Below are positions 1 through 36,884 of a stretch of 36,884 nt of DNA, one piece after another. Within the stretch, counting starts at the first letter, position 1. Each line of letters starts with the position of its first letter. This stretch comes from Verrucomicrobiota bacterium (GTDB lineage Bacteria > Verrucomicrobiota > Verrucomicrobiia > Verrucomicrobiales > DEV007). The stretch is from positions 1 through 36,884 of the forward strand of contig JAJRVS010000252.1 in the NCBI GenBank assembly GCA_024277195.1, given 5' to 3'. Under the pieces are notes generated by a model that ran no database searches, was not told where the DNA came from, and worked only from the letters and a program-made list of their open reading frames with translations. A program made the translations under genes and the position numbers.

Positions 1-2565
1 CATTTTGGGCAGGGTTCCTCTCAGCGCCTTCGATTTTTTCTGCAGCCAATCGGCGGGCCCCTCTTTCGAACGACGAATCATCTCAGGCACAAACACCTTC
101 GAACGATCTCTCAACTGATGATCCACCAGTGCGCGCACCGGCTGGGATGGCAAAAAGCGATCCACATGAAATTTTTCCGGAGCCACACACTCCAGCACAC
201 AAACGATATCCAATAACAGCGCCTGCTCGGGAGCCGCTTCAATGCGACCAAAGGACGCGTTGCCGCGCTCGGAACTCAGCAACACATCAATCGCACTGGA
301 CACCATCGGATGATCCCAGCTGAACAGCACAATGTCTTCACGGGCCTGTGCCACTTCACGGTCAAAGGTCAGGGAAATGCCCTCTTCCGGCAATCCGGGG
401 AAAGCTTCCGGCGAGAACAAATGCTCAGGCGTGATCATGTAACAACGCTCATCCAGATCCTCCACCGTCACTCCAAAATGATCAAACAGGCGCAAGATAA
501 ACCGCTGCAAACCACGATCCTCGTCCAGCTCCTTGATGTCTTTTGCCAACTGTTCACCGCGTGCTTGATCAAAGGAACTGATCTCCAACAAATGATCGCG
601 CCCCACTTCCAGCTCATGATCCACTTTCTCCTTGAAGGCCTTGCCACGCTGCAACAGATCCGGCAGCTGTTTTTTCCAAGCCTTATCTGTCGATAAAGTC
701 TTCAACTCCGTTTGATACTCCCGCTGAATCGCACTCGACCCATGTAAAGTGTGCTCAAAAGCCCCCAAACCTTCGTGATACCAACGAGCCAACATTTCGC
801 CGCTCGAATCCGAAATATAGGGCACGTGGATATGGATATCCGCTTCTTGGCCGATACGGTCCAAACGCCCAATGCGCTGCTCCAACAAAGCCGGATCAGC
901 TGGCAGATCGAACAACACCAAATGATGGGCAAACTGGAAATTACGCCCCTCGCTGCCGATCTCCGAACAGATCAAAATCCGTGCGCCCCCTTCGTCCGCA
1001 AAATAAGCGGCGTTGCGATCCCGTTGCAACAAAGTCAAGCCCTCGTGGAACACCGCCGCCATCGCACTGATGTGCTCGCGCAGCTCTTCTTCGATTTTCT
1101 CCGCCATCTGCTGACTGTGACAGATCAATAGAAATTTCTCGTCCGGATTATCGCTTAACAATGTGGATAACCAGTGGATTTTGTCCGCAACTTCCTCGCT
1201 GCCCTTTCTCAGAACCAAAGGCCACAAGTGCGCCTGACGCTGCGGGAAACCCTCCAGCACCTGACGGCGGTTGCGGAACATCACTCGCCCCGTGCCGTAC
1301 AAATCAACCAAGGAAGTCGTCAGTTCCTCGCGCACGTCCTCTCCGTCCGTATCGTCATCACCGGCACTATCAGCCGCTGCCAATTTCTCCACCGCTTCCG
1401 CGCCGAGCATTTTTTTCAACAGCTTCTCTTCTGCTTTTCTCAACTTAGTGCCTGAGCGCAAGCTGTCCGCCAAACTCGACACCTCCTGATAGTGATCCGA
1501 CTCTTCTATAAACTCAGCCAAATCGGAAAAACGATCCGGATCCAACAAACGCAAGCGGGCAAAATGCCCCTCGCGCCCCAGTTGTTCGGGAGTCGCTGTC
1601 AACAACAGCAAACCCGGCGTCTCCACCGCAATCGCCGCCACCGCCTCATAAGCCGGACTCGCCTCTTCAGGGGTCCACTGCAAATGGTGCGCCTCATCCA
1701 CGATCAACAAATCCCAGTTGCCCTCGGCCGCCTGCATTGCCCTCCCGGGATTATCCGCCAACCACGAAGTGCCGCAGATCACCAGCTGATCATCAAAAAA
1801 CGGATTATCGGAGTCCTCGCCGGCCTCGATCGACAGCGCCCGTTCTTCGTCATAAATCGAAAATGACATCTGAAAACGGCGATACAACTCAACAAACCAC
1901 TGGTTGATCAAAGCGTCCGGCACCAGAATGAGAATACGACTGGCACGCCCACTCTGGTTCAAACGATGCAAGATCAAACACGCTTCGATGGTTTTGCCCA
2001 AACCCACCTCGTCCGCCAGCAACACACGCGGCGCGAAACGAGAAGCCACTTCATTGGCGATATACAGCTGATGCGGGATCAGAGCGATGCGACCACCCAC
2101 CAAACCCCGCACCTTGCGCGAACGGGCCTCGTGTTTGAAACGCCTCGCCGCCTGGCGCAATTTCCAAGTGCGCGGATCATCCACATGCCCGGCCAGCAAA
2201 CGCGCTTCCGGTTTCTGAAAACTAATTTTGTCGGAAAGCTCACTCTCCGGCAACTCCTTGCCAGCCGCATCGATATAAATCAGCCGCCCTTCGTCTTTGC
2301 GGATATCGGCCACCACCGACGGCTCGTCCTGCTGATTGCGGACCGTATCGCCAACAGAAAATTCCACCCGCCGCAAGGGCGCGCTGCGTGCCGCGTAGGT
2401 CAAAGTCTGCTCACTGGCGGGGAAAATCACCTGCACCCGCTGAGTGCCAGCGGCGATAATCAGGCCTAGACCCAGTTCAGGTTGCATTTCACTGATCCAA
2501 CGCTGACCGGGAGCAAAGTCGTTCGGGTTTGAAGAGGCGATTTGGTGGCGTGATTGGCGTGGCAT
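1..2565 (-). CDS. rapA: RNA polymerase-associated helicase RapA (3' end outside window)
   Basis: SWI2/SNF2-family ATPase that binds RNA polymerase and recycles stalled or post-termination complexes. Reading back from the ATG at 2565, 855 codons stay open to the window edge; E. coli RapA has 968 residues, so roughly the last tenth is missing. The N-terminus carries the RapA signature (APGQRWISEMQPELGLG), then the helicase core: APRVLLADEVGLGKTIEA (Walker A, motif I) and a DEAH-type box, LLIVDEAHHL, encoded near 1690-1720. The spacing of these motifs matches RapA rather than the generic SNF2 group. The gene is separated from the upstream AAA ATPase by about 205 bases, so it probably has its own promoter. 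Several long plus-strand reading frames inside it are shadows. Confidence 0.93.
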   Translation of the reverse strand, partial: MPRQSRHQIASSNPNDFAPGQRWISEMQPELGLGLIIAAGTQRVQVIFPASEQTLTYAARSAPLRRVEFSVGDTVRNQQDEPSVVADIRKDEGRLIYIDAAGKELPESELSDKISFQKPEARLLAGHVDDPRTWKLRQAARRFKHEARSRKVRGLVGGRIALIPHQLYIANEVASRFAPRVLLADEVGLGKTIEACLILHRLNQSGRASRILILVPDALINQWFVELYRRFQMSFSIYDEERALSIEAGEDSDNPFFDDQLVICGTSWLADNPGRAMQAAEGNWDLLIVDEAHHLQWTPEEASPAYEAVAAIAVETPGLLLLTATPEQLGREGHFARLRLLDPDRFSDLAEFIEESDHYQEVSSLADSLRSGTKLRKAEEKLLKKMLGAEAVEKLAAADSAGDDDTDGEDVREELTTSLVDLYGTGRVMFRNRRQVLEGFPQRQAHLWPLVLRKGSEEVADKIHWLSTLLSDNPDEKFLLICHSQQMAEKIEEELREHISAMAAVFHEGLTLLQRDRNAAYFADEGGARILICSEIGSEGRNFQFAHHLVLFDLPADPALLEQRIGRLDRIGQEADIHIHVPYISDSSGEMLARWYHEGLGAFEHTLHGSSAIQREYQTELKTLSTDKAWKKQLPDLLQRGKAFKEKVDHELEVGRDHLLEISSFDQARGEQLAKDIKELDEDRGLQRFILRLFDHFGVTVEDLDERCYMITPEHLFSPEAFPGLPEEGISLTFDREVAQAREDIVLFSWDHPMVSSAIDVLLSSERGNASFGRIEAAPEQALLLDIVCVLECVAPEKFHVDRFLPSQPVRALVDHQLRDRSKVFVPEMIRRSKEGPADWLQKKSKALRGTLPKM

Positions 2566-2770
2566 TTTGAACAAAAAATAAATCTAGCTGGCGAGAAATA
2601 TACGCAAGTTTGCCTACAACTCGACTCCAAACAGAGAATGCCTCTACTTGCAAAAAAATCAACCGATCTTCCTCTCATAGTCGATGGAAATCTCCCAATA
2701 GATGTGACACAAGCCATCAATTGCATCTAAAACACAGCTACCTCTATCAGCACCATTCATCCTTATGACA

Positions 2771-3958
2771 TCAGGGATGATGGAAGTGAGGCATGACACG
2801 ACGCATGAATTCATCAAAAAGAGGAACCGTGAACTCTAGATCTCCGTAGGTCGGGCTATATATCATGCCTTTCGCAATAAGTTTAGCTCGACGCGGGCTG
2901 AGACTACCTACTTTGATTCGCATGATATCCGCGACATCCCCTATACGATAAGGCCCCTTCCCTTTTTCTGCCATGGCTCGAAGAAAATTCTTTTCACCTA
3001 AAGTCAACCTTTCAAAACGAACGCGGAAAAAATTGTCGTCGAGACGTTGCAGCGTCGTTTCCGTAGCTGCTTTAATATGTTGAATGGTGATAGGGCTATC
3101 AGGAGCGTGGTTCCACGCCTGATAACCCCACTCTTGAAGGAAATAAGGATAGCCTTGAGTGAGTCTAACTATTTCAGCTAGAGCATCGCCATCAATACAG
3201 GCATTTTCAGAAATAATAGGCTCCCTTATGGCGGTGCTCGCATCAGCCTTTGATAGTGGCCCAATGAGAGGAAAATTAAAAAGGCGTTCGGCGTAAGATT
3301 TTGACTCTCCCGCAAGTCTTGGCAAAATGGGTAATCCCGCCCCAATGAGAACGAGCGGCAGTTGCCGCTGTTGCATTTTGTGCATCCCCATAATGAGCGC
3401 ACTCAACTCGCTCTCACTGAAATATTGAATCTCATCAATCAGAATAGCGATAGCGGTCTTTCTCTCTTTTGCCACTTCTGCCAATACTGTGAGAAGGTCC
3501 GGAAGATCGATCTCAATGTCACCACTATCAGCGGTACCTCTTTCAGGCTCAATGTCGAGCCCAATGGGCACGTCATCTACTGTCAATTTGATACTTCCCA
3601 CAAAACTTTTAAGCACAGAAAACCCTCGACGAATTTTATCTTTGGTCCCTTCTATTCGATCAAGCTTAATCAGCAACGAGCGTAGATGCGGCGCCAGTAA
3701 ACTGGGGAGCGACTTTCCTTCATGCGACTCAACAAGGATGGTGTGGTAACCTTCGTCTTCACAAATTTGATCGATACGATTGAGTAGCACGGTTTTACCG
3801 ACACCGCGTAACCCAGTAAGCAGCATGCTCTTCTCTGCACGCCCTTTAAGCGTGCGTGCTAATAATATACTACTCTGACGCAAGACATCTTCTCTTCCGA
3901 CGAGCTCCGGAGGGGGCGAACCCGCACCTGGGCTAAAAGGATTATTAATAACATTCAT
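2771..3958 (-). CDS. AAA ATPase of the AAA_16 / Orc1-Cdc6-like type
   Basis: Predicted 395-residue cytoplasmic P-loop ATPase. Walker A is GLRGVGKT (residues 49-56) and Walker B is AILIDEI (about 171-177), preceded by the NPFSPG...ELVGRE lead-in typical of AAA_16 proteins that resemble Orc1/Cdc6 or STAND regulators. The C-terminal 90 residues look like a winged-helix domain (RIGDVADIMRIKVGSLSPRRAKLIAKGMI), which would suit DNA binding. No effector domain is fused to it, so the role is unknown; single-gene ATPases of this kind occur in many bacteria, often in accessory DNA. Immediately upstream lies an AT-rich cluster of direct and inverted repeats (3963-4027) that could be its operator or binding site. 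Family assignment is firm; function is not. Confidence 0.85.
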   Translation of the reverse strand: MNVINNPFSPGAGSPPPELVGREDVLRQSSILLARTLKGRAEKSMLLTGLRGVGKTVLLNRIDQICEDEGYHTILVESHEGKSLPSLLAPHLRSLLIKLDRIEGTKDKIRRGFSVLKSFVGSIKLTVDDVPIGLDIEPERGTADSGDIEIDLPDLLTVLAEVAKERKTAIAILIDEIQYFSESELSALIMGMHKMQQRQLPLVLIGAGLPILPRLAGESKSYAERLFNFPLIGPLSKADASTAIREPIISENACIDGDALAEIVRLTQGYPYFLQEWGYQAWNHAPDSPITIQHIKAATETTLQRLDDNFFRVRFERLTLGEKNFLRAMAEKGKGPYRIGDVADIMRIKVGSLSPRRAKLIAKGMIYSPTYGDLEFTVPLFDEFMRRVMPHFHHP

Positions 3959-3962
3959 ATAT

Positions 3963-4027
3963 TTATACCAAGATATACACAGTTATACCGTATTTCAAGT
4001 ATATCTATGTATAGCTTGGTATAACTG
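3963..4027. promoter_or_regulatory. AT-rich inverted/direct repeat cluster upstream of the AAA ATPase
   Basis: Arms 3963-3987 and 4000-4024 are complementary at 22 of 25 positions with a 12-base spacer. The outer motif TTATACCAAG is mirrored by CTTGGTATAA. TTATACC also recurs as a direct repeat exactly 20 bp away (3963-3969 and 3983-3989), and CAGTTATACC (3980-3989) is perfectly mirrored at 4018-4027. The cluster starts 5 bases upstream of the ATPase start codon. Autoregulatory operator or multimer binding site is an inference; the repeats themselves are plain in the sequence. Confidence 0.6.
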
Positions 4028-4182
4028 CACTTACTTCCACTTGAAATCAGGACGTAGATAAGATCGCGGGCAAACAAGATGCGACTGAATCAAGGGCTCC
4101 GCTCTTTCTCTGATCACAAAACACCAGGCATGCCCCAAGTTCACTTGAGTGCTGCCCTCAGTAGTCCTATACTCCGTCCACT

Positions 4183-4629
4183 ATGTCAGAACATCGAGCT
4201 ACTCTCACATGGAATCGCGGCGGAAGCGGTTTCGGCTACAAAGAATACCCGCGTGATCACCGCTGGGATTTCCCCTCCAACGGGCAATCTCTAAAAGCGT
4301 CGGCCGCGCCCAAATACATGGGTGGCGAGGACTGCGTCGATCCCGAGGAAGCCTACGTCGCGGCGCTGTCCAGTTGCCACATGCTGACCTTCCTGGCGGT
4401 CGCTTCGATGTCAGGTTTTGTGATCGACTCCTATCAGGACGAAGCTGTTGGCCGCCTCTCACCAGATGAGAATAAAAAAATGGTGATCACTAAAGTTACC
4501 CTGAACCCGGTGATTAAATTTTCTGGAGATAAAATTCCCGATGAGGGACAGTTGGAACAGCTCCACAAAAAAGCCCATCAGGAATGTTTTCTCGCCAATT
4601 CGGTGAAAACAGAAATTGTCTGGAACTGA
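4183..4629 (+). CDS. OsmC/Ohr-family peroxiredoxin-like protein
   Basis: 148-residue protein of the OsmC superfamily, thiol peroxidases that reduce organic hydroperoxides in the cytoplasm. Two conserved cysteines are visible in the expected contexts: one in the long central helix (ALSSCHMLTFLAVAS) and one near the C-terminus (HQECFLANSV). The lead-in WNRGGSGFGYKEYPRDHRW and the segment PKYMGGEDCVDPEEAYVAA match the OsmC/YhfA-like subgroup rather than Ohr. Length is normal. The start ATG at 4183 is the first in frame with the conserved N-terminus. The downstream gene begins at or just after its stop. Substrate unknown. Confidence 0.88.
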   Translation: MSEHRATLTWNRGGSGFGYKEYPRDHRWDFPSNGQSLKASAAPKYMGGEDCVDPEEAYVAALSSCHMLTFLAVASMSGFVIDSYQDEAVGRLSPDENKKMVITKVTLNPVIKFSGDKIPDEGQLEQLHKKAHQECFLANSVKTEIVWN

Positions 4630-4675
4630 TCATCCTGCACGCAGAACCACTCGAATACCCTACTACTCGAATACC

Positions 4676-5044
4676 GTGGATCAACTCGCCACCCTGCTTG
4701 CCGCATGTTCCTCAGATAAGGATCGCGATCGTCTGCAAACTCTGATAGCGCCAAGCAATGTGGGAGATAACAAAAATCTTGCCGCAGTCATTGAGTCCCT
4801 ATTTGAACAAGTGGACCAAAGTGATTTTTCTCTATCCGACTGGGTCGCCGCTCTGCTGGGATTTGATCGCTGGCTCGAAAACAAGCGCATTGCAGCACGG
4901 CCCGTGAAGCAAATGATCAGCTACATCCACTGCTGCACCCTCACCCTGACAGACACCCTGCTACCCCCCGACCTAACCAAACTCACCCACAATCTATTGG
5001 AACAATACGGCTTTGATGCCTGCAAAAACGTCACTGCGGGTTGA
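4676..5044 (+). CDS. Hypothetical protein downstream of the OsmC-like gene
   Basis: Not recognised. The open frame runs from a TTG at 4616, overlapping the OsmC-like stop, to 5044; I place the start at the in-frame GTG at 4676, giving 122 residues beginning VDQLATLLAACSSDKDR, because the first 20 residues upstream look like read-through sequence (CTCGAATACC occurs there twice). The protein would be soluble and mostly helical with no clear motif. It lies in the same direction as the OsmC-like gene with about 45 bases between them, so the two are probably co-transcribed. It ends in a long hairpin shared with the convergent kinase-like gene. Coding is likely because the frame is long and non-repetitive, but the start is uncertain. 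Confidence 0.5.
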   Translation: MDQLATLLAACSSDKDRDRLQTLIAPSNVGDNKNLAAVIESLFEQVDQSDFSLSDWVAALLGFDRWLENKRIAARPVKQMISYIHCCTLTLTDTLLPPDLTKLTHNLLEQYGFDACKNVTAG

Positions 5045-5064
5045 AGCCTATTTTTTCAACCCGC
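5036..5064. terminator. Hairpin between convergent genes
   Basis: Perfect 10-bp stem, GCGGGTTGAA (5036-5045) with TTCAACCCGC (5055-5064), and a 9-base T-rich loop. It spans both convergent stop codons (5042-5044 plus strand; 5048-5050 minus strand). Neither strand has a clear U tract after the stem, so it may work as a bidirectional barrier or 3'-end protector rather than a classic intrinsic terminator. Confidence 0.6.
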
Positions 5065-7657
5065 TCAACTGGCGCTGAGTCCAACTGACCCCCTCTGCTG
5101 CCTGGGCATCCTTGGGATGCGCCTTCGAGACCTGCTGCCACTGCGCCAACGCAGCGGCATACAATTCGATCGCCCCTTTTTTATCTCCGGTTTTTTCCCG
5201 GGCAAAAGCCGCCAACCCGCCTGCATAAGCGTAAAGACGCTGATACGTCACATTGGCCCCGTCCTCTTCCAATAGTTTTCCGATCAACTGAATCGCACGA
5301 GTCAAGGCCGGCTTGGACTCAGCGAACTGCCCCACATCTCCATACAATTCTGCCATATGACAATTGCGTTTGGCCAGCGACATGCGAAGACCCGCATCCA
5401 CCTTCTCGCCCTCACCCGCTCGGTCAATCACCGCCTCCAATAGCTTGGTGGCATCCTTTTCCAACTTGATCCCCGCCACCGACTGTCCGGCATCACGTTG
5501 CAATTCGGCCAAAGCCCCGAGGCACTCCGCCAGAGTGGTCGCATAACGAGGGTCATCACTATGGGATGGCATCAGGCGTGATAATAATTTCATCGCATCC
5601 TGCAATGATTCCGCTTCCCGTTTCAAACCTCCCAATACCACCAGACCAGAGGCCAGACGGTATTGATACTCATCCACCGCTCCATTCAAGGAAATCGCCT
5701 CGCTCAGCAACTCCACACTCTTTTGATACATCTCCAATGCAGACTCCTGCTGCCCCGATTCCAATAAAATCTCACCTATGCCAGTGAAAGCCAGTGCCAG
5801 CGATGCCTGCACCTCGGCGTTCTGAGGGCTCTTTTCCTGCAGGTTCACCAAGGCGTCCGCAGCCGCTTCAAAACCTTCACCCGCCAATTTATTCTCACGG
5901 TTGCGCCGTCGCCAGCCCGCCTCCATCAACAAATTATTCGCCACTTGCAAAGCTCCCTCCACCGCTTTTTGCGGCACCTTCTGCGCCCATTGCTGCCACA
6001 AAGCCGAAGACTCTTTCAATACCTCGATCGCCTCGTCCGCCGCAGCTCCTTTTTTGTAAACCACTTCTCCTTGGCGCTGCCGAACGGCCGCCAGGTTTTT
6101 CACCAATACCGCTTCATCCGGCTGTTGTTTTATCAGAATGCGCAAACGTTTTTCCGCTTCGGCAAAAGCAGTGCCTGCCTGATCCAAATCCCCTGCTTCG
6201 CGATAGATCTCACCGAGAAAGCGGTAAGCATCCGCCGTTGGCAGCATCAACTCCGGTTTTTCTCCATAGCGCTTCACCTTCTGTTCGTAATACGATTTGG
6301 CCTCCACCAATCGCAGACTGCGCTGCAACTGAAAACCCGGCACATCGGTATCACGATGCTCGAGAATCATTTCAAAAAAATGATCGCCGTAAGTCTGCAT
6401 CGATAGCAAAAAATCCTCCACCTCTCTCGCCCCTTGCCGAATCTTGCGCGCTTCATCTTTTGCGTTGGCAACTTCCGAGTCCTTGTTTTTTAACGCCGCC
6501 CCCAGCTCACTTTGCACTTTCTCAATCTCACTTTGACTCGCTTTCACCCCTTCATTCCCTTGTGACAAAGCCTCTTGCCACTTATTCTGAACCTCGGTGT
6601 ATTTCCCATAGAACACCACACTGCCCACCACCCCCATAATCGCTACCACCGCCGCCATCGCCGCCACCGTGCTCGACTTCCCCATCCGCCTCTTCATCGC
6701 CTGCTCCGCCACCACGTAACTGCCCTGCATCTGACGCACCGCCGCAGAATTCTCCAAGGTCTGGAAATCCGTCAGCACTTCGCGCATGTCCGTATAACGA
6801 TCGACCGGATCCAAACTCAGACAACGTTCGATAATACCACGACGCTCTTCCAGTGCCTCGGTCGCTGGTTCTTGCGGCCAGGTGATGCCCGGCTGTTTCT
6901 CCATCCACTCGACGTATTGCCCCGGCTGTTGCAGAATCGTCGCAAACGACGACATCTGACTGCCTTTACGCAAGTCGTGATCATTGAGGAACTCTTGAAA
7001 CAAGGCGTCCAGTCTAGGCAAATGACCCGTAATCAACTGATAAGCCACCACCCCGAATGAATACACATCCCACTGCTGCCCGCGACCATTGGAATAATCC
7101 CCCGTATTCAACTGTTCCGGGCTGGCATAAAAGCCCATGTCACCCATTTCCAGATAATGCAAACCATCCACATATCCCTGCCCCCAGTCACTCAAACGAA
7201 TCTGATGACCCGTATTGAGGCTGCCACTGAGAAAAACATTGCTCGGTTTCAAACCCACATGAATCACCCCATAACGGTGTTCAAATGCCAGCGCGTCCGC
7301 AATCTGATCCACCAAACCAAACGCCTGATCTTCATCCAGGCGCCCAATCAGAGTGGTAATATTATCGCCGCGCCATTTTCCCGACTCCGCTTCCCGATGG
7401 CCATGCAACGAAGTGATCTGATAATAAGGATTATCCACCAGATTGTAGCCATACAGATCCACCAGACCCGGATGCGCCGGAGCACGTGCGAGACGCTGCA
7501 GATTTTCCTGCACCAGCCCGGGCTTGATCGCCAAGGCCTTGAGAATATTGACCACCCGGTCCTCACCCGTCTCGGAGCTGGCGCGATAAACAAATCCGCA
7601 ACCGCCTTCCCCAATCAGTTCTTCAAACTGATAACCCTCTATCTCTGGAAGATTCAT
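5048..7657 (-). CDS. Membrane-anchored Ser/Thr pseudokinase with TPR-like C-terminal domain
   Basis: 869-residue protein with the Hanks-type kinase fold at residues about 8-300, one transmembrane segment at about 330-352 (STVAAMAAVVAIMGVVGSVV), a charged coiled-coil stretch (about 360-420), then a long helical region of TPR-like repeats (for example RFLGEIYREAGDLDQAGTAF, GIGEILLESGQQESALEMY). The glycine loop GEGGCGFVY (16-24), the DFG-equivalent DWG (157-159) and SPE (179-181) are present. The catalytic loop reads HVGLKPSN (133-140) instead of HRDLKPxN, so the catalytic Asp and its Arg are gone, and the strand-3 lysine motif is VVNIL with a lysine only two positions later. I therefore expect a pseudokinase that senses or scaffolds through the TPRs. 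Tetrad kinases of this layout are common in PVC bacteria; loss of HRD is the odd feature. Confidence 0.88.
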   Translation of the reverse strand: MNLPEIEGYQFEELIGEGGCGFVYRASSETGEDRVVNILKALAIKPGLVQENLQRLARAPAHPGLVDLYGYNLVDNPYYQITSLHGHREAESGKWRGDNITTLIGRLDEDQAFGLVDQIADALAFEHRYGVIHVGLKPSNVFLSGSLNTGHQIRLSDWGQGYVDGLHYLEMGDMGFYASPEQLNTGDYSNGRGQQWDVYSFGVVAYQLITGHLPRLDALFQEFLNDHDLRKGSQMSSFATILQQPGQYVEWMEKQPGITWPQEPATEALEERRGIIERCLSLDPVDRYTDMREVLTDFQTLENSAAVRQMQGSYVVAEQAMKRRMGKSSTVAAMAAVVAIMGVVGSVVFYGKYTEVQNKWQEALSQGNEGVKASQSEIEKVQSELGAALKNKDSEVANAKDEARKIRQGAREVEDFLLSMQTYGDHFFEMILEHRDTDVPGFQLQRSLRLVEAKSYYEQKVKRYGEKPELMLPTADAYRFLGEIYREAGDLDQAGTAFAEAEKRLRILIKQQPDEAVLVKNLAAVRQRQGEVVYKKGAAADEAIEVLKESSALWQQWAQKVPQKAVEGALQVANNLLMEAGWRRRNRENKLAGEGFEAAADALVNLQEKSPQNAEVQASLALAFTGIGEILLESGQQESALEMYQKSVELLSEAISLNGAVDEYQYRLASGLVVLGGLKREAESLQDAMKLLSRLMPSHSDDPRYATTLAECLGALAELQRDAGQSVAGIKLEKDATKLLEAVIDRAGEGEKVDAGLRMSLAKRNCHMAELYGDVGQFAESKPALTRAIQLIGKLLEEDGANVTYQRLYAYAGGLAAFAREKTGDKKGAIELYAAALAQWQQVSKAHPKDAQAAEGVSWTQRQLSGLKK

Positions 7658-7774
7658 TCCTCTATGAGCCCAATCAACTAGCCTTACGCGCTGCTCTGCT
7701 CATTTTTAATGCTAAATTTTTCACTCTCTATCCCCGCTCTGTTAAATCACAGCGACACTCGATTGATTTTGCGT

Positions 7775-8077
7775 TCACTTTCCTTGCAAAATAAATTCTA
7801 CAATGCTATCCCATTCCACCTCAATCTGCTCTGGATCGATCTCCTGACGCCCGGCTCGATTATACCAATAAGCCGCATTGCCCAGATCTCCCTCAATGGT
7901 ATGTAAAAGAGCGTGAATCCATGAGCCCAATGGCGTATCTATATCCTGCGCCACATCATGAGCTTCATCCCAACGATCTTTTTTAGTCCACCACAAAGCC
8001 GACAACTCCAAACCCAGGCCCTCGGGCGGTTCTGCGTCATTGGCCACTGAAACAAGCAACTCTTCTACTGTATTCAT
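7775..8077 (-). CDS. Small conserved hypothetical protein
   Basis: 100 residues, acidic, no signal peptide. The segment RWDEAHDVAQDIDTPLGSWI followed by HTIEGDLGNAAYWYNRAG is a pattern I recall from a widespread family of about 100-residue uncharacterised proteins whose members resemble a single TPR-like helical pair; I cannot give a family number. The ATG at 8077 is followed directly by conserved-looking sequence. It lies between the kinase-like gene (same strand, 117 bases downstream) and a divergent methyltransferase gene. Function unknown. Confidence 0.7.
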   Translation of the reverse strand: MNTVEELLVSVANDAEPPEGLGLELSALWWTKKDRWDEAHDVAQDIDTPLGSWIHALLHTIEGDLGNAAYWYNRAGRQEIDPEQIEVEWDSIVEFILQGK

Positions 8078-8155
8078 CGTTCTTACACTCTATCCCATTC
8101 ACGCCCTGCGTAAAACAGAACCCTGCAAACTTTTTCACCCTTTCCAAACTTTATT

Positions 8156-9406
8156 ATGAGTCGCCCACCTGCCAAATTCAATCCCGAACCCTTTGCCTAC
8201 CACACCGAACTCGAAATCGACATCGAGTCCCTCACCAATCTCGGCCAGGGCCTCGGCCGGATCGACGGCTGGGTCGTATTTGTGCCCTTCTCACTGCCCG
8301 GCGAACGGGTTCTGGCGCGCATTTTCCGCAATCACAAAGGCCACAGCGAAGCCGATCTGATCAATGTGATCAAAGCCTCGCCGCACCGGGTGGAAGCCCG
8401 CTGTGAACTTTTTGGCACCTGCGGAGGCTGTCAGTACCAAAACTACGCCTACCAGCAGCAATTGCTCTGGAAACAAACCCAGGTCAGCGAACTGCTCAGC
8501 CACATGGCCAAAATCGACGCCGAGGTTTTACCTGTCATCCCCTCACCGCGCGAGTGGGGCTACCGCTCAAAAATCACCCCACATTTTCAAAAACCCAAAG
8601 ATGGCAAAATCGAGAACATCGGATTTCTCAGAGCCGGAGTGCGCTCGCAGCTGATCGATGTCAAACAATGCCCGATCGCCTCCGATGCCATCAACCGGGC
8701 CCTGCCCAAATTGCGCAAACTAGCCCACGCCGAAGCCCTCACTTATCGCAAAGGCGCCACCCTGCTATTGCGGGACTCGGCCGAAGAAGGCGATGTCGTC
8801 ATCACCCGTAACAACGAAGTCTGCGAAGAACACATCGGTGACCTGAAATTTCAATTTGCCGCTGGTGAATTTTTTCAAAACAATCCCTCGATCCTGCCCG
8901 CCTTCACCCAACACGCTCGCGACGAAGCGCTCAATGCGGGCAGCGGCCGCCCCGCCAACCGTTACCTCATCGACACCTACTGCGGCAGCGGACTTTTTGC
9001 CGTCTCCTGCGCGTCACATTTCGAACAAGTCTCCGGCATCGAAATCAGCGAAGCCGCCATCGAATGGGCCAAGCGCAACGCCAAACTCAACCAACTCGAC
9101 AACTGCCGGTTCCAACAAGGCGACGCGCTGGCGATCTTTGCCGACATCGACTTCCCCGCTGATCAGAGCGCGGTCATCATCGACCCGCCGCGCAAGGGAT
9201 CCAATCCGGGATTCATCGAGCAATTATTGACTTTCGCCCCCGCCACCATCGTTTACATTTCCTGCAACCCCGCCACCCAGATCCGCGACCTCGAGCTGCT
9301 CCTGGCTAACGAAGAATATGAACTCAGCAAGATCCAACCCTTCGACCTCTTCCCCCACACCCGCCACCTGGAATGTGTCATCACTCTAAACAAAAAAACC
9401 CTCTAA
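8156..9406 (+). CDS. 23S rRNA/tRNA (uracil-5-)-methyltransferase, RlmD/TrmA family
   Basis: SAM-dependent m5U methyltransferase of 416 residues. Order of domains: a TRAM-like N-terminal RNA-binding domain (about 15-70), an iron-sulfur cluster site with Cys83, Cys89, Cys92 and Cys172 (CELFGTCGGC and KQCPIA), and a C-terminal Rossmann methyltransferase domain. The SAM motif is DTYCGSGLFAVSC (about 273-285); IIDPPRKG is at 341-348; the nucleophilic cysteine is Cys370 in YISCNPAT; the general base is Glu406 in HLECV. The 4Fe-4S motif places it with RlmD/RlmCD-type enzymes rather than TrmA; which uridine it modifies cannot be told from sequence. The start ATG at 8156 is 78 bases from the divergent small gene. 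Confidence 0.93.
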   Translation: MSRPPAKFNPEPFAYHTELEIDIESLTNLGQGLGRIDGWVVFVPFSLPGERVLARIFRNHKGHSEADLINVIKASPHRVEARCELFGTCGGCQYQNYAYQQQLLWKQTQVSELLSHMAKIDAEVLPVIPSPREWGYRSKITPHFQKPKDGKIENIGFLRAGVRSQLIDVKQCPIASDAINRALPKLRKLAHAEALTYRKGATLLLRDSAEEGDVVITRNNEVCEEHIGDLKFQFAAGEFFQNNPSILPAFTQHARDEALNAGSGRPANRYLIDTYCGSGLFAVSCASHFEQVSGIEISEAAIEWAKRNAKLNQLDNCRFQQGDALAIFADIDFPADQSAVIIDPPRKGSNPGFIEQLLTFAPATIVYISCNPATQIRDLELLLANEEYELSKIQPFDLFPHTRHLECVITLNKKTL

Positions 9407-9469
9407 CTCCCCTACCTCCTATAGCCTAATACCCTACAGCCTACAGTCCACCCCCCTACCGCCTTCCCC

Positions 9470-10714
9470 ATGAAACGAAGAACCTTCCTAAAAAGCTCAG
9501 CCGCACTCGCCACCGCCACCTTGCCCCCCCAACAGTCACAGGCCGACGACTCCCCCCTCATCCGCTCAATCGAAAAAATCACCCTGCGAAAAAACCGCGA
9601 CGGCAAAGGCACCACCTGGTTCCATCCCCGCGCCTGCATGATCCCGGCGGAGGGCGATTCCAAAAATCCCATCGCCTTCATGACCCTGCAGGAGATCGCC
9701 GGTTCGGATTTTTTCGGCCCGGTCCATTTTAGTCAATCAAGCGATCTCGGTCAAAGCTGGACGGATCCCACAGGCATCGCCCCACTCGCCCGCTACCCGG
9801 TGCCCGATCACGAAGGCCTCAAGCAGGGTGTCTGCGACGTGGTGCCACAATACCATCCGGCCAGCAACAGCATCCTCGCGCTCGGCCACAATGTTTTTTA
9901 CCGCGGCAAACACTTCGCCAAAAAGGATCAACTCGCTCGTTTCCCCGCCTACACCGTACGGCAACCTGACGGCACCTGGACCTCCTTGAAAAAACTCGAG
10001 TGGGACGACCCGCGCGGCGCATTCATCTACACCAACAACTGCGGTCAACGAGTGGTGCTGCCCAATGGCGACATCGCCATGTCTTTCACCTTCGGAGCCA
10101 AATCCACCGCACGCTCCGTCGCCGGTGTCATTTGCTCCTTCGACGGCGAGACCCTCAAGATCAAAAAAGTCGGCCCCGCTATCACCAGTGACAAAGGCCG
10201 CGGCCTGCTCGAGCCCTCGGTGACCCAATACAAAGAGAAATTCTACATGACCATCCGCGCCGAAGACAATCACGGTTATCTCGCGGTCAGCGACGACGGT
10301 TTGAACTACTCTGACAAAATTGAATGGAGCTGGGATGACGGTGAAGCGCTCACCATGTCCACCACCCAACAGCACTGGCTGACTCATAGCGACGGTTTGT
10401 TTTTAGTCTACACCCGTAAAGACTCGTCCAACAGCAAAGTGATCCGCTGGCGCGCGCCGCTCTTTGTCGCCCAGGTTGATACCAAAAAACGCTGCCTCAT
10501 TCGCTCCACCGAACAAGTAGTATTGCCACTGGTCGGTGACGGCGTCAACGACCCCGACAACGTCGCCCTGATGGGCAACTTCAACGTCACCAATGTCAGC
10601 CCAGATGAATCATGGGTCACCGCCGGAGAATGGATGCCCAGAAAATCCGCCAAGGGCAATGTCGTGCTAGGCAAAATCCGCTGGAACAAAAAAAACACCT
10701 TACCCTTGTATTAG
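9470..10714 (+). CDS. Exported sialidase-like (BNR/Asp-box) protein
   Basis: 414-residue predicted beta-propeller protein with a twin-arginine-like leader (KRRTFLKSSAALATATLPPQ), so probably exported folded. Asp-box motifs are visible: SQSSDLGQSWTDP (about 84-96) and AVSDDGLNYSD (about 273). A conserved-looking arginine lies in the segment TWFHPRACM near residue 50. This fits the exo-alpha-sialidase / glycosyl hydrolase 33-like proteins abundant in Verrucomicrobiota and Planctomycetes, many of which are not proven sialidases. It heads a same-strand block with the SDR gene 9 bases downstream, so they may be co-transcribed, though their biochemical link is not obvious. Confidence 0.82.
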   Translation: MKRRTFLKSSAALATATLPPQQSQADDSPLIRSIEKITLRKNRDGKGTTWFHPRACMIPAEGDSKNPIAFMTLQEIAGSDFFGPVHFSQSSDLGQSWTDPTGIAPLARYPVPDHEGLKQGVCDVVPQYHPASNSILALGHNVFYRGKHFAKKDQLARFPAYTVRQPDGTWTSLKKLEWDDPRGAFIYTNNCGQRVVLPNGDIAMSFTFGAKSTARSVAGVICSFDGETLKIKKVGPAITSDKGRGLLEPSVTQYKEKFYMTIRAEDNHGYLAVSDDGLNYSDKIEWSWDDGEALTMSTTQQHWLTHSDGLFLVYTRKDSSNSKVIRWRAPLFVAQVDTKKRCLIRSTEQVVLPLVGDGVNDPDNVALMGNFNVTNVSPDESWVTAGEWMPRKSAKGNVVLGKIRWNKKNTLPLY

Positions 10715-10723
10715 ACCGCCATC

Positions 10724-11488
10724 ATGCTTGCCATCGACCTCACCAACCAAACCGCCCTCATCACCGGTGCTTCGCAAGGCATCGGCGCCCAAATCGCCCG
10801 CACACTGCATGCAGCGGGAGCTAAGGTCATTCTCAACCATCCGGGTTTTGGGCAGAGTGCCGCCGACGCGGCAACACTGGCCAACGAACTCAGTCAACAA
10901 CGGGAAAATTCCGCCTTTGTCTTTGCCGCCGACATCTCCGATGCCGAAGCGGTGCAGAAAATGATGCAGGACATCAAAAACACGGATGCCCTCGGCGGCA
11001 TCGATTTTTTGATCAACAACGCCGGCATCCTCCGTGATCGAACGATCAGCAAAATGTCACTCGAAGATTGGAATGCTGTCATCAACGTCAATCTCAGCGG
11101 CACCTTTTACGTCGCCAAGTACGGCCTGGAAATCATGCGTGATGGAGGGGCCATCGTCAGCCTGGGCAGTATCGCCGCTTTGCAGGGATTTTATGGTCAA
11201 AGCAATTACGCCGCCGCCAAAGGCGGCGTGCATGCCATGACCCGGGTATTAAGCCGCGAGTGCGCCAGTCGTAACATCCGTGTCAACGCCATCGCCCCGG
11301 GAGTCATCGCCACCCAAATGGTCGAAACCATTCCCGACAATGTGCGCGACCTGATGTTAAAAAACGTGCCCCTACGCCGCCTCGGCGAACCACGCGAAAT
11401 CGCCGAAGTTGCCGCCTTCCTCTGCTCCCCGCTTGCCTCCTATATCACCGGCCAAACCATCGAAGTCAACGGCGGCTGGCGCGGCTGA
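10724..11488 (+). CDS. SDR-family dehydrogenase, 3-oxoacyl-(ACP/CoA) reductase-like
   Basis: 254-residue classical short-chain dehydrogenase, NAD(P)-dependent. TGASQGIG (14-21) is the nucleotide-binding motif, NNAG is at 98-101, and the catalytic set is Ser149, Tyr162 and Lys166 ([21 protein letters not shown]). The ending [12 protein letters not shown] is typical of FabG/PhaB-type reductases. The gene follows the sialidase-like gene by 9 bases and precedes the CoA transferase by 34 bases. A role in reducing a 3-oxoacyl-CoA or hydroxybutyrate-type substrate together with the transferase is inferred from adjacency, not from substrate residues. A generic FabG role is less likely because no other fatty-acid synthesis gene is nearby. 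Confidence 0.9.
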
Positions 11489-11522
11489 TCCCATTCTTCA
11501 TTTCTCATTTCTTACTTCCCCC

Positions 11523-13055
11523 ATGCCTCCCGCAATTTCCACCGCCACCGAAGCCATCGCCGCGATTCCCAGCGGCGCAACCGTCGCGGTCAGTGGTTTT
11601 GTCGGAGCCGGCCATCCGGAATTGCTCACCACCGCACTTGAAGAACGTTTCCTGGCAAGCGCCCAACCCCGTGACCTCACCCTGGTTTACGCCGCCGGAC
11701 AAGGCGATGGCAAAAACCGGGGCCTAAATCATCTTGCCCACCAGGGTTTGCTCAAACGAGTGATTGGCGGCCACTGGAACCTGGCGCCCAAGTTGGGAAC
11801 CCTTGCGCTGGAAAACAAAATTGAAGCTTACAATTTTCCCCAAGGCGTAGTGTGCCAACTGTTCCGGGAAATTGCCGGGAAACGCCCGGGAGTGATCACC
11901 AAAGTTGGGCTCAATACTTTCATCGATCCCAATAACGAAGGCGGTCGCCTCAACCAAAGAACTAAAGAAGAACTGATCGAACGGCTTGAACTGGACGGCG
12001 ACACTTGGCTGCGTTACCGCAGTTTTCCCATCACCGTCGCCCTCATCCGGGCGACCAGCGCAGATCCTCAAGGCAATCTTTCCGTCGAACACGAAGGCCT
12101 CATCGGTGACATCCTGCCTATCGCCCAAGCCGCCCGCAATCACGGTGGCATCGTTATCGCCCAGGTCGAACGAATCGTGGAACGGATCAGCGACCCCAAA
12201 GCTGTTCGTGTGCCCGGCATCCTGGTCGATTTTTTAGTCGAATCACCGCAGGACAAACAAGCTCACCAACAAACCTTCGCGGAATCTTTCAATCCTGCTT
12301 ATGTCACCACCCGTGACAACAAAATCTCCACCACACCCCAAACCCTGCCTTTCTCCTGTCGCAAAATCATCGGCCGACGAGCGCTTGAGGAAATCCGCAG
12401 TGGCGACATCGTTAACCTCGGCATCGGCATGCCGGAAGCCATCTCCTCAGTGGCCGCCGAAGCAGGCCGCTTGGAAGAATTCACCCTCACCCTGGAATCC
12501 GGCCCGATCGGCGGCGAGCCCGCCAGTGGCCTGAGTTTTGGCTGCAGCAGCTATCCCGACGCCATCATAGACCAGCCCTCACAATTTGACTTTTACGACG
12601 GCGGCGGCATTGATCTCGCAGCGCTGGGCGCGATCGAAATTGATCAACTGGGCAATGTCAACATCACCCAATTCGGCAATCGTTTTGCCGGCGTTGGCGG
12701 TTTTGTCAACATCACTCAAAACGCCCGCCGCGTCATCTTTTGCGCCCCGTTCCGGGTCAAGGGACTCACGGCCAAAGTTTGTGATGGCAACCTGACCATC
12801 ACCAGCGAAGGACAAATCCCCAAATTTGTTAAGCGCGTGCAACAAGTCGCCTTTCACGGCCCCTCTGCCATCGAACGCGGGCAAGAAGTCCTCTACGTCA
12901 CCGAACGCGCCGTCTTCCAACTCACCGCAGACGGCCTCTCCCTCATCGAAACCGCCCCCGGCATCGACCTGCAAAAGCAGATCCTCGACCAAATGGAATT
13001 CCAACCCCTCGTCGACCAACTTACAAAGATGCCGTCAAGCTGCTTTGATCCTTAA
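11523..13055 (+). CDS. Fused family I CoA transferase (YdiF / propionate CoA-transferase type)
   Basis: 510-residue protein joining the alpha and beta halves of a family I CoA transferase; it would move CoA between short-chain acyl-CoAs and acids such as acetate, propionate or acetoacetate. The N-terminal half has VAVSGFVGAGHPELL; the C-terminal half has VNLGIGMPEAIS followed by LTLESGPIGGEP, where the glutamate is the expected catalytic residue that forms the thioester. The open frame extends upstream to 11409 inside the SDR gene, but the ATG at 11523 gives the normal family N-terminus and follows the SDR stop by 34 bases. Operon with the SDR gene is likely. Substrate specificity cannot be read from sequence. 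Confidence 0.88.
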   Translation: MPPAISTATEAIAAIPSGATVAVSGFVGAGHPELLTTALEERFLASAQPRDLTLVYAAGQGDGKNRGLNHLAHQGLLKRVIGGHWNLAPKLGTLALENKIEAYNFPQGVVCQLFREIAGKRPGVITKVGLNTFIDPNNEGGRLNQRTKEELIERLELDGDTWLRYRSFPITVALIRATSADPQGNLSVEHEGLIGDILPIAQAARNHGGIVIAQVERIVERISDPKAVRVPGILVDFLVESPQDKQAHQQTFAESFNPAYVTTRDNKISTTPQTLPFSCRKIIGRRALEEIRSGDIVNLGIGMPEAISSVAAEAGRLEEFTLTLESGPIGGEPASGLSFGCSSYPDAIIDQPSQFDFYDGGGIDLAALGAIEIDQLGNVNITQFGNRFAGVGGFVNITQNARRVIFCAPFRVKGLTAKVCDGNLTITSEGQIPKFVKRVQQVAFHGPSAIERGQEVLYVTERAVFQLTADGLSLIETAPGIDLQKQILDQMEFQPLVDQLTKMPSSCFDP

Positions 13056-13086
13056 ACAAAACATCGAATACAGAGCCGATGAATTG

Positions 13087-13110
13087 TAGGGCGACCACTC
13101 CGGTTGCCTA
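13087..13110 (+). repeat. REP-like palindrome, copy 1
   Basis: TA followed by GGGCGACC, loop ACTCC, then GGTTGCCT. The eight-base arms pair with two G-U pairs. It lies 31 bases after the CoA transferase stop. The same layout (TAGGGCG, eight-base arms, five-base loop ending CTCC or CTTC) recurs at 24083-24105 and 25627-25649 on the other strand. Confidence 0.6.
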
Positions 13111-13136
13111 GGCAAATAAGGCGAAGGGAAACAATG

Positions 13137-13344
13137 TTATACCATTTAAACAGTTAAATTGTCGGAATGCCGGAGAGATTTGCCGTCAAATCAAGGCGTC
13201 GCGAAGGAGTGTAGCGGGCTACACGACTGAGCGAGAACGCTGAGTTGACGGCAAAGATCCTGGATTCTACCAATTGGCGCGAAGCGCGTCTTTCAAAACC
13301 CCATAGACATCCATTGCGATGATATAACTGTGAAAATGGTATTA
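13137..13344. mobile_element. MITE-like element with 20-bp terminal inverted repeats
   Basis: Ends at 13137-13156 and 13325-13344 are inverted repeats matching at 17 of 20 positions. Inside, TGCCGTCAA (13181-13189) is mirrored at 13245-13253, enclosing the hairpin GTGTAG-CGGG-CTACAC (13209-13224). The element is 208 bp and has no gene, so it would need a transposase in trans. It lies against the truncated end of the last attC-like site. I believe similar sequences are dispersed in related genomes, but that is recollection, not a search result. Confidence 0.6.
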
Positions 13345-13480
13345 CACCGCATAGCGAAGTATTTTTCATTTATCGCGCTTGCCACTGCCCTCTTGTTCTT
13401 CCTTGAGCTGATGGTTATAGATCTTCCATATCCTGAATACATAACTACGGCTTAGCGGTTCGGCTGCTTTTTTGTTATGC
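13345..13480 (-). other. Truncated attC-like site after the signal-peptidase-like cassette
   Basis: On the minus strand GCATAAC (R'', 13474-13480) is followed by AAAAAAGCAGCCGAACCGC, aligning with the intact attC at 17725-17851. The left arm is incomplete: only a CCGCATAG-like remnant remains beside the MITE-like element, and no R' box is visible. The signal-peptidase-like reading frame ends inside this site. Confidence 0.5.
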
Positions 13481-14012
13481 TCGGTTTGATTATAGCAGCT
13501 TCGAATTTTCCAAAAATGTGACTACGAGGCACGGCACCCCAGAAGCGACTATCGTTTGCATTGTTTGTGTTATCTCCAAGAACAAAATATTCGCCCTTAG
13601 CCAGGGTTATCTTCATAATCGAAACCGAAGGCGGATTCTTCATCGCCGCTAACCCAAAATAACGAACACCTTTAATCGTAGGGGGCAGTTTCAGCGGCGT
13701 TCCCCCGATCAGAATTTCGGATCCAGCGTAATCCACAGTTTCTCCCGGCATCCCAACTACCCGCATAATCCAAATTTCTTTCGATGGCGTAATGCCTCCA
13801 CCCGGATAAACGGCTTTGGGTGGCTCGAAGGTCACTATATCCCAGCGATCCGGATCGGTGTTCCAATAGGCGCTGCGATCCACCATAACATCGGTTCCGG
13901 CGGGTATTGTCGGATCCATCGAGGATGTGGGCACATGATAGCGCTTCTTCGTGCACGAGCCCAGTGATATGACCAGAACCAAACAAAGGGCGAGGAGTCT
14001 CAGTAGATGCAT
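13452..14012 (-). CDS. Signal-peptidase-I-like lipoprotein lacking the catalytic lysine (integron cassette gene)
   Basis: 186 residues with S26-family boxes: PTSSMDPTI with the serine nucleophile at residue 31, RVVGMPGE (84-91) and GDNTNNANDSRFWG (146-159). Normal enzymes have Lys-Arg at the general-base position; here it is Met83-Arg84. The N-terminus is a lipoprotein signal (LVISLGSC, Cys20) instead of the usual membrane anchor. Either the protein is inactive or it uses another base; a binding role or a TraF-like relative is possible. The ATG lies 6 bases after the R' box of the attC at 14018-14145, and the last codons run into the next attC, so the gene fills one cassette. No promoter of its own is evident. 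Confidence 0.82.
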   Translation of the reverse strand: MHLLRLLALCLVLVISLGSCTKKRYHVPTSSMDPTIPAGTDVMVDRSAYWNTDPDRWDIVTFEPPKAVYPGGGITPSKEIWIMRVVGMPGETVDYAGSEILIGGTPLKLPPTIKGVRYFGLAAMKNPPSVSIMKITLAKGEYFVLGDNTNNANDSRFWGAVPRSHIFGKFEAAIIKPSITKKQPNR

Positions 14013-14017
14013 TTCCC

Positions 14018-14145
14018 GGGTAACGTTTCGAGTGAGCGGGCCGCCGACCGGCAGCGAGCTTTCGTATTCAGATTAAGGTTCAAAATATTCATTTAGGTTT
14101 CGATTTCAGGAAGGTAGCGGGTTGATCTACCATGATTTGTTCGTT
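14018..14145 (-). other. attC-like site between the signal-peptidase-like and unknown membrane protein cassettes
   Basis: Minus orientation: R'' is AACGAAC (14139-14145) and R' is GTTACCC (14018-14024), 128 bp in all. Internal segments GGCAGCGAGC and TAGCGGGTTG are shared with the intact sites at 17725 and 36652. The outer arms are less complementary than in those sites, suggesting drift. Confidence 0.7.
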
Positions 14146-14150
14146 GTCAC

Positions 14151-14552
14151 CTATGTAGCGAATCGTTGCCAAAAAAGATAGCCAATATAGCCGATTAGAA
14201 GCGCTCGAACAACCAAGCTAAATTTGGAATAACCAAGTTTCCCACGCTCACGCTGAACTTCGAATGGCAAATCTAACTTCCAGAACCTTCCCCAATTCAG
14301 TCCAAAATGATAACTTGTGCCGGCAGTATCGAGCCTAAGGACATATCCAGGTATGAAAAATGTCGATCTAATTGAAGATAGAACCGCAGCATCTAATTCT
14401 GAATACAATATGTTCCAATCGCCACATTCGATGTGATCGTCGTAAATTTTTAGCGTCGCCCGACGGGAAACCACCCAATTAGGCGAGTAGCGCATTTGAT
14501 CGCCAGCCGCAGTGGTCGCTTTGGTCATGCATTTGTGCAGTAGAGTTGACAT
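14151..14552 (-). CDS. Hypothetical membrane protein (cassette gene)
   Basis: 133 residues, not assigned to a family. A soluble, beta-rich N-terminal part (TLKIYDDHIECGDWNILYSE resembles a PH-like fold strand pattern, but this is only an impression) is followed by a C-terminal hydrophobic helix at about 113-130 (VVRALLIGYIGYLFW). The gene ends 6 bases before the attC at 14018-14145, as expected for a cassette. The start ATG at 14552 is the first in frame. Upstream, 120 bases away, a half attC site marks where its cassette would begin or where an upstream cassette ended. Function unknown. Confidence 0.65.
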   Translation of the reverse strand: MSTLLHKCMTKATTAAGDQMRYSPNWVVSRRATLKIYDDHIECGDWNILYSELDAAVLSSIRSTFFIPGYVLRLDTAGTSYHFGLNWGRFWKLDLPFEVQRERGKLGYSKFSLVVRALLIGYIGYLFWQRFAT

Positions 14553-14671
14553 TCTTGTTAGATCTTATGGCTGATGAAGATTAATCAGCCGCACATTTGC
14601 ATTTAAAGAACAGGTGTCATCGTTGTTCAATTTCTCGTGGGCTATTCCGGTTGCCCGGAACAGAGCCACAT

Positions 14672-14715
14672 GTTTAACGCAGTCACCCAACCGTCGGTCG
14701 GGAGCTGCAAGGCAT
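14672..14715 (-). other. Half attC-like site next to the IS110-family pseudogene
   Basis: Minus strand: ACGGTTGGGTGACTGC then GTTAAAC (14672-14678), a perfect GTTRRRY R' box preceded by an L'-like arm comparable to GGTTGCCTGTGCTCGAC at 17725. The partner R''/L'' arm is not present nearby; the transposase pseudogene starts 26 bases beyond. This fits insertion of the IS into an attC. Confidence 0.45.
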
Positions 14716-14740
14716 AAACAATGAACTAACGATAACACCA

Positions 14741-16019
14741 TGAAAAAAACATACTACATCGGACTGGACGTACACAGCCGAGCGTAGCGAGACAGGTTCC
14801 CTGACTCAAGCCTTTTATCAGGAATCAACGAAACAATCGCTATCGCCTACACATTTTCGGGAGCCGCAGCAAGGCGGTCTATCACGGAGAATGCGCAGGC
14901 AGCAATCGCGCCGCAGAAGCCGCTTTACGCAAACTCGCCAAAAAGCTCGGGATCAAATTCAAAGAACTCAAAGTTTGTTATGAGGCTGGCCCCACAGGTT
15001 TTGTGCTCGCCAGGCGTCTTCGTAAGCTTGGCCTAGAATGCGCGGTGATGTCACCGTCCAAGACCGAACGTAAACCTAATGAAAAAGTTAAAACCGATAA
15101 GAAAGATGCTCAAAATATTGCCAAACTTTTCCGTAATGGAGACATCACCGAGGTTCGTGTGCCTCCGGCCCTTGATGAAGCTGTGCGTGATGTCTGCCGC
15201 GCTCGAACTGATGCCAGTGATGATCTCCGCCGGTCAAAACAGCGACTCAACGCATTTCTCCTGCGCAACGGGCATCGTTATTCGGGCAAAAGTCGTTGGA
15301 CTCCCTCGCATATGCGTTACCTCCGTACTTTAACTTTACCTGATTTGGTACAAAAAATTGTGCTCGAAGAATACATGCAAGCCATCGATTCCGGCATTGA
15401 CCGACTGCAAAGACTTAAGGATAAAATGAATCAAATCTTACTTGATTGGGAATGGGAGCCTATTGTGCGTGCTCTCATGGCTTGTAAAGGTTTCCAAGAG
15501 GTCGCAGCCATGACTGTTATAAGCGAACTGGGTGATCTTCGTCGTTTTGAGCACCCACGTGAACTCATGGGGTTCCTTGGGCTTGTGCCCTCCGAAGGAA
15601 CTACTGGCACGAGGCGGCGACAGGGAGGGATCACAAAATGTGGCAATAGTCATGCTCGTTGGATGCTTGTTGAATGCAGTCAACATTATCGTAAAGCCCC
15701 GATGATAAGCACGGGGATCACTCTGTTTCATAAACTCCAGGAAGTTGACCACAATCCGCCCAAGCTCCGACGAGCTCGGCTCGGCCCATTGATGCCCCTT
15801 CGGGCAGCCTGCGGCTGTCTATCTCACTACGTTCGGTTCTCGCTTGGATCCCCGGATCATGGACAACTTCCTTCCAAGGAAATTCGGATAAAACAACCGC
15901 ATCAGAATCACAAAAAGAACAAACCCACATTTAAGACAGTAGAATTGAGGCGAGGAGCACGAACAGGCGCAAGGCCAGCCCTTGGCGACGTTATGAGCTT
16001 ATCCTGTTTAGACAGGTGA
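14741..16019 (+). pseudogene. IS110-family transposase, degenerate
   Basis: The N-terminus MKKTYYIGLDVHS starts at 14741, and the RuvC-like DEDD transposase body is clear from 14900 onward (ELKVCYEAGPTGFVLARRL, KTDKKDAQNIAKLFR, then the C-terminal transposase_20 region GFQEVAAMTVISELGDLR and GLVPSEGTTGTRRRQGGITK). Three lesions are visible. About 50 bases with an in-frame stop follow codon 13 (from about 14778), separating DVH from ETIAIAYTF. One base is missing near 14858-14862, where SGSRSKAVYHGE should be read. After HYRKAP (about 15700) the sequence no longer resembles the family. The IS110 group moves by a site-specific, RNA-guided recombination; one subgroup (IS1111-attC) is known to target integron attC sites, which suits this location. 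Not expected to be active. Confidence 0.85.
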
Positions 16020-16238
16020 GTGCTCGAGTAGAGAGGAAGAAGTAGGGCCATCGGTGAAGACAAAAACTGTGGTAACCAGTCCACGCATATCAGCATACCC
16101 GTCTGCGCGAAATCGCATCACCACGCCAAGTTCCTCGTTTCAACTCTGCTGTCACCCCCAAATATTAACCCATCAACAAAATGATAGGACAGGAGAGTTT
16201 TACCCACTTGACAAATCATCAGCCATATCAACGGTTTG

Positions 16239-16340
16239 AGTCAACCGAATGCCTGACCGAGGGCACGCTTTGACTTCTCGTTTAATAATTTAATGGCCAT
16301 AAGGGTTTCAACAGGAGGCGGGTCAGGTGTTCGGTTCGAC
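16239..16340 (-). other. attC-like site after the DUF433/DUF5615 cassette
   Basis: Arms 16243-16258 and 16321-16336 are complementary at 14 of 16 positions (AACCGAATGCCTGACC against GGTCAGGTGTTCGGTT). On the minus strand R'' is GTCGAAC (16334-16340) and R' is GTTGACT (16239-16245). At 102 bp it is within the usual attC range. The toxin gene ends inside it. Its sequence differs from the 125-bp type. Confidence 0.65.
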
Positions 16341-16673
16341 GGCTTGTTCTCCTTTTATTGGTTCTTCGACGGTCAGGTATGAGCCAGGCAATGAACTTGC
16401 TACAGCACGAACGATCTCAACTTGCAGATTCATGAGCACTGGCCACCGATTTGTGGGCAGTTCTATGATCGCAATGACCCAGCCAGAAAGGTTCTGCTGG
16501 TATCTCAGATTCTTATCACACAGAATACAAAGGTCGAACCCTCCATCCAAATGCCCCAAGAGTTCACCATTCTCCATACCACCGAATCCTTCTCGCTGAA
16601 CGCTGGTGACATCGTGATCTGGAAAGAACTTCCGCAACGGCCACGGCACGTTCTCGTCGAAAACGATTCTCAT
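16323..16673 (-). CDS. DUF5615 PIN-like toxin of a toxin-antitoxin pair (cassette gene)
   Basis: 116-residue PIN-like protein. Typical DUF5615 markers: FDENVPWPLRKFFP at the N-terminus (Asp6, Glu7, Asn8), FGGMENGELL, and CDKNLRYQQNLSG with Asp53 as the probable acidic-centre residue. Such proteins are predicted ribonucleases, paired with DUF433 antitoxins as here. Its ATG overlaps the antitoxin stop (ATGA), giving translational coupling. The final residues (about EPNT) are encoded by the R'' and L'' arms of the attC at 16239-16340. Toxin-antitoxin cassettes are thought to stabilise integron arrays. Target is not known. Confidence 0.82.
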   Translation of the reverse strand: MRIVFDENVPWPLRKFFPDHDVTSVQREGFGGMENGELLGHLDGGFDLCILCDKNLRYQQNLSGWVIAIIELPTNRWPVLMNLQVEIVRAVASSLPGSYLTVEEPIKGEQAVEPNT

Positions 16674-16879
16674 TCGGGTTTGTTCTCAAGGATACGAAGA
16701 AATTCTTCGGCATCCGAACGAGGAACGGACGGAAAAAATTCTAGAAACTGGGCCAGCGTGAAGTCGTCGTTGAGATAATCGAGAAGCGTCTGAACTGGCA
16801 CTCTAGTTCCGGTAAATACGAGTGCTCCGCCCAGAACATTGGGGGACGAAGTAATAGGAGAATGGTCGAGCACTGCCAT
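16670..16879 (-). CDS. DUF433 antitoxin-like protein (cassette gene)
   Basis: 69-residue DUF433 protein. The signature is GALVFTGTRVPVQTLLDYLN followed by FTLAQFLEFFPSVPRSDAEEF, the usual helix-turn-helix-like fold of this family. DUF433 proteins act as partners, probably antitoxins and DNA-binding autorepressors, of DUF5615 PIN-like proteins. The stop overlaps the toxin start by four bases. The ATG at 16879 lies 57 bases after the start of the cassette, leaving room for a small promoter: TATACTTT on the minus strand near 16890 could be a -10 box. This independence from the array promoter is usual for toxin-antitoxin cassettes. Confidence 0.82.
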   Translation of the reverse strand: MAVLDHSPITSSPNVLGGALVFTGTRVPVQTLLDYLNDDFTLAQFLEFFPSVPRSDAEEFLRILENKPE

Positions 16880-16931
16880 AGCAGGGAAAGTATAATCGAA
16901 ATCGATCGTGTGTAAAAGCCCTATTTTCTTA

Positions 16932-17056
16932 GGAGAACGCTTGAGTGCTACGACAGGCTACCTGAGAGCGCGCTTTAGGTTCAAGGTTAATGTTTGGATT
17001 TTATGTGAATTTCAACTCACAGCGGGTAGCCTGTTCGCAGCCACGATTTGTTCTCC
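16932..17056 (-). other. attC-like site after the HigBA-like cassette
   Basis: 125 bp. Minus orientation: R'' is GGAGAAC (17050-17056) and R' is GTTCTCC (16932-16938), mutually complementary. Inner arms CAGGCTACC and GGGTAGCCTG pair. The cassette it closes begins TTCTCC, the exact complement of this R''. Confidence 0.8.
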
Positions 17057-17068
17057 CGTAGATTTGAT

Positions 17069-17359
17069 TTATGCGTGCAGGGCGTGTAAAACAGCTTCTG
17101 GATCACGCTCTACGACTCGCAATAAGGCTTTGGCTGGCCCTTCGGGTTTGCGGTGCCCTTGCTCCCAATTCTGCAAGGTTCTTACACTAACACCAATAAT
17201 TGCCGCAAACCTAGATTGAGATAAGCCAAGATTTTCTCTAATAAGCTTTGGATCAGGTTGGTTGTGAACAAACACTCTCGATGGTTTACGATTACCCTTC
17301 TTTATTTCTCCAGATTCTTTGATGCTTTCACAGAGTTGTTGGAAATCTATATCGTTCAT
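17069..17359 (-). CDS. HigA/NadS-type helix-turn-helix antitoxin (cassette gene)
   Basis: 96-residue XRE-family DNA-binding protein. Helix-turn-helix: LGLSQSRFAAIIGVSVRTLQ followed by NWEQGHRKPEGPAKALLRV, which is the pattern of the antitoxins (often called NadS or HigA-like) encoded downstream of RelE/HigB-type toxins. It would neutralise the toxin and repress its own cassette promoter. The ATG overlaps the restored toxin stop (ATGA at 17356-17359), showing the two genes were one transcriptional unit. The stop is followed 12 bases later by the attC R'' box. The antitoxin frame is intact although the toxin is frameshifted. Confidence 0.88.
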   Translation of the reverse strand: MNDIDFQQLCESIKESGEIKKGNRKPSRVFVHNQPDPKLIRENLGLSQSRFAAIIGVSVRTLQNWEQGHRKPEGPAKALLRVVERDPEAVLHALHA

Positions 17360-17672
17360 GATTCTAAATGTTTGTCGATCAAGTCTCGGAGAATTCGAGC
17401 TTGCTCTGATGTTATATTTTCGCTTTTGCTTTTTGTATACGCATAGAGAAGAAATATCTCCTCGGCGCAGACAAGATAATAAATGATGCGTATCCCTCCG
17501 CTCTTGCCCTTACCTGGTAGCCTCCAAGAATTTTTCGTAATCCACGTGACCGCTGTATGATGTCGCCAGCTTCTGGGTCAGTAATAAGAACCTGCTGAAA
17601 TTCTGCATACGACTCGTCGCTGATGAGCTTAGTGACCTGCTCGGTAAAGACAGAAGTCTCATAAAATATCAT
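17356..17672 (-). pseudogene. RelE/HigB-family toxin with a one-base frameshift (cassette gene)
   Basis: The first half reads MIFYETSVFTEQVTKLI...QRSRGLRK, then leaves the family pattern and stops at 17412. Another frame supplies the rest: LPGKGKSGGIRIIYYLV, then EEIFLLYAYTKSKSENIT and QARILRDLIDKHLES, ending at 17356 and overlapping the antitoxin start. One extra base in the run of five A residues (plus-strand T run 17531-17535) would restore a single toxin of 105 residues. This is a real inactivating mutation, a sequencing error in a homopolymer, or possibly programmed slippage. RelE-fold toxins cut mRNA on the ribosome. The cassette begins about 58 bases upstream, with room for a promoter. 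Confidence 0.82.
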
Positions 17673-17724
17673 CTATGTAGGGACTATACGTCATAGACGT
17701 ATTTGAGCAATGTTTATTTCTTGA

Positions 17725-17851
17725 GGAGAACGTCGAGCACAGGCAACCCGCTACTGGCAGCGAGCGTTCGTGTTCAGGTTGAGGGTTAAAGTTTTCATTT
17801 AGATTTCGACTGGAGACTAGTAGCGGGTTGCTCTGCTGCGTTTTGTTCTCT
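17725..17851 (-). other. attC-like site after the first cassette (best preserved near intI)
   Basis: 127 bp. Minus orientation: R'' AGAGAAC (17845-17851), spacer AAAAC, L'' GCAGCAGAGCAACCCGCTAC, variable centre, L' GTAGCGGGTTGCCTGTGC, spacer TCGAC, R' GTTCTCC (17725-17731). L'' carries two bases, G and A, that have no partner in L', as expected of the extrahelical bases that orient attC. It is nearly the same as the site at 36652-36778. Confidence 0.85.
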
Positions 17852-18019
17852 CATTGCTGAGGTCAAAAGTACATCGCGCGCCCACCCGCTTAAAGTCCTG
17901 TCACTTGCAGCCTCAAAACAAATTTCTTTTTCACTTTGAGTCATTCTAATGAACAGTGACTCAGTGAATTTAGCGGCTTCCGGCTTTGCTGCAAAATTAT
18001 TTCCTTTAGGAGCTGGCAT
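17795..18019 (-). CDS. Hypothetical protein, second gene of the first cassette
   Basis: 74 residues, not recognised with confidence. FTESLFIRMTQSEKEICFEA followed by LSGWARDVLL resembles ribbon-helix-helix/MobC-like small DNA-binding proteins, which is a weak suggestion only. It overlaps the upstream gene by 14 bases. The last 18 codons (from REQNAAEQPAT onward) are encoded by the R'' and L'' arms of the attC site, so the tail is a by-product of the recombination site. A similar tail (QQNAAEQPAT, QSKSK) would be made by the frame that enters the attC at 36652-36778. Confidence 0.6.
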   Translation of the reverse strand: MPAPKGNNFAAKPEAAKFTESLFIRMTQSEKEICFEAASDRTLSGWARDVLLTSAMREQNAAEQPATSLQSKSK

Positions 18020-18230
18020 TAGAACTAGCAGTTGAAGACGCGATACCTGTCATTGTGAGCAAAGATAGAACATAAAATTTTTCGTCGTCGTCGTAGACTG
18101 TAGCAAAGGTGCCTTTAGGTGAAAGAGAAATGTAATCTCGGTGTGGTACAAAATACTCATTCCCATCGGCCATCCTTAACGAAAAAGGGTTGCCGCTTTC
18201 AATAGCTGCTTCGACTTGGCTTCTGCTCAT
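18006..18230 (-). CDS. Conserved hypothetical protein, first gene of the first cassette
   Basis: 74 residues. The pattern FSLRMADGNEYFVPHRDYIS followed by SPKGTFATVYDDDEKFYVLS matches a family of short beta-rich proteins I recall from Planctomycetes and Verrucomicrobiota, all uncharacterised; the C-terminal Ser/Ala-rich tail is low complexity. The ATG lies 55 bases downstream of the attI/cassette junction, next to the candidate array promoter, so this is the best-expressed position in an integron. Overlap with the following gene implies translational coupling. Confidence 0.65.
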   Translation of the reverse strand: MSRSQVEAAIESGNPFSLRMADGNEYFVPHRDYISLSPKGTFATVYDDDEKFYVLSLLTMTGIASSTASSNASS

Positions 18231-18278
18231 GCATAAAAGATAATCCTCACCGAAGTATGCGCAAGCACATTCTTTAAA

Positions 18279-18367
18279 AGAGAACAGTATAATATGGAAC
18301 TGTCCTGAATAACTGTTATTCTGGACAGTCTGTATAATAGTTACAAAGGTAACCCGTCTGGGCAGAC
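18279..18367 (-). promoter_or_regulatory. attI-like recombination site with 31-bp dyad and candidate array promoter
   Basis: On the minus strand the first cassette begins at G^TTCTCT (18285/18284), complementary to R'' AGAGAAC of its own attC. Just upstream is a -10-like TATACT (18286-18291), and a second, TATACA, is at 18331-18336; no convincing -35 was found. Between them lies a 31-bp dyad (18299-18329): ACTGTCC mirrored by GGACAGT and GAATAAC mirrored by GTTATTC, broken only by three single unpaired A/T positions. A second dyad, GTCTGGGCAGAC, is at 18356-18367. Integrase-binding or transcriptional control is inferred. Confidence 0.6.
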
Positions 18368-18457
18368 TTCGTCTCCTACACTTCGCAACCAGATTTTATC
18401 TGGATACGAGGCCTTGTAAAGAAAATTAGGGTTAATTTTTCTAGAAAAGTAAGCCGT
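18368..18457. other. Short intergenic stretch between attI-like site and intI
   Basis: Contains a small perfect hairpin, CCAGAT-TTT-ATCTGG (18389-18403), without a U tract. It may be part of the attI region or the 3' end of the integrase transcript. Nothing else was seen. Confidence 0.35.
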
Positions 18458-19939
18458 CTAAGTAAAATCCAACGGACTTGGCGCTCCGGCTCCTCGCCTT
18501 TTCATCACATGTAGGTAATTCATCGTTGTGGACACATCGGCGTGCCCTAACAAATCTTGCACGGTTCGGATATCCACACCACTCTCAAGAAGATGAGTAG
18601 CGAAGGAATGCCTGAAGGTATGACAGGAAATTCGTTTTGGAATTCGCGCTTTATTTGCTGCTACTTTCACTTGGCGCCCCAGCGATTTCTCATGCAAATG
18701 ATGTCGTGCCACGTGCCCTGTTCTCGGATGGGCACACAGTTTGGCGGAGGAAAAAATATGTTGCCAGAGCCATTCCTTTGCCGCATTGGGATACTTACGC
18801 CGCAGGGATTCAGTCAAATGCGCTTCCCCAAGCCCCATTTTTAAATCAGCTTGATGTTTTTCTTCGGCGAGACGCAAATAAGCCTTCAAATGCAGCTCTA
18901 AAACATTGGGCAATGGAACCATCCGGTGTTTGCCCCCTTTTGCATCGTGAATGGTGATGGCTCCTTGACCCTCAATCTTAAAACCTCACACGTCCTCAAA
19001 CCACTGCCATACATCAATTGTGCAATTAATTTCCACGGAGTTCCAAGGAAGCCTATCACTTTTTTCACTTCCTCCCGAGTCATCACCGTGGGCGGGCGGC
19101 GATGACCTCTCCAGGCCGGTTTATAATCGAGCTCAAGCTCTTCGATACCATACACTTTTTTAGCCAATAAAACCAAGGCGTTGAGTGCTTGTTTCTGAGT
19201 TGATGGAGCAACTTGCCTTTCCAAAGCGAGGTATTCCAGGTAGAGGCTGAGAGATTTGGGATTAAACTCCCATAAACTCTGCTGCAAACGTCGCAGCCTG
19301 AATTTGGAGAACCTCACAATCCAGGAAATATAAGTTTTTTCCGTCATCACGGCCAAGCCCGCCAATCGAATCGCTTTTTGGCTCTCTTGAACCATGTCTT
19401 CAATGGCCTCTTTTTTCCCCTTAACCGGAAGGCGGTCTTTGGGACTCGAGCAAGGTAGGTTCGCAGCATTCATGCGAGTGCGGGATTGCGCAGGTTTGGT
19501 CTCTCGGCAGAGGGTGCGGTGCGAACTCTCCAAGTCTACTGAGCCCCTGCCAATCAAAATTTTCCGCCCAGTCTAATGACGCCACTTTTTTTGCCCACAA
19601 TTCAATCGCCTCGACCGCTTGAATATAGTGCCAGTCCTGCAAATCCGATTTTCTACCCAGATTTTCGAAAAAATTTCGCGACGCCGCCTCATTCTTCCCG
19701 CCCCCCGCCTTCATCCAATGGCTCACCCAACGACCATAATGCGGATGGGTCGTTTTTTTGATTTTCGGATCCTGCCTGAGTAGATCCATATAACGCTGCC
19801 AGTCAGAACTGCCAGCCTGTTGATTAAGCGGGTTTTTACTGTTCGTTTGAACAGTTTCCGCAATTTCGCTTGTGATAACAAGGGAAATCTTCTTTTTACC
19901 ATTTTTCCTGGTAAGCAGCCACGAAAAATGCTTGATCAA
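18458..19939 (-). pseudogene. intI: Integron integrase IntI, broken by two lesions
   Basis: Tyrosine recombinase that would join attC and attI sites. Three overlapping frames add up to one IntI. The IntI-specific insertion is present ([19 protein letters not shown] then [13 protein letters not shown]), as are the catalytic Arg in [23 protein letters not shown] with the tyrosine, and the ending GAGAPSPLD. Lesion 1: one extra base in the G4 run at 19544-19547 shifts FDWQGL... out of frame. Lesion 2: after LRLRVK the frame changes to [14 protein letters not shown] near 18965; relative to the usual VKDIDFGQGAI, 19 bases are missing, which a slip between two copies of GTCAAGGA would explain. The start is uncertain (TTG at 19939 is the most upstream). 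Its 3' end faces the array. Confidence 0.88.
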
Positions 19940-19983
19940 ACCGAAATTAAATAATTTGCTTTTGTCGCCAAAGGCAAATATGG

Positions 19984-20841
19984 GTGTTTATCAGCATCGC
20001 GACATACATCAACGAAGATTTGGCCGCGCGGCTTCAAGCTGGGCAGGAATTGCCGGTAGCTTTGACTATCAACGCACTGGCGCGGCATTATGATGTCAGC
20101 TTCACCCCGGTGCGCACGGCGGTGGAGCAATTAACCCTGCAAGGTTTATTGATCAAAAGTCCCAACGGTCGTCTGGCCCGCGCTACGCCCGGCAAAAATG
20201 GCGCGGCAGTAAAGCCGGGCAAAACGTCCTTACCCACACGAGCGCGGGATTCTTATGCTTTGATCTCCAGCGATCTGATTGATCTGAGCTTAAAAGGTGA
20301 AGCCGTCTATTTGCGCGAAGAAGCTACGGCGGAAAAATACAGCCTCAGCCGTTCCGCGGTGCGCAATATTTTTCATCGCCTGGCGGGCACCGGCATCCTG
20401 GATCACATTCCGCGGCGCGGCTGGCGGCTGCGGGTTTTCTGTCAGGAAGATCTCGATGCTTTCAGTGATGCACGCGAAGCGCTCGAGCTCAAAGCGCTGG
20501 AACTGGCGATTCCCCAACTGGTGGAAAAGGATCTGCAGCAGATGCTCGACCACAATCGTATGCCATCAAACCCTCAGGATGAGCCTATGATTGATAATTC
20601 GTTGCATGTCTATTTCATCGACAAAGCGGATAACTTTTACATCAGGGATTTTTTCGAACGACACGGCAGCTACTTCTCGATGATCTTCAAAAAGGAAGCC
20701 AAAGACCGTGATGCCGCATTGGAGACAGCACACGATCACCGTAAAATCCTGACCGCTTTGTTAAACCAAGAATGGCAAGCGGCGCGCAAGGCTTTGTCCC
20801 GACACATCCGTTTTAATCATCCGGTTTTGAATAAAATCTAA
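19984..20841 (+). CDS. GntR-family regulator with two winged-helix domains and an FCD-like domain
   Basis: 285-residue transcription factor. First winged helix: residues about 5-65 (YINEDLAARLQAG...LTINALARHYDVSFTPVRTA). Second winged helix: about 90-152 (EEATAEKYSLSRSAVRNIFH, ending IPRRGWRLRVF). The remainder (DLDAFSDAREALELKALELA onward) is a helical FCD-type effector-binding domain, somewhat shorter than usual. One GntR wing plus FCD is the norm, so the duplicated wing is unusual. The start is the GTG at 19984, 44 bases from the divergent intI. It directly precedes the DUF1549/DUF1553 gene with almost no gap, so it probably regulates that operon in response to a catabolite. Confidence 0.8.
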   Translation: MFISIATYINEDLAARLQAGQELPVALTINALARHYDVSFTPVRTAVEQLTLQGLLIKSPNGRLARATPGKNGAAVKPGKTSLPTRARDSYALISSDLIDLSLKGEAVYLREEATAEKYSLSRSAVRNIFHRLAGTGILDHIPRRGWRLRVFCQEDLDAFSDAREALELKALELAIPQLVEKDLQQMLDHNRMPSNPQDEPMIDNSLHVYFIDKADNFYIRDFFERHGSYFSMIFKKEAKDRDAALETAHDHRKILTALLNQEWQAARKALSRHIRFNHPVLNKI

Positions 20842-20866
20842 AACCGTGGCAAAAAACATTCCCCCC

Positions 20867-23800
20867 ATGAGATACAAGCCTTCCATAAAACTTCTTATCA
20901 TATTAAGCTTATCTAGCTACGCTTGTTTGCAAACCCAGGCGGCTAATAGCGAGGCGGAAAGTTCCGCTGCTAAAAATGACAAAACGAAGACCTACCTTGA
21001 TAAAGTCAAGCCGGTGCTGAAGGAACGTTGTTACGCCTGTCATGGCGCGCTCAAACAGAAAAAGGATCTGCGTATTGATACCGCACAGCAGATCATCGAC
21101 GCGGGCATCGTCAAAAGCGGCGAGCTGATCAAACGCCTGACAGCTGCCGATGCGGAAGACCGCATGCCGCAAGAAGGGCCGCCTTTGCATGCTGAGGAAA
21201 TCGAGGCGATCCGCGAATGGATCGCAGCCGGCATGCCAGTGCCAGCAGATGAAAAACCAGAGGATGACCCGGCTTCTCACTGGGCATTCCAACGCATTGA
21301 ACGCCCTGTTCTGCCACCGCATGACAAAAATGACAATGCCATCGATGTTCTGCTGGCAGTCAAACAAGCGCAGCTCGGCTTGAAACCCCAGGCTCAAGCT
21401 CCACGCTCGCTGCTGATTCGTCGGCTCTATTTGGATTTGATTGGTCTGCCACCCACCCGCGAGCAAGCCGCCAGCACCGCGCCTTTTGAATCGATTGTGA
21501 AAGAACTGCTGGCGAGTCCACACTACGGCGAACGCTGGGGGCGTCATTGGATGGACGTGTGGCGTTATTCGGACTGGTACGGACTTGGCAAACAAGTGCG
21601 CAACAGCCAAAAACATCTATGGCATTGGCGTGATTGGATCATCGACTCGGTGAATCATGATAAAGGTTATGACCGCATGTTGACTGAAATGCTGGCGGGC
21701 GACGAGTTGGAGCCAGACAATCCCGAAGTGGTCGCCGGCACTGGGTTTTTGGCGCGCAACTATTACCTCTTCAATCGCACCACCTGGCTCGATGATACGG
21801 TTGAGCATACCAGCAAAGCTTTTCTGGGTCTGACGATGAATTGTGTCAAATGCCACGACCACAAATACGACCCGCTTGAGCAGACGGACTACTACCGCTT
21901 CCGCGCTATCTTCGAACCCCATCAGATTCGCCTCGATGCGATCGCCGGTGAAACCGATTTTGAAAAAGACGGGCTGCCGCGCGCTTTTGATGCTGATCCG
22001 GATGCCAAAACCTTGCTGCATATCCGTGGCAACCCGACCACCCCCGATGAAAAAATAAAGATCAGTGCAGGTGTGCCCTTGATACTAGCCAGTTTCGCTC
22101 CGGCAGCAAAAAAAGTGAACTTGCCAGCCTACGCCTGGGCGCCCGGTGCTCGTGATTATGTGCAGCAGGACCAACTGGCTGCAGCTCACGCCAAACTCGA
22201 TTCGGCTCAAAAATCTCTGACCAAAGCTAGGCAGTCGGCGGCGGGTCATAAAAGCGCTAAAAACACGAAGCCCAAAATAAACGTCACAGGGAAAGAGCAG
22301 GCTTCATTTCTGCAGGATAATTTCGACCGAGCGCGCCCGGAACTGTGGGATGTGGTTGGCAATGGATGGAGCTACAACGGCGGCATTCTGATCCAGACGA
22401 CGTCGTCCAGGGATCAGCAATATGTGCGTTCTAAAATTCCCCACCCTGCCGACTTTGACCTGACACTCGATTTCCGCACCACCGGTGGCGCCACCTACAA
22501 ATCGGTGGGCATTCGTTTTGATGTGACGGATGACGGGAAAAATTCTCACACGGTTTATGCTAGTGCGCATGAAAAAGGCCCCAAGGTGCAGATTTCCCAC
22601 ACTCACAATAGCAAAACCTCCTACCCGAATGCGCGAATCTCCTATCCGGTGAAGGTCAACGAGGACTACAAATTGCGGGTGCAGGTGCGTGGGAGTTTGA
22701 TCAATGTATCGCTCAACGGAAAGTTTTTGCTCGCCTACCACTTGCCCAATCGCAATGCCAACGGCGGCATTGAGCTGTTTGCCTTTGATGCCACAGCTGA
22801 ATTTGATTCGATAGCGCTGCAGCCCTTGCACAAGGGGCTTGAGTTGAAAAAATCTGGCACGGCGGCTAAAAAAGCACCCGCCATGGATCCGGCAGAACAG
22901 ATCAAGCTCACCGCGGCTAAGCTGAAAGAAGCTCAATTAGGGCTGCAACTGCTCGAAGCCAGAATCGCCGCCGACAAAGCAACGCTGTTGGGTGAAAAGC
23001 CAAACAAGAAAAATAAACCGGCGCTCAATGCAGCGCGACTCGAACGTGAATATGCGGTGGTGCAGGCCAAACTGGCAGTGCTCACCGCGGAAGCAGGCAA
23101 GTTAAAAGCAGCGCAGAAAACCCTCAAGACGGCTCAGGCCAATCTCAAAAAAACGGATGCCAAATATCAGTCTTTACGCGGCAGCTTCAAGGCACTGGAA
23201 ACCCCCGAACACAAAGAGCCTCAATATGCTGCTACCTACTCGCGCAGCAGCACCGGTCGCCGCCTGGCGCTCGCCCAGTGGATGACTTCGCGTGAAAATC
23301 CGCTGACTGCACGAGTGGCAGCCAACCACATCTGGATGCGCCATTTTGGTGAGCCTCTGGTGGAATCGGTGTTTGACTTTGGCTTGCGCGCGCCACTGCC
23401 CGAGCACATCGAACTGCTGGATTACCTCGCCGCCGAACTGATGGAATCCGGCTGGAGCATGAAACATTTGCATCACTTGATCGTGACATCAAAAACCTGG
23501 CGAAGAAGCTCCTCTAACTTTAATGCGAATGCCGCCACCCTGGCCAAGGATGGGAATAATGTCTTCTACTGGCGGATGAATGCCCGGCGAATGGAGTCGG
23601 AAGTGATCCGCGATTCGATGGTGCATCTGGCGGGGGAGCTGGATAAAAAAATGGGCGGCCCGTCGATCAAACCTTCGCAGAATGCCCGGCGACGCAGTAT
23701 TTATTTTCTCCATGACCGGGATCACAAAGGCCCGCTGTTATCGCGTTTTGATGATGCGGACATCCTCGCTTGTTACCGTCGCAGTCAGAGCATCGTGCCG

Positions 23801-24064
23801 CAACAGGCGCTGGCGCTGTCAAACAGTGCGCTGTCGATTCGGATGAGTAAAGGGGTCTATGGCTTGTTTTATCAACAGCAAGAGGAGAGTGCATTTAGTG
23901 AACAGGTTTTCGAACACATTCTGAATCGCAAACCGGATGCAGAGGAACTGGCTGCTTGTGTCGATTTTATTGACGAACTACAAGCAGAGTCCACCCAAGC
24001 GGAAAGCCGTATCCGACTGGTGCATGCTTTATTCAATCATAACGACTTTATTAATATACGCTGA
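20867..24064 (+). CDS. Planctomycete-type cytochrome c / DUF1549 / DUF1553 secreted protein
   Basis: About 1065 residues with a signal peptide (KLLIILSLSSYACLQTQA) after the ATG at 20867; a GTG at 20846 is an alternative start. Domain order: PSCyt1 with a haem motif CYACH (near residue 58), DUF1549 ending in a second CxxCH (NCVKCHDHKYDP, about 326), two Lys/Ala-rich coiled-coil stretches around a concanavalin-like or DUF1080-like domain (about 480-660, FDRARPELWDVVGNGWSYNG), then DUF1553 (RRLALAQWMTSRENPLTARV, YFLHDRDH). Such proteins are hallmarks of PVC bacteria, usually beside DUF1501, and are linked to periplasmic polysaccharide use; biochemical function is unproven. The embedded sugar-binding-like domain supports that idea. 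Confidence 0.88.
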   Translation: MRYKPSIKLLIILSLSSYACLQTQAANSEAESSAAKNDKTKTYLDKVKPVLKERCYACHGALKQKKDLRIDTAQQIIDAGIVKSGELIKRLTAADAEDRMPQEGPPLHAEEIEAIREWIAAGMPVPADEKPEDDPASHWAFQRIERPVLPPHDKNDNAIDVLLAVKQAQLGLKPQAQAPRSLLIRRLYLDLIGLPPTREQAASTAPFESIVKELLASPHYGERWGRHWMDVWRYSDWYGLGKQVRNSQKHLWHWRDWIIDSVNHDKGYDRMLTEMLAGDELEPDNPEVVAGTGFLARNYYLFNRTTWLDDTVEHTSKAFLGLTMNCVKCHDHKYDPLEQTDYYRFRAIFEPHQIRLDAIAGETDFEKDGLPRAFDADPDAKTLLHIRGNPTTPDEKIKISAGVPLILASFAPAAKKVNLPAYAWAPGARDYVQQDQLAAAHAKLDSAQKSLTKARQSAAGHKSAKNTKPKINVTGKEQASFLQDNFDRARPELWDVVGNGWSYNGGILIQTTSSRDQQYVRSKIPHPADFDLTLDFRTTGGATYKSVGIRFDVTDDGKNSHTVYASAHEKGPKVQISHTHNSKTSYPNARISYPVKVNEDYKLRVQVRGSLINVSLNGKFLLAYHLPNRNANGGIELFAFDATAEFDSIALQPLHKGLELKKSGTAAKKAPAMDPAEQIKLTAAKLKEAQLGLQLLEARIAADKATLLGEKPNKKNKPALNAARLEREYAVVQAKLAVLTAEAGKLKAAQKTLKTAQANLKKTDAKYQSLRGSFKALETPEHKEPQYAATYSRSSTGRRLALAQWMTSRENPLTARVAANHIWMRHFGEPLVESVFDFGLRAPLPEHIELLDYLAAELMESGWSMKHLHHLIVTSKTWRRSSSNFNANAATLAKDGNNVFYWRMNARRMESEVIRDSMVHLAGELDKKMGGPSIKPSQNARRRSIYFLHDRDHKGPLLSRFDDADILACYRRSQSIVPQQALALSNSALSIRMSKGVYGLFYQQQEESAFSEQVFEHILNRKPDAEELAACVDFIDELQAESTQAESRIRLVHALFNHNDFINIR

Positions 24065-24082
24065 TTTTTTAATGTGAGAACC

Positions 24083-24105
24083 GGGCAGGCGAAGCGCCCG
24101 CCCTA
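24083..24105 (-). repeat. REP-like palindrome, copy 2
   Basis: On the minus strand TA, then GGGCGGGC, loop GCTTC, then GCCTGCCC; eight-base arms with one G-U pair. It sits between the DUF1549/DUF1553 stop and the DUF1501 start and could lower read-through or protect the upstream mRNA 3' end. Confidence 0.6.
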
Positions 24106-24120
24106 CCCCCCCCTAAAACC

Positions 24121-25551
24121 ATGAGTTCTGATATCACTACTGCCCTGAGTCGTCGCCAATTACTCCAGTATGGAGGTTTTGGTTTTGGCAACATCGCCTT
24201 GCAAAGTTTGCTGCAGGCCAAGAACAAGACCAACCCCTCGGGTCTGCCCTACCAATCGCCCAAAGCCAAATCGGTGATTTTTCTGTTCATGCGCGGGGGT
24301 CTTAGCCATATGGAGAGTTTTGATCCCAAACCCGAGCTGACCAAATACGCAGGCAAATCAATCGAAGAAACTCCCTACGCCCATGTGCTCGATCCAGAAA
24401 AATTCAAGGACTTGCGGGTGGTGGTGGTCAATGACGCCAATGGCAAACAACGCACCAAAATCTATCCGCTGCAGGTGGGTTCGAAGAGATACGGTCAAAG
24501 CGGGGCTCGCATCAGTGATTGGTTTCCGCATATCGGATCCTGCGCAGATGACATCTCCATCATTCGCTCGATGTGGACGACCGATAACAACCACGGCGCC
24601 CAAGTTCAGTTCTTTTCCGGACGCCACATGCTCGATCCCCGGGTGCCTACGATCGGAGCATGGGTTCACTATGGACTGGGATCGCTCAACGACAGCCTGC
24701 CACAATTCATCACCATGGGTTCACGTTTTTTCGATGTGCGTGACGGGCATTACCTCGGCCCGTCTCACGACGCGGTGACCTTAAAAGTGGATCCCAAAAA
24801 TCCACTGGCTTTTGCCCAACCTGAGGAAAAAATCACGGAACGCGAGCAGCGTCTGGGTTTTGCCCTAGTTAATAAACTCAATCGTCTCAACAGCACGAAA
24901 TTTCCCCATGATCCGGTTCTCGAAGCGCGGATCAAATCCTACGAACTGGCCTACCGGATGCAGACCGCGGTGCCGGAAGTGATCAATTTTGATAGTGAAT
25001 CTGCCGCCACCAAAAAACTCTATGGTCTGGATCAAAAAGAAACCAAACCCTTTGGCGAACAGCTGTTGGCAGCTCGCCGTTTTGTCGAAAAAGGCACCCG
25101 CTTCATCCAAATCATGCATGGCACCGGAGCCGCCGGTTCCTGGGATCAACATTCGAAGTTAAAAGCCAAACACAGTGAGCTGGCGATGCAAGTGGATCGA
25201 CCGGTGGCCGGTCTGATCAAGGATCTCAAACAACGCGGCCTGCTCGATGAAACGATTGTGGTTTTTGCCACCGAGTTTGGACGTTCACCAGGATCACAGG
25301 GCTCCGATGGCCGGGATCATCATCCCTTTGGGTTCAGTGTGTGGATGGCGGGCGGCGGGATCAAAGGCGGTGTGGTACACGGCGCGACGGATGAACTGGG
25401 TTTTCATGCCACTGAACATCCGCATTATGTCACCGACGTACATGCCACCATCATGCAGCAACTAGGCCTCGATGCACGCAAGCTCGAAGTGCCTGGACAA
25501 AAGCGTATCGACATGGACTTCGGCGAAGCGATCGAAGAGATTATCGCCTGA
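24121..25551 (+). CDS. DUF1501 protein (sulfatase-like fold, exported)
   Basis: 476-residue DUF1501 protein, a relative of the alkaline phosphatase/sulfatase superfamily. The N-terminus [20 protein letters not shown] is a twin-arginine-type leader. Family markers: [71 protein letters not shown] and [20 protein letters not shown]. It is nearly always paired with DUF1549/DUF1553 proteins, as here (57 bases apart), suggesting joint work in the periplasm. Enzyme activity is undetermined; the conserved Asp/His residues suggest metal binding. Confidence 0.9.
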
Positions 25552-25560
25552 TACCACTTC

Positions 25561-25590
25561 ATCAGTGAAAATCAGTGTTTATCAGTGGTT
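25561..25590 (+). repeat. Three helically phased ATCAGTG repeats
   Basis: ATCAGTG begins at 25561, 25571 and 25581, exactly 10 bases apart, just after the DUF1501 gene. I recall similar runs (ATCTGTG or ATCCGTG at 10-base spacing) between genes of many PVC and other bacteria; role unknown. Confidence 0.5.
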
Positions 25591-25626
25591 TAAAAGAAAC
25601 AAATATGGAAATTTGTATTACGAAGC

Positions 25627-25649
25627 GGGCAATCGGAGCGATCGCCCTA
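25627..25649 (-). repeat. REP-like palindrome, copy 3
   Basis: On the minus strand TA, then GGGCGATC, loop GCTCC, then GATTGCCC; eight-base arms with one G-U pair. It lies between the convergent DUF1501 and HAD phosphatase genes, touching the 3' end of the latter, and could serve both transcripts as a 3' hairpin. Confidence 0.6.
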
Positions 25650-26300
25650 CAGTAATTCCAGCAACTCTCCCGGTGTATCGATCACCACGCTCGCTCCATT
25701 CGCAATCAACTCCTCCCGTCCTCTGAAACCCCAGGAAACGCCCACTGCTTTGATCCCCGCATTCACCGCGGTTTGCATGTCAACCGAACTGTCACCGACA
25801 AAAATCGCTTCATCAGCACTCGCTCCCATGCTCTGCAGAGCATCCAAAGCCCCCGCCGCGTCAGGTTTCCTCGCCACCCCTTCGCGCTGACCCAGCACCA
25901 CATCCCAAGCATGCTCCCCCAAAAACTCCTCCACACACTTCAGCGCAAAGACATGTGCTTTGTTAGTCAAAACCCCCGTCTTCACCGCTCGCTGCGACAG
26001 CTCCGCCAACAAATCCGTAATGCCGTCATAAACCCGGGTTTTATTTTTCCAGCGCTGCTGGTAAGCCTCTTTGTATTCAGCAAGCCGCAGCTCCAAAACC
26101 GCCGGATCCTCCACCTCACCGCAAGGAAAAATCCGCTGCACCAGCTTGCCCATGCCATCACCGATGAAAGTGCGGTAAGCCTCCACCGCATGCGTGGCAT
26201 GCCCATGCGCCTGCAACACCGCGTTGCCCGAGTCAGCCAAATCATCCAGCGTATCGAGCAGCGTGCCGTCGAGATCAAATATAATCACCGTTTTTTTCAT
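25647..26300 (-). CDS. HAD-family phosphatase, phosphoglycolate phosphatase-like
   Basis: 217-residue HAD hydrolase. Motif I is FDLDGTLLDT (nucleophile Asp9, Asp11), motif II the threonine in GVLTNK, motif III the lysine in ARKP, motif IV GDSSVDMQTAVNAG. The alpha-helical cap after motif I is of the Gph/PGP (subfamily IA) type. Gph removes 2-phosphoglycolate formed from DNA 3'-end repair; substrates of single HAD proteins are hard to predict, so pyrophosphatase or sugar phosphatase roles remain possible. The stop lies inside the REP-like hairpin. The DUF1080 gene lies upstream on the same strand, 51 bases away. Confidence 0.85.
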   Translation of the reverse strand: MKKTVIIFDLDGTLLDTLDDLADSGNAVLQAHGHATHAVEAYRTFIGDGMGKLVQRIFPCGEVEDPAVLELRLAEYKEAYQQRWKNKTRVYDGITDLLAELSQRAVKTGVLTNKAHVFALKCVEEFLGEHAWDVVLGQREGVARKPDAAGALDALQSMGASADEAIFVGDSSVDMQTAVNAGIKAVGVSWGFRGREELIANGASVVIDTPGELLELL

Positions 26301-26351
26301 CGTACCGGATCAAATACCGCCCCATGATAAAACCACTTAGCGCCACGCCCC

Positions 26352-27032
26352 TTACAATGTTTTCAACTTCACATTGCGAAACCAAACCGGGTGGCCGTGA
26401 AACTGGAAGCCAATATGCCCCTTACGCGGCAGATCCTTCAAAGGTTTTTTGAACTTGTTCTTCGAGCCGTCCGGATTTTTGTTAGCCGTATCCCATTGAT
26501 CGATATCCGCTTCGATAACCGTCTTCCCATTCAACACCAGAGTGATCTTCGGCCCCTTGCAGGTGAGCTTCATTGTATTCCATTCACCATCAGCTTTACC
26601 CGCAATTTCGGTGGGAGCCAGGGCATCGTAGAGTGATCCCAATACATTGCGCCCCTCATTGCGCTCGTGATACATATTGCTCGAAGCGATCTGAATCTCA
26701 AAGCCCCCTTGCACCGCGTTTTTCGGATCAGTGCGGAAAAACAAACCGCTGTTGCAATCCTTGGAGGTTTTGTATTCCAACACGATCTCAAAATCCTCAT
26801 AAGCGTCTTTCGACCAGATGTAACCACCGATCTTGGCCACCGGCGAAAGCACCCCGTCTTTCAGTTCCCACGCCCCCGCTTTGTCCATCTTCCAATTCGC
26901 CAGACCCCCCTTCAACAAATCAACGCTTTCCCCCGCCCAAAGCGTGGAAGGCGCAGAAGACACCGTGACAGCAGTGATGATCGCCAAGGCGTTTAAGTAA
27001 AAAAATCGTTTGAGGCTGGTTATTGTTTTCAT
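26352..27032 (-). CDS. DUF1080 (3-keto-disaccharide hydrolase-like) secreted protein
   Basis: 226 residues. A signal peptide (FYLNALAIITAVTVSSAPS, cut near WAGES) is followed by a single concanavalin/LamG-like DUF1080 domain: LLKGGLANWKMDKAGAWELK, EDFEIVLEYKTSKDCNSGLF, FRTDP, GEWNTMKLTCKGPKITLVLN, and the ending GHIGFQFHGHPVWFRNVKL. This family includes 3-keto-glycoside hydrolases and is very abundant in PVC genomes, which supports the taxonomic reading. Expected in the periplasm, acting on oxidised disaccharides. A gap of about 120 bases from the divergent MBL hydrolase gene leaves space for both promoters. Confidence 0.9.
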   Translation of the reverse strand: MKTITSLKRFFYLNALAIITAVTVSSAPSTLWAGESVDLLKGGLANWKMDKAGAWELKDGVLSPVAKIGGYIWSKDAYEDFEIVLEYKTSKDCNSGLFFRTDPKNAVQGGFEIQIASSNMYHERNEGRNVLGSLYDALAPTEIAGKADGEWNTMKLTCKGPKITLVLNGKTVIEADIDQWDTANKNPDGSKNKFKKPLKDLPRKGHIGFQFHGHPVWFRNVKLKTL

Positions 27033-27155
27033 AAGTCGGAACTAAACTGCCAATACCTGTGATTGGCAAGTGAACGAGGAAAATCAAATACTTGCGTTTT
27101 CCCTGTATAAAAATCACAAACATCGCATAAACTAAAAGCTCACTCAGTTTCCCGC

Positions 27156-27935
27156 ATGTCTAATTTTGAAATCACCTTCCTCGGCACCGCCACTTCCATC
27201 GGAGTTCCCGTCATCGGCTGCGATTGCCCGGTTTGCGAATCCGACGACCCGAAAAATAATCGCCTGAGAGCTTCCATTTATGTTAAGACTCCTGATTTTG
27301 AATGGGTGGTCGACACCGGCCCGGACTTCCGCACCCAATGCCTGCGAGAAAAAATTCAGCACCTCGACGCCGTCATCTACACCCATCAACACTCGGATCA
27401 CGTGGTCGGCTTTGACGACCTGCGCCGCTTCACTGTTGGCGAAAACGCCGAGCTGCCGATTTATGCCACCCCCGAATGCATGGACGCGCTCAAGCGCAGT
27501 TTTGATTACGCGTTTAATGGCAAAAATCGCTACCGGGGTTATTTCAAACCCAAACCCCATCTGGTGGACGGCCCTTTCCAACTCGGCCAAACCCTGGTCA
27601 CTCCCCTGCCGGTGATCCACGGCAAAGTCGAAACCATCGGCTATTTGTTCGAATCCCAAGGCAGCCGTGTCGCCTACATCCCCGATGCCAAGGAGATCCC
27701 CGACGAGACCCGAAAGCTAATCGAAGGTGTTGATGTGCTGATCCTCGATGCACTGCAACTCAGCCCCCACGCGACCCATCTCAGCATGGAGGAATCCTAC
27801 CGCATCAGTGTGCAAGTAAGAGCCAAACAAACCTGGTTCACTCATTTCTCCTGCCGTATCGTTTACCACGAAGTTGAACTTGATCTTCCTGCCAACATCA
27901 AATGCGCCTGGGACGGTTTGAAAATCACTGCCTGA
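27156..27935 (+). CDS. MBL-fold metallo-hydrolase, PhnP-like
   Basis: 259-residue beta-lactamase-fold hydrolase, probably cytoplasmic. TSIGVPVIGCDCPVC (Cys22, Cys24, Cys27) is the structural zinc site seen in PhnP-type phosphodiesterases, and THQHSDH (His77, His79, Asp81, His82) is the catalytic metal motif; further metal ligands are likely in PVIHGKVETIGYL and VLILDALQLSPHATH. PhnP cleaves cyclic ribose phosphates in phosphonate breakdown, but no phn genes are near, so the substrate is open (cyclic nucleotides or housekeeping phosphodiesters). The downstream DUF2851 gene starts 9 bases after the stop, so they are probably co-transcribed. Confidence 0.88.
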   Translation: MSNFEITFLGTATSIGVPVIGCDCPVCESDDPKNNRLRASIYVKTPDFEWVVDTGPDFRTQCLREKIQHLDAVIYTHQHSDHVVGFDDLRRFTVGENAELPIYATPECMDALKRSFDYAFNGKNRYRGYFKPKPHLVDGPFQLGQTLVTPLPVIHGKVETIGYLFESQGSRVAYIPDAKEIPDETRKLIEGVDVLILDALQLSPHATHLSMEESYRISVQVRAKQTWFTHFSCRIVYHEVELDLPANIKCAWDGLKITA

Positions 27936-27944
27936 TTTTTTGTC

Positions 27945-29405
27945 ATGCCCGCACCCCTTGATCCAGTTTCCTACCCCGACGCTGCTCAACGATACCGTCG
28001 TTTCATCCAACAGGTTTTCCCCAGCTCCCTGGCAGAACAAAACCCGCAAGCCGCTAACAACGAAGCCGGCCCCGATTCCGAACTCGAAATGCAGGCACGC
28101 TGGTTCGCCGGTGAGTTCGGCAGGAACTTCACTTCCACCGATGGCAAAAAAGTCGAGATTATTCAGTTCGGCCACTGGAACCACAGCACCGGTCCGGATT
28201 TCACCGAATCAGCGGTGAGCATCGACGGGCATAAAAAAAACGGGTCGATAGAGATCGAACTCGAAGCCAGCAGCTGGGAGCGCCATGGTCACGCCGCCAA
28301 TCCGGCCTTCGAAAATGTCGTGCTGCATGTCTTCCTCGCCAACAGTCAGAACCCGCAACGTTTTTTCACCCGCACCGCGCAGAATCACGAAGTCACTCAA
28401 GTGAGCATCGACTGGCTCAACCTCGACGACTGGGGACCACGACCGTGGAATCACTTGCCTGAAGCTCGGCTCGGCCGCTGCGCCGCTCCGCTGCGCGGCA
28501 TGGATGACGACAAATTAACTTCCCTGATCACCGCCGCCGCCCAATACCGTTTGCAGAAAAAAACTCAGCGCTTAGTGGCTGCGGCACAAATCCATGGCAG
28601 CAACGAAGCGCTGTTCCAAGCTTTGGCAGCCGCGCTCGGTTTCACCCACAACCAGTTACCCATGCGGGTTCTAGCCCAACGCCTGCCGCTGAAATCCCTA
28701 CTGCCACTGGCCAAACTTGATTGCGAAGCGCGCCTTTTTGGCGCCGCTGGTTACATCGAACTCGATTCTTTTGAAAACAGCGACGATGAAAAAACCCGCA
28801 GCTACCTCAAGGAGCTCTGGCAAAATTGGTGGCAGGTCCGCGATCTTTTGCAAAGCCCCGCCGAACGCCAACTCAACTGGCACCTCAGCGGCATCCGCCC
28901 GCTCAACCACCCCCAACGCCGCCTCGGCGCCTTGGTGGCCGTAGTCAACCATTGGCAAGAGTTCCGCAGCACCCTCACCCACTGCGAACAAGATCCCGTA
29001 ACCGCCCTCAAAAATCTCAAGCACTACTTTTCCTCGCTGCAACACCCCTACTGGAACCGCCACTACACCCTGCGCAGCAAGCCCAGTGAAAAAAGTATGG
29101 CACTGATCGGGCGCGACCGTTTGCAGGACATCCTCGGCAATGTGCTGTTTCCCTGGTTGATGCGCGAGCAAAACGTCGCCTGGCAGCCCTACACCCACCT
29201 GCCCGCTTCCCAAATCAATCAAAAGCTACGCCGCGCTGTTCTACGGCTTTTTGGCAGCGACGAAGCAGCACGTGAAAACGCCCACCGGAACACCCACCAT
29301 TTTTATCAACAACAAGCTCTGCTGCAGATCTACAGCGACTTTTGCCTCGAGGATTCCAGCGAATGCCAGGACTGCCCGTTTCCCGAACAACTCAGCCAAT
29401 GGTGA
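27945..29405 (+). CDS. DUF2851 family protein
   Basis: 486 residues, cytoplasmic. N-terminal signature of DUF2851: QFGHWNHSTGPDFTESAVSI, followed by GSIEIELEASSWERHGHAAN and ENVVLHVFLA. The GPDF...EIE...W spacing recalls PD-(D/E)XK nucleases, to which I believe the family has been linked, but I cannot confirm it. The C-terminus ends in a cysteine set (FCLEDSSECQDCPFPEQL). Known members are widespread in Bacteroidota and PVC bacteria with no established role. It overlaps the following ABC permease gene by 7 bases, which suggests translational coupling. Confidence 0.82.
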   Translation: MPAPLDPVSYPDAAQRYRRFIQQVFPSSLAEQNPQAANNEAGPDSELEMQARWFAGEFGRNFTSTDGKKVEIIQFGHWNHSTGPDFTESAVSIDGHKKNGSIEIELEASSWERHGHAANPAFENVVLHVFLANSQNPQRFFTRTAQNHEVTQVSIDWLNLDDWGPRPWNHLPEARLGRCAAPLRGMDDDKLTSLITAAAQYRLQKKTQRLVAAAQIHGSNEALFQALAAALGFTHNQLPMRVLAQRLPLKSLLPLAKLDCEARLFGAAGYIELDSFENSDDEKTRSYLKELWQNWWQVRDLLQSPAERQLNWHLSGIRPLNHPQRRLGALVAVVNHWQEFRSTLTHCEQDPVTALKNLKHYFSSLQHPYWNRHYTLRSKPSEKSMALIGRDRLQDILGNVLFPWLMREQNVAWQPYTHLPASQINQKLRRAVLRLFGSDEAARENAHRNTHHFYQQQALLQIYSDFCLEDSSECQDCPFPEQLSQW

Positions 29406-30355
29406 AACCCTCCTCCATTCCCATCCCGCCAGATGATGCCCTCGATGCCTTCTCCGACAAGTTCGGCGCGGTCTTCGTAAAAGAAATGCGCCAGGGTCTG
29501 CGAGCGCACCGTTTTGTCGCCCCCTTTCTCACCCTGCACGCGCTGGCGTTTTTAGCCGTGGTCGGCCAATTGGCTTTCACTTTTTTTGCCGAGCTGGATA
29601 ACAGCCCGGCTCTCTATGGCCTGCAATCATTTTTCGATGGCATGCTGGAACGCAGCTTCCTCACCCTGTTATGGTTTTTTGTCGGCATCGTCATGCCCCT
29701 GACCGGCATCAACGCGCTGCAAGCCGAACTCAACCACGAGCGCAACATCGACCTACTACTGATGTCCGGCCTTAGCCGCTGGCAAATCATTCGCGGCAAA
29801 TGGCTGGTGCTGTGCTCTTTGAGCTTCCTCATCCTGATCTCGATGCTTCCCTACATGCTCACCCTATACTTCAGCGGAGGAATTGACTTGATTGGCCAGG
29901 TAAAAGAAATGTTCAAGCTCTGGCTTTTTAATGGCCTCATGTGCGCCGCCACACTGGCCAGCTCAGCTTACCGCCATCTTGTCATGCGGCTGTTGCTGAT
30001 CGGACTGATTTTTTTCTCATCGCTACTCTCTTTTTTACTCACCCTGATCCCCGCGCATATCGGAGTTATCACTGGCTGGCACTGGCTGGATCGCGGTAGC
30101 TCCATGCTCAATCACCTGCTGCTTGTCCTGCTCTATCTGGCCTACAGTTTGCAACTAGGGCGCAGCTCACTGCGAATCTACGATAAACCCACCGACCCGC
30201 CCCATACCGGGCTGCTCATCATTCTGATCATTTTCACTCCTGTAGCGCTGGCTCTATTCCGGCTCATCGGTGGACCGATCGGCATGACGCTGGCGCTTAT
30301 CGTAGCAGCGGCCATCACCCTCTCCATTGACCCCATGAGCAAAAAGCGGGATTAA
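29399..30355 (+). CDS. ABC-2-type transporter permease
   Basis: 318 residues from the ATG at 29399, which overlaps the DUF2851 stop (ATGGTGA); an upstream ATG at 29342 exists but lies within that gene. A cytoplasmic N-terminus ending in VFVKEMRQGLRAHRFVAPF precedes about seven or eight hydrophobic segments. The cytosolic loop LNHERNIDLLLMSGLSRWQI followed by IRGKWLVL is the typical coupling segment of ABC-2 permeases that meets an ATPase. No ATP-binding subunit is adjacent, so its partner is elsewhere or it stands alone. Substrate unknown. Confidence 0.8.
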   Translation: MVKPSSIPIPPDDALDAFSDKFGAVFVKEMRQGLRAHRFVAPFLTLHALAFLAVVGQLAFTFFAELDNSPALYGLQSFFDGMLERSFLTLLWFFVGIVMPLTGINALQAELNHERNIDLLLMSGLSRWQIIRGKWLVLCSLSFLILISMLPYMLTLYFSGGIDLIGQVKEMFKLWLFNGLMCAATLASSAYRHLVMRLLLIGLIFFSSLLSFLLTLIPAHIGVITGWHWLDRGSSMLNHLLLVLLYLAYSLQLGRSSLRIYDKPTDPPHTGLLIILIIFTPVALALFRLIGGPIGMTLALIVAAAITLSIDPMSKKRD

Positions 30356-30427
30356 AATACCTGGAGAGGCTAAACATGCCGAGAATACGGGATGCCCTTT
30401 TTCAGAAGATCGTTATACTATAAATCG

Positions 30428-32017
30428 ATGCGATTTGCCAAAACAGTTTCATCCTTGCCGTCCCTGTTAGCGCTGACAGGGATCGTCTTTGGTTACACCT
30501 TTTTCTGCACAGGTGCCAAAGCACAACACAAAGTCAGCGCGTGGCGGCTCTTCGATACCAATACCCACGATTTGGTAGAATCGATTGAACAAGACCAACG
30601 GGAACTCGATCAATTGATCGCCCCCACCCAGATCCCCATCACGGGAAGCATCCGCGGTTATCAAACACAGGCTTCCGACCAGGCCAAAGCCAGCCCCCCG
30701 CTGCGCATTCAATTTGATTTCCCCGAAGCCGTCACCATCGATGGCCTTGCCCTTTATCCCGCCATCCGCCCCAGCCTCAGCGGCCCCCGCTCCTTTGGCA
30801 TGCCCCGTCAGTTCCGTATTGCATTCAATCAACAAAGCGACCGCATCCGCACCACCTTCAGCCTGTCACCGACCAGCCCACCTGGCACCACCGATCCCTC
30901 CAACCCGCCCGCCTACGTCGTCCATAACAATAGCGCGCCCTCCTCCCCACTGCCGGTATGGATCAAATTCGCCCCGCGCACCGTTCAATCCCTCACCCTG
31001 CTGATCCCCCAATTGGGATTGATCAGCCAGGACTCGCAGAGCGGAGCTTCCCAATACGCCTGCCTGTTCACCGAAATCGAAATCTACCAGGGAGAAAATA
31101 ACGTCGCTGCCCAGGCCAAGCTCTCCTCCCCCGATTCGCTCGAAAACTCCGACTGGGGACTGCGTTTTTTAACCGACGGCCACACTCCGCTGGAACAAAC
31201 CCATTCACCCAACACCAAAACTTTCTCCAAACGGCGCTGGGCGACCGACTTATCCCAACGCAGAATACTCGTTTCCCGCATCGCCCAACAAAAACAAAAA
31301 CTTAATCAACGCATTCAACAACAGAATAATTTGCTTAACATTACCGCCGCCACCCTGATCCTGCTGCTACTGGTCGCCGTGATCTCCAACTGGATGCTCT
31401 CCCGCCGCCGCCAATTGCGGGCAGTGATGAGCGACCGCGAGCGTATCGCCAATGACCTGCATGATGAAGTCGGCGGAGCCCTCGGCAGCATCTCCCTGCT
31501 AACCCAGAAGCTCATTAATAACAGCGATGATGCCACGCAAAAAAAACTGCTCGGCAAAGTTCACGCCGCCGCCGCCGAAGCCCAGGCCGGAGTGCGCGAA
31601 GCCGTTTGGGCATCCAGCCCTTCCTCCGTCGATAACAAAACCTTCGAGAACCACCTGCGCGCCATCACTGACCGCATGCTTCCCGATTGCGAGATCCATT
31701 GGCAGAGCAACGGCAGCGCCACCACCCCCACCTTTGCCGCACGCAAGCAGCACCACTTCGGCATGTTTTTTCGCGAAGCGATCCACAACATTCAAAAACA
31801 CGCCAACGCCAGCGAAGTCAGCCTGCACTTCCGCTGGAACCCGCGCAATATGATCTTCACCCTCAGCGACAACGGGGACGGCATGGACAACCTACCCGCC
31901 TCCAGTGAAAACTTCCGCACCCTGCGTTACCGCGCCGATCAACTACCCGCCAAACTGGAAATCGAAACACATCCAGATGGCGGCACCCGCTTCACCCTCA
32001 CCACTCCCCTGACATGA
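30428..32017 (+). CDS. Two-component sensor histidine kinase (HisKA_3 type)
   Basis: 529 residues from the ATG at 30428; a further ATG at 30392 would add 12 residues before the signal-like segment, so the later start is preferred. N-terminal export signal or anchor (LPSLLALTGIVFGYTFFCTG), a periplasmic beta-rich domain of about 260 residues that may bind ligand, one transmembrane helix (NITAATLILLLLVAVISNWM), then a HisKA_3 dimerisation domain with the phospho-acceptor His345 in RIANDLHDEVGG, and a HATPase_c domain (REAIHNIQKHANASEVSLHF, LSDNGDGMDNL). This is the NarX/LiaS group. Its stop overlaps the response regulator start (ATGA), so they form one signalling pair. The stimulus is unknown. 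Confidence 0.88.
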   Translation: MRFAKTVSSLPSLLALTGIVFGYTFFCTGAKAQHKVSAWRLFDTNTHDLVESIEQDQRELDQLIAPTQIPITGSIRGYQTQASDQAKASPPLRIQFDFPEAVTIDGLALYPAIRPSLSGPRSFGMPRQFRIAFNQQSDRIRTTFSLSPTSPPGTTDPSNPPAYVVHNNSAPSSPLPVWIKFAPRTVQSLTLLIPQLGLISQDSQSGASQYACLFTEIEIYQGENNVAAQAKLSSPDSLENSDWGLRFLTDGHTPLEQTHSPNTKTFSKRRWATDLSQRRILVSRIAQQKQKLNQRIQQQNNLLNITAATLILLLLVAVISNWMLSRRRQLRAVMSDRERIANDLHDEVGGALGSISLLTQKLINNSDDATQKKLLGKVHAAAAEAQAGVREAVWASSPSSVDNKTFENHLRAITDRMLPDCEIHWQSNGSATTPTFAARKQHHFGMFFREAIHNIQKHANASEVSLHFRWNPRNMIFTLSDNGDGMDNLPASSENFRTLRYRADQLPAKLEIETHPDGGTRFTLTTPLT

Positions 32018-32679
32018 ATACAGCACCAACCACCACCAGCCCGCCCAGTTCAAAAAACATCGACGTTTGGTTGATCGAAGACAACCGTCATTTTAGCGAA
32101 GCCATCGAATGCATCCTCGACACTGAAGACGGCATCCAACTGAAAGAAAGTTTCCGCAGTGCCGAAGCTGCGCTCAAAGCACTACCCAAAAAGACGCCAC
32201 CGCAGGTCATCATTCTCGATCTCGGTCTGCCCGGCATGGGAGGCATCGAAGCCCTGCCCGAAATCATAAAACACGCACCCAAAAGCCAGGTGCTGGTGCT
32301 AACCACCGATGACGGACGCAGTAAGGTTCTGGCCGCCATAGCCAACGGCGCTTCCGGTTATTTACTCAAAAGCGACGACCTCGACGCCATCGTCTCCGGC
32401 ATCCGCGATATCGTCGACGGCCGCGCCGCGATCAATTCACGTGTCTCACGCATGATCCTCGACATCTTCCGCAAGATCCCCAAACCCCCGCCCGAAGCCA
32501 ACCTGACCAGCCGCGAATCCGAGATCCTCTGCATGCTCGCCGACGGCAAAATCAAAAAAGAAGTCGCCGACCTTCTCGGCATCAGCTACTACACCGTCGA
32601 TACCCACGTCAAACGCATCTACAAAAAGCTCCAGGTCAACAACCTGTCAGGAGCCATCGCCAGAATGAGCCAGCAGTGA
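32014..32679 (+). CDS. NarL/FixJ-family response regulator
   Basis: 221 residues. Receiver domain at about 17-135 with acidic pair Glu22-Asp23 (LIEDNRHF), phospho-acceptor Asp69 (VIILDLGLPGMGG), and the conserved Lys in GYLLKSDD. LuxR-type helix-turn-helix at the C-terminus (LTSRESEILCMLADGKIKKE followed by VADLLGISYYTVDTHVKRIY). It is phosphorylated by the adjacent kinase, whose stop codon it overlaps. Likely binds promoters as a dimer; targets cannot be told, although the upstream ABC permease gene is a plausible one. No clear intrinsic terminator follows. Confidence 0.92.
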   Translation: MNTAPTTTSPPSSKNIDVWLIEDNRHFSEAIECILDTEDGIQLKESFRSAEAALKALPKKTPPQVIILDLGLPGMGGIEALPEIIKHAPKSQVLVLTTDDGRSKVLAAIANGASGYLLKSDDLDAIVSGIRDIVDGRAAINSRVSRMILDIFRKIPKPPPEANLTSRESEILCMLADGKIKKEVADLLGISYYTVDTHVKRIYKKLQVNNLSGAIARMSQQ

Positions 32680-32771
32680 CAATTTTTCAGCTGACCCGCG
32701 ATTTGCACGGTTGCAATTTTCCTGCTCATCTCCACCGCCCCCTCTGCTACCATCCTTCCCACTTCATGCTC

Positions 32772-34445
32772 TCACTCCAGGCGGGCTATTTTTTTCTCTA
32801 GTGTCTTTTTGTTGCTCTTGTTGGTCTCTGCGAGAAGCACTTTCTTAAGCCATTGCTCGTCTTCTTTGCTGTAGACATCATCCACATTGAGAATTCCTGA
32901 CCAGCGCACTCCATCATCTCCATCCGACAGGGCAACGCGAATCACACGCCTAGCTTCCTCTAGCGGCAGTTTGTCAGCAAAAAAAACGGCCGCTTCACGA
33001 ATTTCTTCTGCCTTATGAGTCACGCCCTGCCGAATAAGATTCACCGTATCCTGCTCCTGCGCTTCGAGACTCGCAAACAAGTTGTGACATTCGCCGCGAT
33101 AAGCCGCCGCCGCCTTGGATTCGCTCATCAGAAATTTCAAACGCTGCCGCGCAAATTCGCTGCGCCCTGGAAAATCGTAGAGTTCCAAAACCCAGCGCGA
33201 TTGAAACTGAGGCTCATCCATTTCAGTGCAACGTGAAAACACAAGCTTGGCAGCATCGTCATCCTTTACCCCAAGGCGGGCCAAATCTGCGACGACTGTG
33301 CACCAAAAATCCCATTCCGCCCGAGTTGATTTAGCAGCCTTCTCGCGAAATAAACCAAGGACGAATTGCACGTCCCGGGTCGGTAATTTCGGCAGATCCC
33401 CTTCTTCAAGATCACCGGCCGTATCTGACCATAAACGCAGCGTATCCTCGATCCATGCTTGAGTGCCGCGCGGTGCTTGCAACTCATCAAAAGAAGACCA
33501 CCCGAGATCTAAACGTGTCAACTGGCCTTGAGCAATTGGCAGTATGTACTTAGTCCTCCATCCACGACCGTCGTCCGTTCTCTCGTCTCTGATGTATTGC
33601 AATTGCTGATTACTCTTTCCAGTTGGCTCACCTAATAATTCAATCATATCAGCGACTGTTGTTCCAATGCGCAACCATCCCAAACCTGCCTCGAGCCCTC
33701 TATGTTTTTTGGAGAAAACGATCCATTCTTCACGGCTTCGAACAGAGGGCGGCTTCAATCTCAGAGAAACTCCCAGACGTAAATACGCGCTTTGGCTAAT
33801 GGCTGAATGGGTCCACTCTATGAGAATAGCCCGGTGAGTATCATTGATCGTTTGAAATTTCTTAACATCCCCACTAGGAAGTAAACTCATCTCTAGCAGA
33901 TTACCATTTGAGTGTTCAAACATTTTTAGCGCAACCGGGCCACAAAAACATCCTCCTTCATCGAACCACGGCTTGTCCGTTACAAAAATCAAACCGTAGG
34001 GGGCCTCTTCGCCAAAAGTAATCCGATACACCTTTGAGAACGCCTTGTCAGTTGTGCCAACAGCCCCACCAACAATTCGCAGTTTGGGATTCTGCTTTGG
34101 AGTAAACACCTTCACGCTCAACAACGGATCATCCGGCAGCTCAAACGAGACAAGATCATCTGAGAACGTCTTCCACTTCCCGGACGCATCACGTAAGAGC
34201 AACGCCCTTTCCTCTTTTGTCAGCTTTCTGCCGAGCTGCTTCTTCAAATGTTCGACTCCTGCAGCTCCATAGACCGATTCAGTCTCCGGCAGTAGCCCCA
34301 ACTGATCTACAGCTAGCTCCCACCTATTAGTCTCAAGTCCACTTTTTGGTGTTTCAGCTATCGCTCCTGTTATTAAGTGTAGCGCGACAGCGACGCTCAC
34401 CGCCGAAGTCATCGTCTTGCACCAGGCATGGTTTTTTGCTCTCAT
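32772..34445 (-). CDS. Secreted protein of unknown function with helical-repeat C-terminus
   Basis: 557 residues, not recognised. Signal peptide: TSAVSVAVALHLITGAIAE, best preceded by Met12 (34412), although the ATG at 34445 is in frame. The central part looks beta-rich (LRIVGGAVGTTDKAFSKVYR, GGCFCGPVALKMFE); from about residue 340 it is helical with HEAT-like pairs (EEIREAAVFFADKLPLEEAR, DGDDGVRWSGILN). LRIGTTVADMIELLGEPTGK resembles the outer-membrane-lipoprotein SmpA/BamE motif, but only in passing. It is far too large for a typical gene cassette and may predate the cassettes next to it. A 25-codon frame ends 3 bases before its start codon. Confidence 0.75.
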   Translation of the reverse strand: MRAKNHAWCKTMTSAVSVAVALHLITGAIAETPKSGLETNRWELAVDQLGLLPETESVYGAAGVEHLKKQLGRKLTKEERALLLRDASGKWKTFSDDLVSFELPDDPLLSVKVFTPKQNPKLRIVGGAVGTTDKAFSKVYRITFGEEAPYGLIFVTDKPWFDEGGCFCGPVALKMFEHSNGNLLEMSLLPSGDVKKFQTINDTHRAILIEWTHSAISQSAYLRLGVSLRLKPPSVRSREEWIVFSKKHRGLEAGLGWLRIGTTVADMIELLGEPTGKSNQQLQYIRDERTDDGRGWRTKYILPIAQGQLTRLDLGWSSFDELQAPRGTQAWIEDTLRLWSDTAGDLEEGDLPKLPTRDVQFVLGLFREKAAKSTRAEWDFWCTVVADLARLGVKDDDAAKLVFSRCTEMDEPQFQSRWVLELYDFPGRSEFARQRLKFLMSESKAAAAYRGECHNLFASLEAQEQDTVNLIRQGVTHKAEEIREAAVFFADKLPLEEARRVIRVALSDGDDGVRWSGILNVDDVYSKEDEQWLKKVLLAETNKSNKKTLEKKIARLE

Positions 34446-34448
34446 TTG

Positions 34449-34526
34449 CTAAATTCTTTTTGTCTGCCCGAGCTTCGATTCGAGTAAGCTGCGGAACAAA
34501 TCCAACTCTGCCTCATTAAGTTGCAT
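34449..34526 (-). CDS. Possible 25-residue leader peptide or truncated gene start
   Basis: ATG at 34526, stop TAG at 34449-34451. The peptide MQLNEAELDLFRSLLESKLG followed by QTKRI looks like the genuine beginning of a helical protein rather than random sequence. It ends 3 bases before the 557-residue gene, so it may be a leader coupled to it or the stump of a gene cut short. No homologue is known to me. Confidence 0.35.
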   Translation of the reverse strand: MQLNEAELDLFRSLLESKLGQTKRI

Positions 34527-34547
34527 TGAATTCCTACTATTGGCCGG

Positions 34548-35093
34548 TTAGCGAATCAACAACATGGGGGCGGCATACTTTTCAGTTCTTATGCTGTGAA
34601 TCTCGCCGGTTTTGCAAAACCGATAAAATACAGCCATCTTACCGGTATCCGTATTGCTCAATTTTCTGAATGTTCGAAGTTTTCGCCAACCCTTTCGCTT
34701 AAGATCTTTTTCTTCTATAACTTCGTCCTTCCAATCGCCGCTACTGTTTCCTCCTCCATTCCAACGAGTACTAGTCGCCATAAATACCAGGCCGTCTGTT
34801 TGTACTTTGAAGGATAAAACCCCGCTATGATGAGGCAGAACAAGAAATCGCACACCGTTTAAAGACTTAGGAACCACTTCCCAGACATAACGATCCGTTG
34901 TTCCATAGCAGTTCACTCCGGGTTCCAATACTGCCCACTTCAGTTGCTTCGCATTCTCAAATGTCGCCAATTTTGATTTTTGAGCGTCCGTAGTCAGTAT
35001 CTGTTCAGTTTCGCGAGAGTTTTGAGACCAAGCCTGCTGGATCGTTACCAAAGTGATTAATAATACATGAAACAAATATTTGTATTTCATCAT
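34548..35093 (-). CDS. Secreted hypothetical protein (cassette-like gene)
   Basis: 181 residues from the ATG at 35093 (an in-frame TTG at 35126 would add 11). A signal peptide MMKYKYLFHVLLITLVTIQQ is cut near AWSQN. The mature part has two cysteines (GVNCYGTTDRY, YRFCKTGE) that could form a disulfide, and a beta-rich look (VRFLVLPHHSGVLSFKVQ, RWNGGGNSSGDWKDEV). Not recognised. Upstream lies a compact attC-like palindrome (35172-35241); downstream no full attC was found before the next gene, only CGGCCAATAG, so its cassette is incomplete or unrecognised. Confidence 0.65.
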   Translation of the reverse strand: MMKYKYLFHVLLITLVTIQQAWSQNSRETEQILTTDAQKSKLATFENAKQLKWAVLEPGVNCYGTTDRYVWEVVPKSLNGVRFLVLPHHSGVLSFKVQTDGLVFMATSTRWNGGGNSSGDWKDEVIEEKDLKRKGWRKLRTFRKLSNTDTGKMAVFYRFCKTGEIHSIRTEKYAAPMLLIR

Positions 35094-35171
35094 GAAAAAG
35101 GTGGTTTGCTCGATCACAAGACGCAATTGATCGAAGTGTTAGTTTACGATTTTTTAATTGGATTTCAACCT

Positions 35172-35241
35172 CGCAACAACGCAAAACTGGCCAACTCCAT
35201 TTTGTTAAATGCTTCGTTGGGCATTGTTGCGTTTTTGTAAC
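35172..35241 (-). other. Compact attC-like palindrome (possible empty cassette)
   Basis: CGCAACAA (35172-35179) pairs with TTGTTGCG (35224-35231); inside, GGCCAAC (35189-35195) nearly pairs with GTTGGGC (35216-35222), and CATTT with AAATG. On the minus strand ACAAAAACGCAACAATGCCC aligns with ACAAAACGCAGCAGAGC of the best attC. It abuts the site at 35235-35345 with no gene between. Confidence 0.5.
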
Positions 35242-35345
35242 AACAATCAGCTACACCGGTCACTGAGCGGGGAGCGAACTCCGACAAAAAAGTTGGGCGA
35301 AATCATAAAGCTCAAAGCTTCGAGCTGACTCGTAGATCGTTTGCA
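35235..35345 (-). other. attC-like site after the membrane protein cassette
   Basis: Minus orientation: R'' TGCAAAC (35339-35345) and an R' box around GTTGTTAC (about 35237-35243). Arms AGTCAGCT and AGCTGATT pair in part. The cassette it closes begins TTTGAG, partly complementary to this R'' (TTTG shared). Weaker than the 125-bp sites. Confidence 0.45.
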
Positions 35346-35352
35346 ATCGTGC

Positions 35353-35829
35353 CTATGGCGCAACTGCAAGCCAACTGAGTATCGGCCCATTAACTACATA
35401 AACCAAGCTAAGAATTAGCAACACCAGGCATGAGCCTCTTACTCTGCGTGTCAGATACGCCAGGCCAATCAGGGGGAAGACGCTCAATAAGACTGTCGGG
35501 ATATAATAGACCGGAGTAACCCCCCCGCTGGTTTCCGGCCCAAAAAATCCTCCAAAGTGAGTCTCGAGGAAAATCATATGCCCAACTAATATTAACTGAA
35601 ACAAGCTGTATGGTATGGAAATAATCCCAGTCGCCAAAGCGGTAAGTTCCACCCACCGCAATAAATTTTTTTTCTTCGCTAAAACGCCATAAAGCGAAGC
35701 AACACAGATCACTGCCGCCGTGGAAATCAATACCACACGCAGGTGAGCAAGAAATTCAAAATGCTCTAAGAACCAATTGAAAAATCGAAATATCCCCACG
35801 ACTATTTCTGATTCTGCGTCATCTTCCAT
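35353..35829 (-). CDS. Hypothetical membrane protein with four helices (cassette gene)
   Basis: 158 residues, not recognised. Four hydrophobic segments at about 28-48 (LRVVLISTAAVICVASLYGV), 60-83, 105-125 (YYIPTVLLSVFPLIGLAYLT) and 131-152, with a short acidic N-terminus (MEDDAESE) probably in the cytoplasm. No enzymatic motif. The ATG at 35829 is 90 bases inside the cassette; the stop lies 7 bases before the attC R'' box, the standard arrangement for an integron cassette. Function unknown; inner-membrane location is the only firm inference. Confidence 0.7.
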   Translation of the reverse strand: MEDDAESEIVVGIFRFFNWFLEHFEFLAHLRVVLISTAAVICVASLYGVLAKKKNLLRWVELTALATGIISIPYSLFQLILVGHMIFLETHFGGFFGPETSGGVTPVYYIPTVLLSVFPLIGLAYLTRRVRGSCLVLLILSLVYVVNGPILSWLAVAP

Positions 35830-36204
35830 CGGTTAATCAAACAATTTGCCAAGCGGGCACTCTGCGGGAGTGAGCATGGCTTTAATCAAATGCTATAGAG
35901 TTACGGTAGAATTTTCAACTCAAACCGAGCAAGGCGTTAACTGACTCACTACGGGGGCACAGGACAAAAAAGTTAACCATTGTTTATTGAAAGCTACCTT
36001 ATCACCCATCAACATCATGTCGCCTTTTTAGGGCTGACAATAATAAGGGTAATAATTGTTTTCATTATTTTTAAGGCCGAACACTAGAGGTTATCCAGCC
36101 CTCTACCAAAAGTGTGCGTAGCTTGGTGGGTAATGTATCGAAACTGAAGTGGAATGACAACTGAAAACGGGCAGAGAGTTAGTTGAGCCGTTTTGTTCTC
36201 CCGT
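35830..36204. other. Gene-free stretch spanning a long attC-like site
   Basis: No coding frame. It holds the 5' end of the membrane-protein cassette and the composite attC described at 35919-36201, whose AT-rich centre (about 36040-36085) may include inserted sequence. Confidence 0.5.
35919..36201 (-). other. Long or composite attC-like site
   Basis: Right half is standard: R'' GGAGAAC (36195-36201), AAAAC, GGCTCAACTAACTCTCTG. The left half has the partly complementary AGTGAGTCAGTTAACGCC and R' GTTTGAG (35919-35925). Arms match at about 10 of 12 core positions. At 283 bp it exceeds the usual attC length, so it may hold an insertion or be two sites. Confidence 0.5.
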
Positions 36205-36636
36205 TTATTGTTCCACAAGCATGCTAGCAATCTCATTCGCCCGAGAACGCTCAAGCTTATGAATGCCTATAATACTATCCCCAGTTCGCGCCGTCAGCGG
36301 ATCATCAAATTGTATAGGGGCATTGTTTGGAGTTTCTATAACCCATTTCACCACTTCCCAATTCAATAGTGTTTCCCCGATGTGAGCTGTGGTTCTAGCA
36401 GAAAATAATAACCAAATTTCATCCTCACCTGGCTTATCTCGCAAATAATGTCTGATGTCAATTAGCTCTCCTTCATCCGCAACCAGCAGTTTCTCGCTAC
36501 CTGCTTTATTCACATGCTGAGAAGGGATTAATGCAAAAACCTGAACCCCTTCGACAACGTGACATGTTCTAGATGAAGGATTGCACCCGAATATTAACAA
36601 TGTCGGAACGAGTAGAAGTAAAATAAAATTCCTCAC
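36205..36636 (-). CDS. Hypothetical lipoprotein (cassette gene)
   Basis: 143 residues starting with GTG at 36636. Lipoprotein signal NFILLLLVPTLLIFGC with the modifiable Cys18. The mature part has a second cysteine (SSRTCHVVEG) and no recognised domain; beta strands are likely (VQVFALIPSQH, EIWLLFSARTTAHIGETLLN). The gene begins 21 bases into its cassette, so it relies on a very short leader, and the stop is 4 bases before the attC R'' box. Cassette start and R'' are exactly complementary. Like the signal-peptidase-like cassette, it would be anchored in a membrane facing the periplasm. Confidence 0.72.
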   Translation of the reverse strand: MRNFILLLLVPTLLIFGCNPSSRTCHVVEGVQVFALIPSQHVNKAGSEKLLVADEGELIDIRHYLRDKPGEDEIWLLFSARTTAHIGETLLNWEVVKWVIETPNNAPIQFDDPLTARTGDSIIGIHKLERSRANEIASMLVEQ

Positions 36637-36651
36637 TATGGTCTTTATTGG

Positions 36652-36778
36652 GGAGAACGTCGAGCACAGGCAACCCGCTACTGGCAGCGAGCTTTCGTGT
36701 TCAAGTTGAGGGTTAAAGTTTTCATTTAGATTTCGACTGCGGGGCGGTAGCGGGTTGCTCTGCTGCGTTTTGTTGGAC
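36652..36778 (-). other. attC-like site with consensus R'' box
   Basis: 127 bp, nearly identical to 17725-17851. Minus orientation: R'' GTCCAAC (36772-36778), a perfect RYYYAAC; AAAAC; GCAGCAGAGCAACCCGCTAC; L' GTAGCGGGTTGCCTGTGC; R' GTTCTCC (36652-36658). This is the clearest consensus match in the window. Confidence 0.85.
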
Positions 36779-36884
36779 AGAGCCGCTGCGCGGCGAGATG
36801 AGACGCATTGTCCTTGTCGTGCTACTTTCTGGTGCTATGAAAAAAAAACAGAAAAAAACAAAACCCGAATAACGCGCTCATCTC
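36779..36884. other. Right edge: tail of a further cassette
   Basis: On the minus strand this should be the end of the cassette closed by the attC at 36652-36778, but only short frames exist. GAGATGAG (36796-36803) is mirrored by CTCATCTC (36877-36884) at the window edge. An A-rich run (36838-36861) makes the small frames unreliable. Confidence 0.35.

Follow-up and report, generated by a model that had tools for sequence, protein, structure and literature searches.

A conserved near-perfect palindrome in the attI site of a clade of reverse integrons from Verrucomicrobiota

A near-perfect 31-nt dyad at positions 18299–18329 of a 36,884-base stretch of DNA from a Verrucomicrobiota bacterium (the whole stretch is hereafter called the window) is a genuine conserved part of the attI site in a clade of reverse integrons, and we propose that it may represent an inverted pair of accessory integrase boxes that could also fold as a hairpin. 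On the plus strand the dyad reads ACTGTCC-T-GAATAAC-T-GTTATTC-T-GGACAGT, with 15-nt arms, one mismatch and one central base; the sense strand of intI, attI, the dyad and the cassettes is the minus strand, on which the dyad reads ACTGTCCAGAATAACAGTTATTCAGGACAGT and its pairing is accompanied by compensating changes across relatives. The initial annotation had described four mirrored 7-base blocks with single unpaired bases, and this description is exact and the symmetry far above chance: at a threshold of 15-nt arms, at most one mismatch and a loop of no more than 3 nt, this is the sole dyad in the window, and shuffling produced nothing comparable, whether the window was Markov-shuffled (60 times) or the local composition was shuffled (300 times). 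The DNA fold of the 221 nt around the dyad has a z-score of −3.15. The placement at the attI junction was equally accurate, the crossover lying directly beside the dyad, between 18285 (G) and 18284 (T).

The attI core, CATATTATAC-TG↓TT (18283–18296, minus strand; the arrow marks the crossover), gives the junction ...TATACTG↓TTCTC on the minus strand, and the core of related sites is CAATAA(C/A)ACT↓GTT. Identity between attI copies with different first cassettes stops at G↓TT, and this crossover heads the cassette array, as expected of a reverse integron. In the sites measured by eye, the dyad stops 9–17 bp short of the crossover. The site is about 100 bp long here, from just downstream of the putative cassette promoter Pc to the G↓TT crossover, and comparison of copies identified a conserved leader block, GGAGACGAAGTCTGCCCAGACGGGTTACCTTTG (18344–18376, minus strand), as the left part of the repeated attI. 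Two GTATAATA boxes were confirmed at 18287–18294 and 18332–18339; at the latter position stands the upstream direct box copy TATTATAC (minus strand), which in sister copies is 26 bp from the right half of the dyad. The TATACT that had been read as a −10-like box beside the dyad does exist, but its role as a promoter element did not hold up, as relatives show the attI core there; their junction sequence is CAATAACACT or CAATAAAACT, not a conserved −10, and a promoter scan found pairs with a −10 no more than 14 nt from the crossover to be mostly weaker and non-conserved. We also rejected the dyad as an intrinsic terminator, since its stem is AT-rich and followed by TTCCATATTATACTG with no T run, and as an attC site, since it is a simple 31-nt dyad that lacks the R''-L''-L'-R' layout and has the crossover outside it. 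A search of 16500–20100 against Rfam 15 at E-values up to 1 matched no RNA family to the dyad.

The host element has intI, attI and two cassettes all read on the minus strand, with intI running toward attI, and the clade is arranged alike. This reverse orientation, like the solitary attI copies described below, was out of reach of the initial annotation. The integrase gene (18458–19870, minus strand, 3' end facing attI) is grouped with integron integrases by both Pfam and NCBIfam, its pieces lying in different frames; TIGR02249 matches two pieces with 217.3 and 100.6 bits (cut-off 265), because frame changes split the gene. These changes, near 18965 and 19540, were located by comparison with the unbroken 479-codon intI frame on contig C79 of a same-genus genome (G001), which is 88% identical to the window gene over the C-terminal part, and they may reflect either decay or an assembly error. 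With intI broken in the window, present use of its attI would need another integrase. A second, unbroken integron integrase is found in the same genome (contig C9, 59–1606; locus L016 of G000) arranged divergently, as is usual, and accompanied by a cassette and attC; its attI, inspected by eye, has direct repeats and no dyad; this enzyme could act in trans on the window attI. Reverse-integron integrases such as that of C79 have open frames of about 460–480 codons against the 315–337 positions of integron-integrase models, and judging by these lengths they likely carry some 130 additional residues at the N-terminus.

At the start of intI stands a perfect TGTTC-N4-GAACA box, TGTTCGTTTGAACA (19840–19853; 0.07 expected in the window), which many relatives have at the same relative place and which we take to be the LexA motif reported for Verrucomicrobia (Erill et al. 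2016). Such a box suggests SOS control of intI, a form of regulation that is well known (PMC3108266). The best sigma-70-like pair, designated here as the putative Pc (18393–18420, minus strand), consists of TTTACA (18420–18415) and TAAAAT (18398–18393) separated by 16 bp. It is a predicted promoter, called because it matches the consensus and its location is conserved: the −10 of the best such pair ends 108–115 bp upstream of the crossover in 21 of 33 loci. As this promoter-like pair is conserved at that distance, the dyad probably lies within the transcribed leader. Downstream of the crossover, the first gene cassette (17726–18284, minus strand) contains overlapping 74-codon ORFs (18230–18006 and 18019–17795) and an attC at 17850–17726, and the second (16933–17725, minus strand) an ORF at 17672–17412, an ORF for a NadS-type HTH protein at 17359–17069 and an attC at 17055–16933. 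The attC sites, of 125 and 123 nt, share one orientation and have GAGAAC/GTTCTC ends that match the crossover; none alike occurred in shuffles. Both cassettes carry pairs of small ORFs (17069–17672 and 17795–18230), one ORF being that of the NadS-type protein, and at least one of the two looks like a toxin-antitoxin cassette. By eye, the first cassette on contig C200 resembles a PIN-domain toxin with its partner.

Conservation of the dyad in related integrons was part of the test that the initial annotation had named for itself, and the symmetry proved to be retained across related attI sites. Our comparison covered the 33 loci, comprising 28 intI-adjacent attI sites from the same bacterial order and five solitary ones. 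For eight sequences belonging to the window's genus, pairing holds in 89.8% of stem cells; column shuffles give 85.5%, and sliding the partner leaves no more than 42%. Five stem pairs have changed on both sides. Because column shuffles ignore relatedness, the distant cases were given more weight. At locus L027 (genome G026), whose IntI is 70% identical, GCCGCACGCTGCCA/TGGCAGCGTGCGGC stand around the same centre, and in G002, L116, L122, L124, L137 and L143 the arms at this position again pair well, with a different sequence in each. The letters of the box shift together, from GGACAGT to CAACACAGT (C241), GCGTGCGGC (L027), GTCGCC/GGCGAC (L137) and CCGACCGGTCG (L126). DNA-fold z averages −2.27 across the 33 loci, whereas control segments from the 3' end of intI and from the start of the cassette give values near 0; the rank-test p of 3e-8 is overstated, since the loci are related. 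A strong inverted repeat is missing in L119, L127, L138, L144 and L146. The integrases form one clade (support 0.965), a few members of which (e.g. L114, L134 and L135) show no such attI. When 80 loci of a wider set were scanned for dyads in general downstream of intI, L027 was the only one with a core-flanked dyad, and the feature is thus not general to integrons. A group II intron in L027 was considered as a demonstration that folding of the dyad takes place in vivo and was set aside: an upstream stem requirement has been reported for group IIC introns only (PMC7923331), and by our own reading domain V of this intron has AGC, not the CGC of group IIC.

Contrary to the suggestion that symmetry here replaces the direct IntI sites of other attI, most relatives have both. 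The stretch from Pc to the crossover contains inverted repeats in 9 of 10 sequence types and direct repeats 24–28 bp apart in 8 of 10; when one representative was taken per type, direct repeats numbered 6 compared with 0.6 in shuffles (maximum 4) and inverted repeats 8 compared with 3.0 (maximum 7). The spacing of the direct repeats is 27 bp in the L119-L129, L123 and L125 types, 28 bp in L126/L131/L147 and 24–26 bp in the window's genus, L115 and L137; the window's own direct copies are weak (9 of 11, at spacings of 37 and 45). Direct copies inside one attI site share the box of that lineage. Constant spacing combined with jointly changing letters is the behaviour of protein boxes, and we therefore prefer integrase sites over a pure hairpin; that the lineage box is common to the direct copies also favours boxes, since a hairpin alone would not require it.

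Our best explanation, to which we assign about an even chance of being correct, is that the dyad is part of a palindromic attI of the reverse integron and is composed of accessory IntI boxes that also fold. In this scheme attI holds several copies of a lineage-specific box, present in most lineages as direct copies about 27 bp apart and in the window's genus as an inverted pair, the dyad, with a weaker direct copy upstream. IntI would bind these boxes on double-stranded DNA as accessory sites beside the L/R core, presumably building its complex next to the crossover, where the folded attC would be exchanged, and Pc, if active as we infer, would transcribe through the dyad into the first cassette. 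Arms of 18–20 bp in C241, L122 and L143, which exceed the usual 11–13 bp per recombinase subunit, speak against the box reading. So do the weak direct copies in the window, the relatives without a strong inverted repeat and the broken state of the window's intI. As regards the three roles initially offered for the dyad, these data fit a second recombination site or a hairpin but agree poorly with a host operator located at a promoter.

The leading alternative, which we regard as tentative and appreciably less probable, is that the dyad acts as RNA, the folded 5' leader of the Pc transcript protecting, insulating or tuning translation of the first cassette. The dyad is probably transcribed, its fold energy is strongly negative clade-wide relative to the flanking controls, and stem pairs are altered on both sides, all of which would suit such a hairpin; in addition, many relatives have by eye an ORF of about 31 codons that opens with ATGAAC, crosses the region and terminates within the core at CAA TAA, reminiscent of ORF-11 of attI1 (PMC8876359). 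However, this ORF is without a start codon in the window's genus and interrupted in L142, the fold is weak or absent in L119, L120, L121, L127, L138 and L146, G-U type pairs show no clear bias to the sense strand, and direct repeats at fixed spacing would be unnecessary for a hairpin. A conserved leader peptide was rejected, as the differences among L123, L138 and L141, judged by eye, are not concentrated at third codon positions.

We consider it unlikely that the extruded palindrome, as a DNA hairpin or cruciform, is the form that IntI or a host factor recognises, in the manner of attC. Pairing does persist despite letter changes (L027, G002, C241, L143), and enzymes of this integrase family are known to use folded single strands as substrates, but the dyad shows neither the extrahelical bases of attC nor its R''/L''/L'/R' layout, the crossover is 13 bp outside the stem, and in studied integrons attI recombines as a duplex. 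Slightly more doubtful still is a purely mutational origin, in which rough inverted-repeat boxes were perfected by template switching during replication, without selection: the abrupt extension of pairing in L122 beside L126 and in L143 beside L120 is what template switching would give, yet the fixed place before the crossover, the direct repeats at 24–28 bp and the persistence of the symmetry in 9 of 10 types would be left unexplained. An operator for a host repressor such as LexA, governing cassette transcription, would suit the dyad symmetry and, as a roadblock, the place downstream of Pc, but is highly improbable, as TGTTC-N4-GAACA is absent from the dyad and has its only match in the window at intI instead, the arm letters vary between copies within one genome, and the TATACT next to the dyad is not conserved as a −10.

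The attI site also occurs away from intI. Three further sites in the genome (C200, C282 and C241) carry a copy of a 90-bp block whose end falls precisely at G↓TT (18285/18284). The block is also present in two same-genus genomes, on C31, C79 and C147 of G001 and once, beside intI, in G002, and these copies usually head cassettes. While C79 adjoins the G001 intI, the copies on C200, C282, C241, C31 and C147 have no adjacent integron integrase and are those we term solitary attI. An attC follows on C241 and, by eye, attC-like structures follow on C200 and C147; C31 stops at a contig end and C282 close to one, both arrays being incomplete. A good promoter-like pair is present upstream of four of the five solitary sites (C200, C282, C147 and C31), though on C282 and C31 it is about 30 bp farther off and the intervening sequence is unconserved; C241 has, by eye, a weaker pair only. 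We infer that such copies may be used as landing sites in trans. More speculatively, and well short of an even chance, one reverse-integron integrase of this genus would serve many dispersed solitary promoter-attI platforms, giving the genome several independent sites of cassette capture and expression in place of one, each with a self-complementary attI whose pairing, not its letters, would matter. Genome G243 has about ten attI copies (C26, C54, C123, C126, C169, C205, C211, C216, C238; L192–L199), several with an intI end upstream, and with different first cassettes; we rejected these as solitary sites, because the ones read closely mostly have that intI end and are repeated duplications of the whole platform. 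On contig C271 of G384 (L208), an attI copy at about 861–970 has a promoter and lacks any intI end upstream of it; it may be a solitary attI in a different genus from that of the window.

Descriptions of integrons usually give each a single attI, poorly conserved and adjoining intI. In class 1 integrons intI is divergent from the cassettes and Pc lies inside intI, and we know of no near-perfect 31-bp dyad in attI1. Like attI1, the sites described here have an L/R core with a GTT crossover, probable extra IntI sites upstream and, close to the crossover in many relatives, a short leader ORF. The reverse layout is known from Treponema denticola, for which the accessible text of two reports gives a putative attI with S1/S2 and direct repeats DR1/DR2 beside G↓TT and makes no mention of a palindrome (PMC3607928, PMC7691350); our sites belong to another bacterial group and differ in the palindrome before the core, in direct repeats 24–28 bp apart and in the solitary attI copies. 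The arrays on C200 and C241, with cassettes but no nearby intI, resemble CALINs (clusters of attC lacking integrase), yet unlike these they are still headed by a full attI and a promoter-like pair. In the literature searched, with most subscription papers outside its scope, we found neither a palindromic attI nor solitary promoter-attI platforms described; reverse integrons are already known, while these two features seem to be new. With so many related attI sites to compare, the layout, spacing and co-evolution of the boxes can be read directly. The solitary copies, in turn, raise the question of whether the integrase works on distant landing sites, which bears on the origin and continued expression of integrase-less cassette arrays.
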